A DNA stretch of 64,000 nt from Roseibaca calidilacus. GTDB taxonomy: Bacteria; Pseudomonadota; Alphaproteobacteria; Rhodobacterales; Rhodobacteraceae. A model generated the notes under the pieces. It ran no database searches. It had not been told where the DNA came from and saw nothing but the letters and a program-made list of their open reading frames with translations. Shown one piece after another: positions 1 through 64,000 of this stretch. Numbering within the stretch: position 1 is the stretch's first letter; each line of letters opens with the position of its first letter. Position numbers and translations under genes: made by a program. The DNA is taken from NCBI RefSeq assembly GCF_001517585.1, contig NZ_FBYC01000004.1:186001-250000 (forward strand), given 5' to 3'.

Positions 1-674
1 GTGAAACCCTGCGCGACCAGCAGGATTTGGCGGATGACACATTTGGCGAGTTGCAAGATGACTTCCGCGACGGCACGCCGGGGCAAGGCCAGCCGCAGCA
101 GGGGCGCGGTGACGAGGGCGCGCCGCAGGATGGGCAGGGCGAGGGCGACACCGAAGAGCAGCCTGAAGACGGTGGCGGCCAAAGCGATCTGGCCGACCGC
201 CAGCGCGCCTTGGCAGAGGCCCTGCGCCAGCAGCAGTTGCAACCGCTACCGGGCGAAGGGATGCCCGAAGGCGACGCCGCGCTGGACGAACTGGAACGCG
301 CGCAGCGCGCCATGGAAGAGGCCGCAGAAGCACTTGAGCGGGGCGATAGCGGCGAAGCGCTCAGTCGTCAGGCCGACGCTATGGAAGCCATGCGCGAAGG
401 GTTGCGCGCCATGAATGACGCGGCCACGCAGGACCAGCGCGAACAGGCCGAAGGCGATTCCGCGTCCGAAACCGGCAATGGCGATGGCCGCGATCCACTG
501 GGCCGCGCGCGCAACCAAGGCGGCGAGACCGGCACAGAGCAGGATATGCTGGCCGAAAATGACGTGTATGAACGCGCCCGCGACCTGTTGGAAGAATTGC
601 GCCGCCGTTCAGCCGAATTGGACCGGCCAGAGGAAGAACTCGACTATCTTCGCCGTTTGCTGGACAGGTTCTGA
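1..674 (+). CDS. DUF4175 / TIGR02302 family protein, C-terminal part (5' end outside window)
   Basis: The reading frame is open from base 3 without a start and ends with TGA at 672-674, so this is the last ~223 residues of a larger protein. The visible part is very rich in Gln, Glu, Asp, Gly and Ala, with an acidic Gly/Gln linker followed by helices (ALAEALRQQQ, ALDELERAQRAMEEAAEALE) and the ending DYLRRLLDRF. This matches my memory of the C-terminus of the large alphaproteobacterial DUF4175/TIGR02302 membrane proteins, whose N-terminal half carries membrane segments that cannot be seen here. Function is unknown in the family. An overlapping frame starting at base 1 is a shadow. Confidence 0.6.
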   Translation, partial: ETLRDQQDLADDTFGELQDDFRDGTPGQGQPQQGRGDEGAPQDGQGEGDTEEQPEDGGGQSDLADRQRALAEALRQQQLQPLPGEGMPEGDAALDELERAQRAMEEAAEALERGDSGEALSRQADAMEAMREGLRAMNDAATQDQREQAEGDSASETGNGDGRDPLGRARNQGGETGTEQDMLAENDVYERARDLLEELRRRSAELDRPEEELDYLRRLLDRF

Positions 675-787
675 TCTTGCTATATCTCTGGCGCTGCGCG
701 TCGTGAAACCGTCATGGCGCAGGCCCATGGTGGCGGATCAAACAGCCCGTCACTGCGCATAACGCGGCAGCAGATGTAGGATACCGA

Positions 788-1522
788 ATGATCGTTCTGA
801 TCCTTGGCAGTGGACCGAATGTGTTGTCCTGCCGCGACTGGCCGCGCGCAGATTTCGACCGGGTCTTGGCCATCAACAATGCTTGGGCCGTGCGGCCAGA
901 CTGGGACTACCTTGTGTTCCCGGATGATTTCCCGCCGGACCGCCTTCCACCGAAAATGGAGGCCGGACAAACGCTTGTGCGCTCGGCGGAATATGTGCCG
1001 CATAACAACAGCTTTGGCGGGATTATCTATGCTGGCGCGACCATGGCATTCAGCGCGGGCTACTGGGCCTTGGGGGCGTTACGACCGCAGGTTCTGGCCT
1101 ATCTGGGCTGCGACATGGTCTATTCCCAAGGCCAGACGCATTTCTACGGCACAGGCACGGCGGACCCGTTACGCCCGGACCCCACCTTGCAAAACCTGCG
1201 CGCAAAATCCGCGCGGCTGGAATTGCTGGCGGCGCAGGCCGGTTGTGCCACGGTCAACCTGTCGCAAGCGCCAAGCGCGCTGACATTTCCGCGCGTCGAC
1301 CCCGTCGGTTTGAAAAATACCAGATTGCCAGATGATCCGACCGCGCACATAGCCGCAGCCCTTGCCGCAGAAACGGCGCTGAACGCTGTCTGCCCCTCTG
1401 GCCGTTACTGGGACGGCCCGCCGCTTGACGCGGGCGCGCTTGCGCAGATCGACGGGCTTTGGCTGGACGCCTATGCGGCGGCGACAGCTACGCGGCCATC
1501 AGTGCAGCCTCTGCGGTATTAA
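788..1522 (+). CDS. DUF115-like (MAF/MptE-type) conserved hypothetical protein
   Basis: This 244-residue protein starts with a Rossmann-like segment, ILGSGPN, at residues 5-11. It continues with DWDYLVFPDDFPP, LGCDMVYSQGQTHFYG (about 105-120) and the VNLS...LTFPRV tail typical of DUF115-like proteins (6-hydroxymethylpterin diphosphokinase MptE-like or MAF glycosyltransferase relatives). It has no signal peptide or membrane segment. A sugar- or nucleotide-binding role is an inference from fold resemblance only. Its last 35 bases overlap the 3' end of the convergent Hint-domain gene. Confidence 0.55.
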   Translation: MIVLILGSGPNVLSCRDWPRADFDRVLAINNAWAVRPDWDYLVFPDDFPPDRLPPKMEAGQTLVRSAEYVPHNNSFGGIIYAGATMAFSAGYWALGALRPQVLAYLGCDMVYSQGQTHFYGTGTADPLRPDPTLQNLRAKSARLELLAAQAGCATVNLSQAPSALTFPRVDPVGLKNTRLPDDPTAHIAAALAAETALNAVCPSGRYWDGPPLDAGALAQIDGLWLDAYAAATATRPSVQPLRY

Positions 1523-2504
1523 GGCACCGGCGGACGGTTGGACCGTAGCGATCTGGGCTATCCGCGATATCGGGCATGACCGCGCGCAGATCGGCGCGGT
1601 GATGGCGCAGCATGTCAGGTGCGGCCAGACCGGGATGAAAGCTTTCGCACGGCAAGCCATTGGCGAACAGCACTTGGTGATCTTCCAGCAGAAGGTGGAC
1701 ATAGACCACACCATGCAAGGCTGGATCGGGGGCAATACTGCGATAATCGACAAGGTCGGCGGCCCGGACCAAAAGCTCGTCGCAGCCAAACAATGCCTGC
1801 GCGCGCTGTCCCGTCAGCAGCACCCGATGCTCTGGCGAGACCCGCAAATCCTCGTCTGGAACGCCCCCCAAAGCGCTACGGCGCAGGCGGATGGGGCGCA
1901 GATGCGGGTGACGGCGCAAGGCAGATCCCGACAGGGCGCTGCGTCCGGACCAGACCACGGGGCGGGGGCCGTTGTCACGCGTCAGCACCATGTCGCCCTG
2001 TGCGATCCGGTCAATCGGGCAGGGGCCGTTTGGTGTATCAATGACCGTGTCAGAGGCGAAGCAAATCACCGATTGCATTGGGGCGGGGGCATTCGTCAGG
2101 CGCGTTTCGACCACCCAAAGCGGCGTTTTTGGGCAGGGCAGACCATCGGTGAACACCGCCAGCCAGTTCCCCCCTTGCGCAATTAGGCGCAGCGTGTAGC
2201 GCCTGTGCCCATCGGTCAGCAACAGCCCGTTTTGCGGTGCCTCTGCGCTCGTCGCTTCTGGGCTGTCGCGATGGGCCAGCCCGGTCAACCGTTCTGCCAT
2301 GGAACGGGCCCGCCCCTGCGTGCATTGGTGGGGGCTGTGCAGCGACAGAACGCCATTGCGCGCATCCAGTCGCATCGCACTTCCGTGCCAACGCAGTTCT
2401 GCGCCGATACGCAGCCAATGCGGGTCCAGCCCCGACGCGCCGTCAATCTCTATATTATGCCAAGGCACGGCGTAAACGCCGCGCAACTCTGCTCGTGCTG
2501 CCAT
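1488..2504 (-). CDS. Hint-domain (Hedgehog/intein) protein
   Basis: The central to C-terminal part carries a Hint domain. The N-terminal splice-like block is CFASDTVIDTPNGPCPIDRI, followed by GDMVLTRDNGPRPVVW and the C-terminal block VSPEHRVLLTG. Such stand-alone Hint proteins are common in Rhodobacterales; the first Cys and the His of block B are kept, so autoproteolysis is possible but unproven. The Met at 2504 is preferred because GAGG lies six bases upstream; a longer GTG-initiated form from 2567 has no visible ribosome site. Length is about 338 residues. The N-terminal ~170 residues match nothing I recognise. The 3' end overlaps the convergent DUF115-like gene. Confidence 0.75.
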   Translation of the reverse strand: MAARAELRGVYAVPWHNIEIDGASGLDPHWLRIGAELRWHGSAMRLDARNGVLSLHSPHQCTQGRARSMAERLTGLAHRDSPEATSAEAPQNGLLLTDGHRRYTLRLIAQGGNWLAVFTDGLPCPKTPLWVVETRLTNAPAPMQSVICFASDTVIDTPNGPCPIDRIAQGDMVLTRDNGPRPVVWSGRSALSGSALRRHPHLRPIRLRRSALGGVPDEDLRVSPEHRVLLTGQRAQALFGCDELLVRAADLVDYRSIAPDPALHGVVYVHLLLEDHQVLFANGLPCESFHPGLAAPDMLRHHRADLRAVMPDIADSPDRYGPTVRRCLNTAEAALMAA

Positions 2505-2582
2505 GTCTGCCTCTGCGCTGTCGCTGTTTCCGCGACTTTCGGCAAGTGTAGCAGTCACTTGCACCACAAGCCAGTGTTTCGA

Positions 2583-3218
2583 TTAACTTAGGCCCATGTT
2601 GCGCCCGATCATGGCCGCCTGTGTCCGGTTGGTCGCGCCCAGCCTGCGATACAGCGTCTTGACATGCAATTTGATCGTCGGCTCACTCAGGTTCATGGAG
2701 CGGGCGATTTCCTTGTTGGTCAGGCCGCAGCACAGGGCCGCCAGCACCTCTGTTTCTCGCGATGTCAGGTTAACGTCGGGCCGGGTACCCGATCTTTCGT
2801 CAACTCTTAGCGTGCCGGTTGCGGCGGCAAGGGCCACATCCACCGGCAAAAAGCGTTCGCCCGCCGCCATGAAACGGATCGCGTTTAGCAGCGATTGCGC
2901 GGGCATGGATTTTTGCAAGAAACCCTGCGCGCCCATTTGAATGGCCTGCAACGCCACCTCAAATTTCGCGATTCCCGATATCAGCGCGACCGGGGGCGTG
3001 TCGGGGCGTTCCAGCAGCAATTGCAGGCCATCCAGACCGTTCATACCCGGCATGGTGTAATCCAAAAGGATCAGATCATACCGGCACCCGTCATCCAACT
3101 GCGCCACGGCCTGAGACAAGTCGCCGACCGTGCAGATCTCTAGATCATCCTGCTGCTGCAGGAAACTGCGCAAGGTATCGCGCAATAATTCGTGGTCATC
3201 TGCAATCAACAGTCGCAT
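2583..3218 (-). CDS. LuxR/NarL-type response regulator
   Basis: This 211-residue protein has an N-terminal receiver domain: acidic pair DD near residues 7-8, phospho-acceptor Asp53 in LLDYTMPGMNG, and a conserved Lys in QKSMPAQ. The C-terminal LuxR-type helix-turn-helix (about 150-205) contains LTSRETEVLAALCCGLTNKE and PTIKLHVKTLYRRLG. It should be a cytoplasmic DNA-binding regulator activated by phosphorylation. The gene lies 18 bases downstream of the hybrid kinase gene on the same strand, so the two very likely form a two-component pair. The target genes cannot be told from the sequence. Confidence 0.9.
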   Translation of the reverse strand: MRLLIADDHELLRDTLRSFLQQQDDLEICTVGDLSQAVAQLDDGCRYDLILLDYTMPGMNGLDGLQLLLERPDTPPVALISGIAKFEVALQAIQMGAQGFLQKSMPAQSLLNAIRFMAAGERFLPVDVALAAATGTLRVDERSGTRPDVNLTSRETEVLAALCCGLTNKEIARSMNLSEPTIKLHVKTLYRRLGATNRTQAAMIGRNMGLS

Positions 3219-3236
3219 CGTCAGCTTTCGCGTCGG

Positions 3237-6125
3237 TTAGATGTGATGCTGAGACCTTAATTTTGCGGCGAGCAGAACCGAAATCAAGACGGTGTGGCAA
3301 ATTGGCTTGCGTAGGGTCGCAGCAAACTCAGTCTGCACAGATTTTGTTGCAAAATGCAACTCGTTGTTCCCGGTCATCAGGATGATCGGCAGATCCTCGC
3401 GTTGTGTGTGCATGGCTTCGGCCAAGTCATTGCCAGACATCCCATCCATGTCGAAATCGGTCAGCACGATGTCCCAGTCATTTGGCGCCAATGTGACCGC
3501 TTCAAGCGCATCGGCGGGATCGACACAGCTTGCAACCTCGGCGCCGGCTTGGACCAGCATCGCTGCAAGATCTTGCAGCAACAGGTCGTCATTATCGACC
3601 AATAGAACATTCGTGCCCGCCAGCGGTGTCTGGGTGCTTTGGTGGTCCAGCCCCTTTATCGGCGCGCAGGGCCAGAACACCTGCACGCAGGTGCCCTTTG
3701 GCGCATTGGGCACCAAGCGCAGCGCCGCACCGCGCGTCTGCACGATATTGGCGACAACGGCCAAGCCCAACCCTGCGCCAGCATCACCTTTTGAACTGAC
3801 ATAGGGGGCAAACAACGAATGGCGCAATTCGTCCGGAATCCCATCGCCACAATCGCGCAGTTCAATCAGGGCATAAGGGATATCCGGCAGAAGGCGGCCA
3901 AGATCGACATGCGGCGGCAGGTCATTCTCTGGGCAAGGGGCCGCGTGCAAATGGATCGTGCCGGCCTGATCGGGATCACGCTCTAGGCTGGCGCGGCAGG
4001 CATCGCGCGCGTTCAGCGCCAGGTTCAGCACCAGTTGCATCAGTTCCATCCGGTCGCCATGCACGGTCAGCGCGTCATCGGGCATGTCTAGAACCAGTTG
4101 AACCGGCGCTTCCAGCCCGGGTGTCAGCAAATCGACCGCTTGGCGCAGGATCGGCGCCAGCGCCTGCGATGTCGCCTCTGGGCGTGCGGTTTCCAACCGG
4201 GTCAGGCTGCGCGCCAATTCACGCGCTTGCTGCGTGGCGTTGCGGATACGGTCGATGACCGGCAGTGCCTTGGGTTTGACCTGCGGTGCCAATTGGTCGA
4301 CAGAGCCAGAGATCGTGGCCAGCACATTGGCGAAATCATGCGCCAAACCGGCTGCAAGCTGCGCGCCCAGCTCGCGCGCCTGCGCCTTTTGCAACTGTTC
4401 GTGCAGCTGCGCGCGGTCCTGCTCTGCGCGATGGCGGCGCGTGATGTCCCGAATAAGTGCCAGCGTGGAGCCATCGTTTTCAACCGACAGGGAAAGATGG
4501 AAATGGCGCGCTGTGTCATCTGAAGTCCTGCGGGAAAATTCGCCTTCCCAGACCCCTTCCGACATCAAAACCGGCAGAATAGCTGTCATGCGCTCGGTCA
4601 GACTTGGTGGGGTAATGTCGGTCCACATAAGCGCGGCAAGCCGCGCACCCTGATCTATCCCCAAGAATCTGCGCAGCGCCGGGTTGGCATAGGCCAATCG
4701 CCCGTTCGGCCGGATAATCGCGATCCCTTCATGGCTGGCGCGCATGGCCATGCTGCGATCTTGCAACAAGCGGGCTTCGGCTTGTTTGTGGCTGGTCGTG
4801 TCAACGCCGATGACCATGTAGCCTTCGACCACGCTGTCGGCATCATGCAGCGGCTGCACATTCAGGTCCAGCCAGTATTCGGTTCCGTCAATCGTTTGCG
4901 CACGCAGTTCCCGGTGAATCGGATAGCCGTTGTCCAGTGTTTGGCAAAGCTCTTCGACGATATCGGGTTCGGATTTGTCCAGATGCAGAATCTCGCTGGG
5001 CCGCAGGCCTTCGGCGTCTTGCAGGCTGTAGCCGGTGCGCTCTACAGCGGCCGGATTCAGCCAATGGATATGACGGTCCTTCTTGGTCAGCATGATAAGG
5101 TTGGTCGACAATTCCGCGACGCGCACAAGCTGGCGGATACGCTGATCCTGACGCTGCGCATGGGTCACGTCGCGCACAACGAACAGGTAGCCGGGGGATT
5201 TCTGCGCAATCGTGTCGCTGCCCAGAACGCGCCGTGTTGCGTAGAGTGTGAACCATTTCGGCCCCAGCGGCGTGTCCAACGAATAGCCGTGCGATTGCGA
5301 CCATCCGAACAGGTCCACCTCGCGCATCGCCTTGCGACAGATGTTGGCCAGATGGTTTGGCAAGACGGCTTCGGGCGGGTGTCCGATCACCTCTTGCGGG
5401 CTGGCTGCGAATGTCAGGGGCGTGCTTTGTTGGAACCCCACGATAATGCCGTCGCGGTCGGTTTCGACCAGCAATTCCGGCAGTGCCGCGACGCTGGCCC
5501 CAAGCTGCGCGCGCGCGCGGGCAAGGTCGGCCTCGTGCCGGACCAGATCGCGGGTGGTGCGCGCAAGCGCGCGCAACATTCCCACCTGTGCTGCGAATCC
5601 GCGTATCAGATTGTCGAACTCTGGCGAAAAGCTGTGTGGACCGTGGGTGTAATCCAGACCAACGAAGCCGAACATCTCGCCATTTTGCCAGAACGGGGCG
5701 GCGATCAAGGCCTTGATATCTTGCTCTTCCAGAATCTGGCGCAATTCCGAGGTTTGCAGCAGGTCATCCACGTTCTCGATATGGATGGATCCGGCTTCGG
5801 TAAATCTTTCCCAGAACACGGCGCCAACAGAATAGGGCACATATTGCAGATGCGGCTTCATCGGTTTTACACCGGCTGCGCACCATTCGTGCGTGTTGCG
5901 GATGAACACGGCATCGACAACTTCGAACACATAGGTGCGCTGGGCAGCCAAAGCCTGACCGATATCGCCTAGAACGCGGTCCAATACCCTGTCACAATCC
6001 AGTGGGGCACAGCGCTGAAGGTCTTTTGCCGCTTGGGAAAATACCCGCGTCAGCGCCGCGACCCTCAGAGTGTCGCCCGACATGCGAGATGGCGCTTGGC
6101 TGGATTGCATGTCATTGGGTGGCAT
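3237..6125 (-). CDS. GAF/PAS hybrid sensor histidine kinase with C-terminal receiver
   Basis: This 962-residue protein has no clear membrane segment and is probably cytoplasmic. Visible parts in order: a GAF-like domain (about 40-195), three PAS-like units (about 210-330, 345-455, 465-575), a kinase core with the phospho-accepting His near residue 596 in GLAHDFANVLATI, an ATPase domain with the N-box LNARDAC and the G-boxes DCGDGIP and GAGLGLAVV, and a receiver domain (about 838-955) with LLVDNDD and phospho-Asp near 889 in LTDFDMDGMSG. It should sense a cytosolic or diffusible signal and phosphorylate itself and the adjacent LuxR-type regulator. The signal is unknown. The gene is divergent from map. 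Confidence 0.88.
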   Translation of the reverse strand: MPPNDMQSSQAPSRMSGDTLRVAALTRVFSQAAKDLQRCAPLDCDRVLDRVLGDIGQALAAQRTYVFEVVDAVFIRNTHEWCAAGVKPMKPHLQYVPYSVGAVFWERFTEAGSIHIENVDDLLQTSELRQILEEQDIKALIAAPFWQNGEMFGFVGLDYTHGPHSFSPEFDNLIRGFAAQVGMLRALARTTRDLVRHEADLARARAQLGASVAALPELLVETDRDGIIVGFQQSTPLTFAASPQEVIGHPPEAVLPNHLANICRKAMREVDLFGWSQSHGYSLDTPLGPKWFTLYATRRVLGSDTIAQKSPGYLFVVRDVTHAQRQDQRIRQLVRVAELSTNLIMLTKKDRHIHWLNPAAVERTGYSLQDAEGLRPSEILHLDKSEPDIVEELCQTLDNGYPIHRELRAQTIDGTEYWLDLNVQPLHDADSVVEGYMVIGVDTTSHKQAEARLLQDRSMAMRASHEGIAIIRPNGRLAYANPALRRFLGIDQGARLAALMWTDITPPSLTERMTAILPVLMSEGVWEGEFSRRTSDDTARHFHLSLSVENDGSTLALIRDITRRHRAEQDRAQLHEQLQKAQARELGAQLAAGLAHDFANVLATISGSVDQLAPQVKPKALPVIDRIRNATQQARELARSLTRLETARPEATSQALAPILRQAVDLLTPGLEAPVQLVLDMPDDALTVHGDRMELMQLVLNLALNARDACRASLERDPDQAGTIHLHAAPCPENDLPPHVDLGRLLPDIPYALIELRDCGDGIPDELRHSLFAPYVSSKGDAGAGLGLAVVANIVQTRGAALRLVPNAPKGTCVQVFWPCAPIKGLDHQSTQTPLAGTNVLLVDNDDLLLQDLAAMLVQAGAEVASCVDPADALEAVTLAPNDWDIVLTDFDMDGMSGNDLAEAMHTQREDLPIILMTGNNELHFATKSVQTEFAATLRKPICHTVLISVLLAAKLRSQHHI

Positions 6126-6237
6126 TGGGCTACAAGGTCAACTGTCTAAGGGCGCGCCCGCACATTCTAAAGCGCGCTTGCCTGTAAGTCACGCATCTGC
6201 TGATATCTGACCGAAATCAGGGAAGGATGGCTGGTGT

Positions 6238-7164
6238 TTGGCGCTTAGCGGCATTAGTTTGCGCGGCGCAATGGCAAGACTGGAGGCCTTCTTGGGCGAC
6301 ATATTTGACGGCGCAACCACACGCGACGGGATTCGACTGCACCGCCCCGAGGATTTCGCGGGTATGCGCAAGGCCGGGCAACTGGCCGCACGAATCCTTG
6401 ACGATTTGGCAGAGCATGTCTTTCCCGGCCAGACCACGGGCGCGCTGGACCGTCTGATTACAGAACAGGTTCGCTCTGCCGGGGCCATATCTGCCACGAT
6501 CGGCTATCGCGGATACCAGCACGCAAGCTGTATCTCGGTCAATCATGTGGTCTGCCACGGTATTCCGGGGGCGCCAGTGCCGCTGGGCAAGGATGAAACA
6601 ATCTCGCGCGATCTGGAAAAGCGCCGCGCAGATGACGTGCTGCGCGAGGGCGATATCCTTAATATCGACGTTACCGTGGTGGTCGATGGCTGGTTTGGTG
6701 ATTCCTCGCGCATGTATGTTGCAGGCGCGCTTAAACCCCGCGCCGAAAAGCTGATACAGGTCACCTATGACGCGCTGATGATGGGCATTGATGCCGTGCG
6801 CCCCGGCAACACCTTTGGCGATATCGGCCATGCGATTCAGGCCCATGTCGAAAGCCAGCGCATGTCGGTGGTGCGCGATTTCTGCGGTCACGGGCTGGGG
6901 CAGGTGTTCCACGCGCCTCCCAATGTGCTGCATTACGGGCGCCCCGGGCGCGGCCCGGTGCTGGAGCCGGGAATGTTCTTCACGATTGAACCGATGGTCA
7001 ATCTTGGCAAGCCCGATACACGGGTTCTGTCGGATGACTGGACGGCGGTAACGCGCGACAAGTCACTTTCGGCGCAGTTCGAACATTCCATCGGGGTTAC
7101 CGAGGACGGGGTTGAGATATTCACCACGTCTCCGGCGGGGCGGTTTCATCCGACATGGGCTTAG
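6238..7164 (+). CDS. map: Type I methionine aminopeptidase
   Basis: This enzyme removes the N-terminal Met from nascent proteins. The pita-bread fold metal ligands are visible: Asp in NIDVTVVVDG, Asp in GDSSRMY, His in GHGLGQVFH, Glu in FTIEPMVNLG and Glu in QFEHSIGVTEDG; the substrate His lies in VNHVVCHGIPG. The listed start is a TTG that follows AGGGAAGG by about 11 bases; the ATG at 6271 gives a 297-residue protein that fits family length at least as well. The 3' end overlaps the convergent yihY-like gene by 44 bases. Confidence 0.93.
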   Translation: MALSGISLRGAMARLEAFLGDIFDGATTRDGIRLHRPEDFAGMRKAGQLAARILDDLAEHVFPGQTTGALDRLITEQVRSAGAISATIGYRGYQHASCISVNHVVCHGIPGAPVPLGKDETISRDLEKRRADDVLREGDILNIDVTVVVDGWFGDSSRMYVAGALKPRAEKLIQVTYDALMMGIDAVRPGNTFGDIGHAIQAHVESQRMSVVRDFCGHGLGQVFHAPPNVLHYGRPGRGPVLEPGMFFTIEPMVNLGKPDTRVLSDDWTAVTRDKSLSAQFEHSIGVTEDGVEIFTTSPAGRFHPTWA

Positions 7165-7978
7165 GCGCGGTCTCTGCCAGAAGCGCGTTGACCACGCCGC
7201 CCAGCAGCACCACATAGGCCGACAGGTAGAACCAAGTCAGCAGGGCGATGACCGCCCCGATTGACCCGTATACCTGATTGTAGCTGCCAAAATTCCCGAT
7301 ATAGAGCGAAAACCCAGCAGAGGCGGTCACCCATAGAACCAAGGCCGTCACCAGCCCCGGCCATAAAACCTTGGCCGGGCGATTGGGGCCGATGCGGTAA
7401 AACACCCAAAGCCAAAGCGCCAGCATACCTAGCGCAATGGCCCAGCGGCCAAGCAAGGCCAGCCACCCGGCGGTCCCGCCCAAGGGAAAGAAGGTCAGCA
7501 CAATCGGCAAAACCAGCACGGCCAGAAGGGCGATAACCCCGGCCAGCACCATGCCCAAGGTGATGACCAGAACCGCGACGGCATGGGCAAGCCCGGTGCG
7601 TTTTCGGCCACCATAGACCGCGTTCAGCCCCTTCAGCAACGCATCTACCCCGCGCCGCGCCAAGAACAACGCGACCAAGACCGATGCCAAGCTGGCCAGC
7701 CCCAGCGTGCCATCGCCGGACCACACAAGCCGCGTCACCTGATTGGACAAGAGCGTATGCGCCGCGGGTGGCATCAAATCCGCCAATAGCGACAACTGGT
7801 CTTGAATGACCAAAGGGTCCGCAAAAATACCGAAGACCGCAATCAACGCGGCAAGCCCCGGAAAAATTGCCAGCAACCCAAAGAATGCGACACCTGCCGC
7901 AATCAGCCCGATATTTCGTTGGTCGCTTGTTTTGTAAAGCTGCACCAAAAATCGGGCTGTATTGGCAGGCGTTGTCAA
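7121..7978 (-). CDS. YihY/BrkB family inner-membrane protein
   Basis: This 285-residue protein has about six hydrophobic segments typical of the YihY/virulence-factor BrkB family, including GLIAAGVAFFGLLAIFPG near residue 25 and YGSIGAVIALLTWFYLSAYV near the C-terminus. The family is sometimes mislabelled ribonuclease BN; its real role is not established. The start is a TTG that overlaps the TGA stop of the H-NS gene (TTGA), and no ATG occurs near the conserved N-terminus, so the TTG is well supported. It is co-transcribed with the H-NS-like gene by position. Confidence 0.88.
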   Translation of the reverse strand: MTTPANTARFLVQLYKTSDQRNIGLIAAGVAFFGLLAIFPGLAALIAVFGIFADPLVIQDQLSLLADLMPPAAHTLLSNQVTRLVWSGDGTLGLASLASVLVALFLARRGVDALLKGLNAVYGGRKRTGLAHAVAVLVITLGMVLAGVIALLAVLVLPIVLTFFPLGGTAGWLALLGRWAIALGMLALWLWVFYRIGPNRPAKVLWPGLVTALVLWVTASAGFSLYIGNFGSYNQVYGSIGAVIALLTWFYLSAYVVLLGGVVNALLAETAPKPMSDETAPPETW

Positions 7979-8286
7979 ATTTCCAGATCGGTCAGGGTTT
8001 TACCCGCTGCCAAAGCGTCAACCACCCAACGGGGTTTGCGGCCACGTCCGGTCCATGTCTGCGACGGATCTGCCGGGTTGGCATATTTCGGGGCAACCTT
8101 TGCGCGGGGTTTGGTCATACCCATTTGCATGACCTGCGCCAGAGAAAACCCACGCTCGCGCAGCACGGCTTCCGCTTCGGCGGCGGCGGCTTTCAATTCA
8201 CGTTCTTCAAATGTGTCGATGGCTTTTGCCACGTCTTTCTGAAGTTTCTTCAATTCCGATAGTGAAAGGGTATCCAGATCGACCAT
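7975..8286 (-). CDS. H-NS family nucleoid protein (HvrA-like)
   Basis: This 103-residue protein has the H-NS architecture: an N-terminal oligomerisation helix (LSELKKLQKDVAKAIDTFEE), a charged coiled coil, and a C-terminal AT-hook-like DNA-binding module with ANPADPSQTWTGRGRKPRW. The same family includes Rhodobacter HvrA/Spb. It should bind curved AT-rich DNA and modulate transcription. A strong ribosome site, GGAGG, sits five bases before the ATG. The stop codon overlaps the TTG start of the downstream yihY-like gene. Confidence 0.92.
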   Translation of the reverse strand: MVDLDTLSLSELKKLQKDVAKAIDTFEERELKAAAAEAEAVLRERGFSLAQVMQMGMTKPRAKVAPKYANPADPSQTWTGRGRKPRWVVDALAAGKTLTDLEI

Positions 8287-8338
8287 GGTTTCCTCCAGTT
8301 GATCGTTTCAAATTTCATGCGCCAGTTTCAAACGGGTT

Positions 8339-9274
8339 TCAAGCCTGTTTGTTTTCTACCACTGCGTTCCATTTAGACAAAATATAGCTACTTGTCATCA
8401 AATCCAGATGTGCGCCGCCGCCATTCTTGCAAAGGGTAATCGCATCGTCCGAAGGGCGGAAAAACGACCCTTGCGCGCTCCCGTAGAAGTCGGCGTGAAT
8501 ATCCTTCTTTGCTATGGTGCCTTCCGAGAGAGGTATTTTCAACTCTCCAATATGGTCCAGAGTTGTCTCATAACTGTCCACGAATAGCTTGGCGCGTTGC
8601 AAAGTTAGATCATCCGCTTCGCGCATATCGGGCCGAAACGCCCCGATCAGGTCGATATGCTGTCCCGGTCGCAGCCATGCGCCGCGCAAGATGGGCGTCT
8701 TGCTCAGGGTCGCGGTGCAAATGATGTCAGCTTGCGACACGGCATTTTGCAGGTCGTCCGTCGCGTGGCAGCGCGGCAAGGTGCGCGCCATTTCTTGTGC
8801 AGCGCCGGGGCTGCGGTTCCAGACCGTGAATTCCGCATCGGGAAATAGTGCCGAATATGCCGCGTGCATAGAGCGTGAAACCGTTCCGGCCCCGATCAGC
8901 GCAATTTTCCGGCTATCCGGGCGGGCAAGTTTGCTGGCGGCAAACAGGCTATCACCTGCGGTTTTCCATTTGGTAACCAAATGGAAATCCAACATCGCCT
9001 CTAGCACGCCGGTTGCATCTGCAAAAAGGGCAACGGCGCCGTTCACATTTGCCAGACCGTGGGCGGCGTTTTCTGGAAAAATCGTGGCGGTCTTAACCAA
9101 TGATCCCAACCCATCAATCCAAGCCGCGCGCGACAACAGGGTGTCTTTTCCACGATAAAGGAAGCTGTCGGTTATCGTGGCTTTTGCCAATCGATGCCCC
9201 GCGCCGATAGCGGCGATCAATTCTAACCAGTCAAGCTGCGGTTCTATTTCGTGGCCAATGAAAGATTCGGTCAT
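8339..9274 (-). CDS. Ornithine cyclodeaminase / mu-crystallin family protein
   Basis: This 311-residue NAD(P)-dependent family member has a Rossmann segment, IALIGAGTVSRSM, near residue 125. It is followed by the family blocks ADIICTATLSKTPIL, GQHIDLIGAFRPDMRE and LFVDSY. Family members include ornithine cyclodeaminase, alanine dehydrogenase and imine reductases; the substrate here cannot be assigned. The gene is last in a chain AEC transporter - S-formylglutathione hydrolase - HAD - this gene, and its start overlaps the HAD stop by four bases (ATGA). Confidence 0.85.
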   Translation of the reverse strand: MTESFIGHEIEPQLDWLELIAAIGAGHRLAKATITDSFLYRGKDTLLSRAAWIDGLGSLVKTATIFPENAAHGLANVNGAVALFADATGVLEAMLDFHLVTKWKTAGDSLFAASKLARPDSRKIALIGAGTVSRSMHAAYSALFPDAEFTVWNRSPGAAQEMARTLPRCHATDDLQNAVSQADIICTATLSKTPILRGAWLRPGQHIDLIGAFRPDMREADDLTLQRAKLFVDSYETTLDHIGELKIPLSEGTIAKKDIHADFYGSAQGSFFRPSDDAITLCKNGGGAHLDLMTSSYILSKWNAVVENKQA

Positions 9275-9891
9275 ATTTGCATCGCTACATTTATGCCGTT
9301 TTTTTGTAAATCCGCTTGCAACGTATCGGGGTGCTCGAAAACATGGCCAGACCAGCCACGCGCAATCGCGGCAACGATGTTTTCTGGCCGGTCATCAATG
9401 AAAAACAGGTTTTGCGGCGGCACACCGCTTTCCCGTTCAAGAATGCGATAAATCTCTGGCTCTGGCTTCAGCACCCCCAGATGCCCGGAAATATAGCGTT
9501 GGTCGAACTCTGTCAGGAAATTATGGGTTTCGCAGGCCAAGGCAAATGTCTCGCGCCCGAAATTCGACAATGCGAAAACCGGCATCCCTTGCGCGCGCAG
9601 CCCTCGCAAAAGGGCCACGTTTTCGGCAATGACCGGCGCGAACATCTGCGGCCAGCCATCATGCCACAGCATGATCTCATCGTGCCAATCGGGGTGCTGC
9701 GCGGCAAGCCCGCGCACGCTTTCGGCAAAAGGGGCGCCGCGATCAACCGCAAGGTTCATTCCGTTCAGATCAACCTCGGCAAACAGCTTTTGGCGCCGAC
9801 TGGCCCCGATCCGGCTGTCGAAAAACGCTTCCGGTTGCCAGCCCACCAGCACATTGCCAATGTCGAACACGACGGCGTGAATATCGTTCAT
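9271..9891 (-). CDS. HAD-IA family hydrolase (YihX-like phosphatase)
   Basis: This 206-residue protein carries HAD motif I as VFDIGNVLVGW (nucleophile Asp10, with Gly in the second acidic position as is usual for YihX-like members), motif II in ALSNFG, and motifs III/IV in LKPEPEIY and FFIDDRPENIVAA. It should dephosphorylate a small phosphorylated metabolite in the cytosol. It overlaps both neighbours by four bases (ATGA), so it is translated as part of the same operon. Confidence 0.88.
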   Translation of the reverse strand: MNDIHAVVFDIGNVLVGWQPEAFFDSRIGASRRQKLFAEVDLNGMNLAVDRGAPFAESVRGLAAQHPDWHDEIMLWHDGWPQMFAPVIAENVALLRGLRAQGMPVFALSNFGRETFALACETHNFLTEFDQRYISGHLGVLKPEPEIYRILERESGVPPQNLFFIDDRPENIVAAIARGWSGHVFEHPDTLQADLQKNGINVAMQI

Positions 9892-10718
9892 CGCGCCAGC
9901 GCCTCTGCGTGAAAGCTGACATGCGCGCCCGCGAAGGTCGAGACGAAGAAATAGCTGTGGTCATAGCCTTTCTGCATCCGGAAACTGCCGGGTTGGCGGG
10001 TCGCGGTCATGGCCTGCGCCAAGGCGTCAGGGCGTAAGAGGTCCAGGAACTGGTCAGACGTGCCCTGATCTATCAGCACCTCGCCCTCGAAACCGCCATT
10101 GCGCATCAGCAGCGTCGCGTCATGCGCGGCCCAAGTGGCTTCGTCCGGCCCCAGATAGGCCCCTAGTTGCTTGCGCCCCCAATCGCTGGCCATGGGATGG
10201 GCAATGGGCGCAAAGGCCGACACCGACGCGAACCGCCCCGGCAGCCGCATGGCCATGGTCAAGGCGCCATGCCCGCCCATGGAATGCCCGGTAATGGCCT
10301 GCCGGTCCTCTTCCAAGGCGAAATAGGCGAACAGAACGCGCGGCAAGTCGTGCGTGATGTATTCCCACATGCGGTAATGCGCTGCCCATGGGGCTTGCGT
10401 GGCATTTACATAGAACCCCGCGCCTTGGCCCAGATCATAGGCCGGGTCATCGGCCACGCCCTCGCCGCGGGGGCTGGTATCGGGAAACACGACCGCCACG
10501 CCATGCGCTGCGGCATGCGCCTGCAAACCCGCCTTGGTCATGGCGTTTTCATGCGTGCAGGTCAGGCCCGACAAATACCAAAGCAGTGGCACCGGGTGCT
10601 GTGCCGCCTCTGCGGGCAGGAACAGCCCAAAGGTCATGTCGCAGCCGGTGGCCTTCGACGGATGCCTGTAAACCCCCTGCACGCCGCCGAAACACCGGTT
10701 TTCTGAAATCGTTTCCAT
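9888..10718 (-). CDS. fghA: S-formylglutathione hydrolase
   Basis: This 276-residue alpha/beta hydrolase starts with ENRCFGGVQGVYRHPS and has the nucleophile elbow GHSMGGHGALTMAMR near residue 148, with Asp in DQGTSDQFL and His in GYDHSYFF completing the triad. It hydrolyses S-formylglutathione to formate and glutathione in formaldehyde oxidation. The usual partner alcohol dehydrogenase is not adjacent. The ATG at 10718 is chosen because the esterase D homology begins there; the frame is open further upstream but that part is not conserved-looking. The stop overlaps the HAD start. Confidence 0.94.
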   Translation of the reverse strand: METISENRCFGGVQGVYRHPSKATGCDMTFGLFLPAEAAQHPVPLLWYLSGLTCTHENAMTKAGLQAHAAAHGVAVVFPDTSPRGEGVADDPAYDLGQGAGFYVNATQAPWAAHYRMWEYITHDLPRVLFAYFALEEDRQAITGHSMGGHGALTMAMRLPGRFASVSAFAPIAHPMASDWGRKQLGAYLGPDEATWAAHDATLLMRNGGFEGEVLIDQGTSDQFLDLLRPDALAQAMTATRQPGSFRMQKGYDHSYFFVSTFAGAHVSFHAEALAR

Positions 10719-10750
10719 GTCATGTCCCCATTTCTTTGGGCCGCAACCTG

Positions 10751-11680
10751 TCAGAACTGGCTGACCCATGCAACGACCAGCGGGATCGTCGCCATGCTGA
10801 TAAGCGTTGAAACAAGAATTGTGGCGGATACGCGCGCGGGCCCGGCATTGTAATGCTGCGCCAAGATGAACACATTGCCCGCAACAGGAAGTGCCGCGCC
10901 TGCGATCAGAACCGCGCTTGCGACCGGCTCCAGCTTGAATACGACCAGCGCAAACAACGCGACGACGGCAGGGTGCAGCCCCAGTTTTACGAAGGTCAGC
11001 CAAGTGACAAGGCCCAGACGCTCGACCCGTTTGTCCGCCAGCGATGCACCAATCGCAAACAACGCGCCCGGTGTGGCCGCAGCGCCCAGAAGTGTCAGCG
11101 TGTCATTGACCGGCGCGGGCAAGGCCAGCCCCGTAGAGGCCCAGACCAGCCCCGCCACCATGGCTACCACCATCGGGTTGCGCGCCACCGCGCCCAGCAG
11201 TTTTTGCGGCAAGGCCCGATCAATCTGGCCTTGGCGGGCCAAGGTTATCATCATGGTGAACAGCGAGGAGAAGACCACAAGATCCACCGACAGGATAATC
11301 AGCATATAGGGAACCGATTCCGCGCCCAGCAGCAGCGCCAGCATTGGCAGCCCCATGAAACCGGTATTGCCGATAATGCCGCATTGCGCTTCTATCGTGG
11401 CTTCTGAAAGGCTGGCGCGGCGCAGGAACGCCAGAAACATCACCGCCAGATAAACCGTTAAGCAAGCCAGCAAATAGGCTCCGATCACGCGCGGTTGCCA
11501 GATGTCATCCAAGCCCAGATTGGCGGCAAACCCGAACAGAAGCGCCGATAGCGCAAAGTAGAACACGAATTTCGTCAGATAGGCCGTTGCCTCTAATGGG
11601 AAAAAGCCCAGCCGCGCCGCCCCAAGGCCAAGCCCGATCAGCGCAAAAAACGGCAAAGTTTCCAAAAAGATCGTCACCAT
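10751..11680 (-). CDS. AEC family transporter (auxin efflux carrier-like permease)
   Basis: This 309-residue integral membrane protein has about ten hydrophobic segments, such as LPFFALIGLGLGAARLGFF at the N-terminus and VFILAQHYNAGPARVSATIL near the C-terminus, the pattern of the AEC/MdcF-type permeases. Substrates in the family are small organic anions or malonate; none can be named here. It is first in the minus-strand chain that continues 32 bases later with fghA, and it diverges from the TetR-type regulator gene, which could control it. Confidence 0.87.
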   Translation of the reverse strand: MVTIFLETLPFFALIGLGLGAARLGFFPLEATAYLTKFVFYFALSALLFGFAANLGLDDIWQPRVIGAYLLACLTVYLAVMFLAFLRRASLSEATIEAQCGIIGNTGFMGLPMLALLLGAESVPYMLIILSVDLVVFSSLFTMMITLARQGQIDRALPQKLLGAVARNPMVVAMVAGLVWASTGLALPAPVNDTLTLLGAAATPGALFAIGASLADKRVERLGLVTWLTFVKLGLHPAVVALFALVVFKLEPVASAVLIAGAALPVAGNVFILAQHYNAGPARVSATILVSTLISMATIPLVVAWVSQF

Positions 11681-11777
11681 ATTCCGAACCTGTTAAAATG
11701 GTGGCCTATGCGCGCCAGCGGAACCGCTTTTCATACCGGGCGCAAGTGCCTATCTGTAACATATGGCAGGAGCAGGC

Positions 11778-12395
11778 ATGACGACGGCAGAGATTTCGAT
11801 CCCGCAGGGGCGCAAGGTTCAACAGGTGCTGGATGGGGCACGCGCGGTTTTCGTGGCGCATGGCTATGAGCGTGCCAGCATGGATGAAATCGCGCGCACG
11901 GCGAGCGTATCCAAGGCAACCGTGTACAGCTACTTCGCCGATAAACGCGAATTGTTCACCGCGATGTATCGCGCGGAAATGCTGCGGTTGGCCGATTCGG
12001 CGGTAGAGTTGAACGACACGCATCTGTCCCCAGAGCACGCCCTGCACGAGGCGGGGCGGCGAATGCTTGACTACCTGACGTCTGATTTCGCGCTGGCGAT
12101 GTATCGCATTTGCGTGGCCGAAACCCCGCGCTTTCCCGAAATTGGGCGCGCCTTTTACGAAGGCGGGCCAGAATTGGGCCGGGCCTGTTTCGGTGCCTAT
12201 CTGCGCGCCGCAACCGAGCGCGGGGTGCTGCGTGTCGATGACATTGACCTTGCCGCAGACCAGTTCTTTCAACTGTGCCAGACCACGATCTGCGACCGCA
12301 TGATTTGCGGTGTGCAATACACTTTCACCGAAGCAGAGATCGAGCATGTTCTGGCCGGGGCCGTGGCGACCTTCATGGCGCGCTACGGGGTGTAA
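11778..12395 (+). CDS. TetR/AcrR family transcriptional regulator
   Basis: The N-terminal helix-turn-helix is clear: GARAVFVAHGYERASMDEIA, then KATVYSYFADKRELF. The C-terminal ligand domain resembles the TetR_C AcrR-like type. The ATG at 11778 is preferred over that at 11763 because AGGAG lies five bases upstream; this gives 205 residues. The gene is divergent from the AEC transporter gene with about 97 bases between starts, the classic layout of a local repressor and its target, but no clear operator palindrome was found. Confidence 0.9.
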   Translation: MTTAEISIPQGRKVQQVLDGARAVFVAHGYERASMDEIARTASVSKATVYSYFADKRELFTAMYRAEMLRLADSAVELNDTHLSPEHALHEAGRRMLDYLTSDFALAMYRICVAETPRFPEIGRAFYEGGPELGRACFGAYLRAATERGVLRVDDIDLAADQFFQLCQTTICDRMICGVQYTFTEAEIEHVLAGAVATFMARYGV

Positions 12396-13132
12396 CCCTC
12401 AAAGGTTATGTTGTCTGCAACGTGCCGCGCTTGGGCTTCTTGCGCGGTGTCGCGGATTGTCCAGCACAATACCGGCATGCCTTGGGCTTTCAGCGCGGCG
12501 ACCGGGGCCATGTCCAGCAGTTGCCACTCATGCGAAATGAAGCTGGCCCCTGTGGCCGCGACGGCGTTCAGGGTCGCAAGTTCCGCCAAGCGGTCATGGG
12601 GCACGCCCGGCCAATCCTCTGGCGCAAAAGCACAGGTTACCAGCCCGCGCGGGATGTCGGGCGCGAGCCGCGCCATGGCCGCCATGCTGTGCGGGTTGAA
12701 GGACATGACCGCGACCGGACCTTGATAGCCCCGCAGCGCGGCGGCGGTGTCGGCTTCCAGCCGCCCATCGACGGGGCCAAGGGTGCGGCTTTGGTCCTTC
12801 ACCTCTATCAATAGGGGCGCGCGGCCTGCGACAAGGGCCAGAACCTCGCGCAGGGTCGGAATGCACTCGGACGTGCCGCGCAGCGGCAAATCTGTCAGCT
12901 CGTGCGCGGGCCGGTCTGCGACCGCACCGGCGGCATAGGTCAACCGCTCCAGATTGTGGTCGTGAAACACCAGCGCCACACCGTCGGCGCTGGCTTGCAG
13001 GTCAATCTCTAGTGCATAGCCTGCGGTAACCGCAGCTGCGATGGCGGCGCGCGAATTCTCCGGCCCTGCCAATCCGTGCAGGGCGCGATGCGCGATGGGG
13101 CGGGTCAGAAACGCGGGTGGTAGATCAGACAA
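12383..13132 (-). CDS. Glycerophosphodiester phosphodiesterase family protein
   Basis: This cytosolic GDPD-type TIM barrel of about 249 residues has IAHRALHG with PENSRAAI (catalytic His), EIDLQASADGVALVFHDHNLERLT (Glu, Asp and second His) and LIEVKDQ. It hydrolyses glycerophosphodiesters to glycerol 3-phosphate and an alcohol. The likely start is a TTG at 13132 that overlaps the ridA-like stop by eight bases, just before SDLPPAFLTRPIAHRA; the frame extends to 13231 but that lies inside ridA. The 3' end overlaps the convergent TetR gene by 13 bases. Confidence 0.88.
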   Translation of the reverse strand: MSDLPPAFLTRPIAHRALHGLAGPENSRAAIAAAVTAGYALEIDLQASADGVALVFHDHNLERLTYAAGAVADRPAHELTDLPLRGTSECIPTLREVLALVAGRAPLLIEVKDQSRTLGPVDGRLEADTAAALRGYQGPVAVMSFNPHSMAAMARLAPDIPRGLVTCAFAPEDWPGVPHDRLAELATLNAVAATGASFISHEWQLLDMAPVAALKAQGMPVLCWTIRDTAQEAQARHVADNITFEGYTP

Positions 13133-13589
13133 TCTCGAAAATGCCTTCGATTTCCACGGCCACGCCCAAGGGCAGGCTGGGTGCGCCCACGGCGGCGCGG
13201 GCATGGCGCCCGGCCTCGCCAAAAACGGCAACCATCAGGTCGGAACAGCCGTTCACGACCTTGGGTTGGTCGGTAAAATCGGCGGTGCAATTCACGAAAC
13301 CGGTCAGCTTGACCACGCGTTTCACGCGGGTCAGGTCACCCCCGCAAGCCGCGCGCAGTTGCGCGATCAGCGCCAAACCGCAGGCGCGGGCGGCGGTCAC
13401 GCCATCCTCGACCGATGTATCGGCACCCAGCGTGCCGCAGATCAGACCATCCGCCCCGCTGGAAATCTGGCCCGAAATGAACACCAAAGGCCCGCTTTGC
13501 ACGAAAGGCACATAATTCGCCGCAGGCGCGGGGGCGTCGGGCAAGGTCAGGCCAAGTTCGGCAATGCGGGCTTCGATCGGATTGGACAT
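13125..13589 (-). CDS. RidA (YjgF/UK114) family protein
   Basis: This protein of about 154 residues starts at MSNPIEARIAELGLTLPDAP, with the family blocks YVPFVQSGPLVFISGQ and VKRVVKLTGFVN. RidA-type enzymes hydrolyse reactive enamines/imines made by PLP enzymes; this belongs to the longer YjgF subgroup (about 155 residues), where activity is less certain. The 3' end overlaps the TTG start of the GDPD gene, so the two form a pair. Confidence 0.9.
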   Translation of the reverse strand: MSNPIEARIAELGLTLPDAPAPAANYVPFVQSGPLVFISGQISSGADGLICGTLGADTSVEDGVTAARACGLALIAQLRAACGGDLTRVKRVVKLTGFVNCTADFTDQPKVVNGCSDLMVAVFGEAGRHARAAVGAPSLPLGVAVEIEGIFEIV

Positions 13590-13664
13590 GATGGCACCTT
13601 TCGTCATTTTCCCTGCACTATGCCCGAATGGGCGGCTGTGGAAAGGGCGAAAAAGCGCGGCAGG

Positions 13665-15308
13665 TCAGACCAACCGCGACACTTCGACCGCCGCGCGCAC
13701 GAAATCAGCGAAAAGCGGGTGCGGCTCGAAGGGTTTCGATTTCAGTTCTGGGTGGAATTGCACGCCGATGAACCAAGGGTGATCGGGATATTCCACGATC
13801 TCGGGCAGCGAGCCGTCCGGCGACAGGCCCGAAAAGCTAAGCCCCTTTGCCTCCAATGCGTCGCGGAACTTGGTATCCACCTCGTAGCGGTGGCGGTGGC
13901 GTTCCTCGATCCGGGTCGTGCCGTAAATTTCCGCCACGCGCGAACCATCCAACAGGCTGGCATTATACGACCCAAGCCGCATGGTGCCGCCCTTGTCGTC
14001 GCCCACCTTGCGTTCGACCTTGTGATTGCCCTGCACCCATTCTTTCAGGTGGTAGACCACGGGCGTAAAACGTTTCTTGCCCGCTTCGTGGTCGAATTCC
14101 TCGGACCCGGCATCGGCAATCCCGGCCAAGTTGCGCGCGGCTTCGATGCACGCCATTTGCATACCCAGACAGATGCCGAAATAGGGAATCTTCTTTTCCC
14201 GCGCATAGGTCGCAGCGCGGATTTTGCCTTCGGTCCCGCGCTCGCCAAAGCCGCCGGGCACCAGAATGGCATGATAAGGTTCCAAGGCGCTGGACGGGTC
14301 TTCGCTGTCGAACACCTCGGCGTCAATCCACTCTACCTGCACCTTCACACGGTTGGCGATGCCACCATGCACAAGCGCTTCCTTGATGGATTTATAGGCG
14401 TCCTCTAGCTGCACATATTTGCCGACAATGGCGATGCGCACCTCGCCTTCGGGGTGCTGCAAACGGTCGATCACATCATGCCAGCGGTCAAGCTGCGGGC
14501 GCGGGGCAGGGGTAATGCCAAACGCGTCCAGAACGGCTTGGTCCAAGCCCGCTTCGTGATAGGCCAAAGGCGCTTCGTAGATGGATTTCAGGTCATAGGC
14601 CGGGATCACCGCCTCTGGCCGGACATTGCAGAACAGCGCGATCTTCTGGCGTTCCTTTTCCGGGATCGGATGTTCAGACCGGCAGACCAGCACATCAGGC
14701 GCGATGCCGATGCTTTGCAATTCCTTGACCGAATGCTGCGTGGGTTTGGTTTTCAACTCTCCCGACGCGGCCAGATAGGGCAAGAGTGTCAGATGCATGA
14801 AAATACACTGACCGCGCGGGCGCTCATGGCTGAATTGGCGGATGGCTTCGAAGAAAGGCAGACCTTCGATATCGCCCACCGTGCCGCCGATTTCGCATAG
14901 CATGAAATCGACCTCATCTTCGCCCACGGCCAAGAAGTCTTTGATTTCATTGGTCACATGCGGGATCACCTGAATGGTGCGCCCCAGGTAATCGCCCCGG
15001 CGTTCGCGTTCCAGCACGTTGGAATAAATCCGCCCTGACGACACCGAATCGGTGCGCCGCGCCGCGACCCCGGTGAAGCGCTCGTAATGGCCAAGGTCCA
15101 GATCGGTTTCGGCCCCGTCATCGGTGACGAACACCTCACCATGCTCGAATGGTGACATCGTGCCGGGATCGACATTCAGGTAAGGGTCTAGCTTGCGCAG
15201 CCGCACGGTAAAGCCCCGGGCCTGCAACAAGGCGCCCAATGCCGCAGAAGCAAGCCCCTTGCCAAGGCTCGAAACGACACCACCGGTAATGAAAATATAA
15301 CGCGCCAT
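13665..15308 (-). CDS. pyrG: CTP synthase
   Basis: This 547-residue enzyme makes CTP from UTP, ATP and glutamine. The N-terminal synthetase domain begins with [20 protein letters not shown] (P-loop). The C-terminal class I glutaminase domain has the nucleophile Cys in [11 protein letters not shown] and the His/Glu in [12 protein letters not shown]. Family length is about 545, so it is complete. The ATG at 15308 is fixed by the conserved N-terminus; upstream residues in the open frame are not conserved. It lies downstream of secG on the same strand. Confidence 0.97.
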
Positions 15309-15425
15309 GGGTCTGCTCGGACCTCCCCGTGAAGTGTCAGAATTGGAAAACGGCGCGCGAACCGGCACACCTTCACGGGACTTATGCCTTACCCGAGAAT
15401 GCGCGCGCCCGCAAGCGGGCAGCCT

Positions 15426-15788
15426 TTACTCTGCCGGTGGCGGTGCAAGCGAGTCGTCGGTCAGGCTGGGCGGCAGCAGGCTGTCGGCGGCGGGCAACTC
15501 TGGCGTTGCCGGTGCTTCTGCCGGGGCGGGAACGCCCAAACGGTCCAGAACCGACGTGCTGGCCGATTGCTGCGCTGCCAGAACCGTCAAAAACAGCGAA
15601 GTTGCGATGAAGCTGGCGGCCAGCCCCCATGTCAACTTGGCCATGGCCGTCAGCGGCGGGCGGCCTGCTTGCGGGTTGCCGTCGCCCCCGCCAATGCCAA
15701 GCCCACCCCCTTCGGAGCGCTGCACCAGCACAACGCCGATCAGCGACAGCGCCAGCAGAAGGTGAACAATGAGCACGACATTTTGCAT
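15426..15788 (-). CDS. secG: Preprotein translocase subunit SecG
   Basis: This 120-residue protein has two hydrophobic segments: LIVHLLLALSLIGVVLVQRS at the start and WGLAASFIATSLFLTVLA around residues 58-75, separated by the cytosolic Gly-rich loop with SEGGGLGIGGG typical of SecG. The C-terminal tail is Pro/Ala-rich, as in other Alphaproteobacteria. It forms part of the SecYEG channel and is upstream of pyrG, as is usual in the group. Confidence 0.93.
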   Translation of the reverse strand: MQNVVLIVHLLLALSLIGVVLVQRSEGGGLGIGGGDGNPQAGRPPLTAMAKLTWGLAASFIATSLFLTVLAAQQSASTSVLDRLGVPAPAEAPATPELPAADSLLPPSLTDDSLAPPPAE

Positions 15789-15940
15789 CAGGAAACCCGC
15801 GAATAGCTTTGTCGTTCACTTAGGCGTTCATGCGCATGTCTGCAACCCCGCATCGTGGCACGCAAATCAACAGATTCGGGTTTTCCGCACCCACGCAACA
15901 GGGTAAGAGCGGAACGGTTTCAGCAAGGAAAGGTCCGGGA

Positions 15941-17233
15941 ATGGCCAATGTCGTGGTGGTCGGCGCGCAATGGGGCGACGAAGGCAAGGGAAAAATTGTC
16001 GATTGGTTGTCCGAGCGGGCCGATGTCGTGGCCCGCTTTCAGGGCGGTCACAATGCCGGGCATACCTTGGTTATTGACGGCAAGGTCTACAAGCTGCACG
16101 CGCTGCCCTCGGGCGTTGTGCGCGGCGGCAAACTGTCGGTCATCGGAAATGGCGTGGTGCTGGACCCGTGGCATTTGGTGCAAGAGATCGAAACGATCCG
16201 CGCCCAAGGCGTGGACATCACGCCCGACACCCTGATGATTGCAGAGAATACCCCGCTGATCCTGCCTTTCCACGGCGAATTGGATCGCGCGCGCGAAAAC
16301 CAGAACTCTGTTGCGAAAATCGGCACCACCGGGCGCGGAATTGGCCCGGCCTACGAAGACAAGGTCGGTCGTCGCGTGATCCGCGTGGCCGATCTGGCCG
16401 ATGACGCAACCTTGCAACTGCGCGTGGACCGCGCGCTTGTGCATCATGATGCGCTGCGCCGTGGTTTGGGGCTGGACCCTATCGACCGTGACGCCCTTCT
16501 GGCCAGCCTGCGCGAGATTGCACCGCAAATCTTGCCCTTCGCGGCCCCTGTCTGGAAGGTGCTGCAAGACAAGCGCAAAGCCGGTAAGCGCATTTTGTTC
16601 GAAGGCGCGCAAGGCGCGCTTCTGGACGTGGATTTCGGCACCTACCCGTTTGTTACATCCTCCAACGTGATCGCGGGGCAGGCGGCAACTGGCGTGGGCG
16701 TTGGTCCCGGCGCGATTGATTTCGTTCTGGGCATTGTCAAAGCCTACACTACCCGCGTGGGTGAAGGCCCGTTTCCGACCGAATTGGACGATGCCGACGG
16801 GCAGCGTCTGGGCGAGCGCGGGCATGAATTTGGCACCACCACCGGGCGCAAGCGCCGCTGCGGCTGGTTCGATGCCTGTCTGGTGCGCCAGACCTGCGCC
16901 ACTTCCGGCGTGAATGGCATAGCATTGACCAAGCTGGATGTGCTGGACGGGTTCGAGGTGCTGAAAATCTGCGTGGGCTACGATCTGGATGGCACCATGC
17001 TTGATTACCTGCCCACGGCCGCCGAAGCGCAGGCGCGGTGCCAACCCGTCTACGAGGAGATGCCCGGCTGGTCTGAATCGACCGAGGGCGCGCGCTCTTG
17101 GGCTGATTTGCCTGCCAATGCCATCAAATATGTCCGCCGCGTGGAAGAGTTGATCGGCTGCCCGGTCGCGCTACTTAGCACATCTCCAGAACGTGAAGAC
17201 ACTATCCTAGTCACAGACCCATTCGAGGATTGA
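15941..17233 (+). CDS. purA: Adenylosuccinate synthetase
   Basis: This 430-residue GTP-dependent enzyme joins IMP and aspartate in AMP synthesis. The N-terminus shows [19 protein letters not shown] (catalytic Asp and P-loop) and [10 protein letters not shown] (catalytic His). The GTP-binding and IMP blocks [18 protein letters not shown] and [11 protein letters not shown]-type sequence follow. The start at 15941 is supported by AAGGAAAGG upstream. The stop codon TGA shares its last base with the next gene's ATG. Confidence 0.97.
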
Positions 17234-17460
17234 TGGCCCTTTCCTACAAAGCCCGCAAACGCTGGTCGATATTCGCCCTTGTGGTGGCGCTGCCGCTTTA
17301 CATTGTTGTCACGGTTAACGTGGTCGAACTGTTCGATCGCCCGTCCTTTTGGGTGGAACTGCTGATTTATGTCGTCTTGGGCATTGTCTGGACCTTGCCA
17401 TTGAAGAAAGTGTTTCTGGGTGTGGGCAAGCCCGACCCGGACGCACCGCCAGAGCAATAG
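17233..17460 (+). CDS. DUF2842 small membrane protein
   Basis: This 75-residue protein has two hydrophobic segments, WSIFALVVALPLYIVVTVNV and WVELLIYVVLGIVWTLPL, followed by KKVFLGVGKPDPDAPP, as in the alphaproteobacterial DUF2842 family of unknown role. The ATG overlaps the purA stop by one base (TGATG), so it is translationally coupled to purA. A terminator follows within 20 bases. Confidence 0.85.
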   Translation: MALSYKARKRWSIFALVVALPLYIVVTVNVVELFDRPSFWVELLIYVVLGIVWTLPLKKVFLGVGKPDPDAPPEQ

Positions 17461-17473
17461 ACAGACATCAAAC

Positions 17474-17506
17474 AAAAAAGCCCCGGCGCGTGCTGCCGGG
17501 GCTTTT
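17474..17506. terminator. Bidirectional rho-independent terminator
   Basis: An AAAAAGCCCCGGC arm pairs with GCCGGGGCTTTTT around a six- to seven-base loop, with A- and T-tracts on both sides. It lies between the convergent DUF2842 gene and the acidic 758-residue protein gene and can end both transcripts. Confidence 0.92.
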
Positions 17507-17522
17507 TGTGTGTTGTTCGCGT

Positions 17523-19799
17523 TTAACGCTGGGCGTATTTCCGCGCCGGTTCGTCGTATTCCGAAGCCGGAGCAAGGCGGAACGCACCGGCATTCCCCCG
17601 TTCCAGACGCCCTTCGCGCAACAAAGTGCCAAAGCCGCGCAGCATGTCCTCGCGGCTGACCTCTTTCCCCTCGTTATAGGCCAGAACAAGCTTCATCAGG
17701 TCGGGGCGCGAGAATTCCTCCTGGCCCAGAATATGGGTCGAATAGGCCGCGGCGGCTTCGATCTGGTCGTCCAGAAGCCAAGCATCCACGTCATCGGCAA
17801 ACGCCTTGAACGTCTCGACCGTGTCTTGCCCGAGAGCGGTGCCATCAACGTCAGGCACGATGGTTTCGGCTGCCTGACTGGCGCGGATGCGACGCGGGCG
17901 CACCGGGCCGCTGGCGGCGGTTGCGGCGTCCACCCGTTGCTCTGACACAAGAACCAGCGGGGTCCGGCCCGACAAGGGCCGCTCGGTGCGGCGTGCGGTT
18001 GCGACAGCCGGGCGGCGCGGGCGCGGGTTAAGTTCGGCCGAGTCGTCATCCTGTGCGGCAAAAGCGTCGGCCTCTGCTGCGCGCGGTGCTTTGGCAGTGA
18101 CCTCTGCGGGGGCGTCCGCCATCCGCATGGTTGCGGGCGCGCGTTGCGGCGCGGCAGCCTCAACCACGGGCGCGCTGTCAAGGCTCACCTCATCCTTTTC
18201 CCAGATGTCATAATCCGCGTCATTCGCGGCCTTGTCGTCTTGGGTTGCGCGGGCGCGCGCTGCTGCACGGACAAGGGCAGGATCAAGCGGGGCGGGTGCG
18301 TCCATGCTCGCCCGATATTTGTCAATCTCCCGATCCTGCTCGATATCACGACGGCGCGGCCCTTCCACGATTTCTTCGGCACGGGTGGCTGCAACCGCGA
18401 CCTTGATATGTTCGAACGTCTCGCGGCGGCGCTTCGAATCACGCTCGCCCAAAGCCGATTTCGCGGTTTCCAGCAGGCGCTCGGCGGTGCTTTCGGTATC
18501 GCCGGGGATACGCTTCTTGGCCTTGCGGTTGAAATGCGGGTGGCGAATGATCGCTTCTTTTTCGATATCCGCCAGCTCTTCGACCAGCGAGCTTTCGGAA
18601 CTTTGGTTCAGCCCGGTCCGCCCCAAGATATCGCGAATTTCGTTGCGCAGCGTTTCGATGGAGTGGCGTTCTTGTTCAAGGCGGGCCGCGTCCTGCATTT
18701 CGCGTTCCAGCTCAGCCTCGAAATCGTCCTCGTCCATCTCCTCGGCCAAGACCGACTTTGCCGGTGCGGCGTGTGAGGCCTCTGGCTGCCGCTGGCTCAG
18801 CTCTGCCGCGGGGGCTTCCAAGGGTTCGGGATGGGCAGGTGCCGAATCGGCGGCACTGTCCGCGTCGTCCGGTTCGAATTCATCTTCGAATTCGTCCTCA
18901 AACGAATCGTCTTGCGCATCCATGGTTTGCTCTGCCGCGACAGGTTGCATAGCGTCCAGAGCGCTGGACACGCTGGCAGGCGCGCTGTTTTGTGGCGCGT
19001 CCTCATCTTCGTCGAACAGGCCATAATCGTCGTATTCGTCGGAATTGTCCTGCGTGTCGGGCTGTGCGGCGACCGGTGCTTCGGTCACCGGTTCCAGCGA
19101 CGTGTCCTCATCGGCGCTCTCGTCGTCCGACACGATGTCTTCTGACGCAGCCGGGCTGTCATCGGCCATGTCGCTGGCGTCAAACGCCACGATCTCGGCA
19201 TCCTCCGCGTGCCCGGCCGTCTCTTCCGGCATGTCCTCTGCCATCAAGCTGGCAAGGGTATCTTCAAACTCCGGCTGTTCGGGGTCGGCGCTGTCGGGCA
19301 GGTCTGCATCAGGTGCGGTCCGCGGCGCGGCGTCCTCTACCGCTTCCGATTTGGCAACAGCCGCGCGGATGCGCGCCAGCTTGTCGGTAATCTCCGATGG
19401 TTGGGGGGGCGTCGCTTCTGCGTTCTGGTTGGGAGTTGCAGCGGCAGGTGCTGCTGCGGCCATCATTGCCGCAGGCGCTGCTGCGGTCGATGCCGCGCTG
19501 GCCAAGGCGAAAGGCGCAGGAACGGTTTGCGACAGGCTGTGATCCGCCTGCTGACGCAGGATGATCCCGTTTTCCTGAACTTGGCTCTCCACACGGCGCT
19601 GCACTTCGCGTTCGGCAATACGATGCAGCATTTCCGCGTCTGGGGTCGGCGGTTCCGCCCCAAAATAGCGGTCCTGCGCTGCCAAGTCCCGGAAATACTC
19701 CGCGATTGCCTGCATTGTGCCGAAAGGCTCATCAAAGCCTTCCAGAGTACACGAGAACGTACCGTAGGATACTGTAAGTATTTTGCTTGGACCAACCAT
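17523..19799 (-). CDS. Long acidic protein of unknown function with conserved ends
   Basis: The ~758-residue product has three parts. An N-terminal ~75-residue folded-looking segment begins [20 protein letters not shown] and contains [21 protein letters not shown] long, strongly acidic Ala/Asp/Glu/Pro-rich middle is probably disordered, with a basic helical interruption ([20 protein letters not shown], about residue 430). A C-terminal ~100 residues ([20 protein letters not shown] onward, [19 protein letters not shown]) look folded. I recall similar proteins in Rhodobacterales under unreliable names such as CheA or lipoprotein; no kinase motif or signal peptide is present. ATG 19799 follows a GTG directly. 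Confidence 0.72.
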
Positions 19800-19865
19800 C
19801 ACATCGCTCTTTTACTAACTGCACGTTCCCCAAGATCGCGGAACACCAAAGCGATTACATGTTTG

Positions 19866-19909
19866 AACTTGGGTTTTTTTAAGATGTGATTATGACCATA
19901 ACCCAAGTT
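19866..19909. other. 10-bp inverted repeat in divergent promoter region
   Basis: AACTTGGGTT (19866-19875) is repeated as its exact complement AACCCAAGTT (19900-19909) with 24 bases between. The spacer is AT-rich, including a run of seven T. It lies between the starts of the acidic-protein gene and thiamine pyrophosphokinase. It may be an operator or a stem; which one cannot be decided from one copy. Confidence 0.4.
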
Positions 19910-19935
19910 TCGTGCCGCATTCGGAAGGTAGCCTA

Positions 19936-20610
19936 TTGACCCTTGTTTTCCAAACACAGAATGGCGTCACGCTGGCCGGTGGGGCCGGTTTTGAACCTGC
20001 TGTTCTGGCCGAGGCGCTGGCGCTGGCACCCGATCTGGTGGCCGCCGATGGCGGGGCAAATCAGCTGGATGATCTGGGCCAGACCCCGCAGACCGTGATC
20101 GGCGACCTTGATTCGATTCGTCCCGCGCTGCGCGCCCGCCTTGGCCCGCGCGTGAACCATGTCCCCGAGCAAGACAGCACCGATCTGGACAAGTGCCTGC
20201 GCCTTGTTGCGGCACCCTTCATGATTGGTCTGGGCTTTCTAGGTGCGCGCACCGACCACACATTGGCCGCGATGACATCGCTTGTCCGCAATGGCAGTGC
20301 GCGGGTGCTGTTGCTGGGGGCAGAAGATATCTGCCTGCTGGCGCCGCCCGCGCTGACCATGCCCTTGGAACCCGGCGCGCGCGTGTCGCTGTTTCCCATG
20401 GGCGCGGTTGCGGGCCAATCGTCCGGGCTGGAATGGCCGATCGACGGGCTGGATTTTGCACCCGACGCGCGTATTGGCACCTCGAACCGGATGGCGGGCG
20501 ACAGCTTGCGCCTGACCGTCAATGCGCCGCGCATGATCCTTGTGCTGGATCGGTGCTGTTTGCCCCGGCTTCTGGCCGCAATTCTGGCAACACCCGACTG
20601 GGCGCGTTGA
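19936..20610 (+). CDS. Thiamine pyrophosphokinase
   Basis: This enzyme transfers pyrophosphate from ATP to thiamine to give thiamine diphosphate. The family blocks are visible: VAADGGANQLDDLG, TVIGDLDSIRP, QDSTDLDKCLR and LGFLGARTDHTLA, then a C-terminal beta domain with GTSNRMAGDSLRLTV. The start is taken as TTG 19936 because GGAAGG lies seven bases upstream, giving about 224 residues; a GTG at 19912 is the alternative. The next downstream feature is the cobalamin riboswitch, so it is probably not part of the B12 operon. Confidence 0.9.
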   Translation: MTLVFQTQNGVTLAGGAGFEPAVLAEALALAPDLVAADGGANQLDDLGQTPQTVIGDLDSIRPALRARLGPRVNHVPEQDSTDLDKCLRLVAAPFMIGLGFLGARTDHTLAAMTSLVRNGSARVLLLGAEDICLLAPPALTMPLEPGARVSLFPMGAVAGQSSGLEWPIDGLDFAPDARIGTSNRMAGDSLRLTVNAPRMILVLDRCCLPRLLAAILATPDWAR

Positions 20611-20664
20611 AAAACTGTTGCGCCGACTCGGCGAAGGTTCTACGACCAACACACTTTGGTCCGG

Positions 20665-20835
20665 TTGTGTGAACAGCCGGTTAAAATGGGAACGCGGTGC
20701 GCGGCCTTTTGGGGCTGCAAATCCGCGACTGCCCCCGCAACTGTAAGCGGTTAGCAATGTCGGCATATGCCACTGTGGTGCAAGCCACGGGAAGGCCCGG
20801 CAAAGCGACGACCCGCAAGTCAGGAGACCTGCCAA
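20665..20835 (+). ncRNA. Cobalamin (AdoCbl-type) riboswitch
   Basis: The B12-box aptamer core is unmistakable. AAAATGGGAACGCGGTGC lies at 20683-20700, ACTGCCCCCGCAACTGTAAG near 20728-20747, a GCCACTG...GGGAAGGC stem at 20769-20796, and AAGTCAGGAGACCTGCC at 20818-20834. It sits 150 bases upstream of the btuB start and should shut down the whole btuB-to-tonB operon when cobalamin is plentiful. The expression platform lies in the next ~130 bases. The exact outer borders are approximate. Confidence 0.95.
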
Positions 20836-20947
20836 AGTGTTCACCCTATCCCGGCGCGGGCGGCGCTGCGGGTAACGGTTTTACCGTAGCGGTGGCATCT
20901 TTCGCCGTCTGCGGTGCGCCCTGCACCTGCCGACATTCTCTCGTTTT

Positions 20948-20965
20948 GGGCCGCGCTGTCGGCCC
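20948..20965 (+). promoter_or_regulatory. Leader hairpin before btuB, candidate expression platform
   Basis: GGGCCG (20948-20953) pairs perfectly with CGGCCC (20960-20965) around CGCTGT, ending 18 bases before the btuB ATG. There is no long T-run, so translational masking of the weak AGGTG site at 20972 fits better than termination. An upstream imperfect hairpin, from CGCTGCGGGTAA at about 20869 to TACCGTAGCG, could compete with it. Pairing was judged by eye. Confidence 0.45.
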
Positions 20966-20983
20966 TTGCATAGGTGTAGACCC

Positions 20984-22819
20984 ATGGCCAAACGCCATTT
21001 CCTTGGCACGGTCGCAGCCCTTGGCCTGATGGCCGGTGGTGCTGCGGCACAAGATATTATCAACCTTGAAGAAGTGACCTTTTCGGTCAGCCGTGTTCCG
21101 CTAGAGCTTGGCCGCACCGGCGCGCGAGTGCAGGTGCTGACACGCGAAGATATTGAAGAAGCGAATGAAACAGAGGTAAACACGGTCCTGTCGCGACTAC
21201 CCGGCGTGACCATGACCCAGCGTGGGCCGATTGGTGCCTCTGGCAGCGTGCGCATTCGCGGGGCGGATGAGCGTTATTTCCCGGTGCTTATTAACGGCAT
21301 CAATATGAGCGATCCGTCCCAGTTGCAGTCGCAATTCAGTTTTGCTGGTCTGACCAGCAGCGCGGTTTCGCGGCTGGAAGTGTTGAAGGGCTCTCAATCG
21401 GCGATCTACGGGTCGAATGCGATTGCTGGTGTGGTCAATTTGACCATGGGGGAAATCCCTGACGAGGTCGGTTCTGAAACCAAGGTCACGACGGAATTCG
21501 GCAGTTTCAACACGCGCCGACTGGGGTTGTCCTACGGGCAGCGGTTTGAACGTGGCGAAGTGGCCTTCACCTTTGAGCGCGCCTTAACCGATGGTTTTTC
21601 CAGCGCCGATGAAAACGATGGCAACACCGAAGATGACGGTTTCCGCAGCACGATCCTATCCTTTCGCGCACGGCACGAATTGACGGATACCGTGGCGGTC
21701 GGGGCCTCGGCCTTTTACCAAGATTCGTTTAACGAATTCGACGCCGGTGCGGGGGTAGGCGGGGATGACCCCAACCGCTTCGGTCTGTCAGAGCGCTACG
21801 GCCTGCGCGGTTTTGTTGAATTCGCGCTCGGCGCGGTCGAGAATGAAATCAGCATTGAAACCAGCCGCAACGAGCGCGCCGACCCGAACGCGCCGACGAC
21901 CTTTACCACGACCGATTTTCAGGGCGGACGCACAGGCATTCAATATAATGGGCGCGTTGATCTGTCGGGCAACAGCACCTTGGTGTTCGGTGCGCAATAC
22001 CAGCGTGAAACCTATGATGCGTTCCGCCCCGGTGGTGCAAGCTTCGACGGCACGATCCGGCGCAATGCGCTCTTTGCCGAATACCTTTATGCACCGACCG
22101 AAAATATCGACCTTACATTTGCCCTGCGCCGCGAGGATGACAGCCGGTTTGGTGGACAGATCACGGGTCGCGCAGCCTTTGTCTGGCGTCCTGATGCCGC
22201 GACAGTCGTGCGCGCGTCTGCCGGGACAGGGTTCCGCGCGCCTTCGGCGAATGAAATGTTTGGCCCGTTTGGTGCCAACCCCAACCTGAAGCCCGAAGAA
22301 AGCGAATCTTTCGATATAGGTGTGTCGCGTGAATTCGGGGCGTTCAAAGCTGATGTGGCATTGTTCCGGACCGATATCGATAATCTGATCGGCTATACTA
22401 CCGGCTATGTTCAGATCGCGGGCCGCTCGCGCCTGCAAGGGGTAGAAATGTCGGGCACCTATGACATAAGCGACAATCTCTCCCTGTCCGGCGCGTATAC
22501 ATTCACCGATGCTAAAGATCGCTCCGGCAACCCTGTCGGCAACGTGCCCAAGCATGATCTTGCAGTCTCGGTGGACTGGAAGATTATGGAAGGGTTGCGC
22601 AATACCACCACGCTTGCGGCATCTTCCGAGCGGTTCGGGTTTGGCGGGTCATCCATACCTGGATTCGGCGTGGTCAATACGAATTTCAGCTATGACCTGA
22701 CTGAGCGCGCGCAACTGACCTTCCGTGTCGAGAACATCTTTAACAAACAGTATCAGACGGTTGAAGGTTACGGCACTTCTGACAGGGCCTTCTACCTTGG
22801 CCTGTCGTCGCGTTTCTAA
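20984..22819 (+). CDS. btuB: TonB-dependent cobalamin receptor
   Basis: This 611-residue outer-membrane receptor has a signal peptide (MAKRHFLGTVAALGLMAGG, cleavage after AAA), a TonB-box-like stretch near the mature N-terminus, and a plug domain with RLPGVTMTQRG, SVRIRGADERYFPVLINGI and VLKGSQSAIYGSNAIAGVV. The C-terminal barrel ends in FYLGLSSRF with the terminal aromatic expected for BAM substrates. Cobalamin specificity is inferred from the riboswitch and the btuFCD-cbiZ neighbours. The start at 20984 is favoured over a TTG at 20966 because the signal peptide begins there. Confidence 0.93.
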   Translation: MAKRHFLGTVAALGLMAGGAAAQDIINLEEVTFSVSRVPLELGRTGARVQVLTREDIEEANETEVNTVLSRLPGVTMTQRGPIGASGSVRIRGADERYFPVLINGINMSDPSQLQSQFSFAGLTSSAVSRLEVLKGSQSAIYGSNAIAGVVNLTMGEIPDEVGSETKVTTEFGSFNTRRLGLSYGQRFERGEVAFTFERALTDGFSSADENDGNTEDDGFRSTILSFRARHELTDTVAVGASAFYQDSFNEFDAGAGVGGDDPNRFGLSERYGLRGFVEFALGAVENEISIETSRNERADPNAPTTFTTTDFQGGRTGIQYNGRVDLSGNSTLVFGAQYQRETYDAFRPGGASFDGTIRRNALFAEYLYAPTENIDLTFALRREDDSRFGGQITGRAAFVWRPDAATVVRASAGTGFRAPSANEMFGPFGANPNLKPEESESFDIGVSREFGAFKADVALFRTDIDNLIGYTTGYVQIAGRSRLQGVEMSGTYDISDNLSLSGAYTFTDAKDRSGNPVGNVPKHDLAVSVDWKIMEGLRNTTTLAASSERFGFGGSSIPGFGVVNTNFSYDLTERAQLTFRVENIFNKQYQTVEGYGTSDRAFYLGLSSRF

Positions 22820-23618
22820 GGCACTGGCTGCGGCCTTTGCCCTTTGGGCAGGGGCCGCGGCTGCGGGGCCACCCGAGAGGGTGGTCTCTATCAACCTGTG
22901 CACGGACCAGTTGGCCATGTTGCTGGCGGCACCGGGGCAGTTGGTGTCGATCTCGCGCATTTCGCATGACCCGAACGTGTCGGTCATGCTGGAAGAAGCG
23001 CGCAAATACCCCATCAACCACGGGCAGGCGGAAGAGGTGTTCCGCCTGAGCCCCGATCTGGTGTTGGCCGGGCAGTTCACCTCGTCCTACACGGTCGGGC
23101 TATTGCGGCGGCTGGGGGTAGAGGTGGTGCAACTGCCCATCGTCACCAGTCTGGACCAGATCCCGGACGCCATCCGCGAGGTGGGCCGTTTGCTGGGGCG
23201 CGCGCGCCAAGCCGATACTGTCGCCACGCAATTCGAAACCGATCTGGCCGCCTTGCGCGCCGATCCGGACCGCCGCCCCCGCGCGGCGTTGCATTATGCC
23301 AATAATTACACATCGGGCGACAAATCACTTGCCAATGACATTCTGACGGCGGCGGGCTTTGCCAATATCGCGCTGGAAGCGGGTCTGTCCGGCGGCGGCA
23401 CCCTGCCGATGGAGCGGTTGCTCATGCTGATGCCCGATCTTGTCATTTCCGGTCAGAATTATCCCGGCGCGTCGCGTTCGGAATCTGTGCTGACCCATCC
23501 CGCGATGAACGCGCTGCGCGACCGGCACGCGGGCAGCGCGCTGTCCGATGCCGAATGGGTCTGCGGCACGCCCGCCGTTTTGCGCGCCATTGCCCGGCTG
23601 CAAGAGGCTGGCCAATGA
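22797..23618 (+). CDS. btuF: Periplasmic cobalamin-binding protein of ABC importer
   Basis: This type III periplasmic binding protein of about 273 residues has PERVVSINLCTDQLAMLLA, SPDLVLAGQFTSSYT and LMLMPDLVISGQNY, as in BtuF/FecB-like proteins. The signal peptide ACRRVSKALAAAFALWAGAAAA precedes them. No ATG fits this signal; the TTG at 22797 is proposed, overlapping the end of btuB by 23 bases, with an ACAGGG ribosome site upstream. An in-frame extension to 22725 lies inside btuB. It delivers corrinoid to BtuCD and overlaps btuC by four bases. Confidence 0.88.
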   Translation: MACRRVSKALAAAFALWAGAAAAGPPERVVSINLCTDQLAMLLAAPGQLVSISRISHDPNVSVMLEEARKYPINHGQAEEVFRLSPDLVLAGQFTSSYTVGLLRRLGVEVVQLPIVTSLDQIPDAIREVGRLLGRARQADTVATQFETDLAALRADPDRRPRAALHYANNYTSGDKSLANDILTAAGFANIALEAGLSGGGTLPMERLLMLMPDLVISGQNYPGASRSESVLTHPAMNALRDRHAGSALSDAEWVCGTPAVLRAIARLQEAGQ

Positions 23619-24601
23619 CCCGCACGCTGACCCTTGTCCTGAGTGTGCTGATCGTGGCGCTGTTCGCGCTGTCGCTGCTGATTGGCCCGGCGGGGCTGTC
23701 GCCTGCGACCTCGCTTGCCGCCCTGCTGCGGGGCGAGGGGCTGGCCGAAACGCTGGTCATGCGCGAAATCCGCCTGCCACGCGCCATTCTGGCCGCCATG
23801 ATCGGGGCCGCGCTGGGCTTGGCGGGTGCGGCGATGCAGGGCTATCTGCGCAACCCCTTGGCCGAGCCGGGGTTGCTTGGGGTCTCTGGCTCTGCGGCTT
23901 TGGGCGCGGTGATCGCGCTGCAAACGGGCTTTGCCGCGCAATTTGCCTTGGGCCTGCCCATGGCCGCATTGCTGGGGGCGGTGCTGGCGGTGGGGCTGAT
24001 CCTGGCGCTGGCGGGGCCACGCGGCGGCGCGCTGATGCTTATTTTGGCCGGGATCGCGGTATCCGCTTTGGCAGGCGCTTTGACCGCGCTGGTGCTGAAC
24101 CTGTCGCCCAACCCCTTCGCCGCGTCCGAAATCATGTTTTGGATGATGGGCTCGCTTGCCGACCGGTCCATGACACATGTCTGGTTGGCCGCACCGTTCA
24201 TTGCCCTCGGGGCTGTTGTGCTATTGGCCCAAGGCCGCGCGTTTGACGCGCTGACACTGGGCGAAGACAGCGCCGCCTCGTTGGGCGTGAACCTGTTCCG
24301 CTTGCGGCTATTGCTGGTGTTGGCCGTGGCCAGCATGGTGGGCGCGGCCACGGCGGTCGCGGGCGCTGTGGGCTTCGTGGGGCTTGTCGTGCCGCATATC
24401 CTGCGCCCATTTGTTGGCGCGCGCCCGTCAAGTTTGCTCTGGGCCTCGGCGCTGGGCGGCGCTGTGCTGGTGCTGGCCGCCGATATTGCCGTGCGGCTGG
24501 TGCTGCCTGACCGCGACCTGAAACTGGGGGTGCTGACCGCGATTGTTGGCGCGCCCTTGTTCCTGCACTTGGTGTTCAAGACACGGGGGCAGGCGCTATG
24601 A
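23615..24601 (+). CDS. btuC: Cobalamin ABC importer permease
   Basis: This 328-residue FecCD/BtuC family membrane protein has about ten hydrophobic segments. Family blocks include REIRLPRAILAAMIGAALGL, GYLRNPLAEPGLLGVSG, FWMMGSLAD and VGFVGLVVPHILRPFVG (the coupling region for the ATPase). The ATG at 23615 overlaps the btuF stop (ATGA) and its own stop overlaps btuD, so the three are translated together. The longer upstream frame is inside btuF. Confidence 0.94.
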   Translation: MTRTLTLVLSVLIVALFALSLLIGPAGLSPATSLAALLRGEGLAETLVMREIRLPRAILAAMIGAALGLAGAAMQGYLRNPLAEPGLLGVSGSAALGAVIALQTGFAAQFALGLPMAALLGAVLAVGLILALAGPRGGALMLILAGIAVSALAGALTALVLNLSPNPFAASEIMFWMMGSLADRSMTHVWLAAPFIALGAVVLLAQGRAFDALTLGEDSAASLGVNLFRLRLLLVLAVASMVGAATAVAGAVGFVGLVVPHILRPFVGARPSSLLWASALGGAVLVLAADIAVRLVLPDRDLKLGVLTAIVGAPLFLHLVFKTRGQAL

Positions 24602-25353
24602 CTGGTCTTGCCCTGTCCGATTTTGCCGTGGCCCGTGGCCCTTGTGACGTGTTGCGCGACATCAATCTTTCCGTGGGCGCGGGCGAATTCGTGGGCTTGC
24701 TGGGCCCCAATGGCGCGGGCAAGACCACGCTCATGCGCGCGGCACTGGGGATGATGCCGCATCGCGGGCAATCCTCGTTATCTTCCTTGCCCGCCCGCGC
24801 CCGCGCCCGCCATGTCGCATGGCTGCCGCAAGCGCGCGAAATCGGATGGCCGGTCAGTGTGGTGGATCTGGTCACGCTGGGACGTCTGCCGCATCTGCCA
24901 CGCGGGCAAAAGCCGGGCGATGCTGACCGCGCCGCGATTGACGTGGCGCTTTCCCGCATGGGGCTGGACGGGTTTCGCACCCGCATCGCCACGCAGCTTT
25001 CGGGCGGTGAACAGGCCCGCGTTCTGATCGCTCGCGCACTGGCGCAGGACACGCCCTTGTTGATGGCCGATGAACCGGCGGCGGGGTTGGACCCTGCGCA
25101 TCAGCTGGGGCTGATGGACACGCTGGCGGCAGAGGCCGCGCGCGGGCGCAGCGTGATCGCATCCCTGCACGATTTGGGGTTGGCTGCGCGCTATTGCACG
25201 CGCCTTGTCGTGCTGTGGCAAGGCGGCATCGCCGCCGATGGCCCACCGCGCGATGTTCTGACGCCCGAGCTGCTGGCCCGCGTGTTCCAGATTCGCGCCT
25301 ATGTGCAGCAGACAGAGGACGGTCCGATTTGCCAGCCGCTGGGGGTGGTCTGA
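24598..25353 (+). CDS. btuD: Cobalamin ABC importer ATP-binding protein
   Basis: This 251-residue ABC ATPase has Walker A GLLGPNGAGKTTLM, Q-loop near WLPQAREIGWP, signature QLSGGEQARVLIARALAQ, Walker B LLMADEPAAGLDP and the switch His in IASLHDLGLAARY. It drives BtuCF import. It overlaps btuC by four bases, and its TGA shares a base with the cbiZ ATG. Confidence 0.95.
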   Translation: MTGLALSDFAVARGPCDVLRDINLSVGAGEFVGLLGPNGAGKTTLMRAALGMMPHRGQSSLSSLPARARARHVAWLPQAREIGWPVSVVDLVTLGRLPHLPRGQKPGDADRAAIDVALSRMGLDGFRTRIATQLSGGEQARVLIARALAQDTPLLMADEPAAGLDPAHQLGLMDTLAAEAARGRSVIASLHDLGLAARYCTRLVVLWQGGIAADGPPRDVLTPELLARVFQIRAYVQQTEDGPICQPLGVV

Positions 25354-26021
25354 TGCAGGTCACGCTTGCCGCGCCATGGTTGGATTGTGATCTGGGCGCG
25401 CCGCACCGGGTGCTGTCTTGGGCGCCGCATCGCCCCGGCTACCAGATTGCGCAGCATATCCAGTGGCGGCAGGTGCGCAACGCCGATCTGCCCGCCGATC
25501 TGGATGTGGCTGCGTGGCTGGCGCGTGAAATGGCGGGGCGCGACGCGGTGTGTTTGCTCACCTCGCGCGATATTGCCCATCACCATCTGGCCCGCGCCAC
25601 GGTAGAGGATGTGACGGCAGAGACGCTTGCCACTGTTGGCCTGTCGAATGCCGAAACGGTCGGCGCGCGCGTGGACCGCGCTGGCCGCAACTGGGACAAG
25701 GTCTTGCCCAGCTACGGCACCATCAACATAGCGGTCAAACTGTCGCTGCCCTTGTCTGACACGGGCTTGCTGGAAGCGCTCAGCATCGCCACCCAAGCGC
25801 GTACCGCCGCGATAATTGCCGCAGGCCACCGCGTGCCGGGCGGTCGCACGGCCACGGGCACCGGCACCGATTGTATTGTCGTTGCCGCACCGCCGGGTGC
25901 GCAGGATTACGCCGGGCTGCATACCGCGCAGGGCGAGGCGCTTGGCCGTGCGGTGTTTGACGCCGTCGCGCGCGGCGCGGCAGAGTGGCGGGCCACAATC
26001 GGCCCGCAAAGCGAGGGATGA
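25353..26021 (+). CDS. cbiZ: Adenosylcobinamide amidohydrolase
   Basis: This 222-residue protein carries the CbiZ signature blocks VGLSNAETVGAR, GTINIAVKLSLPLSDTGLLE and HRVPGGRTATGTGTDCIVVA. CbiZ cleaves adenosylcobinamide or pseudocobalamin-type corrinoids to adenosylcobyric acid, so that imported corrinoids can be rebuilt with the preferred lower ligand; this was shown for the Rhodobacter enzyme. The gene was probably acquired from archaea in the lineage's history. Position in a riboswitch-led uptake operon supports salvage and remodelling. Start overlaps the btuD stop by one base. Confidence 0.93.
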   Translation: MQVTLAAPWLDCDLGAPHRVLSWAPHRPGYQIAQHIQWRQVRNADLPADLDVAAWLAREMAGRDAVCLLTSRDIAHHHLARATVEDVTAETLATVGLSNAETVGARVDRAGRNWDKVLPSYGTINIAVKLSLPLSDTGLLEALSIATQARTAAIIAAGHRVPGGRTATGTGTDCIVVAAPPGAQDYAGLHTAQGEALGRAVFDAVARGAAEWRATIGPQSEG

Positions 26022-26641
26022 TGACAGGGTTTCAGGAATTTTTGCTGACAGGCGGCCCCGCACTTTGGGCAATTGCCGCGCTGTCGGTCGTGACCATGGC
26101 GCTGATCTTGTGGAAGCTGTGGGACATGGCGCGCCTTGGCGCATGGTCGCGCGGCCCTGCCGAAGCCGCCGTTGCCGCTTGGCGCAGCGGCGCAGGGCAG
26201 GGGGCGCTTGCGCCCTTGGCCGGGCGCAGGGGCCTGCGCGCCCGCGTGCTGCGCTGCGCGATTCAAGCGCGGCTTGACCCCGCCCTGACCGACGATCACG
26301 CCCGCGAGGAAACCGCCCGCGTCGCGAAATCCGCGCTGATGCAGACACGGCGCGGGTTGCGCGCCTTGGAACTGATCGCCACCATCGCGCCTTTGATCGG
26401 GCTTTTGGGCACGGTTCTGGGCATGATAGAGGCGTTTCAGGCGCTACAAGCTGCCGGCAACCGCGCCGACCCCGCAGCGCTTGCAGGTGGCATTTGGCAA
26501 GCACTTCTGACCACGGCGGCGGGGATGGCGGTGGCGATCCCGGCCTCCATGGCGCTTAGCTGGTATGACAGCATCTGCGAACGGGTGCAGGCCGACATGG
26601 AAGACTTGGCCACCCGAGTCTTTACCACCGGGGGGCGCTGA
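26021..26641 (+). CDS. exbB: ExbB-type proton channel protein (MotA/TolQ/ExbB family)
   Basis: This ~206-residue protein has an N-terminal membrane segment (ALWAIAALSVVTMALILWKL) and two more near the C-terminus, with the family core LELIATIAPLIGLLGTVLGM and LLTTAAGMAVAIPASMALSWY. It pairs with ExbD to use the proton gradient to energise TonB. Its ATG (26018 or 26021) overlaps the cbiZ stop. Its placement in the B12 operon suggests service to BtuB rather than to the whole envelope; tolQ is separate at 51.1 kb. Confidence 0.9.
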   Translation: MTGFQEFLLTGGPALWAIAALSVVTMALILWKLWDMARLGAWSRGPAEAAVAAWRSGAGQGALAPLAGRRGLRARVLRCAIQARLDPALTDDHAREETARVAKSALMQTRRGLRALELIATIAPLIGLLGTVLGMIEAFQALQAAGNRADPAALAGGIWQALLTTAAGMAVAIPASMALSWYDSICERVQADMEDLATRVFTTGGR

Positions 26642-27024
26642 TGTTGCAGTTCGGCCCGCCACGTCCGCGCCGCAAACCCAGCCTGACCCCAATGATAGAT
26701 GTGGTGTTCCTGCTGTTGGTGTTCTTCATGCTGGCCGCGCGTTTCGGGCAGGATGTGGGGCTGGCGCTGGCCCCCGCCGGACATGCGGATGGTAGTTATT
26801 CCGGCCCACCAAGGCTGGTCGAATTCGCCGGTGGCGCGGTCTGGCTAAACGGGGTTGAAACCGCTCTCGCAGACTTGCCAGATGCTTTGACCCCGCTGAT
26901 GCCCGGCCCCGATGCGCTGGTCGTCTTGCGCCCGCGCGACGGTGCCAGCGTGCAGGATGCCGCCCACCTGACCGATGCCTTGCGTGCGGCTGGGTTGCCT
27001 TCGCTTGTGCTGATGGAGCCGTGA
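26641..27024 (+). CDS. exbD: ExbD/TolR family protein with proton-carrying Asp
   Basis: This 127-residue protein has a short basic N-terminus, one membrane helix with LTPMIDVVFLLLVFFMLAAR, and a periplasmic domain. The Asp in PMID corresponds to the essential transmembrane Asp of ExbD/TolR. It partners ExbB in the TonB motor. ATG overlaps the exbB stop by one base and the stop overlaps the second exbD. Confidence 0.9.
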   Translation: MLQFGPPRPRRKPSLTPMIDVVFLLLVFFMLAARFGQDVGLALAPAGHADGSYSGPPRLVEFAGGAVWLNGVETALADLPDALTPLMPGPDALVVLRPRDGASVQDAAHLTDALRAAGLPSLVLMEP

Positions 27025-27401
27025 TGGATTTCGCGCCCGCCTCTCGCCCCCGCGCCCCGCGCGAAAGTGTCGTGCCCATGATAAATGTGGTGTTTTTGCT
27101 GCTGATCTTCTTCCTGATGACCGCGCAGATCACCGCGCCCGACCCGGTAGAGGTGACACTCCCTAACGTATCCTTGGCGGATGGCCCGGTGCCAGAGGGC
27201 GCGGCGGTCCTGTGGCTTGGCCCCGCAGGCAATCTGCTGGCGGCGGATGGCACGGCCCCTGACCTGGCCGCGCTGGACGCAGCCGTGACCCTGCGCGCCG
27301 ATGCCGATGCCCCGGCGGCGGGTTTGGCCCTTGCCCTGCGCGAGTTGGGGCAGGGCGGGGTGCGTGCGGTCACGCTTGTTGCGCGGCAGGGGGGCGGCTG
27401 A
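27024..27401 (+). CDS. exbD: Second ExbD/TolR family protein, Asn in place of the channel Asp
   Basis: This 125-residue protein has the same layout as its upstream paralogue: a short cytosolic tail, one helix (SVVPMINVVFLLLIFFLMTA) and a periplasmic domain. In the helix the expected Asp is Asn (codon AAT), so this copy alone should not carry protons. It may form a mixed dimer with the Asp-bearing paralogue. The ATG at 27024 overlaps the previous stop; a GTG lies just before it. Confidence 0.88.
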   Translation: MDFAPASRPRAPRESVVPMINVVFLLLIFFLMTAQITAPDPVEVTLPNVSLADGPVPEGAAVLWLGPAGNLLAADGTAPDLAALDAAVTLRADADAPAAGLALALRELGQGGVRAVTLVARQGGG

Positions 27402-28195
27402 TGCGCACAGGGCTGGAATTCGCGGGCTTCGGTGTGGCAGCGGTTGCGGTGCATCTGGCGGCCTTCGCGGCCATTGCCCCTGACGGGATGACGGCGGGTG
27501 GCGATGGTGGCGAGGGGTCTGTGACGGTGGCCGCCCCTTTGGGCGCGGCGGATCCGGCTTTGTCGGCCATGGTCCGCAACTGGGACGCCCCGGTGCAGGT
27601 CGCGGCCCCGCCCGACATGGCCGCTCCGCCTGCGCCGCAGGCCGCGCCCGATGCGCTGCCGGATATGTCCCGCGATACCTTGCCCAAGTTGCCGGGTCTG
27701 GTTGCGCCAAGGGCCAAGACCGCGCCGCGCATGGCCCCGCCCGACCTGCCCAAACTGTTCGCCGAGCCCGACACCCCGCCCGAAACCCGCCCGCGCGCGC
27801 GGCCCGACCCCAAGGCCAAGGCCAGCGCCCCGGCCAGCCCGCCCGCGCAACGCGCCAGCGGCCAAGGTGCGGCCGCGCAACGCGGCCAAGGCGCGGCGCA
27901 GGTGCAAAGCGGTGGCGGCAATTCCGCGAGCGCCTTGGCCGAGTGGGGCGGACGCATCCGCGCCGCCGTGCAGCGCGCGCAATCGCGGCCCCAAACGCGC
28001 GCACGCGGCGTGGTGCAGTTGCGCCTGTCGGTCACAGCGGGGGGGCAGTTGGCAGGGGTCAGCATTACCGGCAGTTCCGGCAATGCGGCGCTGGACCAAG
28101 CCGCTTTGCGCGCCGTGCAGCGCGCGCGCCTGCCCCGTGCGCCGCAGGGCGTGAGCGGGACGCATCAGTTCAACTTGCCGGTCGGCTTTCGATAG
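27401..28195 (+). CDS. tonB: TonB-like energy transducer
   Basis: This 264-residue protein has an N-terminal hydrophobic anchor (FGVAAVAVHLAAFAAIAP), a long Pro/Ala/Lys/Arg-rich periplasm-spanning region, and a C-terminal TonB-type domain with VVQLRLSVTAGGQLAGVSI and NAALDQAALRAVQRARLP. It should link the ExbBD motor to BtuB. Last gene of the operon; it ends 20 bases before the convergent ubiB stop, with no clear hairpin terminator between. Confidence 0.88.
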   Translation: MRTGLEFAGFGVAAVAVHLAAFAAIAPDGMTAGGDGGEGSVTVAAPLGAADPALSAMVRNWDAPVQVAAPPDMAAPPAPQAAPDALPDMSRDTLPKLPGLVAPRAKTAPRMAPPDLPKLFAEPDTPPETRPRARPDPKAKASAPASPPAQRASGQGAAAQRGQGAAQVQSGGGNSASALAEWGGRIRAAVQRAQSRPQTRARGVVQLRLSVTAGGQLAGVSITGSSGNAALDQAALRAVQRARLPRAPQGVSGTHQFNLPVGFR

Positions 28196-28215
28196 GATTA
28201 CCTTGCGCGGCTTAT

Positions 28216-29745
28216 CTACAGCGCCGCCCCGATCACGACACCCAGCGCGACCAGCCCACCACCGGCCAGACCATAGCCCAAGGGGCCAACGCGGCGCGCG
28301 GGCGTTTGCTCTGGCTTGGGATGGGCCTGCGCGATCAAGGCGTCCTCGACCAGTCGCGGCAGGCGCGGGCCAAAGCGCGACAGGATCTTTGCGGTCTGCG
28401 CCAGATCGCGGGCAAAGGCCTGCGGGCCGACATGGGTGCGGACATATTCCTCGACCACGGGCTTGGCGACCTGCCACATGTTGATTTCCGGGTTCAGCGA
28501 CCGCGCGACCCCTTCGACCACCACCATGGTGCGTTGCAGCAAGATCAACTCGGTGCGGGTTTCCATGCCGAAACGTTCCGTCACCTCGAACAGATAGGCC
28601 AGAAGTTTCGCCATCGAAATATAGCGCGCATCCATCCCGAAAATTGGCTCGCCGACCGAGCGCAGCGCGCGCGCGAAATCGTCGATATCGCGGTCGGGGG
28701 GGACATATCCGGCTTCGAAATGCACCTCGGCCACGCGGCGGTAATCCTTGCGGATAAAGCCGAACAGGATTTCGGCATAGGCGCGGCGGGTATAGGCATC
28801 GATCCGGCCCATGATGCCGAAATCGAAGGCGATGATCCCGCCATCCGCCGTGACCTTCATATTGCCTTGGTGCATGTCGCCGTGAAAGAACCCGTCGCGC
28901 AGCGCGTGGCGCAGGAACAGCGTCAGCACGCGGGTGCCAAGCTCGCGCCGGTCAATGCCAAGCGCATCCAGCGCGGCATTGTCGCCCATGGGCACACCTT
29001 CGGCCCAGCCCAGCGTCATCACGCGGCGCTGCGACAGGTGCCAAACCGGGCGCGGCAGGCTAAAGCCTTCGTCCCCTTCGGTATTGGCGGCGAATTCGGC
29101 AGCCGAAGCCGCCTCTATCCGCAGGTCCAACTCGCCTTCGACCAGTTCCTCGAAATGCGCGATCACATCCAGAGGGCGCAGGCGGCGCGATTTTGGCAGC
29201 AGCAGTTCGATGATCTGCGCGGCCAGATGGAAGGCATCGACATCGCGGCGAAAGGCGCGTTCCACGCCGGGGCGCAGTACTTTTACCGCCACTTTCGCGC
29301 CGGTTTCGGCCAGCCTTGCCTGATGCACCTGCGCGATCGACGCGGCGGCAACGGGTTCGGACAGTTCCGAAAACGCCTCTGCCAGCCTGATGCCCAGTTC
29401 CGCTTCGATCTGGGCCACGGCCTCCGCGCGCGGGAAGGGGGCCAGCTTGTCTTGCAGATAGCGCAACTGGTCAGCCAGTTCTTGACCCACCACATCGGGG
29501 CGGGTGGCCAGCGTCTGCCCGAATTTGATATAGGCTGGCCCAAGCGCCGTCAGCGCGCGCACCAAGGGCGGCAAGCTCTCATCACCCTTCAGCCCCAACA
29601 TTTTGAACGGCCAGCCCAGCACCCGCGCGGCCAGTCGCAACCGCGATGGGGCATTCATGGCCTCCAGCACTTCGGCCATGGCGCCTGTGCGTTCAAACGT
29701 GGCGCCGGTGCGCACCAGCCGCCAAATATTATGCGGTCCGCGCAT
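28216..29745 (-). CDS. ubiB: Ubiquinone biosynthesis kinase-like protein UbiB
   Basis: This 509-residue protein of the ABC1/ADCK/UbiB atypical kinase family has the KxGQ motif in YIKFGQTLATRPDVV, the nucleotide-binding Lys in VAVKVLRPG, and the catalytic and metal-binding loops GFFHGDMHQGNMKV and IAFDFGIMG. It ends in a hydrophobic membrane anchor (GGGLVALGVVIGAAL). It is needed for ubiquinone synthesis, with ATPase activity on the inner membrane. The gene starts immediately after the ubiE stop, so the pair is an operon. Confidence 0.95.
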   Translation of the reverse strand: MRGPHNIWRLVRTGATFERTGAMAEVLEAMNAPSRLRLAARVLGWPFKMLGLKGDESLPPLVRALTALGPAYIKFGQTLATRPDVVGQELADQLRYLQDKLAPFPRAEAVAQIEAELGIRLAEAFSELSEPVAAASIAQVHQARLAETGAKVAVKVLRPGVERAFRRDVDAFHLAAQIIELLLPKSRRLRPLDVIAHFEELVEGELDLRIEAASAAEFAANTEGDEGFSLPRPVWHLSQRRVMTLGWAEGVPMGDNAALDALGIDRRELGTRVLTLFLRHALRDGFFHGDMHQGNMKVTADGGIIAFDFGIMGRIDAYTRRAYAEILFGFIRKDYRRVAEVHFEAGYVPPDRDIDDFARALRSVGEPIFGMDARYISMAKLLAYLFEVTERFGMETRTELILLQRTMVVVEGVARSLNPEINMWQVAKPVVEEYVRTHVGPQAFARDLAQTAKILSRFGPRLPRLVEDALIAQAHPKPEQTPARRVGPLGYGLAGGGLVALGVVIGAAL

Positions 29746-30498
29746 TTACAGCTTCCAGCCCGAATGCAGCGCCGCGATGCCCATGGACAAATTGCGGTAT
29801 TTCACCTGTTCAAACCCGGCCGCCGCGATCATGCCCGCGAATGTGTCTTGATCGGGGAATTTGCGGATGGATTCGACCAGATACTGGTAGCTGTCGCGGT
29901 CGCCTGTCACCAGCTTGCCCATGGGTGGGATGATATTGAAGGAATAAAGATCATAGACCTTCTGCATCAGCTCATTCGGGATCTGGGAAAATTCCAGCAC
30001 CATCAGACGCCCGCCCGGGCGCAGCACGCGGAACGCTTCGGACAGCGCATCTGGCACGCGGGTCACGTTGCGAATGCCAAAGCTGATTGTATAGACATCA
30101 AAGCTGTTATCCGGGAAGGGCAGCGCCATCGCATCGCCCACCACCCAGTCAAGGGACGCGGCCATGCTGTCGGCCTCTGCCCGTGTCTGGCCTGCCAGCA
30201 GCATATCTTCCGTCATGTCCAGCACGGTGGCATGGGTGCCTATCCCCGCGCGGGCCAGAAAGCGGAAGGCCACGTCGCCCGTGCCGCCCGCCACATCCAG
30301 CAGGCGCTGGCCGGGGCGCGGGGCCAGCCAATCCATCATCGCGTCTTTCCAGATGCGGTGAATGCCCATGCTCATCAAATCATTCATCACGTCATATTTG
30401 GACGCGACCGAGGAAAACACGCCGTGTACCATGCCCGCTTTCTGGTCTTCATCGACCGTCTGAAAGCCGAAATGCGTGGTGGTCTTGTCATTGGTCAT
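29746..30498 (-). CDS. ubiE: Demethylmenaquinone/ubiquinone C-methyltransferase UbiE
   Basis: This 250-residue class I SAM methyltransferase has the UbiE blocks [20 protein letters not shown] at the N-terminus, the SAM loop [16 protein letters not shown], and [20 protein letters not shown] with [11 protein letters not shown]. It methylates the ring in ubiquinone synthesis. The ATG at 30498 is set by the conserved N-terminus; the open frame upstream runs into the divergent mutM gene. Confidence 0.96.
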
Positions 30499-30600
30499 GG
30501 CGCGGTTCCATTCGCTTGGCCCTTGCGGGGGCATCTTCCCCCTCCTTATAGGGTTTGAGGGGCGCGATACAATGCGACCTCGCGCCATGCTGGGGGGCAA

Positions 30601-31464
30601 ATGCCGGAATTGCCAGAAGTTGAAACCGTGCGCCGGGGATTGCTTGGGGCAATGGAAGGGGCAGTAATCGCGCGCGCTGAATTGCGCCGTGCCGATCTGC
30701 GCTGGCCCTTTCCGACCGATATGGCCGAACGCCTGACCGGCGCGCGGGTTCTGGCGCTGCGGCGGCGGTCGAAATATCTGCTGGCCGATCTGGACCGGGC
30801 AGAAACGCTGATCGTGCACTTGGGCATGTCGGGGCGCATGACCGTGTCGGGGCTGGCCGCACCGCATGTGCCGGGCAAGTTCCATTTTGACCATCCGGCG
30901 CTGGAAAAGCATGACCATGTGATCTTCCACATGGAAAGCGGCGCGCGCGTGACCTTTAACGACCCGCGCCGCTTTGGTGCGATGGATCTGTGCGCGACTG
31001 CGACGCAGGAAGGCCACAAGCTGCTGGCATCAATCGGGCCCGAGCCTTTGGGCAATGCGTTCGATGCGATCTATCTGGCCGCGCAGTTGGCGGGCAAGCG
31101 CACGCCCATAAAAGCGGCGTTGCTGGATCAGCGAATCGTTGCGGGCTTGGGCAATATATATGTCTGCGAGGCGCTTCACCGCGCGGGCATTCATCCTGCA
31201 CGCGCCGCCCATAGAATAGGCGCAGCGCGGGTGGAACGGTTGGTTCATGAAATTCGCGCCACCCTGACAGAGGCGATTGCAGCGGGCGGATCGTCCTTGC
31301 GCGACTACCGCCAAGCCGATGGCGCGCTTGGCTATTTTCAACATGGTTTCAAGGTCTACGGGCGCGAAGGTCAGCCGTGCCAGCAGCCGGATTGCACCGG
31401 CGCGATACGCCGAATTGTTCAGTCCGGGCGCTCCAGCTTCTATTGCGCTACCTGCCAGAGATGA
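30601..31464 (+). CDS. mutM: Formamidopyrimidine-DNA glycosylase
   Basis: This 287-residue base-excision repair enzyme removes 8-oxoguanine. Pro2-Glu3 of [13 protein letters not shown] are the catalytic residues, the helix-two-turn-helix lies around [20 protein letters not shown], and a C-terminal zinc finger has Cys pairs in PCQQPDC and YCATCQR. Length and all motifs are normal. It is divergent from ubiE with about 100 bases between starts. Confidence 0.97.
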
Positions 31465-31525
31465 CTTGAACCCATGGGCCAAGCTGCTAAGCCAAGGGGC
31501 TGACAGCCACAGACAAGGTGCCAAC

Positions 31526-32302
31526 ATGGCCTATGAAACGCTGATCGTCGACATCAAGGACCATGTGGCGCTGATTCGCCTCAACCGGCCTGACGCGATG
31601 AACGCGCTGAATACCAAACTGCTTTCCGAACTGACCGATGCGATGCAAGCCGCCGATGCCAATGACAAGGTGCGCTGCATGGTGCTGACCGGGTCCGACA
31701 AGGCCTTTGCCGCCGGGGCCGATGTGAAGGAAATGGCCGACAAAAGCTTTGTCGATGCCTATCAGGAAGACCTGTTTGGTCCGGCCTGCGACACGATTGC
31801 GGCTGTGCGCAAACCGATCATAGCTGCCGTTGCGGGCTATGCGCTGGGCGGCGGGTGCGAATTGGCGATGCTGTGCGATTTCATCATTGCCGCCGACACC
31901 GCCAAGTTCGGCCAGCCGGAAATCAACCTTGGGATTGTTGCAGGCATGGGCGGTACGCAGCGCCTGACGCGGCTGGTGGGCATGTCCAAAGCCATGGATA
32001 TGCACCTGACTGGCCGCTTCATGGATGCCGAGGAAGCCGAGCGCGCCGGGCTGGTCAGCCGCGTGGTGCCCGCCAAGAAACTGATGGACGAAGCCATGTC
32101 CGCCGCGGGCAAGATTGCCGAGAAGTCGCAGATCACGGCCAAGGCTGTGAAAGAATCGGTTAATCGCGCTTATGAGGGCAGTTTGCGCGAGGGGCTGCTG
32201 TTTGAACGCCGGATGTTCCACATGATGTTTGCGTCCGAAGATCGAACCGAAGGGATGCAGGCGTTTCTGGAAAAGCGCACGCCGCAGTTTCGCGACCAGT
32301 AA
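31526..32302 (+). CDS. Enoyl-CoA hydratase
   Basis: This 258-residue crotonase has the oxyanion-hole block [15 protein letters not shown] and both catalytic Glu positions, in [14 protein letters not shown] and [19 protein letters not shown]. It should hydrate short-chain trans-2-enoyl-CoA in fatty acid or amino acid breakdown; close relatives are annotated as FadB1x/PaaF-type. The ATG at 31526 starts [20 protein letters not shown]; the frame upstream overlaps mutM and is not conserved. Confidence 0.94.
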
Positions 32303-32452
32303 TTGCCCCTTTCCTTTCGCGCCCGGTTAGCCTATACGGCGCTCCACATGCGCGTGGGCCCGCTTAAGGCAAGTTTTGACCATGGTCGGTTTCGGCCATT
32401 TTGGGTCCGTTGTGCAACAGACATGTAACGAACCCGAAGAGAAGACACGCAA

Positions 32453-32725
32453 ATGGCAAATACTCCTCAATCCAAGAAGCGCGCCCGCCAAGCGGAGCGC
32501 CGCACCGATATCAACAAGGCGCGCCGCTCGCGCATCCGTGGTTTCCTGCGCAAGGTGGAAGAGGCAATCGCCTCTGGCGATCCGGCCAAAGCGACGGAAG
32601 CCCTGCGCGCGGCGCAGCCGGAAATGGCGCGCGGTGTGACCAAAGGTGTGTTGCACAAAAACACGGTGGCCCGGAAAATGTCGCGCCTGTCGGCCCGAGT
32701 CAAAGCTTTGGGCGCTCAGGCGTAA
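32453..32725 (+). CDS. rpsT: 30S ribosomal protein S20
   Basis: This 90-residue basic protein has the S20 hallmark [20 protein letters not shown], a triple-helix pattern, and [20 protein letters not shown]. It binds 16S rRNA in the small subunit. It sits directly upstream of dnaA, as in other Rhodobacterales, and is closed by its own terminator. Confidence 0.97.
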
Positions 32726-32745
32726 GTCTTTGAATTAAAACTACA

Positions 32746-32772
32746 AAAGGCGCGCCTCTGGCGCGCTTTTTG
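32746..32772 (+). terminator. Rho-independent terminator after rpsT
   Basis: GCGCGCC (32750-32756) pairs with GGCGCGC (32760-32766) over a TCT loop, followed by TTTTT and preceded by AAAA. It should end the rpsT transcript and separate it from dnaA. Confidence 0.9.
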
Positions 32773-33111
32773 CGTTTTAGGCCACTGTTTTCGACCTCGT
32801 GCTGCGATTCTTTTAGTCGTTGGCTAAGGTCAAGCGCGTTGTTGTGTTGCGCAGCTTCTACCCAGATTGCTAATGTGCCTGAGCGATTCACGCAGTCCTG
32901 GGGGGGACGAGTGGCCGAAGGTGTCGAAGGCACCTTAGCACCATTTTGACGCGCCGACTGGCGCTGCTTTGGCGGCGCTTGGTGCGCTCTTTCCCAGCGA
33001 TCACTGAATGCCGGGTTCCGGCCAGGGTCTTTGTAGCGGGCTTTCAAGGGTGAGGGCCGTCAAGAAACTGTCGTATTAGCCGTATGAAACAAGAATAACG
33101 GGTCGGGGTCG
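32773..33111. other. Gene-free interval upstream of dnaA
   Basis: No convincing gene lies here. A perfect hairpin AAGGTG-TCGAAGG-CACCTT is at 32918-32936. The interval must contain the dnaA promoter, but no clear -35/-10 pair was identified. I found no copy of the DnaA box TTATCCACA or close variants, so an origin of replication is not supported here. A minus-strand open frame across it has no ribosome site or recognisable content. Confidence 0.6.
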
Positions 33112-34446
33112 ATGATTGCACAGCAGTGGTCAAAAGTTTCCAAGGAACTACGGCAGGAGCTGGGCGAGAGCAGCTATAAAAGCTGGATAGAACCCCTTGA
33201 ACTGGTCGGTGTGGAAAACGGCGTTGCGCGGCTGAACGCGCCGTCGCGTTTTGTTGGCGATTGGGTGAAGCGCAACTATCACGACAAAATCGTGGCGCGC
33301 TTGCGCAATGACCATGCCGGGTTGACGCAGCTGGAATTTTTTGTGGGGCCCGCGGCTGCGCCGGTGGTCAAGGCGCGGGTCCAAACCCAAGAAGCCCCGT
33401 CCGTTCTGGAAAGCGCCCCGCTGGAAGGGCGCTATACATTCGACAATTTCGTGGTCGGTAAACCCAACGAACTGGCCCATGCTGCCGCAAAGCGCGTGGC
33501 CGAAGCCGGGCCTGTCACCTTCAACCCGCTGTTCCTGTATGGTGGCGTTGGTTTGGGCAAAACCCATCTTATGCACGCGATTGCGCATGAATTGCAGCAA
33601 TCGCGCCCGGATTTGCAGGTGCTGTATCTGTCAGCAGAGCAGTTCATGTATCGTTTCGTGCAGGCATTGCGCGACCGGCAGATCATGGATTTCAAGAACC
33701 TGTTCCGCTCGGTCGATGTGCTGATGGTCGATGATGTGCAATTCATTGCCGGCAAGGACAGTACGCAGGAAGAATTCTTCCACACGTTCAACGCGCTGGT
33801 GGACCAGAACAAGCAGATCATCATTTCCGCCGACCGCGCCCCCGGAGAGATCAAGGATCTGGAAGCGCGCATCACCTCGCGGATGCAATGCGGCCTTGTG
33901 GTGGATCTGCACCCGACCGATTACGAATTGCGCCTTGGCATCCTGCATCGCAAGGCCGCGATCTTTGCCGAAACGCTTGGCCCGGTCAATGTGGGCGATG
34001 GCGTGTTCGAGTTTCTTGCCCATCGGATCACCACCAATGTGCGCGTGTTGGAAGGGGCGTTACAGCGCCTGTTCGCGTTCTCCAATCTGATCGGACAGGA
34101 AATCACGCTCGACATGGTGCAGGATTGCCTGTCGGATATTCTGCGCAGTTCAGAGCGGCGCGTCACGGTCGAAGAAATCCAGCGCAAGGTGTCAGAGCAT
34201 TTCAACATTCGCCTGTCTGACATGCTGGGGCCGAAACGCGCGCGCAATGTTGCGCGGCCGCGTCAGATTGCGATGTATCTGGCCAAGGAACTGACCTCGC
34301 GGTCCTTGCCAGAGATCGGTCGCCGTTTTGGCGGGCGCGACCATACGACGATCCTGTATGGCGTGCGCAAGGTCGAGGAAATGCGCAGCACCGATGTTCA
34401 GCTTGCCGAAGACGTGGATTTGTTGCGTCGCCTGTTGCAAAGCTGA
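33112..34446 (+). CDS. dnaA: Chromosomal replication initiator DnaA
   Basis: This 444-residue AAA+ initiator has domain I with YKSWIEPLELVGVENGVARL, a short linker, domain III with Walker A LYGGVGLGKTHLMHAIAHEL and Walker B VDVLMVDDVQFIAGKDSTQE, and domain IV with the DNA-binding signature GRRFGGRDHTTILYGVRKVE. It opens the chromosomal origin. dnaN follows after 111 bases and recF after that. Confidence 0.97.
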   Translation: MIAQQWSKVSKELRQELGESSYKSWIEPLELVGVENGVARLNAPSRFVGDWVKRNYHDKIVARLRNDHAGLTQLEFFVGPAAAPVVKARVQTQEAPSVLESAPLEGRYTFDNFVVGKPNELAHAAAKRVAEAGPVTFNPLFLYGGVGLGKTHLMHAIAHELQQSRPDLQVLYLSAEQFMYRFVQALRDRQIMDFKNLFRSVDVLMVDDVQFIAGKDSTQEEFFHTFNALVDQNKQIIISADRAPGEIKDLEARITSRMQCGLVVDLHPTDYELRLGILHRKAAIFAETLGPVNVGDGVFEFLAHRITTNVRVLEGALQRLFAFSNLIGQEITLDMVQDCLSDILRSSERRVTVEEIQRKVSEHFNIRLSDMLGPKRARNVARPRQIAMYLAKELTSRSLPEIGRRFGGRDHTTILYGVRKVEEMRSTDVQLAEDVDLLRRLLQS

Positions 34447-34557
34447 CCTGAACAGCCCAAAAAGCACCTTGCCGCCCGCGCGGAATTGGCTAGGCTCCGG
34501 AAACCTCCGCGGCTGCATAGTCGTGTCGTGTGCGGGATGTGAAGAAGGATCGAGCGT

Positions 34558-35676
34558 ATGAAGATCAGCATTGAACGGGCGGCTTTGTTGAAAGCTGTAT
34601 CGCAAGCGCAATCCGTGGTTGAGCGGCGCAATACGATTCCGATCCTCGCCAATGTGCTGATAGAGGCCGAGGATGCGCAGGTCAGTTTCCGCGCCACCGA
34701 TCTGGATGTCGAAGTGGTGGACCGCGCGCCCGCAATGGTGGAGCGGGCAGGGGCGACGACCGTGTCGGCTGTGCTGTTGCATGAAATCGTGCGCAAGCTG
34801 CCGGATGGCGCGATGGTCGAACTGGCCGATGACAGCCGCTCTGGCCGGTTGCAGGTCACGGCGGGCCGGTCCAGTTTTGCGCTGGCGACCCTGCCAAAAG
34901 AAGATTTTCCGGTCATGGCTTCCAGCGAATATGCCGCGAATTTCTCGGCCCCTGCCAAGGCGCTGCGCCGGCTGTTTGACAAATCGAAATTCGCCATCTC
35001 GACCGAGGAAACGCGCTACTACCTGAACGGCGTTTACCTGCATGTTGCCGAAGGCGAGGGCGGGCGCGTGCTGCGCTGCGTGGCAACCGATGGGCACCGC
35101 TTGGCGCGCGTTGATGCCGGTCTGCCTGCTGGTGCCGAGGCCATGCCCGGCGTGATCGTGCCGCGCAAAACCGTGGGCGAGCTGCGCAAACTGCTGGAAG
35201 ATGACGATATGCAGATCGCTGTGTCGGTGTCGGAAACCAAGATCCGCTTCGCGACGCCGGATATCACGCTGACATCTAAGGTCATCGACGGCACCTTCCC
35301 CGATTACACCCGCGTCATCCCGTCGGGCAACACCAAGCGGCTGGAAGTGGATGCAGGCGATTTCGCCAAGGCGGTGGACCGTGTGGCCACCGTCTCGTCC
35401 GAACGTTCGCGTGCGGTCAAGCTGGTGTTGGAAGATGACAAGTTGGTTCTGTCCGTGAACGCCCCCGATAGCGGCGCGGCAGAGGAAGAGCTGATCGTCG
35501 CCTATGCCGACGAGCGCTTGGAAATCGGCTTCAACGCGAAATACTTGCTTGAGATCGCCAGCCAAGTGGACCGCGAGAATGCTGTGTTCTTGTTCAACTC
35601 CTCGGGCGATCCCACGCTGATGCGCGAAGGCAATGACACCTCTGCCGTATATGTCGTGATGCCGATGCGGGTGTAA
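34558..35676 (+). CDS. dnaN: DNA polymerase III sliding clamp (beta subunit)
   Basis: This 372-residue clamp starts with MKISIERAALLKAVSQAQSV and shows the three-repeat clamp fold, with NTIPILANVLIEAE, YYLNGVYLHVAEG, TDGHRLARVDAGLP and the C-terminal SAVYVVMPMRV that forms the peptide-binding edge. It holds polymerase on DNA. Family length is normal. Confidence 0.97.
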   Translation: MKISIERAALLKAVSQAQSVVERRNTIPILANVLIEAEDAQVSFRATDLDVEVVDRAPAMVERAGATTVSAVLLHEIVRKLPDGAMVELADDSRSGRLQVTAGRSSFALATLPKEDFPVMASSEYAANFSAPAKALRRLFDKSKFAISTEETRYYLNGVYLHVAEGEGGRVLRCVATDGHRLARVDAGLPAGAEAMPGVIVPRKTVGELRKLLEDDDMQIAVSVSETKIRFATPDITLTSKVIDGTFPDYTRVIPSGNTKRLEVDAGDFAKAVDRVATVSSERSRAVKLVLEDDKLVLSVNAPDSGAAEEELIVAYADERLEIGFNAKYLLEIASQVDRENAVFLFNSSGDPTLMREGNDTSAVYVVMPMRV

Positions 35677-35696
35677 CGGGCCGTTTGGCCTGATCC

Positions 35697-36782
35697 ATGT
35701 CCGTTCATCTATCCCATCTGACCCTGTCGCATTTCCGCTCGCATCAGCGCACGCGGCTGGAGTTTGACGGGCGGCCTGTGGCGTTGCACGGGCCGAACGG
35801 GTCGGGAAAGACGAATATCCTTGAAGCGGTTTCGCTGTTTTCGCCCGGTCGCGGGCTGCGGCGCGCCACGCCTGACGAGATGGCGCGCCAGCCGCAGGCT
35901 TTGGGCTGGAAGCTGCGCGCCGAAATCGTGACCCGGGACGGCCCCCGGCTGGCGGAAACATGGGCCGAACCCGGCCAATCGCGGCAGGTGCGGATTGACG
36001 AAAAGACCGCGCCGCAAATTGCCCTTGGCGCATTGGTGCCCATGCTGTGGCTGACGCCTGCGATGGACCGGCTTTGGCTGGAAGGGGCCGAAGGGCGCAG
36101 GCGCTTTCTGGACCGCACCACGCTTAGCTTCGCGCCGGACCATGCCGCGCAGGTGCTGGCCTATGACAAGGCAATGCGCGAGCGCAATCGCCTGTTGCGC
36201 GATGGGGTGCGCGATACCCGCTGGTTTGCCGCGCTGGAAGGACAGATGGCCGAGGCGGGCAGGCAGATCACCGTCAACCGGCGCGCGGCCTTGGCAGAAC
36301 TATCCGCCCATGCTGACCCCAACAGCCCGTTTCCCATGGCTGATCTAAGCCTTGATTGCAGCGCGCCCGATGATCTGGCCGCCGCCTTGGCCGAGAACCG
36401 CGCGCGTGACATGGCTGCCGGACGCAGCCTGATCGGCCCACATCGCGCCGATCTGCGCGCTGTCTGGGCCGCCAAAGGGGTGCAGGCGGCGCAATGTTCA
36501 ACCGGCGAACAGAAGGCATTCCTGATTTCCGCCATACTGGCCAATGGCCGCGCGCTGGCGGCGAAAACCGCCATGCCGCCCTTGCTGCTGCTGGATGAGG
36601 TCGCAGCCCATCTTGACGCCGCCCGGCGCGCGGCGCTTTATGACGCGGTTTGCGCGATGGGGGGGCAGTGCTTCATGACAGGCACCGGGCCAGAGCTGTT
36701 TGCAGAGCTGGGCTCGCGCGCACAAGTCTTCGCGCTGTCGGACCGCGATGGCGTGTCCCATGTTGAAAAGGATATCCTATGA
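35697..36782 (+). CDS. recF: DNA replication and repair protein RecF
   Basis: This 361-residue SMC-like ATPase has Walker A LHGPNGSGKTNILEAVSLFS, the signature STGEQKAFLISAILANGRAL and Walker B PLLLLDEVAAHLDAARR. It acts in gap repair by RecF loading. gyrB, which often follows recF, is absent; instead a VOC gene starts inside the stop codon (ATGA). Confidence 0.95.
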   Translation: MSVHLSHLTLSHFRSHQRTRLEFDGRPVALHGPNGSGKTNILEAVSLFSPGRGLRRATPDEMARQPQALGWKLRAEIVTRDGPRLAETWAEPGQSRQVRIDEKTAPQIALGALVPMLWLTPAMDRLWLEGAEGRRRFLDRTTLSFAPDHAAQVLAYDKAMRERNRLLRDGVRDTRWFAALEGQMAEAGRQITVNRRAALAELSAHADPNSPFPMADLSLDCSAPDDLAAALAENRARDMAAGRSLIGPHRADLRAVWAAKGVQAAQCSTGEQKAFLISAILANGRALAAKTAMPPLLLLDEVAAHLDAARRAALYDAVCAMGGQCFMTGTGPELFAELGSRAQVFALSDRDGVSHVEKDIL

Positions 36783-37216
36783 CTTTGCCATGCCAGCGCA
36801 TTTCGCTTGTGACCCTTGGGGTCGACAACCTAGACCGCGCACGCGCCTTTTACGCGGCCCTTGGCTGGGCAGAGGCAGAGTCGACCGACGGCATGGCCTG
36901 TTTCCAGTTGCACGGTCAGGCGCTTATGCTGTTCGGGCGTGCCGATCTTGCCAAGGACCAAGGCCGGGAAGGGGCCGAATTGGGCACCGGGGCCGTGACG
37001 CTGGCGCAGTGTTTCGAAACCCGCGATGACGTGGACGCAGCCTTTGCCCAAGCGCTTGCCGCCGGTGCCACCGCGCTCAAAGCGCCCGAGGCCGTGTTCT
37101 GGGGTGGGTATTCCGGCTATTACGCCGACCCGGACGGCCATGTCTGGGAAGTGGCGCATAACCCGTTTTGGCCGCTGGCCAAAGATGGCAGCCTGACCCT
37201 ACCGGTGCCTGCATGA
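36779..37216 (+). CDS. VOC (glyoxalase/bleomycin resistance-like) family protein
   Basis: This 145-residue protein has two beta-alpha-beta-beta-beta units: SLVTLGVDNLDRARAFYAAL at the N-terminus and the C-terminal GYSGYYADPDGHVWEVAHNP with the conserved metal-site Glu. Substrate is unknown. It overlaps both recF and the LysE-type gene by four bases, so it is translationally coupled in the recF operon. Confidence 0.88.
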   Translation: MTLPCQRISLVTLGVDNLDRARAFYAALGWAEAESTDGMACFQLHGQALMLFGRADLAKDQGREGAELGTGAVTLAQCFETRDDVDAAFAQALAAGATALKAPEAVFWGGYSGYYADPDGHVWEVAHNPFWPLAKDGSLTLPVPA

Positions 37217-37833
37217 CAATCGGCGCGCTCGACCTGCTGTTTTATGCGGGCGCAATCCTGATCCTGTTCCTGACCCCCGGCCCGGTCTGGGTGGCGCTGA
37301 CCGCGCGCGCCATGTCGGGCGGGTTCGCGTCTGCCGCGCCCTTGGCGGTGGGGGTGGCCCTGGGGGATATGCTTTGGCCGCTGGCGGCCATTTTCGGGCT
37401 GACATGGATATTGTCGCTTTATGGCGACCTGTTGGGGCTGATGAAATGGGTTGCGATGGCGATGTTCGTCATCATGGGGGTGCAGCTTATACGGCACGCT
37501 CGCGCGCGTATTTCGACCGATAGCCGACTGACACGGCCGGGGCGCATGGCAGGGTTTCTGGCCGGGATCAGCGTGATCTTGGCCAATCCCAAGGCAATAC
37601 TGTTTTACATGGGCGTGCTGCCGGGGTTCTTTGACCTTAGCCGCGTCACGGGTTTTGACATTGCTGCCATTCTGGCCGTATCGGCCAGCATCCCGATGCT
37701 GGGCAATCTGGCTATGGCGCTGGCCATTGACCGCGCGCGCACGCTCTTGCGTTCGGGAGAGGCGATGGCGCGCGTGAACCGCATAGCGGGCGCGTTGATG
37801 ATCGGGGTTGGGTTGGTCATCGGGCTTACCTGA
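37213..37833 (+). CDS. LysE/RhtB family exporter
   Basis: This 206-residue membrane protein has about six hydrophobic segments and the family N-terminus LLFYAGAILILFLTPGPVW followed by ARAMSGGFASAAPLAVGVAL. LysE/RhtB proteins export amino acids or similar compounds. ATG at 37213 overlaps the VOC stop (ATGA). Its 3' end overlaps the convergent glycosyltransferase gene by eight bases. Confidence 0.9.
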   Translation: MTIGALDLLFYAGAILILFLTPGPVWVALTARAMSGGFASAAPLAVGVALGDMLWPLAAIFGLTWILSLYGDLLGLMKWVAMAMFVIMGVQLIRHARARISTDSRLTRPGRMAGFLAGISVILANPKAILFYMGVLPGFFDLSRVTGFDIAAILAVSASIPMLGNLAMALAIDRARTLLRSGEAMARVNRIAGALMIGVGLVIGLT

Positions 37834-40800
37834 TCGCGCTCAAATCCTGCACGAAAGGGCAATCGGCCAAGGGCACCGACACATCCGGGTCAAACAACGT
37901 GTCGCGACCTTCTGACAAAAGCGCCAGATACTTGCGGTATTCCTCGGCGCTGTTGAAGTGCTGGCCGCGCGCGACTTCGGCCTGTGCCTTGGCGTGGAAC
38001 TGGGCATTGTATTTGAAATGGGCGAAGGCAAGCGTGCGTTCCGCCATCCTGCCGCCCACAGCATAATGCAGCCCGGCAGAAAACTGCATATAAGGTTGAT
38101 ACCGCATGAGCGCGAATTTCTGGGCCACGAACAGGTTGCGCGCGGCGGGTTGGCCCAACTCTTCCATCAGGCGGTGGCGCAGGTTAGAGGTGACACTGTC
38201 ACAATTGCCCCATGGCCCGCGCATGCCCGGCACACACCGCAGCGGAGCGCGGTCAATATGTGTCGCATCAGCGAAAGGGCCGTGGGCGAAACCCGCCTGT
38301 GCCAAGGGGCCGGATGGGTAAAGATCCAGCATGGACAGGCGCACAAGTTCGGCGTCGCGGTAGTCCGGGCCACGCAGCAGGGTTGGCAGATCGCCCGACA
38401 CCTGCCCGCGTTCGTCGGGCAGCGACCAGAACAGGAATTCATCCGCATCGGCCACAAGGCTCCAGCGGCCCACGCGGAACGCCGCCAGCAGCGCCTCTTG
38501 CCACAGCACGCCGTAGCGCGATTCGTTGTAGGGTGTGTCGGTTGAAAAAACCACGACATCGGGCTGCGCCGCCAGTTCCTCTAGCGTGCCGTCATCGGAC
38601 CCGTTATCTGCCACCAGAAACGCGCCGACGCCAAGGGCACGATAGTGGTTCAGGAAGTGTTTCAGCATGAACATTTCGTTGCGCATGACCGCAACCACGG
38701 CAAGCTCTGCGTCACGCGCCTGTGCAAGACGGTCGGGCGCGCTGACAAGATCAAGCGTGTTGCTGGCCCAACCCAGCCGGGCTGAACTATGAGGCGACCA
38801 CAACTTCATCGGGGTAGGCCAAGGCGCTGACAAGGCCCGCCGCGCGGCGTGAAGGTCGCCACCACTGTCCAGATGTGCGACCTTCAGGCCCGAGCCTGCG
38901 AAGGGCAGGAAACTGTTTTCATAAAGCGGCAGAGGGGGCAGGCCAGGTGCACTGCGCCGGAAAATCGCCATGTCGTAATTTTCGCCCGACAGGGTTATGC
39001 CGCTCAGGGCCAGCAGATCGCCTACAAGTTTGTCTTCCATGAAGGACACGGCCTCTAATGCGCGCCCAGCGGGTGTTGCGCACGCAGCGCTTAGGGCTGT
39101 CAGGGCATCGCGGCCCAGCATGTAGGCCGCGCTGCCATCGGCATAGACCGATGGCTCCGGTGACTTGTCCAGATCGAAGCGGCCACGGTCACTGGTCGCC
39201 TTGCCCATGTGCCACGCGCGGTCCATCTCGCCACGGGCGCGGTATAGAGGACGCCCGTAATACGGCGTGCAGAGAGCAGAGAGATCGGCGAAAAAGGCCT
39301 GCGGGTCGAGAAAACAATCATCATCTATTTTCAGGATGCGGGAAAACCCGGTCTGGCTGCGGACCCAATCTGCCAGCGCAAGGATCTTCTGTGGCAAACC
39401 TTCGTAATCGTCAGGTGCTGGCAGCCTGAGCACACTATCGACCAGTTGCGCCGGGCCACTATGACCGCCAACAGCTACGACCATCGGCAAACCAGCTTGT
39501 TCCAGCAGGTCACCCCAGGCCGCCCGTATCTGTGGCACGCGGCTGTCCAGATAGGGGCGACAGGAAATAAGGACAACAAGCGTATCGGCAAGCGGATTGG
39601 CCGCTTGGCGCAGGTGGCAGGCCGGACCAGCTAGCGCCGGGTCGGGGGGCAGGATTGTTTCGGCGTGCGCGCGCAAAACGGGATCGGGGCAGCAGGCGGC
39701 AAAACGGGCGCTGGCATGGCGCAGCGCAGTAGCCGTGGCGAATTCGGCGGGATCGCGCGTGCGCAATCCGTCGTGTAATGCGCTCAGCATCTGTCGCGCA
39801 AGGCCGGTTTGGTTGGCACGGGATAGCGCTTCTGCCATGGCCAGAAGCACGGCGCCGCCGCAATACCCGGCCTCTGGCAACAAAAGCGCGACGGCCTGTG
39901 CGCGGATCATCTCAAGTCCGGCCGGCGGTTGACCGGCCCGAAGCTGACGCAAAGCATCCATGGCCGTGCATCCAAGACGCCGCATGGCCGGTTCCATCAC
40001 CGGGCGCGGGGTATGCGCGCTCGCGGGCCGCAAGCCTTCGCAGGCCAATTGGTGCAGCTCTGGCGGTGGTGGTGCAGCTTTGTCAGCGCGCGGAAAGGCG
40101 AGCCAGCGCAATGCGATGTCTTGCTGCTCTGGCAAGGGAAGATGGGCAAGCGCGGGGGCCAGCGGGTCGTCCAGACCAGCGTCCGCCAAAAGGCAAAGCC
40201 GATGCGCCCTTGCCCCTACAACAAAGGCCTGTTCGAAACGGGCAATGATCTGCGCCGCATCGGGCGCAGATGGATTTGTCCAGAGAGCCCGCGCCATGTT
40301 TGCCCAGTCGGTCCAACCCCGCGGTTTTGCATCGGGGGGCAGCCTATCGACACGGTCCCAGAATTCCGGGATTAGCCCAAAGGTTTCCAGCGCAAGCCGG
40401 GCTATGTCCGGTATCGCATAGGCTGGCAAGTGTTCACGCTGCGCGACGAGGCTGACAACGGCATCCAGCAGGTCGGGGCAGCGCATCTGCGAGCCTGATT
40501 CTGCGATCAGCATTCGCATGGCGCGCAAGATGTCATTCAGAAGATCGGTGCGGTCCCAGATAGAAACATGGCCATAGGGGCCTGCCCGGTCTGATATCAA
40601 GGCGCGTATGACCCAAGCCAAGGCCGGGGTGGCGATCCACCTGTCACCGGCTGGGACCATGTTCCAAAGCGCGCTGCGTAACCCGCCGATATCACGCGCC
40701 GCCCAGAGCTTTGGTAGCGCAGCAGAGGCCGAATAAGGCGTGTCCGGGGCGGGCAGGTGAGCGCCATACCTGTCGGCAAGGGCGAAAAGCGCGACAGGGT

Positions 40801-41887
40801 CATCTATGCTGCACGCCCATTCGCACTGGCTTAGCAGCAGGTGGCCCATTTGGTCTGGCGACAAATCGCTGTCCCGCAGCAATCTGTCCAACGTAAAAAA
40901 TGATCGTGCCGCGTCGGGCAAGGCTTCGAAGCGGGTTCGCAACTCTGCAACCGGGTCGGGTTTAGCTGTTGTCGGGGCGGGGGATGACTTGGCAACAGGC
41001 GGGCAATATTTGCCCAGTCGGTACAGCCGTGCTGCTCCGGCCAAGGCAGACCGGCAGCCATCCGACAGTTCGTCCAACATATTGGCGGCATGTGCGTGTT
41101 CCAGCGCCTGAAGCGCTGCAAGCTCGTCCAGTAGAAGCCAGCCATCTTGCGACAGGCGTTCAAGCCGCATCAGCAGATCGGCACGGTCTAGGCGCAGGCT
41201 GTTGCGCAATTCGTCATTTTGGGCGATCAAGCGCAATTCTGGCTGGCCGTTTTGCCAGATGCGTCCCGGCAGCACCGCCCTGACAATGCCGCCTGCGTGG
41301 TCGCTGCCGGTGACAGGCTCTAATGTCAGACGCTCGCCGCTGGGAAGGCGGACGGCGCTGGGAGGGTTGGGCCCCGTCCATGTCATTTCCATACGGTCGG
41401 TGACATAAGGACCAAGTGCAGGGCCAGAACGCGCAACGACGCGCACCGCCTGCGGAAAGGTGATCCGGGCGATATTCTCCAGGCCGGAAAACCCGCGTCG
41501 CAGCCCGTATCGCGCTTCGCGGCTGAACTGCGGAAGGGCGTTCAGACTGGCCAACTCGCGCCCGTCCAACCAGACCGTGACGGCAGTTCCGGGGCGGCTA
41601 AAACCCGTCTTGAACCGCAACCCAAGCAGGTGGGGACCGGCCGGCGGCGGCAGATCGCAAATGACCTCGCGGCTCCAGCCTCTTTGCGCGTAGCGATTGA
41701 GAACCAAAAGCCGTTCCTTGCGTCGAAACTCTACATGCAGCGGCATGTCGCGAAGGCCTGCATCCCAGAACCCGATCATCGGGTTTGGATCCATCCTCAG
41801 GTCAACTTCCAGCCAGAGAGATCCGGTTCGTGGGGCGCGATAGGCCAAGCTGTGCCGGGGCGGTGTCGGAATCATTTTTTGGTCCAA
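37826..41887 (-). CDS. Giant multidomain glycosyltransferase (lectin-like N-terminus, GT31-like and GT2 domains)
   Basis: The ~1,353-residue protein has four visible parts. Residues ~15-150 look like a beta-sandwich lectin-like module (SLWLEVDLRMDPNPMIGFWD, HLLGLRFKTG). Residues ~150-760 are Ala/Leu-rich helices. Residues ~765-1030 resemble a GT31 galactosyltransferase: RVPQIRAAWG, ILKIDDDCFLD with the DDD metal site near 853-855, then YADGSAAYMLGRDAL and EDKLVGD near 951. Residues ~1055-1353 are a GT2-type domain: VVAVMRNEMFMLKHFLNHYR, VADNGSDDGTLEE and VADADEFLFW. No signal peptide is seen. The TTG start follows the preceding stop directly; ATG 41875 is the alternative. It probably builds a surface glycan; the product is unknown. 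Confidence 0.82.
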   Translation of the reverse strand: MDQKMIPTPPRHSLAYRAPRTGSLWLEVDLRMDPNPMIGFWDAGLRDMPLHVEFRRKERLLVLNRYAQRGWSREVICDLPPPAGPHLLGLRFKTGFSRPGTAVTVWLDGRELASLNALPQFSREARYGLRRGFSGLENIARITFPQAVRVVARSGPALGPYVTDRMEMTWTGPNPPSAVRLPSGERLTLEPVTGSDHAGGIVRAVLPGRIWQNGQPELRLIAQNDELRNSLRLDRADLLMRLERLSQDGWLLLDELAALQALEHAHAANMLDELSDGCRSALAGAARLYRLGKYCPPVAKSSPAPTTAKPDPVAELRTRFEALPDAARSFFTLDRLLRDSDLSPDQMGHLLLSQCEWACSIDDPVALFALADRYGAHLPAPDTPYSASAALPKLWAARDIGGLRSALWNMVPAGDRWIATPALAWVIRALISDRAGPYGHVSIWDRTDLLNDILRAMRMLIAESGSQMRCPDLLDAVVSLVAQREHLPAYAIPDIARLALETFGLIPEFWDRVDRLPPDAKPRGWTDWANMARALWTNPSAPDAAQIIARFEQAFVVGARAHRLCLLADAGLDDPLAPALAHLPLPEQQDIALRWLAFPRADKAAPPPPELHQLACEGLRPASAHTPRPVMEPAMRRLGCTAMDALRQLRAGQPPAGLEMIRAQAVALLLPEAGYCGGAVLLAMAEALSRANQTGLARQMLSALHDGLRTRDPAEFATATALRHASARFAACCPDPVLRAHAETILPPDPALAGPACHLRQAANPLADTLVVLISCRPYLDSRVPQIRAAWGDLLEQAGLPMVVAVGGHSGPAQLVDSVLRLPAPDDYEGLPQKILALADWVRSQTGFSRILKIDDDCFLDPQAFFADLSALCTPYYGRPLYRARGEMDRAWHMGKATSDRGRFDLDKSPEPSVYADGSAAYMLGRDALTALSAACATPAGRALEAVSFMEDKLVGDLLALSGITLSGENYDMAIFRRSAPGLPPLPLYENSFLPFAGSGLKVAHLDSGGDLHAARRALSAPWPTPMKLWSPHSSARLGWASNTLDLVSAPDRLAQARDAELAVVAVMRNEMFMLKHFLNHYRALGVGAFLVADNGSDDGTLEELAAQPDVVVFSTDTPYNESRYGVLWQEALLAAFRVGRWSLVADADEFLFWSLPDERGQVSGDLPTLLRGPDYRDAELVRLSMLDLYPSGPLAQAGFAHGPFADATHIDRAPLRCVPGMRGPWGNCDSVTSNLRHRLMEELGQPAARNLFVAQKFALMRYQPYMQFSAGLHYAVGGRMAERTLAFAHFKYNAQFHAKAQAEVARGQHFNSAEEYRKYLALLSEGRDTLFDPDVSVPLADCPFVQDLSAIR

Positions 41888-42610
41888 TCAGGTTCGAAAG
41901 GCCGGGTTGCGGCCATGCTGTAATTGTTGAGCGAAAACATTCTCGACCTGGGCGGCGGTGGGCTGCCGGCCAATCAGCGCAAACAATGGTTCAAGCGCGG
42001 TCCGGTCGTTAATATAGGTATCGTAATGCAGCATAACGCATCTGTCGGAATGCGCCGCGGCATAGGCATGGAACAAGGTTTCGGCCTCTTGCAGGCTGGC
42101 CCGGACGAAATCTGGGTCACAGATGGCCCACCATGCAGAGCGCGCGACGGCGTCGTGGTTGCGCGTGTTGAACACGAAACGACTGCCGGGGAAGAAGCGT
42201 GTAATGAAATCTAGGTAATCCGGGAACAGGTCTGGATCGCCATGAACGCGGATTTCCTTGAAGCCGCCCATGCGTATGTCGCTTGGCAGGTTCAAAACCT
42301 GCCGCTGAAACAGGCGCGCAAACTCGTGCCCGACCGCGTCCGGCTCGATCAATTCTGCCCCGAACCACGGTCGCATGGCATCTGTTGCAGCCCCGCGCGC
42401 GCGCAACTCGCGGATCGGCCCGGCACTGTCCAAAGCGTGCCAAGTCTGAAACATGTGCCATAAGGTGCCATTGTTTTCGCCGCGAACCATGACACCGTCT
42501 AGAGTGTTGAGCAGATGCTGCAACAGGGTCGACCCGGACCGCCCATAGGTCACGATGAACACATACCCCTCTGGTGGATGCGTGCTTTGGGGCGCGGGAG
42601 GAGGCATCAT
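41888..42610 (-). CDS. Sulfotransferase family protein
   Basis: This protein of about 240 residues has the PAPS 5'-phosphosulfate loop YVFIVTYGRSGSTLLQHLLN near the start and a 3'-phosphate-type region FPGSRFVFNTRNHDAVARSA. It should transfer sulfate from PAPS to a sugar or other hydroxyl. The start is the paired ATGs at 42610/42607, ten bases after the preceding gene's stop. It immediately precedes the giant glycosyltransferase, which suggests sulfation of the same glycan. Confidence 0.82.
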   Translation of the reverse strand: MMPPPAPQSTHPPEGYVFIVTYGRSGSTLLQHLLNTLDGVMVRGENNGTLWHMFQTWHALDSAGPIRELRARGAATDAMRPWFGAELIEPDAVGHEFARLFQRQVLNLPSDIRMGGFKEIRVHGDPDLFPDYLDFITRFFPGSRFVFNTRNHDAVARSAWWAICDPDFVRASLQEAETLFHAYAAAHSDRCVMLHYDTYINDRTALEPLFALIGRQPTAAQVENVFAQQLQHGRNPAFRT

Positions 42611-42620
42611 CGCGATTGCC

Positions 42621-43361
42621 TCAGGTGGCGCAGAGCGTTTCCAACCGGGCCATCGCCTCGGCAAAATTGGGCACATAGCTGGCAATTGCTGCCGAATTCT
42701 GCCCCTTGCTTTTGGCAAATACCGTTAACCGTGGGTCATCTGGCATTGCTTGGATTCCAGCGCGACGCGCGATTGCGGCAACCTGCTCTGCCGAGGAGCG
42801 CTCAGAAAGGTATATTTCTTCAAAGACGATCCAATCCCAGTCTATGCCGCGATTGCGCAACAGCGTTAGGGTCTGCCCAAGTGCCGCGAAATCTGCATGA
42901 ACACGGTTCGCGAGGCGGCTCAGGTCAATGGGCGCGGGGCGCAGGGTTCCATCTAAGATTCTGGGGTAAACCCTGTCAGCACCCGCTGGCCCCCATGCTC
43001 CTGTTGCCTGCGCTAGCAAAAGCGAACCGATGCGCTTGGCCTCATTCCGCCGGGTCAGGACAATTATGTAATACCCTCGCGCTTGCGCCACGTCGATCAA
43101 GGCGCGCGTGATCGCTATGGGCTGCACTTCCACACAGTGCTTTATGTTCGGGCTTTGGTCTAGTGCGGCGTCAATCTCGGCGCGCAACCTCTCTGGATCG
43201 CTATGTTGTGCGAAGCTTTCAGAAATCGCGCTTAATTTGCGCCTCCGGTTGAACGGCTCATGTTCCACAGCGGGAAAGCTAGAAAGCTTCACCAGCGCTG
43301 TTGTGAAGTCGGTTCCGCCGGTGCGGCGCAATGTAAGAATAAGAATTGGCTGTTCGGACAT
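42621..43361 (-). CDS. Sulfotransferase-like (Stf0-type) protein
   Basis: This protein of about 246 residues begins SEQPILILTLRRTGGTDFTT, a P-loop-like PAPS-binding start. It has VLTRRNEAKRIGSLLLAQAT further on, like the 3'-phosphate block of sulfotransferases, but the overall match is weaker than for its neighbour. It is first in the minus-strand set of three. A GTG five codons upstream (43376) is a possible start. Function is inferred from the loop and context. Confidence 0.65.
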   Translation of the reverse strand: MSEQPILILTLRRTGGTDFTTALVKLSSFPAVEHEPFNRRRKLSAISESFAQHSDPERLRAEIDAALDQSPNIKHCVEVQPIAITRALIDVAQARGYYIIVLTRRNEAKRIGSLLLAQATGAWGPAGADRVYPRILDGTLRPAPIDLSRLANRVHADFAALGQTLTLLRNRGIDWDWIVFEEIYLSERSSAEQVAAIARRAGIQAMPDDPRLTVFAKSKGQNSAAIASYVPNFAEAMARLETLCAT

Positions 43362-43579
43362 AAGGGCAACTTTCACAAAACGCGCGTCATTATACCTGCG
43401 CAGGTGGCGGGATCAAGCTATGCTTGCCGCGAATGGCGCGGGGCATTCCGCGAGTGAAAAAAGTGCTTTGAAATCGCGATTTCGGGTTTGCCGCACCCTG
43501 ATATGCCAGCCTGCGCAGAACATGGTTCTGGGGTGCTGAAGCGGGTTGAAAGGCAGGCGCGGCTGGCGCCGCATGCCAT

Positions 43580-43607
43580 GAAAAAAACCCGGCCAAAATG
43601 GCCGGGC
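43580..43607 (-). terminator. Rho-independent terminator of the tol-pal/ftsH array
   Basis: CCCGGCC (43588-43594) and GGCCGGG (43600-43606) form a perfect stem over a five-base loop. On the minus strand it is followed by a run of seven T. It lies 26 bases after the ftsH stop. Confidence 0.93.
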
Positions 43608-43632
43608 TGTTCTGTGCGGGGTAATAAGCGTC

Positions 43633-45555
43633 TTAGGCGCTTGGCTCGGGTTCCATGCCGCCATCGCCCTCGCCGCCACGTTTGCGGCTGCGCGTTTTCG
43701 GAATGGCCGCAACAGAGGGCGTGCCGCTGCTGGGCTTGTCCGCGTCATCGTCATCCCGGCCAATCGGCTCTCCGCGCATGACACGGCCAATCTCTGGCCC
43801 GGTCAGCGTTTCGTATTCCAGCAAGCCTTGCGCCAAGTTTTCCAAGTGCTCCCGATGCTCGGTCAGGATGCGTTTGGCGGTCTCGTAGCCTTCGTTGACC
43901 AATTCGCGCACCTTGTCGTCAATCATCTTCTGGGTAATGCCAGAATGGTTTGACCCGCCTCCATAGCTGCCCAGGTAGCTTTGCTGTTCATTGGCGTAGT
44001 CGACATAGCCCAGTTCTTCGTCAAAGCCGAATTGCGTGACCATCGCGCGGGCGATTTTGGTCACCTGCTGGATGTCGCTGGCCGCGCCAGAGGTCACAGC
44101 CTCTGGCCCGAAGACCAGTTCCTCTGCCACGCGCCCGCCCATCGCCATAGCGATCTTGGATTTGTATTTGCGGTAGCTGACCGACAATTGGTCCCGTTCT
44201 GGCAAGGACAACACCAGACCCAGCGCGCGCCCGCGCGGGATGATGGTCGCCTTGTGAATCGGGTCATGTTCGGGCACATGCAGGCCGACCACGGCATGAC
44301 CGGCTTCGTGATAGGCGGTCAGTTTCTTCTCGTCCTCGGTCATAACCATAGAGCGGCGCTCTGCCCCCATCATCACCTTGTCCTTGGCATTCTCGAAATC
44401 GTCCATCACGACAAAGCGACGGTTCGAGCGCGCGGCCATCAGCGCGGCTTCGTTCACAAGGTTGGCAAGGTCGGCCCCGGAAAAGCCCGGCGTGCCGCGC
44501 GCGATGATGCGCAGATCGACATTCGGCCCCAGCGGCACCTTGCGGGCATGCACGCCCAAGATGCGCTCGCGACCCTTGATGTCGGGGTTGGGCACCTGCA
44601 CCTGACGGTCGAAACGACCGGGGCGCAGCAGCGCGGGGTCCAGCACGTCGGGGCGGTTGGTCGCCGCGACGATGATGATGCCCTCATTGGCTTCGAACCC
44701 GTCCATTTCGACCAGAAGCTGGTTCAAGGTCTGTTCGCGTTCGTCATTGCCGCCGCCATAGCCTACGCCACGCGACCGACCCACGGCGTCGATCTCGTCA
44801 ATAAAGACGATGCAGGGCGCATTCTTCTTGGCTTGCTCGAACATGTCGCGCACACGGCTTGCGCCCACACCAACGAACATCTCGACAAAGTCAGAACCGG
44901 AGATGGTGAAGAAGGGCACACCCGCTTCGCCCGCAACTGCGCGCGCCAGCAACGTTTTACCCGTGCCCGGAGGGCCGACCAACAGCGCGCCTTTCGGGAT
45001 CTTGCCACCAAGGCGGCTGAATTTCTGCGGATTACGCAGGAATTCTACGATTTCTTCCAGATCGTCCTTGGCTTCGTCAATGCCGGCGACGTCGTCGAAC
45101 GTCACGCGGCCCTGCTTTTCGGTCAGCAGCTTGGCCTTGGATTTGCCGAAGCCCATCGCGCCGCCTTTGCCGCCACCCTGCATGCGGTTCATGAAATAAA
45201 TCCACACACCGATCAGCAACAGGAACGGCAACCACAGCATAAGCGTGGACATGAACCCCGATTGCTGTTGCGGTTGCGCTTCGACCGGAATCTCGCGGTC
45301 CAGCAGGCGCTGGGTCAACGTGGTATCATCGGGCCGCACGGTGCTGTATTGCTGGCCATCGCTGCCCACGAACACGATGCGCTCGCCATCAATGGTAACG
45401 CGGCTAACCTCGTTATTGTCGACACGGGTGATGAAATCCGAGTAATTCACGCTGCGCGCCGAGGATGTGCTGGAGCCGTTGCTGAACATGTTGAAGAGCA
45501 TGATCATCAACAGGAACAGCACGATCCAGAAAGCGAAATTCCGTGCGTTGCCCAC
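43633..45555 (-). CDS. ftsH: ATP-dependent zinc metalloprotease FtsH
   Basis: This 640-residue membrane-anchored AAA protease has two N-terminal membrane segments ([20 protein letters not shown] and [20 protein letters not shown]). Then come Walker [21 protein letters not shown], Walker [12 protein letters not shown], the second region of homology, and the zinc site HEAGH in [20 protein letters not shown]. It degrades membrane and regulatory proteins. It is last in the minus-strand array after tilS with a 75-base gap and is closed by a strong terminator. Confidence 0.97.
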
Positions 45556-45630
45556 GGGCGTCTCCTTTGGTCAGGTCGGCGCGGAAACGCGCCTTTGTTG
45601 TAGTGTTACATAGCTATTGCGGCGCTGCAA

Positions 45631-46854
45631 TCAATGTGCGTGATGGGATGCAGGCCAATCGGGTGGCAATACGCGGCAATTTGCCCGAAATTCGCGGGGC
45701 ATCCCGGCCAGTGGCGCGGCAATCAGACGTTTGTCTTGCCAGATTGCTGGGCTGGACAGGATCGACTCTCGTGGCAGCCGCCATGCAGACCTGTCGGTTT
45801 GTGCGGCCCCCTCGGGCCCCAAGGCGCGGATTTCTGCGCCATCTGGTTCCGGGCCGTCAATCTGCCAGCGCCCATCCCAAGGGCCGGGGCAGGGGGCCGC
45901 GATATCTGCCACCGCGTTCCATTCGCGGCAGATGCGCAGGCTGTCGCCGCGTTGCACCAACAGGCAGCCATGCAGCGTGGCGCGCGGGCGGTCAAGCGCG
46001 GCGCGCAGCGCCGCCAGCCTTGGGCGATAGGGCGATTGGCCCACCCAGCACAAGGCCGCAGCAACCAGCCTTTCGCGTGTGTCAGAGGGCAGTGCGCTTA
46101 GCCTTTCGCGCGCAAAGACAAGATCGCCCTGATCCTGCGCGATTATGTCGCGCGCGGCTTGCGTGGCGGCATGGTCCAGAACCTGGCGCGCCGCGGCCAT
46201 ATGTGCTGCAGTTTCGGCCAAGCGGTCCACATCCAGCCCCAGCGCTGAAATGGCCTGCCGGGTGCGCACGCGCTCATAGGCGGGGTCCAGATTGCTTGCA
46301 TCTTCGGCCCAATCCCAACCCATGCGGCGCAAATGGTCGCGCAAGGCCTCGCGGCGGATGTCCAGTAGCGGGCGCAGCCATGTCACGGGGCCATCGGGGC
46401 GCGCGGGCGCCATGCCCGCCAGCCCGTCCACGCCAGAGCCGCGCTGCAACCGCATCAGCAGCGTTTCCGCCTGATCGTCGCGGGTATGCCCAAGTGCGAT
46501 ATGGCTGACACCGCGCGTTTGCGCCCAATTGCGCAGCAAGTCTTGCCGGGCATGTCGCGCGCGGTCTTGCAGATTGCCGCGACCATCCCACGCCCAAGGC
46601 AGAATATCATGCGGCGCGCCCAAGCCCGCGGCATGGCGCGCGACAAGGGCGCATTCTTGCGCGGCCTCTGGGCGCAAGCCATGATCGACACTGGCAATAT
46701 GCAGCGCGCAGCCCTGCCGCGCAGCCCAAAGGCTTGCCAAATGCATTAGCGCAAGGGAATCGCCGCCCCCCGATACTGCCACGCCCAACGCCTTGGGCGG
46801 GTTTGGCAGCAGCGCATCCAGATTGCGCGCAACCCGGTCAGCCAGATCGCTCAA
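45631..46854 (-). CDS. tilS: tRNA(Ile)-lysidine synthetase
   Basis: This 407-residue enzyme converts C34 of tRNA-Ile(CAU) to lysidine. It has the PP-loop ATP site GVAVSGGGDSLALMHLASLW near residue 25, then HIASVDHGLRPEA and HIALGHTRDDQAETLLMRLQ with GLAGM. The start is inferred as TTG 46854, which overlaps the cpoB stop (TTGA), since SDLADRVARNLDALLP begins there. The frame stays open to 46944 inside cpoB. Confidence 0.93.
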   Translation of the reverse strand: MSDLADRVARNLDALLPNPPKALGVAVSGGGDSLALMHLASLWAARQGCALHIASVDHGLRPEAAQECALVARHAAGLGAPHDILPWAWDGRGNLQDRARHARQDLLRNWAQTRGVSHIALGHTRDDQAETLLMRLQRGSGVDGLAGMAPARPDGPVTWLRPLLDIRREALRDHLRRMGWDWAEDASNLDPAYERVRTRQAISALGLDVDRLAETAAHMAAARQVLDHAATQAARDIIAQDQGDLVFARERLSALPSDTRERLVAAALCWVGQSPYRPRLAALRAALDRPRATLHGCLLVQRGDSLRICREWNAVADIAAPCPGPWDGRWQIDGPEPDGAEIRALGPEGAAQTDRSAWRLPRESILSSPAIWQDKRLIAAPLAGMPREFRANCRVLPPDWPASHHAH

Positions 46855-47630
46855 GGGCAGGCAAGCCGCGCGCGGGCGTCCTCTGATTGCGCGGCCTCGT
46901 CGCTGTCGGCGAAGCGGTTGCGCAACTCGTCGAACATGGCGCAAGCCTCAGAGACCTGCTCTAGCCGCGCAAGGCTTTCGCCAAGCGCCAGAAGCGCGCG
47001 CGGCGCTTCTGGCCCGTCTGGCGCGGTCATATACAGGTTCAGATAGGCGCGTGCGGCATCGGTTTCGCGGTCAAGCGTGCGCAATGTCTCTGCCAGCTTG
47101 AAGCTGGCCTCTGCCCCAAGCGGAGAGCCGGGATAGGTTTCGATGAATTGCATGAGGGCTGTTGCCGCAGCCTCTGCATCGCCTTCTTCGGCAAGGTCCA
47201 TCGCCGCGTCGAAAGCCTGCTGTTCGCCCGCGGCAAGCTGGGGCTGGGCCGTGTCATCGTCGGTGGCGGATTCGCCCAGTCGCGGCGGGGTCAGCCCCGC
47301 TGTGCTGCCGCCTTCCAGTTCCGTCAGGCGAAATTCCAGATCGCCCAAGCGGTTCGACGCTTCGTCAATGCTGCGCCGGATACGGTATTCCAGCTCTTCC
47401 GTGCGGCCGGTCAGATCGGCCAGCGCCGCTTCCATCCGGTCGACCCGGTCCAGAAGCGAGCCATCGTAGCTGGGCTGGCTGGCAGCCTCTCCGGATGACA
47501 ATTCGCGCGCCAAATCCGCCACGGCACCGGTCAGCGCGCCAAGTTCGGCGCGCAATTCGGCTACGGTATCGGCCCCGGCAGGCGGGGCCAGCAGGCACAG
47601 GGCGACGAAGATGGCGCGCGCATGTCGCAT
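46851..47630 (-). CDS. cpoB: Cell division coordinator CpoB (tol-pal system protein YbgF)
   Basis: This 259-residue periplasmic protein has a signal peptide (ARAIFVALCLLAPPAGA), an N-terminal coiled coil for trimerisation (RMEAALADLTGRTEELEYRI) and C-terminal TPR units (AFDAAMDLAEEGDAEAAATA, YPGSPLGAEASFKLAETLR). It links outer-membrane constriction to peptidoglycan synthesis. It is the last tol-pal member here and overlaps the tilS start. Confidence 0.93.
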   Translation of the reverse strand: MRHARAIFVALCLLAPPAGADTVAELRAELGALTGAVADLARELSSGEAASQPSYDGSLLDRVDRMEAALADLTGRTEELEYRIRRSIDEASNRLGDLEFRLTELEGGSTAGLTPPRLGESATDDDTAQPQLAAGEQQAFDAAMDLAEEGDAEAAATALMQFIETYPGSPLGAEASFKLAETLRTLDRETDAARAYLNLYMTAPDGPEAPRALLALGESLARLEQVSEACAMFDELRNRFADSDEAAQSEDARARLACP

Positions 47631-47633
47631 GGC

Positions 47634-48158
47634 TTAGCCCGTCACGCCGCCGGACACGACGGTCACGGCGCGGCGGTTCACATCCCAGCAACGTGGCTCT
47701 GCGCAGGCTTCGACCGGGCGCTCTTTGCCATAGCTGACCGTGCGGATGCGGTCGGCATCCACGCCTTCGGAAATAAGGTAGCGTTCAACAGTGTTGGCAC
47801 GGCGTGCGCCAAGGGCCACGTTATACTCGCGCGTGCCGCGTTCATCGGCATGGCCTTCGATCAGAACGGCGAATTGCGGGTTCGCGCGCAGCCAAGCGGC
47901 TTGGCCCTGTAGCGTGCTGCGACCGTCTGGCGTCAAATCGGAGCTGTCATTCTCAAAGAACACGCGGTCGCCGATGCGTTGCTGGAAATGCGCGATCGAG
48001 CGCGGATCGCTGGGATCGCCCAGCGAGCCCGTGGTGATGGCGTCGTCACCGCCAAACCCGTTTTCCCCGCCGCCGCCAAACATGCCGGGGCGCGGGTTGT
48101 TGCACGCGGCCAGCGCAAGGCCAGCCAGCAGCAGAAGCGATTTCGATGTCAGGTTCAT
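47634..48158 (-). CDS. pal: Peptidoglycan-associated lipoprotein Pal
   Basis: This 174-residue outer-membrane lipoprotein has a lipobox LALAAC near residue 19 and a Gly-rich linker. Its OmpA-like domain contains FENDSSDLTPDGRSTLQGQA and EGHADERGTREYNVALGARR with the diaminopimelate-binding Asp/Arg. It anchors the outer membrane to peptidoglycan and binds TolB. Confidence 0.96.
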   Translation of the reverse strand: MNLTSKSLLLLAGLALAACNNPRPGMFGGGGENGFGGDDAITTGSLGDPSDPRSIAHFQQRIGDRVFFENDSSDLTPDGRSTLQGQAAWLRANPQFAVLIEGHADERGTREYNVALGARRANTVERYLISEGVDADRIRTVSYGKERPVEACAEPRCWDVNRRAVTVVSGGVTG

Positions 48159-48175
48159 TGTATCTGTCCCATTTT

Positions 48176-49483
48176 TTATGGCAAAAGCGGCCCCCAGGCC
48201 GGGTCACTGGCCGGGGAGGAAAGCGGCACGCGGCGCAGGTTGCGCCCCGAGATGTCGACCGCATAAAGCGCAGGTTCGCCGCCCTGCGCTTGACGGGTGA
48301 ACATGATAACACGCCCGTTTGGCGCCCATGTTGGCCCTTCGTCAAGGAAAGATGCCGTGAGCAAGCGTTCCTCTGACCCGTCAGAGCGCATGACGCCAAT
48401 ATGGAAGCGCCCTGCATGCGATTTCGTGAAGGCGATCATATCGCCGCGCGGTGACCAGACCGGGGTGGAATAGCGGCCCTCGCCGAAACTGATGCGCTGT
48501 GCGTCGCCACCATCGGCGGACATGACATAGATCTGGCTGGTTCCAGAGCGGTCGGATTCAAAGGTGATCGACCGCCCATCGGGTGAAAAGCTGGGCGCGG
48601 TGGCAATGGCGGGCGAATTGGTCAAGCGTTCCATCTGCCCGTTCGACAGGTCCAGCCGGAACAGGTCGGTGCTGCCGCCCATCGCGGCGGAAAAGACAAG
48701 CGCGCGCCCATCGGGCGAAAACCGGGGCGAGAAGGTCATCGCGCCGGGAATCTCGCCCACAAGCTGGGATTGCCCCGAGCGCAAATCCATCAGCGCAATG
48801 CGCGGACTGCCGGTCTCATAGGTTGTATAGACCGCCCTGTCACCTGTGGGCGAGACGCGCGGCGCTATGACCAAGGACCGACCATCGGTCAGGGTGCGTC
48901 GATTCTCGCCATCCTGATCCATGATCGTCAGTTGCTTGGTGCGGTTGTTGCGCGGGCCGGATTCTGCCACGAACAAAACACGGCTGTCGAAATAGCCGTC
49001 CTCGCCGGTGATCTGGCTATAAACCGCATCCGAGACCTTGTGCCCCATGCGCCGCCAATCCCGCGCGGCACCGGCAAATTGCAAGCCTTCGCCCATCTGC
49101 TGGCCAGAGACCACGTCAAACAGCCGGAACTTGACCGTCAGCCTGTCGCCGCTGGCCGAAACCGCCCCCACGATCAGGGCTTGCGCATTGACGGCGCGCC
49201 AGTCCGGATAGGAAATGCTGGTGTCGAAACTGGTGATCCGCGCGATATGCGATTCTCGTGGCACCTCGCGGAACAGGCCGGTGCCCGACAGGTTGGATGC
49301 GACGACGCGCGACAACGCATCGGCATATTCCATGCCGCCATTGTCTTCGGGCACGAAGGCGGGCACGGCAAACGGCATCGGTTCAATCACCCCTTCGGTG
49401 ATCTGCAGCCGCAAGGGCTGTGCCTGCGCCGCCATGCCAAAGCCCATCCAGATGGCCAGAAAAGCAAACAAAAGCCGTGTCAT
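48176..49483 (-). CDS. tolB: Tol-Pal periplasmic protein TolB
   Basis: This 435-residue protein has a signal peptide ([20 protein letters not shown]), an N-terminal alpha/beta domain ([16 protein letters not shown]) and a six-bladed propeller with repeats such as [31 protein letters not shown] and [16 protein letters not shown]. It relays between TolA and Pal. The ATG overlaps the tolA stop (ATGA). An upstream in-frame GTG/ATG lies inside tolA. Confidence 0.96.
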
Positions 49484-50616
49484 CGCAATCTCATCCCTTC
49501 GGGGTTGAACGTAATCTCGACGTCGCGCCAAGCTTCGTAGCTTTCAGGTGGCAAACCGTAGCCATCGCTTGCGCAACGAATGATCGCGCGGCGTGCGGCC
49601 TCGAATGCCTGCGAAACGGCACCTTCGGAACCGCCGTTATTATCGACCATATAGATACTGCCTTGCTCTGGCATAGCCCCCGGGTTCATCGAGAACCCAA
49701 CGGTTACGGTAACCTGCTGCGCTTCGGTCGAAAGCGTGCCGATGTTCCAGCATTGCTGTATCGCAAGGCGCAAACGGTCCGCTTCGGTTGCGCTCAGGCC
49801 GGGTTGCGCAGCCGTATCAATGCCGGACAACGATTCGGCAAGGGCAGCGGCCACTGCGTCCGCAACGTCATCGGCGACCTCTGGCTCGGGGTCTGGCTCA
49901 GGCTCTGGTGTTGGCTCTGGGTCTGCCTCGGCCGTTTCTGCCTCATCTTCGGCGGGCGGCGCAGGGCGTTCTGGCCGCGTGCGCGGGCGCGGGCTGACCG
50001 TGGGGGCGGCTGCGGCGCGTTCTTCGTTTTCGGTTTCGGTTTCCGTGGCCTCTGTCACGATTTCGGTCGTTGCCTCTGGCGGGGCGACCTGCTCTTGTTC
50101 AGGCAGAACCTCTTCGCCCGGCGCATCCGCGCTGGCTTGCGGTCGCGCGGTCTGGTCGATCGTGGCGTCTTCTGGCGGGGCCTCTGTCGGGGTTGGGGCA
50201 ACACGGTCCACTGGGCGCGGGGCCGGGCGCTCTGTCGCGCCGGGGGTCAGCGCAGGTGAAAAGATTGCGCCGGTCGACTCTGGCTCCGGTTCGGTTTGCG
50301 GTTCTGGTTCCGGCTCTGGCTCGGGTTCAGGCTCGGGCTCTGGTTCCGGTGTTGGCTCGGGCTCTGGCTCCGGCTCTGGCTCCGGTGTGGGTTCCGGTTC
50401 GGGGCTTGGCGCAGGCTCCGGCGCGCCGCCGCCGCTTAATGCCGCGAATTCCTCGGCACTGACCAAAGACACTTCGGCCACCGGCATTTCGCGCTCATGC
50501 GACGGTGCGGCGAACAGGTCGAACACCAGCACCCAGCCCACAAGGCCAAGATGCAGCACGGCCGAGGCTTTCTGCCCCGTGTCCATCCGTCCAACAATGT
50601 CGCTCGCTACGCTCAT
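49480..50616 (-). CDS. tolA: TolA-like energy transducer with Pro-Glu repeat linker
   Basis: This 378-residue protein has one N-terminal membrane segment ([20 protein letters not shown]), a long periplasmic linker dominated by Pro-Glu dipeptides (about residues 65-110 and 225-240), and a C-terminal domain with [10 protein letters not shown] and [15 protein letters not shown] that corresponds to TolA domain III. It links the TolQR motor to TolB/Pal. The linker differs from the Ala/Lys/Glu helix of enterobacterial TolA, and the DNA for it is a degenerate six-base tandem repeat. Confidence 0.88.
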
Positions 50617-50631
50617 GGCGGCAATTGGCCC

Positions 50632-51102
50632 CTAGTTGCCTTGCCCGTCGAATCGCGGACCGCCCTGGTCTGTGACCAGCCCGATATCATTGAAGCCACC
50701 CGCGTTCAGCGCGCCCATGATCTGCACGACGCGCTCATAGGGAATGGACCCGTCTGCGCGCAGGAACACTTTGCGGTTGCTGCGTTCGGATGCCACCGCG
50801 CGCAGCCGCGGGATCAGATCGTCCTCGGCGATGTCACTGTTCATCAGCATGACTTGCCCTTCGGCGGTCAGTGTCACCGACAGCGGTTCCTCTTGCTCGG
50901 CAGGCAGTGCGCCCGCTGAAGTGCGCGGCAATTCCACCGGCACACCCACCGTCAGCATAGGGGCAGCCACCATGAAGATAATCAGCAGCACCAGCATGAC
51001 ATCGACAAAGGGCGTGACGTTGATCTCTGACATGCGGACGGCGCGCGCGCGCCGACCACGCCGCCCCGACCCTCTGGATTTGCCCATCAGTTGCGCACCC
51101 AT
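50632..51102 (-). CDS. tolR: Tol-Pal protein TolR
   Basis: This 156-residue protein has a basic cytosolic start (GKSRGSGRRGRRARAVRMSE) and one helix with INVTPFVDVMLVLLIIFMVA, in which the proton-carrying Asp is present. A periplasmic domain with VFLRADGSIPYERVVQIMGA follows. It starts two bases after the tolQ stop. ATG 51102 is listed; ATG 51087 is possible. Confidence 0.95.
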   Translation of the reverse strand: MGAQLMGKSRGSGRRGRRARAVRMSEINVTPFVDVMLVLLIIFMVAAPMLTVGVPVELPRTSAGALPAEQEEPLSVTLTAEGQVMLMNSDIAEDDLIPRLRAVASERSNRKVFLRADGSIPYERVVQIMGALNAGGFNDIGLVTDQGGPRFDGQGN

Positions 51103-51103
51103 A

Positions 51104-51802
51104 TCAGGCAGCGTCCAACTGGCGCGACAGGATGGTGTTGAACTCGTCTGCGAAGGCCTCATAGCCCGACAGGATCTCGTCGCTGTCGTCGCTCAGCTTG
51201 TTGTAGAAAATCGTGGCGGGAATAGCGGCCAACAACCCAAGGCCGGTGGCCAGTAGCGCTTCGGCAATGCCCGGCGCGACAACGGCAAGGTTCGTTGATT
51301 GCGCCAGTGCAATTTCCTCGAACGCGTATTTTATGCCCCAAACCGTGCCGAACAACCCGATGAACGGGCTGGCCGACCCGACAGAGGCCAGAAAGGTCAG
51401 GCCGCGCGTCAAATCGCGCCCCTCGCGTGCGATGGCCACATCCATTGACCGGTCAATCCGGGCAACTGCGCCGGGGATCAACCCTCCGTCCGAGCGGTGC
51501 GAACGGCGCCATTCCGACATGCCGGCGGCGAATACACGTTCCGGCGGGCTGGCGGGGTTCGGGCCAATTTGGTCAAACAACTGGTCGAGCGGTTCGCCCG
51601 ACCAAAAGGCGGCGTCGAACGCCTCTGCCTCGGCGCGGGCTTTGCGGTAGCGGATGTGTTTCTGGATGATGATCGCCCATGACCAGAATGACGCGACGAT
51701 CAGCGAGATCATCACCAGTTTCACGGTCAGCGTGGCGCGGGCAAATAGCGCAATCAACGAAAAGTCGATATCTTGCGCGGCGGTCAGTGTGGTCGGGTCC
51801 AT
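51104..51802 (-). CDS. tolQ: Tol-Pal protein TolQ
   Basis: This 232-residue protein has three membrane segments: LTVKLVMISLIVASFWSWAI, then GLTFLASVGSASPFIGLFGT with VWGIKYAFEEIA, and GIAEALLATGLGLLAAIPAT. These are the MotA/TolQ/ExbB core. It forms the proton channel with TolR for cell-envelope constriction. ATG 51802 is favoured; the frame runs to 51829. It begins about 100 bases after the ybgC stop. Confidence 0.95.
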   Translation of the reverse strand: MDPTTLTAAQDIDFSLIALFARATLTVKLVMISLIVASFWSWAIIIQKHIRYRKARAEAEAFDAAFWSGEPLDQLFDQIGPNPASPPERVFAAGMSEWRRSHRSDGGLIPGAVARIDRSMDVAIAREGRDLTRGLTFLASVGSASPFIGLFGTVWGIKYAFEEIALAQSTNLAVVAPGIAEALLATGLGLLAAIPATIFYNKLSDDSDEILSGYEAFADEFNTILSRQLDAA

Positions 51803-51902
51803 GGTCCTGCTCGGGTTTGGGGTCCGCATCTGACGGCGGCTTTGCGCCGGACTTTACACCAAAGCAAGCGGTCTACCAACACGATGGCGTTATACCATGG
51901 GT

Positions 51903-52316
51903 TTATTCTGGCGGTTTTTCACCGAAATGCCGGGTCAGCCTGTCTGGCAGTGCCGTCGGGCGGCCCGCGTCATTGATGCAAACCAGCGTGACCTCGGCTT
52001 CGAACAACAGTTTCTCGGCACGCAGAACCGCCTGATGCAACACCAGCCGCGCGCCGGAATGGCTGATATAGCGTGTCTGCACGTCCAAAAGGTCGTCATA
52101 CACGGCGGGTGCGCGGTAATCTGCCACCACCCGCCGCACGGCAAAGACACCGCCGCCTTCGGCCTTCAGTTGTGCCTGATCCACCCCCAATGTGCGCACC
52201 CATTCGCTACGCCCGCGTTCGATGAATTTTAGGTAATTCGCGTAATAGACGATGCCCGCAAGGTCGGTGTCTTCGTAATAGACGCGGATTTGGTGGTTAT
52301 GGGTCATCATGTTCAA
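51903..52316 (-). CDS. ybgC: Tol-Pal system acyl-CoA thioesterase YbgC
   Basis: This 137-residue hot-dog-fold thioesterase has the catalytic Asp in RVYYEDTDLAGIVYYANYLK and FIERGRSEWVR. It is the usual first gene of tol-pal clusters and hydrolyses short acyl-CoA or acyl-ACP. The start overlaps the upstream hypothetical gene's stop (ATGA). Confidence 0.95.
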   Translation of the reverse strand: MNMMTHNHQIRVYYEDTDLAGIVYYANYLKFIERGRSEWVRTLGVDQAQLKAEGGGVFAVRRVVADYRAPAVYDDLLDVQTRYISHSGARLVLHQAVLRAEKLLFEAEVTLVCINDAGRPTALPDRLTRHFGEKPPE

Positions 52317-52936
52317 CTCTGGGGCGCGATCCGCGCCGCCAGCCGCAGCGCATGGGCGGGATCGGTCGCGACCGCTGGCAGCACCGGATCATAAGCCGCG
52401 CGGATGATTGCGCCGATCTCGGGGCGCAGGATTGTGTGGTCCCCCGCCACGGCCAAGGCGGACCGGTCGGTAAAGGCCGTGTCAGACCATAACAAGATCA
52501 CCTGCACGGCTTGGGACAGCGCCAAGGTTTCGGCGGGCACATCCGAAAGCGCGGCATCCATGCGGATGAACACGAATGCCGCGCGAATCGCGTTGGCTGT
52601 GTCAAACCGGAAGACACGGTATTGGTTGGCATCCGCCGCTTGCAGCCGCGCGACCAATGGCTCCAAGCCTTCGACCAAGCGGTCCAGATTGGGCACGTCC
52701 AGCAATTCCGCCCAGTCGCGGAAAAAGAATACCATCAGGTTCGCGCCCAGTTCAGGGTCGGTTTCGGCCATCTTGTGATTGGCCAAGGCGACCACGGCTT
52801 CAATCGCGCCTTTCACGGTTTGCAGCGTGCTGTCTTCTACCCCGAACACGACCGGCACAATCGGCCGTCCCCAGCGCGCGCACAGGTATTGCCCGTCGGC
52901 ACGCGTGAACAAGTCGGTGATTTCAGCTGCATTCAT
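52313..52936 (-). CDS. Conserved hypothetical protein upstream of tol-pal
   Basis: This 207-residue protein begins NAAEITDLFTRADGQYLCAR. It is a mixed alpha/beta soluble protein with VVPVVFGVEDSTLQTVKGAI-like sequence and a possible helical middle (LDRLVEGLEPLVARLQAA). No motif I can assign to a function. Its stop overlaps the ybgC start, which places it at the head of the tol-pal array. The frame extends to 53005 but MNAAEIT fits best with GGAC upstream. Confidence 0.7.
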   Translation of the reverse strand: MNAAEITDLFTRADGQYLCARWGRPIVPVVFGVEDSTLQTVKGAIEAVVALANHKMAETDPELGANLMVFFFRDWAELLDVPNLDRLVEGLEPLVARLQAADANQYRVFRFDTANAIRAAFVFIRMDAALSDVPAETLALSQAVQVILLWSDTAFTDRSALAVAGDHTILRPEIGAIIRAAYDPVLPAVATDPAHALRLAARIAPQS

Positions 52937-53051
52937 GGGCGGTCCTTTCGGCATTTGCATAAGCGGCACACGCCCCGCGTGCAACCCGTCACAAATGCGT
53001 GACATAGGCCGATGCGCGCCCTATAGGGTTGGCGAATTACAGGGGGCGATC

Positions 53052-53906
53052 ATGCGTTTGGCGTGGATAATTGGTGTATTCTGTCTGGCATGTGGTCCGG
53101 CGCAGGCGCAGCTTCGCGCGGCAGATGGTTTGGCAGCACTGGAAGCCGGCGATGCGGCGGGCGCCCGCGCTATCTGGGAACCCTTGGCCGAGCGCGGCGA
53201 TGTTCTGGCGCAGTATAACCTTGGCGTTTTGGCCTTGCGCGGCGAAGGCGATGCGCTTCGCTGGTTCACCGCCGCCGCAGAGTCCGGGCATCTGCCCGCA
53301 CAGACCGCGCTGGCCGGGCTGTTGGCCGACCGGCAAGATTGGCATGGTGCGGCACGCTGGTATGCTGCGGCGGCTCAGCAAGGCAATGCCGGTGCGGCCC
53401 ATAGCCTTGGCGTGCTGCACGACCGGGGGCTTTTGGGCGATGAGTCGCGCACGCAGGCATCGCGTTGGTTTCGTCAGGCGGCAGAGGCCGGGCATGTGCC
53501 CGCACAATTCGCCCTTGGCACTCTGTTGACCGAGGAAAACGTGCCAGAGGCCGCGCAATGGTTCGCGCGGGCCGCTGAAGCGGGCCATGTCGAGGCGCAG
53601 TTCAACCATGCGCGCGGGCTAGAGCCGACGGACCCGGTCGCGGCCCGGCGCTGGTATGCAAGCGCGGCGATCGCGGGCTTCGGCGCGTCCAGCTATAATC
53701 TGGCCCTCATGCACGCGCGGGGGCAGGGTGCGGCGCAAAGTTTTCGGGCAGCACTGGCTTGGGCGCTTGTTGCGCAAGAGCAAGGCTTTGAGCAGGCGAA
53801 GACGCTGGCCGGTGCCTTGCAAGAGGTCATGTCGCCGGACGCCCAAAACGCCGCAAGAGAGATCGCCGCACGCTGTTTGGCAGATGCGTCCGCGTGCCCG
53901 CGGTGA
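53052..53906 (+). CDS. Sel1-repeat (TPR-like) secreted protein
   Basis: This 284-residue protein has a signal peptide (RLAWIIGVFCLACGPAQA) and about six Sel1 repeats, such as AGDAAGARAIWEPLAERGDV, AQYNLGVLALRGEGDALRWF, AAQQGNAGAAHSLGVLHDRG and ASYNLALMHARGQGA. Sel1 proteins are periplasmic or envelope scaffolds. The start is fixed by the signal peptide and a GGGGG site upstream; the frame runs back to 52779 on the antisense of the neighbour. Confidence 0.88.
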   Translation: MRLAWIIGVFCLACGPAQAQLRAADGLAALEAGDAAGARAIWEPLAERGDVLAQYNLGVLALRGEGDALRWFTAAAESGHLPAQTALAGLLADRQDWHGAARWYAAAAQQGNAGAAHSLGVLHDRGLLGDESRTQASRWFRQAAEAGHVPAQFALGTLLTEENVPEAAQWFARAAEAGHVEAQFNHARGLEPTDPVAARRWYASAAIAGFGASSYNLALMHARGQGAAQSFRAALAWALVAQEQGFEQAKTLAGALQEVMSPDAQNAAREIAARCLADASACPR

Positions 53907-53962
53907 CGCGGTTTTTTCACGGATTCAGGCATTTTTAACCAATTTGCGCTTTCATCCGCGAC

Positions 53963-54256
53963 ATGACCCGTTTTGTCCCAATCCTTTTGCTTTTGGCCGC
54001 TTGCGATAGCCCGTCCATGTCTTTGGGGCAGGCAGAACCCACACGGCTTCAGCGTGGCGGATATGACATTACCGTTTGGCGTGCAGATGACCGGGTAGAG
54101 GCCATTCGCCATGGGATGGCCCGCCGGGATGATATGCCACAGCTTCGGGGCGTCTTGATGCAGGCAATGCGTGATGCCACCGGCTGCGCTTTGCGGGAAA
54201 ACTCGGTCGAAGGGGATATCGGCGTGCTGCGGGCGCGGCTTGATTGCGACACCTGA
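53963..54256 (+). CDS. Small putative lipoprotein
   Basis: This 97-residue protein has a lipobox LLLAAC at residues 9-14 after a short hydrophobic start (TRFVPILLLLA), so it is probably anchored in the envelope. The rest (GGYDITVWRADDRVEAIRHG, CALRENSVEGDIGVLRARLD) matches no family I recognise. It has two further Cys near the C-terminus that could form a disulfide. Confidence 0.7.
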   Translation: MTRFVPILLLLAACDSPSMSLGQAEPTRLQRGGYDITVWRADDRVEAIRHGMARRDDMPQLRGVLMQAMRDATGCALRENSVEGDIGVLRARLDCDT

Positions 54257-54337
54257 TCCCGTTTGCGCCAGATCAAGGACGCAAGCGGCTTCCAACAGTA
54301 TCCTCTAACAAAGTTAATCGAACCGAGGAGTGTTGCT

Positions 54338-54529
54338 ATGTTCCGCTTGTTTTCGCTGATCTTCAGCATTGCCGGGGCCACCTGTGCCGGGATCGGCGTG
54401 GTGATCGCGCTGGTGATTGGCCAAGATACGCTGAACCCGATCTTGGCTTGGGCCGCTGCGGGTGGGCTTGTCGGCGTCGTGGCCAGTTGGGTCGTCGCCA
54501 AGATGATCCTTGCGAACGAAGCGGCCTGA
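54338..54529 (+). CDS. Small two-helix membrane protein
   Basis: This 63-residue protein starts at an ATG with AGGAG eight bases upstream and consists of two hydrophobic helices (LFSLIFSIAGATCAGIGVVI and LAWAAAGGLVGVVASWVVAK). Similar short Rhodobacterales proteins are sometimes misnamed CTP synthetase. No function can be given. It ends three bases from the convergent esterase gene. Confidence 0.75.
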   Translation: MFRLFSLIFSIAGATCAGIGVVIALVIGQDTLNPILAWAAAGGLVGVVASWVVAKMILANEAA

Positions 54530-54532
54530 CCC

Positions 54533-55300
54533 CTAGTCGAACCACGCGCGTGCTGTCTGCTCGAACGCGCGCGGGTCTTCGGCATGCAGCCAGTGGCCTG
54601 CATGCGGGATCTTGGCAAATTTCGCGTTTGGAAACAGCGCCTTGATTGTAGATCGGTGCTCTGGAAGCACATAATCTGATCGCCCCCCGCTCAGAAACAA
54701 GGTGGGGCGGTCGAATTGGCCCTGAACCGTGTGGGGCCAACCGGTGATTTTGTCCATTTCCGTGTCCAGCGTGTTCAGGTTCAGCCGCCAGCGCGCCGGG
54801 CTTGCGCGCAAATCCAGTGATTGCAACAAGAACGCACGCACGTCCGGGGCGGTCACGCGCGCGGCCAAGGCGGCGTCAGCCTCTGCCCGGGTCGACAGAC
54901 CTTCCAATTCCATGTCGCGCATTGCCTGCACCAAATGGCGTTGCGAATGCGCATATGCGACCGGCGCTATATCTGCCACAAGCAGCCTGTTGACCAAATC
55001 AGGCCGCATCAGCGCTAGAACCATCGCGGCCTTGCCGCCCATGGAATGCCCCAGAACATCCATGGCTTGACCCTGCGCTACAATCACCTTGGCCAGATCA
55101 TCGGCCATGGCCGGATAGTCATGGCGGTGATCCCACGGGCTGTTTCCGTGGTTTCGCATGTCCACCGCGACCACATGGCGATCAGCGGCCATGCGCTTGG
55201 CGATCGCGCCCCAGTTCCGGGCCGATCCGAACAGGCCATGCACCACAAGCAAGGGCGGAGCCGCCCCTGCCGTGCCATGATCGACCTGCGCCAGCTTCAT
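54533..55300 (-). CDS. Alpha/beta hydrolase (YbfF-like esterase)
   Basis: This 255-residue hydrolase has PPLLVVHGLFGSARNWG (oxyanion hole), VAVDMRNHGNSP, the nucleophile elbow MDVLGHSMGGKAAMVLA, Asp in SGGRSDYV and the catalytic His in IPHAGHWLHAEDP. It likely hydrolyses short-chain esters or thioesters in the cytosol. The ATG shares a base with the glyA stop (TGATG), so it is coupled to glyA. Confidence 0.9.
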   Translation of the reverse strand: MKLAQVDHGTAGAAPPLLVVHGLFGSARNWGAIAKRMAADRHVVAVDMRNHGNSPWDHRHDYPAMADDLAKVIVAQGQAMDVLGHSMGGKAAMVLALMRPDLVNRLLVADIAPVAYAHSQRHLVQAMRDMELEGLSTRAEADAALAARVTAPDVRAFLLQSLDLRASPARWRLNLNTLDTEMDKITGWPHTVQGQFDRPTLFLSGGRSDYVLPEHRSTIKALFPNAKFAKIPHAGHWLHAEDPRAFEQTARAWFD

Positions 55301-56595
55301 CAAAGCTGTGGGTAGATCGGGAACCGGGCGCAAAGTGCGGCGACTTCGCCTTTTACGCGGGCTTCAACTTCGGCATTGCCGTCTTCGCCATTGGCGGCAA
55401 GCCCATCGACCACCGCGACAATCCAATCTGCGATCTGGCGGAACTCAGCCTCGCCAAATCCGCGGGTCGTGCCGGCGGGCGTGCCAAGACGAATGCCACT
55501 TGTGACCATCGGGCTTTCGGTGTCGAATGGGATGCCATTCTTGTTGCAGGTGATATGCGCGCGGCCGAGCGCTTTTTCGGTCGCGTTGCCCTTCACGCCC
55601 TTGGGGCGCAGGTCGACCAGTAGCAAATGCGTGTCCGTGCCGCCTGTCACAGTTGCCAGACCGCCCTTTTCCAACTGGTCGGCCATGGCTTGTGCATTGG
55701 CAATGACCTGCTTTTGGTAATCGCGGAAGCCGGGGCGCAACGCCTCGCCAAAGGCCACGGCCTTGGCGGCAATCACATGCATCAGCGGGCCGCCCTGAAT
55801 ACCGGGGAAGATGGCCGAGTTGAACTTCTTGGCCAGCGCCTCGTCATTGGTCAGGATCATGCCACCGCGCGGCCCACGCAGGGTTTTATGCGTGGTGGTC
55901 GTGGCAACATGGGCATGCGGGAAGGGGCTGGGGTACAGGCCCGCCGCAACCAGACCGGCGAAATGCGCCATGTCCACCAGCAGGTAGGCACCAACGCTAT
56001 CGGCAATGTCGCGCATCCGCGCGAAATCAATCACGCGCGGGATGGCAGACCCACCAGCAATCAGCATTTTCGGCTGATGTTCGGTTGCAAGGGCTTGGAT
56101 CTGGTCATAATCGATGGCGTAGTCGCCTTCGCGCACGCCGTATTGCACCGCGTTAAACCATTTCCCCGACTGGTTGGGCTTGGCGCCGTGGGTCAGGTGA
56201 CCACCCGCATCAAGGCTCATGCCCAGAATCGTGTCGCCCGGTTGCAAGAGTGCGGTGAACACACCTTGGTTGGCTTGGCTGCCCGAATTGGGCTGCACAT
56301 TCGCGAATTCGCAGTCGAACAGCTTGCAGGCGCGTTCGATGGCAAGGTTTTCGGCAATATCGACGAATTGGCAGCCGCCGTAATAACGTCGGCCGGGATA
56401 GCCTTCGGCGTATTTATTGGTCAGAACCGACCCCTGCGCCTGCATCACCGCGGCGGACACAATGTTCTCAGAGGCGATCAGCTCGATTTCGTCGCGCTGG
56501 CGCCCCAACTCTTGCTGCATGGCCGCGAACAACTCGGTGTCACGGGTCTCCAGAGTTTCGGTGAAAAAACCTGTATCGCGAGTGGTGATGTCCAT
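55300..56595 (-). CDS. glyA: Serine hydroxymethyltransferase
   Basis: This 431-residue PLP enzyme interconverts serine and glycine with one-carbon transfer to tetrahydrofolate. It has [35 protein letters not shown], the PLP Lys in [19 protein letters not shown] and [15 protein letters not shown]. The start at 56595 is set by [20 protein letters not shown]; the frame upstream is not conserved. No folate or glycine riboswitch was recognised in the 200 bases before it. Confidence 0.97.
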
Positions 56596-56795
56596 TGCGG
56601 TCTCCGGCGAAGGTGTAAGATGGACTTCATCTAGAGCATGGACGGCGCTTGTGGAAGGCTTGTTTGCGCCGCATTTGGCCAAAACCGCGACGCGGCATGG
56701 TTGATGAAGCGCAAATGCGCAAGGTTGCAACCGCTTGCCAAACCCGCGCGATACAGGTCACAACACCGACATCATGCAGCCAAGGAGCGTTCATC

Positions 56796-57557
56796 ATGAC
56801 CCGCAAGATCGCGTTCGTTGCCAGCCCGGTCGCTGCCCCGCAGGCTGCGCTGGCGGAGTTGTCGGCGCGCTACGGGAATGTTCCGATTGCCAAGGCCGAT
56901 GTGATCGTTGCCTTGGGCGGGGATGGGTTCATGCTGCAAACCCTGCATGCAACGCAGCATATCGACCTTCCGGTCTATGGCATGAACCGTGGCACGGTCG
57001 GTTTTCTTCTGAATGCCTATGCGGTCGACGGGTTATACGAAAGGCTTGCTGCGGCAGAGATGGCGCCGCTGAACCCGCTCGATATGCGCGCCGAAAGGGT
57101 GGACGGAAGCGTTGTGCGGGCACTGGCAATAAACGAGGTGTCGCTGCTGCGGCAAGGGGCGCAGGCGGCAAAACTGCGCATTCTGGTGGATGGACGCGAG
57201 CGTTTGCCGGAACTGATCTGCGATGGCGCTATGCTCAGCACGCCCGCCGGGTCCACCGCCTATAACTACTCTGCACATGGGCCGATTCTGCCGGTTGGTG
57301 CAGAGGTTTTGGCATTGACACCGGTCGCGGCATTTCGTCCGCGCCGCTGGCGTGGGGCCTTGTTGCCAACATCCAGCAAGGTGCGGTTCGAAGTGGTGGA
57401 CCCCGATAAGCGACCTGTTATGGCGGATGCTGACAGCCGCTCTGTGCGCAATATTGTCTCGGTCGATATCGTGTCGCGTGCCGATATCGTCCACAAGCTG
57501 TTGTTCGACCCCGGCCATGGTCTGGAAGAACGGCTGATCCGCGAGCAGTTTTTCTAG
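56796..57557 (+). CDS. nadK: NAD kinase
   Basis: This 253-residue enzyme phosphorylates NAD to NADP. The ATP-binding GGDGF motif is in VIVALGGDGFMLQTLHATQH, then GMNRGTVGFLLNAY, INEVSLLRQ and STPAGSTAYNYSAHGPILPV. The ATG at 56796 has AAGGAG upstream. The length fits the short alphaproteobacterial form. Confidence 0.95.
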   Translation: MTRKIAFVASPVAAPQAALAELSARYGNVPIAKADVIVALGGDGFMLQTLHATQHIDLPVYGMNRGTVGFLLNAYAVDGLYERLAAAEMAPLNPLDMRAERVDGSVVRALAINEVSLLRQGAQAAKLRILVDGRERLPELICDGAMLSTPAGSTAYNYSAHGPILPVGAEVLALTPVAAFRPRRWRGALLPTSSKVRFEVVDPDKRPVMADADSRSVRNIVSVDIVSRADIVHKLLFDPGHGLEERLIREQFF

Positions 57558-57587
57558 CCAAAGCTGGGTCCGGCCACGAAAAGGGGG

Positions 57588-59711
57588 TCATTGTTCTGCC
57601 CCTGTCGATGTGCCGCCGATCAAATCTTGCACGCGTTTGCGCAGCTCTGCGGAGCGGTCAAGCGTCTGGCGCCCTTGCGAAAGTAGCCCCGTGCCCGGTA
57701 CGTCCTCGGTTGTGGTGGCATTTGGTTCAGCCCTTGGCCCCGGTGCCGTGTCGGGTGGCACTTGCACAGGCATTGGTGCGGGCGGGACCGGGTCTTGCGG
57801 CACCGGCCCGGCCGGACCGGGCGGTTGCGGAGTGGCGACGGACAACGCCCGGTCGCCACGCAGAACCATCGGCGTGCTGCGCGCGGGCGCGGCCTCTATT
57901 GCTGTGGCTGCGCGCGTGGGGGCAGGGTCTGGCTGGGGCGAACGCAGCATTTGCTGCGCCGCCTCGGGAAAGCCAAGCGTGTCAAGCCTGCGGCGCAACG
58001 CGCCCCGCACATCTGCGCTTAGCCCTGCCGTCGCCCATGGAGATTGTTTGAAGGTTGTGGTGACGAACTCCGTGTCGGTCGCTGTTTGCGCAAGCGTGTT
58101 GAATAGGTCGGAAAGAAGTGCAGCGCGATTTTCCGGTGCCAGATCCGTCTCTGGCGCGTTAGCGATGCGGAATGCGGCGTCGTATTGTTGCGCGCGGGCC
58201 AATAGGCGGGCTGCCACATTCGCAAACCGGCGTCCAAGGTCGCTGCGCCGTAGCGCAAATTGTCGATCCACGGCAAGCGCCAGTAGCTCGGGCGTTACGG
58301 TCAGACCGCGGTCTAGGGCGTTCTGCAGAATCAGCAGCAGATCGCTATCCGGCAGGTCCATAAGGTCAGTGCCCGATAGCGCGCCTAAGGCTTCGGGCTG
58401 CGTTAGCAGGGTTTGCGATCTGGTGCCGGACGATGCCGGGTGAACCGAGCGGTCAAGCACGGCTTGCACCAATTTGGCCGCGTCCGGGGCATCATGTTGC
58501 AGTAGCGTGTTGATGATCGTGTTGCCCAAATGATGGCGCAAATGCGCAGACAGTGCCTGCGTGGCGCGGACGATCCGGTTTTCCGCATTCGGCAAGGTCA
58601 GGCTCTGGGCTGGGTCGCCAAGAACGGCCCAAAGCATGTCGAGATCGGAGCATTCGGCATATTTCACCAAGATGTCGGGCGCAGGCGGTTGGTCTAGGTC
58701 GATGACGTATGTCAGCTGTCGCAACACATCTGCGGCGGGCGCGGCGGGCAATAGGGACAGAATGCTTCGCGCCTCTGCGCCGAACCCGATTTGCAGAAAT
58801 GCGATCGCAAGCGCCGACGCCGCATCCTCATCCAGCCGGTCAAGTGGATCATAAAGCGTCTGCCAGTCTGTGCGAGGCCCGCCTTCCGGCGCCAGACCCG
58901 ACCAGTCTGCAATCTGGGCCGAGGCCGCGGAGAAGCAAAGCTGATCTGCCGCACCTTCTGGGGCATCGCGCCGGTCTTCTTGCGCAAGAATGTGGCGCGA
59001 CGTCCCTTCAGGAACCAAAACGGGGTCAGGTGGTGCGGCTGCACGAAATTCGGGCTCGGGGGTTAACAGATTGGATGCGACTGCCCCAGCAATCATGCCT
59101 CCAAGCGCCGCGGTCATCATGTTGGCGTCATTTTCGTTTGGGGGCTCGGGTTCATCCGCTCCGGCTAAAGGGGATCGGCCCGGCATAAGTTGTGCGTGTA
59201 GGACAAGGGCTGTATCTGTGGCATGGTCCACCTCGCCCTTCATCCTGCGTGCAAGGGCTATGCCCGCGCTTTGTGGTGCATTGCGTGTGCGGTCTGCAAC
59301 AGGCCGTGCCTGCGGGCGAACCGTTTGCTCGGGCGTCGCGTCTGGTTCGGGCGATTGGATGTCGAGAACAAGCTGCCCCGGCACGCCGTCGACCCTGCGT
59401 GCAGGGCAGGAACAGGCAAGTTGCAGCCTTAGACCGCCCGCGATCTGCGTGACCGAACGCAGGCGGGTTCGGGGAATGCGGTCGAAGGTTTTGGTCAGGT
59501 CCACCGCTAGCGACGGGTCCGAGAAAATTATGTCAATAGAGCGATCTGTTTCAACAAATCGCCAATCCATGCCCTCTGGAAGTGGCATTACAAGCCGCGT
59601 GAAATCTGCGTGTTCACCGGCCCGCAAGGCGATGTCCGCGCCTTGGGCAAGGCCCATTGAGGCCGTGATAAACCCGTGAAACAGCCCGATCAGGAGTGCG
59701 AGCAAGCGCAT
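57588..59711 (-). CDS. Large secreted protein of unknown function in flagellar cluster
   Basis: This 707-residue protein has a signal peptide (RLLALLIGLFHGFITASMGL, cleavage near AQG). The N-terminal ~100 residues form a beta-rich AMIN-like segment (ADIALRAGEHADFTRLVMPL, GGLRLQLACSC). A second hydrophobic stretch, MMTAALGGMIAGAVASNLL, occurs around residue 200, followed by a long helical, TPR-like region (ASALAIAFLQIGFGAEARSI) and a Pro-rich tail. It starts three bases after the motA stop, so it is co-expressed with the stator. Its role in motility is inferred from position only. Confidence 0.7.
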   Translation of the reverse strand: MRLLALLIGLFHGFITASMGLAQGADIALRAGEHADFTRLVMPLPEGMDWRFVETDRSIDIIFSDPSLAVDLTKTFDRIPRTRLRSVTQIAGGLRLQLACSCPARRVDGVPGQLVLDIQSPEPDATPEQTVRPQARPVADRTRNAPQSAGIALARRMKGEVDHATDTALVLHAQLMPGRSPLAGADEPEPPNENDANMMTAALGGMIAGAVASNLLTPEPEFRAAAPPDPVLVPEGTSRHILAQEDRRDAPEGAADQLCFSAASAQIADWSGLAPEGGPRTDWQTLYDPLDRLDEDAASALAIAFLQIGFGAEARSILSLLPAAPAADVLRQLTYVIDLDQPPAPDILVKYAECSDLDMLWAVLGDPAQSLTLPNAENRIVRATQALSAHLRHHLGNTIINTLLQHDAPDAAKLVQAVLDRSVHPASSGTRSQTLLTQPEALGALSGTDLMDLPDSDLLLILQNALDRGLTVTPELLALAVDRQFALRRSDLGRRFANVAARLLARAQQYDAAFRIANAPETDLAPENRAALLSDLFNTLAQTATDTEFVTTTFKQSPWATAGLSADVRGALRRRLDTLGFPEAAQQMLRSPQPDPAPTRAATAIEAAPARSTPMVLRGDRALSVATPQPPGPAGPVPQDPVPPAPMPVQVPPDTAPGPRAEPNATTTEDVPGTGLLSQGRQTLDRSAELRKRVQDLIGGTSTGAEQ

Positions 59712-59714
59712 GGA

Positions 59715-60584
59715 TCATGCCGCCGCTTTTTTCAGGTCTCGCATTGCATCCTCCAGCTCTGAAAACTCCGGTCTGAAATGGTGCGGTGCGTTTTGCCGAC
59801 CGACTTCGATGCAGATATTTGCAGGATGTGAATGCATGTTTGCGACCAACACTTCGCGGATCAATTGGAAAAAGTGATCGTCCTCTGCAACGATCGCGCC
59901 CATGCGCGCAGCGATCGGGCCGACAAAACCGTAAGCCAAGAATACACCTAGAAACGTGCCCGTGAGTGCCCCGCCAATCATTTTCCCAAGCACTTCGGGC
60001 GGTTCGTCGATTGCGCCCATTGTCTTGATGATGCCGAGCACAGCTGCCACGATCCCGAGTGCAGGCAAGGCATCCGCCACAACCTGAACGGCGTGGCTGG
60101 TATGCAGCGCATGTTCTCGTCTGGCTTCCAGCCGCTTGTCGAGCACGTCTTCCACCTGATGCGGATCGTCATAATTCATCGAGGCTGCGCGCATCGTGTC
60201 GCAAATCAGTGCGACGGCATCATGGTCTTTTTGAATTTTCGGATAGGCGCTGAAGATGGAGGACTGGGATGGAGACTCTATATGCTCTTCGACCGCGACG
60301 GGGTTCTGGCGTGCCAACCAGATAAGCTGGAATAGCAAGCATAGCAGGTCGCGGTAATCTGTCGCTTGCCATTTCGGCCCCTTGAACACCTTTGCGATGT
60401 CACGGCCGGTTCCCTTTATGGTTGCAAGGTCATTTCCAAGCACGAAGGCACCCAGCGCCGCGCCCCCGATCATGACCATTTCGAAGGGCAGTGCCTTCAA
60501 GATGATGGTCATTGATCCACCGGCCCCCAGATAGCCGCCAAAAACCAGACCAACGACAAGAATTATGCCAATAATAGGTAACAC
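59715..60584 (-). CDS. motA: Flagellar motor stator protein MotA
   Basis: This 289-residue protein has four membrane segments (PIIGIILVVGLVFGGYLGAG, FEMVMIGGAALGAFVLG, LPALGIVAAVLGIIKTMGAI, GALTGTFLGVFLAYGFVGPI) and a cytosolic loop that contacts FliG (QLIWLARQNPVAVEEHI). The functional Pro residues in ALPALG and VGPIA are present. The start is GTG with AGAGG six bases upstream. No motB is in the window. Confidence 0.95.
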   Translation of the reverse strand: MLPIIGIILVVGLVFGGYLGAGGSMTIILKALPFEMVMIGGAALGAFVLGNDLATIKGTGRDIAKVFKGPKWQATDYRDLLCLLFQLIWLARQNPVAVEEHIESPSQSSIFSAYPKIQKDHDAVALICDTMRAASMNYDDPHQVEDVLDKRLEARREHALHTSHAVQVVADALPALGIVAAVLGIIKTMGAIDEPPEVLGKMIGGALTGTFLGVFLAYGFVGPIAARMGAIVAEDDHFFQLIREVLVANMHSHPANICIEVGRQNAPHHFRPEFSELEDAMRDLKKAAA

Positions 60585-60689
60585 GATAACCTCTTGATAT
60601 CCTGATGGCGCCGCGCCTGATGTTGCAGTCAGTATCGCCAGCGGACCTTAAAATTCGGTTGCACCCTTGGAGGGCGCTGCACATGAAGC

Positions 60690-61262
60690 TTATTCGCGTG
60701 GTGTTTGGGCATGGCGCCCGGCAAGGACCGCACTAATGCCGTAGGCGAGGGTCGGGTCGAGTTCGGCCATCACCTCGCCCGCGAATTGCGGGTCCAGACG
60801 GGCGATGAACCCGGCCGCGAATTCGGTTTCCATTGTCGCAAATAACGCAGCGGCTTGTGGGGGTTTCATGTGTTCAAAAACCGTGGTCAGGCGTGACAGG
60901 TCGTTTTCAGCGGCGCTCTCGGTTTGGGCAAGCGTCGCGGCAAGGCGGCTTTCGGCAGCTTGCAATTCGTCAAGTTGGCGGCGCAGTTGCGCTTCAGCCG
61001 CGCGAAGGGCATCGCTGCGGTCCGCAAGTGCTTTTTCCTGTTCCAACAGGCGCGCCTCTCTGGCGCGCAAGGCGTCGAACAAAGCGCCGCCATCTGGTAT
61101 TTCGACAGCGCTTTCAGGTGGTTCGGGTGCCGTGTCTTCGGCGGCGACCGCGCTTGCTACGCCAAGGCTTAGCCGTGACAGCCCTGCTACGAACAACAAG
61201 GCGGCGACGAGGAAAAGCACCGCCCCCATTCCCGCCCCGCGAAGTTTGGTATTAACTGTCAT
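60690..61262 (-). CDS. MotE-like flagellar chaperone protein
   Basis: This 190-residue protein has an N-terminal membrane anchor (GAVLFLVAALLFVAGLSRLS), a long coiled coil (about 60-125, ALRAREARLLEQEKALADRS) and a C-terminal MgtE-N/MotE-like helical domain (KPPQAAALFATMETEFAAGF, MAELDPTLAYGISAVLAGR). MotE proteins help target and fold the periplasmic motor partner MotC in Rhizobiales; the role here is by similarity. It overlaps the upstream coiled-coil gene by four bases. Confidence 0.78.
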   Translation of the reverse strand: MTVNTKLRGAGMGAVLFLVAALLFVAGLSRLSLGVASAVAAEDTAPEPPESAVEIPDGGALFDALRAREARLLEQEKALADRSDALRAAEAQLRRQLDELQAAESRLAATLAQTESAAENDLSRLTTVFEHMKPPQAAALFATMETEFAAGFIARLDPQFAGEVMAELDPTLAYGISAVLAGRHAQTPRE

Positions 61263-61672
61263 GCGCGTGTCCCCGTTCGGGTGCGGGTCATGCGCAGGCG
61301 TTGTTCGGGTGCGCGCGCGCGGTCCAGCGGTTCGAACTCTGCCGACGCGTCGGACCAGTCGGCGCTTGGTGGGGCGGCAGTGGTCTTGCCGGCATGGGGC
61401 CGATCCGCCGCCATCAACAGCTCCAGTCGCCGTGCTGCCTGTTCGGCGGCAGTGATCTGTTCGCGCAACACCCGTTCGCGCGCGGCAGAGCCAGCCTCGG
61501 CCGCAGACAACGCTTGGGTCAACTGGTCGACCTGTTTTGACAGCAGCGCGATGGCTCGCCCCACGTCGCCGTCTAGCCGCGTGAAGGCCCGCAATCTGCG
61601 GGACAGCAACATGCAGTACGCAGCCGCCAGCAGCGCCCCCGATCCGATTGCAATATCTGCAAGAATGCCCAT
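61259..61672 (-). CDS. Membrane-anchored coiled-coil protein in flagellar operon
   Basis: This 137-residue protein has one N-terminal hydrophobic helix (ILADIAIGSGALLAAAYCML), a coiled coil (LLSKQVDQLTQALSAAEAGS, ITAAEQAARRLELLMAA) and a basic C-terminal tail (QRLRMTRTRTGTRA). AAGGAG lies eight bases upstream of the ATG. It is between fliL and motE-like, overlapping the latter (ATGA). No family assigned. Confidence 0.75.
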   Translation of the reverse strand: MGILADIAIGSGALLAAAYCMLLSRRLRAFTRLDGDVGRAIALLSKQVDQLTQALSAAEAGSAARERVLREQITAAEQAARRLELLMAADRPHAGKTTAAPPSADWSDASAEFEPLDRARAPEQRLRMTRTRTGTRA

Positions 61673-61684
61673 ATGCGCCGCTCC

Positions 61685-62179
61685 TTAGTTCAAGATGAAT
61701 TCAGTGATGAGGAAATCGTCGATCAGGTCTTCTCCTGCCACCATTTGCAAACGGCGAAGCAACTGCGCGCGCAGTCGGATCAGGGCGGTCGGATCTTCAA
61801 GGTCGCTTGGTTCAACGGCGCGCAGATAGGTGTTGATGACTGCAAGAAAGCGCGGTCTGAAAGGCTCAGCTTCGGCAAGGCGGCCATCGGCGATTTCTAT
61901 ATGGGCCGACAAGCGCAGATGCTGCGCCGCGCCCGGCGTTGCCAGTGACAAGGTCAGCTGTTCAATCGCCATATAAGAGGGTGCCGGGCGCTTCTGCGGC
62001 GTGGCGGATTGAACAGTCTGTGCTTCGTTCTCGCCAAGAATCAGCTTTGTATAGACCGCGTAGAATCCACCGCCTCCTAGCAGAAATGCCCCGACAAGGC
62101 CGATCAAAATCGGCCTTAAACCCGTCTTTTTATTTGGAGAAATTCCTTCACCCTCTGTGATCGGCGCAGTCTGTGACAT
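61685..62179 (-). CDS. fliL: Flagellar basal-body-associated protein FliL
   Basis: This protein of about 164 residues has a short cytosolic start, one membrane helix (LRPILIGLVGAFLLGGGGFY) and a periplasmic stomatin-like domain (YMAIEQLTLSLATPG, FLAVINTYLRAVEPSDLED, DLIDDFLITEFILN). FliL surrounds the stator units and supports torque. ATG 62179 with GAGGG just upstream is favoured over a GTG at 62218. It is first gene of the minus-strand flagellar operon, divergent from fliF. Confidence 0.9.
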   Translation of the reverse strand: MSQTAPITEGEGISPNKKTGLRPILIGLVGAFLLGGGGFYAVYTKLILGENEAQTVQSATPQKRPAPSYMAIEQLTLSLATPGAAQHLRLSAHIEIADGRLAEAEPFRPRFLAVINTYLRAVEPSDLEDPTALIRLRAQLLRRLQMVAGEDLIDDFLITEFILN

Positions 62180-62225
62180 AAGCCCTCGCTTCGTGTTTGA
62201 CTTTTGTTCTTTTGCCACAACTTCA

Positions 62226-62240
62226 CTAACCGAATCTTAA
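62226..62240. promoter_or_regulatory. Candidate CtrA binding site between fliL and fliF
   Basis: CTAA-CCGAATC-TTAA matches the CtrA consensus TTAA-N7-TTAA except for one base. It is placed in the 123-base divergent region of two flagellar operons, where CtrA control is common in Rhodobacterales. One-base degeneracy makes chance occurrence possible. Confidence 0.4.
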
Positions 62241-62302
62241 GTCATGCGCGCGATGTTCAGACTGTCGAACGGGCAAAAGGCCCGCAGGAAGGGAGCATCG
62301 TT

Positions 62303-63859
62303 GTGCAGCAGGTTCGGGCATTCTGGACGACACTCGACACCACGCGCCAGCTATTGCTGGCCGGGCTGGGCGCTGTCGCGGTCATCGTGACCGTGTTCAT
62401 CGCGCAACTTGGGCTGCAACCGGCAAAGGCGCTTCTGTATGCGGGGCTGGAAGAGGCCGCTGCGGGTGAGGTGATTCAGGCGCTAGAGGCGCGCAATATC
62501 GCTTATGAAGTGCGCGGCGACGCGATTTATGTGCCCTCGCCAGCGCGTGACGAGTTGCGGCTTATGCTGGCCTCTGCCGGGCTGCCAGCCAATTCGCATA
62601 CCGGCTATGAGCTGCTCGATTCCCTCACCGGGTTTGGGACGACATCGCAAATGTTCGACGCTGCTTATTGGCGCGCGAAGGAAGGGGAACTGGCGCGGAC
62701 CATCGTGGCCAGCCCACATCTGCGTCAGGCGCGTGTCCACATCTCACAGGGTGTGAACGGGGCGTTTCGCCGCGATATCGCGCCAACGGCCTCGGTGTCT
62801 GTCACATCACATGGCGGGCCACTGGCACCGGAACAGGCGCGGGCGGTGCGGTTTCTTGTGGCATCGGCCGTGCCGGGCATGACGCCGCAAGACGTCTCGA
62901 TCATTGACAGCGCGAACGGGGTGGTCATTGGCCCCGATGACAGCGGCCAGCCAGCGGCCGTGTCGGCCGACCAGGCGCGCGATTTGCGACGCAGCGTGGA
63001 GCGTTTGCTTGAAGCTCATGTTGGTCCGGGGCGTTCCGTCGTTGAAGTAAGCCTAGAGATGGTCACCGATCGAGAGACCATCACAGAACGCAGGATTGAC
63101 CCTGACACCCGCGTTGCAATCCGCTCTGAAAGCGAAGAAACCCGGATAAGCAGCACGGATTCGCGTGCGCAGGGTGTTACAGTGGCGTCGAACCTGCCCG
63201 ATGGCGATGCGGCAGAGGGCGGCGCCGCCGAGAATACCGAAACCCAGACCCGGCAAAGCACCAACTTCGAGATATCTCACACGTTGCGCGAAATAGAGCG
63301 CGCGCCGGGCGCGATCCGGCGCATGACGGTCGCTGTGCTGATTGATGGTGTGCAAGAACCGCAGCCCGATGGAACGCAGTCTTGGCGCCCGCGCAGCGCC
63401 GAGGAACTGGCCCAATTGCGCGCGCTTGTCGCGTCTGCCGTGGGCTTTGACGAAGCGCGGGGCGATGTCATCACGCTGCAATCCCTGCGTTTTGAACCAG
63501 TTGCAGCCTTGGGAACCGAAGCGCGCTCTGGCTGGTTCGCCAATCCTGCGTTGGATGCCATGACATTGCTCCGCTGGGCCTTTTTACTGGTGGTGCTTGC
63601 TGTGTTTATCTTGTTCGTGCTGCGGCCACTTTTGCGCGCCGCCCGTGCGGATACTGCATCGCAGCGGCTGGCGCTGGATGGTCCGGCGCTGCCCGAAGAC
63701 GGGTTCGAACGGTTCGAAGGGGGGGCAGCGCAGCTTCAAGCCAGTTCCGATGAAAGGGAAGACCCGATCGCCCGCTTGCGCCGCCTGATCGAAGAACGGC
63801 AGGAGGATTCGACGCAATTGCTGCGCCACTGGATGGAGGACCGAAAGGAGCCGTCATGA
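62303..63859 (+). CDS. fliF: Flagellar MS-ring protein FliF
   Basis: This 518-residue protein has two membrane helices (TRQLLLAGLGAVAVIVTVFI near the start and LLRWAFLLVVLAVFILFVLR near residue 430). Between them lie ring-building motifs including LYAGLEEAAAGEVIQALEAR, GFGTTSQMFDAAYWRAKEGE, RVHISQGVNGAF and NFEISHTLREIERAPGAIRR. A FliG-binding tail follows. The likely start is GTG 62303 with AGGAAGGGAG seven bases upstream; in-frame sequence before it is not family-like. The stop overlaps the next gene (ATGA). Confidence 0.94.
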   Translation: MQQVRAFWTTLDTTRQLLLAGLGAVAVIVTVFIAQLGLQPAKALLYAGLEEAAAGEVIQALEARNIAYEVRGDAIYVPSPARDELRLMLASAGLPANSHTGYELLDSLTGFGTTSQMFDAAYWRAKEGELARTIVASPHLRQARVHISQGVNGAFRRDIAPTASVSVTSHGGPLAPEQARAVRFLVASAVPGMTPQDVSIIDSANGVVIGPDDSGQPAAVSADQARDLRRSVERLLEAHVGPGRSVVEVSLEMVTDRETITERRIDPDTRVAIRSESEETRISSTDSRAQGVTVASNLPDGDAAEGGAAENTETQTRQSTNFEISHTLREIERAPGAIRRMTVAVLIDGVQEPQPDGTQSWRPRSAEELAQLRALVASAVGFDEARGDVITLQSLRFEPVAALGTEARSGWFANPALDAMTLLRWAFLLVVLAVFILFVLRPLLRAARADTASQRLALDGPALPEDGFERFEGGAAQLQASSDEREDPIARLRRLIEERQEDSTQLLRHWMEDRKEPS

Positions 63860-64000
63860 CCAGACCCATGTTGAACCTCGAATCCTTTGACGCGGCCGAT
63901 ATGGCGCCGAATTGGGCGGCACTTGCGCCGCAAGATGCAGACAGCCTGCGCGCGCGCGCCTTTGAAGACGGGTATGGCGCAGGCTGGACCGATGCGTTGG
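63856..64000 (+). CDS. FliH-like flagellar assembly protein, 5' part (runs off window)
   Basis: Only the first 48 residues are present: TRPMLNLESFDAADMAPNWA, then DSLRARAFEDGYGAGWTDAL. The ending (EDGYGAGW) resembles the start of FliH, which regulates the export ATPase FliI, and the position after fliF fits. It overlaps the fliF stop by four bases. The call is tentative because most of the protein is missing. Confidence 0.55.
   Translation, partial: MTRPMLNLESFDAADMAPNWAALAPQDADSLRARAFEDGYGAGWTDAL

Follow-up and report, generated by a model that had tools for sequence, protein, structure and literature searches.

The window, by which we mean the whole 64-kb stretch of DNA that was analysed, carries at positions 20640-28195 a cobalamin riboswitch and, on the same strand, nine genes for the uptake and processing of corrinoids and for a TonB-type energiser. 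The features are as follows.

20640..20850, + strand: cobalamin riboswitch aptamer (RF00174), full-length model match, 138.2 bits, E 9.7e-35
20984..22819, + strand: btuB, the only TonB-dependent receptor found in the genome (PF07715 and PF00593)
22797..23618, + strand: btuF, periplasmic corrinoid-binding protein (PF01497), with a presumed TTG start
23615..24601, + strand: btuC, permease (PF01032); best NCBIfam model PRK03784 BtuC, below its cut-off
24598..25353, + strand: btuD, ATPase (PF00005); best NCBIfam model 'corrinoid ABC transporter ATPase', below cut-off
25353..26021, + strand: cbiZ, adenosylcobinamide amidohydrolase family (PF01955, 154.8 bits)
26021..26641, + strand: exbB (PF01618)
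26641..27024, + strand: exbD1, transmembrane Asp (D20) retained (PF02472)
26698..26700, + strand: codon GAT of ExbD1 D20, aligned with the Asp of an ordinary single ExbD
27024..27401, + strand: exbD2, with Asn (N21) where ExbD1 has its transmembrane Asp (PF02472)
27084..27086, + strand: codon AAT of ExbD2 N21, located by alignments
27401..28195, + strand: tonB, the genome's only TonB_C match (PF03544; TIGR01352 above cut-off)

Operon layout and identity of its products

All nine proteins score above their Pfam cut-offs (Plug and TonB barrel, Peripla_BP_2, FecCD, ABC_tran, CbiZ, MotA_ExbB, ExbD, ExbD and TonB_C, in gene order). The eight junctions all overlap: btuB and btuF by 23 nt if btuF starts at the presumed TTG at 22797, btuF/btuC and btuC/btuD by 4 nt each, and the remaining five by 1 nt each. 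An earlier note on this DNA had described a riboswitch followed by btuB-btuF-btuC-btuD-cbiZ-exbB-exbD-exbD-tonB with overlapping or touching junctions, and this order is borne out by the RF00174 match, the Pfam matches and the overlaps of 1-23 nt. The layout supports a riboswitch-led run of overlapping genes that leaves no intergenic room for a promoter. It ends 20 nt short of a convergent UbiB gene (28216-29745, - strand).

The riboswitch match far exceeds its cut-off of 31.5 bits, is the sole match above a family cut-off in the 64-kb window, and begins 25 nt upstream of position 20665, where the earlier note had set its start. The end of the aptamer is separated from btuB by 133 nt. Folding of this leader gave z -1.6 and no clear off-switch, and the terminator scan detected nothing terminator-like from the aptamer to btuB. 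A promoter scan, which recognises sigma-70 consensus sites only, returned one promoter-like match in 20500-28400, at 22355 within btuB, versus 1.3 +/- 1.2 in shuffled sequences; leader folding and both scans thus gave nothing above chance. The genome's second cobalamin riboswitch stands ahead of metH, present as two genes, and of cobO and cobQ.

The btuB product includes both plug and barrel domains; its nearest solved receptors are BtuB proteins, and the best PDB match is the vitamin B12 transporter BtuB (8e-43). Its best NCBIfam model is the TonB-B12 equivalog TIGR01779, whose cut-off is not reached (261 vs 600 bits), and therefore the name BtuB is based on best match, riboswitch and neighbours, making the protein a putative corrinoid transporter by context.

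ExbB, ExbD and TonB proteins are encoded together, and the operon's ExbB and ExbDs reach no NCBIfam ExbB or ExbD cut-off. The transmembrane Asp of an energiser's ExbD is found in ExbD1 only, ExbD2 having Asn. That the set forms a Tol-like envelope machine is a reading we regard as very improbable. ExbB does score 73 bits on the TolQ model and 42 on the ExbB model (both far below cut-off), and TolQ is also its closest match among solved structures. However, the window carries separate TolQ and TolB proteins above curated cut-offs, the TolQ gene at 51104-51829 (- strand) being distinct from exbB; the last protein of the operon is above the TonB-family cut-off and below that of TolA; and the set accompanies btuB in many genera. 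The Tol-like identity was dropped on account of the window's own TolQ and TolB and of the TonB-family score.

A single TonB, its receptor and the source of corrinoids

A profile search (E<=0.1) found one TonB_C match in this 99.98%-complete genome, and two further profiles found one Plug and one TonB barrel match, both in BtuB; the TonB_C, Plug and barrel searches gave matches in E. coli, Caulobacter and Bacteroides controls. The earlier note had proposed a B12-dedicated energiser, a private TonB motor, TonB systems being usually shared by many receptors. The dedication is supported in a stronger sense than proposed, as this is the genome's sole TonB_C match and BtuB its sole TonB-dependent receptor; the idea of a private motor beside a shared one was abandoned, the profile searches giving one TonB and one receptor. 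With BtuB the only such receptor found, no receptor is known here on which the comparison with siderophore and heme uptake suggested by the note could be made.

Searches with PF02570 and PF02571 found no recognisable CobH or CobK in the genome, a point the earlier note had missed; these profiles matched just 7 and 3 of 14 controls, among which there is no relative of known cob pathway. Given this lack of a match, the operon would be the main or only source of corrinoids.

Gene content, overlaps, riboswitch, the single TonB and receptor, the CobH/CobK result and the recurrence described below make it highly probable, in our judgement, that all nine genes belong to a single transcription unit repressed by cobalamin, providing complete and self-sufficient corrinoid import in an organism that is probably unable to make the corrin ring. 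At low intracellular cobalamin the riboswitch would permit expression of the co-transcribed genes from btuB to tonB; TonB, powered by ExbB, ExbD1 and ExbD2, would open BtuB; BtuFCD would carry the corrinoid inward; and CbiZ would strip unsuitable corrinoids, making their rebuilding possible. The energiser may lie in a B12 operon because BtuB is apparently its only client and B12 the only nutrient imported in this way, so that producing it under other conditions would bring little benefit. In such a genome the TonB machine seems to serve one nutrient, and therefore TonB phenotypes should be B12 phenotypes. A simple rule is suggested, namely that tonB is regulated according to the clients that it serves.

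The cbiZ product contains the CbiZ domain, and the CbiZ of Rhodobacter sphaeroides is described, in the available excerpt of PMC7733943, as hydrolysing pseudocobalamin and not cobalamin. Rebuilding of imported cobamides by CbiZ is plausible here; it would call for late steps downstream of CbiZ (cobS, cobU/P, cobD, cobT and bluB), and among genes for restoring the nucleotide loop the analysis covered cobO and cobQ, both present. CbiZ could instead serve cobinamide salvage and not lower-ligand exchange of complete cobamides, a possibility that we find somewhat doubtful: the Pfam family is named for adenosylcobinamide amidohydrolase, and where ring synthesis is unrecognised every corrinoid would be worth salvaging, yet the substrate of the R. 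sphaeroides enzyme argues against it. The two functions do not exclude each other.

Recurrence in the family and the promoter question

The arrangement recurs in the family. Roseibaca ekhonensis and another Roseibaca sp. (loci L138 and L139) have the nine genes in identical order behind a B12-box motif, confirmed as a riboswitch by cmscan in the former. The earlier note had singled out the placement of the motor within the riboswitch regulon as less described; comparative genomics shows that it is no one-off, since 18 of the 120 genera in this family have tonB within a B12-riboswitch gene run, 15 of them with exbB-exbD-exbD-tonB. Here 'coupled' means on the same contig and strand, within ~9 kb and with no mapped gene on the opposite strand, and thus includes G033, with ~1 kb between cbiZ and exbB. 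The B12-box motif is a proxy, for which cmscan confirmed a riboswitch in 9/9 loci tested, of 180 mapped.

Coupling is commoner in genomes whose only receptor is BtuB (14/20) than in those with BtuB and other receptors (4/24; Fisher p 0.0006, ancestry uncorrected). A first test comprised 21 genomes of the latter kind (p 0.0016), to which G020, G053 and G076, none coupled, were added. With three contig-edge cases scored as uncoupled the association weakens to p 0.011, and a phylogeny-aware pair test of low power (BtuC tree, 31 of 44 BtuB genomes) gave 3 pairs with a median p of 1. The receptor tally leaves out a single weak Plug match in G054 and a fourth Plug match in G079. Ten single-receptor genomes were excluded from the BtuB-only class (G012, G016, G029, G034, G048, G067, G070, G097, G109 and G111), their receptors scoring <200 on the btuB profile or going unmatched, against at least 506 for accepted BtuBs. 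The four coupled multi-receptor genomes all carry either another tonB or another exbB-exbD-exbD cassette. In four of the six uncoupled BtuB-only genomes (G008, G011, G039 and G043) an exb cassette lies at another site, where the fetched stretch contains no B12 box; G026 gave no TonB match and G118 is split over contigs.

Eighty named loci were kept by ExbB similarity; in 31 of these a same-strand B12-box motif lies upstream of exbB, and 8 of the 31 have no btuB between the two. cmscan found the riboswitch in the five of these eight that were tested (L140, L142, L150, L156 and L217). These loci bear on whether an internal, B12-independent promoter in cbiZ or btuD drives exbB-tonB, giving a constitutive motor and leaving the riboswitch to the upstream genes only. 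In five loci (L060, L061, L064, L071 and L075) the fetched stretch contains the same cassette and no B12 box, so another promoter must exist there. In the window, however, cbiZ shares a 1-nt overlap with exbB, and the sole + strand promoter-like match of the sigma-70 scan is within btuB; moreover, seven named loci have a B12 box ahead of btuC-btuD and the cassette with no btuB in between, and in Rhodobaculum claviforme (L217), with a single binding-protein gene between box and exbB, it precedes nearly the cassette itself. We therefore consider an internal promoter quite improbable and retain the single cobalamin-repressed unit.

A riboswitch ahead of B12 transport genes, as in the window, is a standard target class of RF00174 regulons, and the main text of PMC3766115, as far as available, names tonB and exbB 0 times, whereas the run in the window includes both. 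In the excerpt of PMC3621897 the Methylobacterium plasmid pCMU01 likewise has a cobalamin riboswitch before btuB, with btuFCD, but exbB, exbD and tonB are core chromosomal genes with no plasmid copy. In the available accounts of the btuB-btuFCD-cbiZ clusters of Chlorobium and R. sphaeroides no exbB-exbD-exbD-tonB is mentioned, unlike the operon described here, whose genome is also without a CobH or CobK match. Among the matches listed in open-licence full texts, as partially available, there was no exbB-exbD-tonB behind a cobalamin riboswitch, and novelty is thus not established.

Two unlike ExbDs

ExbD1 and ExbD2 share 26% identity. The membrane aspartate of ExbD is thought to carry protons, and D20 of ExbD1 aligns with that of an ordinary single ExbD (Asp25 in E. 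coli). The Asn at this position in the second ExbD was missed by the earlier note; the same change, D25N, inactivates E. coli ExbD (excerpt of PMC11658791). In the fetched loci Asp is present in 149/150 first-type ExbDs and Asn in 144/145 second-type ExbDs, the remaining one being a fragment in each case, and Asp-then-Asn is found in all scorable pairs of the 180 loci and in 9/10 tandems seen outside the family. The profiles used to name ExbD1 and ExbD2 include this residue, and gene order alone splits them identically. A phylum survey gave Asp/Asn in 18/19 tandems; its 30 loci belong to the top-scoring hits of an Asn-type profile, so this is no frequency.

The conserved order raises the possibility of a motor built on an asymmetric ExbD heterodimer. 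The E. coli-type homodimeric motor has a pair of identical Asp-bearing ExbDs in an ExbB pentamer; the window encodes two unlike ExbDs, of which like or unlike pairs might form. We tentatively propose, with somewhat less than even confidence, that this and the family's other tandem-ExbD Ton systems run on an obligate ExbD1-ExbD2 heterodimer with one proton-carrying transmembrane helix. There would then be one proton site per ExbD pair versus two in a homodimer, and ExbD2 would be specialised for holding TonB. An ExbB hexamer with an ExbD trimer is also reported (PMC5903867, in part), so an ExbD pair is not certain. ExbD2 might alternatively be a degenerate duplicate being lost, or an assembly factor, and not a working motor partner. 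It bears the change that inactivates the E. coli protein, and over its whole length conservation is lower than in ExbD1 (50% mean column identity across 40 sequences vs 61% across 32). Yet its place and its Asn are the same in all 144 scorable copies and in the 9/10 outside tandems, and six residues (I20, N21, V23, F24, D93 and G112) are invariant in the 40 sequences, where a decaying gene should scatter; we regard this alternative as unlikely. The ExbD1 model matches the solved ExbD domain, which is also the best, if weak, match of the ExbD2 model. If the heterodimer exists, a natural motor with one membrane Asp per ExbD pair would be a direct test of the proton-site question, and the riboswitch-controlled, single-client version would offer the most straightforward natural setting for such a measurement.

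Tandem ExbDs in one Ton operon, as in the window, are described in the available parts of the reports on Sphingobium (tonB1-exbB1-exbD1-exbD2, PMC8599685), Xanthomonas (exbD1-exbD2, PMC3551730) and Stenotrophomonas (tonB1-exbB1-exbD1a-exbD1b, PMC11002078). Asp-25 is conserved in both Sphingobium ExbDs, whereas the window has Asn in the second and tonB last. Among the matches listed in open-licence full texts, as partially available, no Asn in a tandem ExbD appeared, and novelty here is thus not established either. The idea that the Asp/Asn pair is special to B12 operons was dropped, as it also occurs in cassettes that neighbour different receptor genes or ABC genes, some of them putative heme systems.

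The riboswitch-led operon and the probable client of its motor

The earlier note described nine overlapping genes behind a cobalamin riboswitch, and this observation was borne out by a full-length Rfam match, the window's sole one above cut-off, and by Pfam matches above cut-off for every gene. The operon was confirmed but not its start at 20665, as the riboswitch begins 25 nt earlier. Adjacent genes overlap by 1 or 4 nt, and btuB and btuF by 23 nt given a TTG start of btuF at 22797. A thiamine diphosphokinase gene lies upstream and ubiB, convergent, lies downstream.

Features of the operon, and a flagellar gene in the same window
20640-20850, +, cobalamin riboswitch (RF00174, full-length, 138.2 bits)
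20984-22819, +, btuB
about 22797-23618, +, btuF
23615-24601, +, btuC
24598-25353, +, btuD
25353-26021, +, cbiZ
26021-26641, +, exbB
26641-27024, +, exbD1 (first ExbD gene)
27024-27401, +, exbD2 (second ExbD gene)
27401-28195, +, tonB
59715-60584, -, MotA flagellar stator (349.7 bits, above cut-off)

The interpretation offered with that observation was supported in part. Its claim of a B12-dedicated energiser agrees with profile searches of the genome (3.35 Mb, completeness 99.98%), which returned one TonB_C match, the operon's TonB, and one match each for the Plug domain and the TonB-dependent barrel, both the operon's BtuB; the same searches detected these families in E. coli, Caulobacter and Bacteroides controls. 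As far as the profiles used can see, the motor would thus have BtuB as its only client. Four MotA/ExbB/TolQ-family matches were found in the genome: the operon's ExbB, TolQ (51104-51829), MotA (59715-60584) and one at C4:1439247 (locus L059). MotA is the third member of this superfamily inside 35 kb. Tol-Pal genes occupy 48176-51829 (-), with TolQ and TolB exceeding NCBIfam cut-offs; a 378-aa ORF between these two (49480-50616), perhaps TolA, gave no informative matches.

Among the best 80 of 555 confirmed ExbB relatives, a list possibly without records from the window's own genome, the nearest named records were 88% (Roseibaca ekhonensis) and 84% (Roseibaca sp. Y0-43) identical to the window's ExbB. 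In each, the nine genes follow in the same order after a B12 box, a script motif standing proxy for the riboswitch, which cmscan confirmed in R. ekhonensis.

Recurrence in the family and the number of receptors

The operon is a variant built from known parts that recurs in its family. In a survey of 120 family genomes, one per genus, TonB_C and Plug were each present in 65, CbiZ in 20 and the cobalamin riboswitch in all 120, its places being known among the matches listed. The stretches around TonB matches were fetched and mapped, except for a 108-base match at a contig end in G105. A tonB was considered coupled when a riboswitch preceded it by no more than about 9 kb on the same contig and strand, no opposite-strand mapped gene intervening. 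Eighteen of the 120 genomes have a coupled tonB, and 15 of these have exbB-exbD-exbD-tonB (G000, G014, G021, G024, G032, G033, G035, G036, G057, G073, G077, G080, G089, G101 and G104), eight with cbiZ. The tonB is cut by the contig end in G021, G035 and G080, and about 1 kb separates cbiZ from exbB in G033. In three genomes the coupled tonB comes without exbB or exbD, after btuB (G083) or btuBFCD (G107, G068). Their riboswitch-led runs (loci L046, L050 and L089, respectively) end with tonB, neither exbB nor exbD being mapped in the vicinity, and this TonB may borrow another motor, e.g. TolQR. G020, G026 and G078 have receptors including BtuB and no TonB_C match, which would reflect either a divergent TonB or missing sequence.

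Thirty-one of the 80 named loci (best of 555 confirmed ExbB relatives) carry a same-strand B12 box upstream of exbB, 23 with btuB, 8 without, and 15 with cbiZ; this set overlaps the 120 genomes and the counts are not additive.

In order to compare coupling with receptor content, BtuB was called by an adjoining riboswitch (among the matches listed) or by profile score, and receptors were counted from Plug matches. Coupling occurred in 14 of 20 genomes with BtuB as sole receptor vs 4 of 24 with BtuB as one of several (Fisher p 0.0006, the genera not being independent; p 0.0005 when limited to genomes with TonB found; p 0.011 with the three contig-edge cases counted uncoupled). These counts suggest that tonB coupling goes with BtuB as sole receptor, although six of the 20 BtuB-only genomes, being uncoupled, speak against such a rule. 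Of the multi-receptor exceptions, G032, G033 and G068 each have a second TonB, and G057 has a second exb cassette (L076) that continues past the contig end. A BtuC tree covering 31 of the 44 BtuB genomes, 17 of the 18 coupled among them, requires seven changes of coupling, three of them forced by well-supported branches; a pair test had three usable contrasts and is powerless at that number. BtuB as sole client plausibly accounts for the operon's arrangement.

The Asp/Asn pair of ExbD proteins

The two ExbDs of the window share 26% identity. ExbD1 has D20 (GAT 26698-26700) in the column of the Asp of ordinary single ExbDs, and ExbD2 has N21 (AAT 27084-27086) there, so that the second ExbD of this motor lacks the presumed proton residue. 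In loci L038-L217, which combine the survey stretches and the named loci with some genomes twice, 149 of 150 ORFs assigned to ExbD1 (145 distinct) have Asp and 144 of 145 assigned to ExbD2 (140 distinct) have Asn, each exception being a fragment lacking the column. Gene order alone gave 141 Asp-Asn groups, three more that are consistent but include a fragment or extra gene, and five single ExbDs, all Asp. The pattern is shared by B12-linked, free-standing and other-receptor-adjacent cassettes. Surveyed with an Asn-type profile, 249 genomes of the phylum yielded 30 loci, which show spread rather than frequency since they are among the best matches to that profile: 19 tandems, of which 18 are Asp-Asn and one is Asp-Asp, plus 11 single ExbDs that each have Asp. 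Nine of the ten tandems outside the family are Asp-Asn.

In published reports, the D25N form of E. coli ExbD is described as inactive and two ExbD helices sit inside an ExbB pentamer (PMC11658791), an ExbD trimer together with an ExbB hexamer has been reported too (PMC5903867), and an ExbD homodimer captures a single D-box of TonB (PMC10907165). The Sphingobium tandem, according to its authors (PMC8599685), has Asp in both ExbDs, whereas the window's has Asn in the second. AlphaFold models of both window ExbDs combine a membrane helix with a periplasmic domain resembling that of ExbD, with ExbD as top PDB match (E 1.5e-4 for ExbD1; 4e-3, weak, for ExbD2). In the simplest reading, each motor would contain a single ExbD1 paired with a single ExbD2, giving one proton site instead of two, with ExbD2 perhaps serving as TonB holder.

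Probable corrinoid need and the position of cbiZ

CobH/CbiC and CobK/CbiJ catalyze ring-synthesis steps common to both known routes. Their profiles had zero matches in the window's genome, a strong hint of absence and not proof, because they were positive in only 7 and 3 of 14 controls, respectively, which included no relative of known pathway. The genome's second cobalamin riboswitch (C4:940688) precedes a short ORF, followed by metH split into two genes and then by cobO and cobQ. Together with the lack of CobH and CobK matches, this gene content suggests that the organism uses and finishes corrinoids and probably does not make the ring itself. The run lies outside the window (L058 2689-7853), and its two metH genes overlap and encode 348 and 907 aa; this switch stands ahead of a B12-using enzyme, the B12-dependent methionine synthase.

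The CbiZ of R. sphaeroides hydrolyses pseudocobalamin and not cobalamin, according to a published report (PMC7733943), a specificity that fits the suggestion of the earlier note that imported corrinoids may be remodelled. In several cbiZ-less relatives (L140, L144 and others) the btuD-exbB slot holds a second PF01497 (Peripla_BP_2-type) protein, seemingly without signal peptide as judged by eye.

Second Peripla_BP_2-type protein before exbB
L140, about 2.4-3.2 kb
L144, about 8.2-9.0 kb
L217, about 8.2-9.0 kb

No other mapped gene separates riboswitch and exbB in L217, and L049 and L148 have this protein alongside cbiZ.
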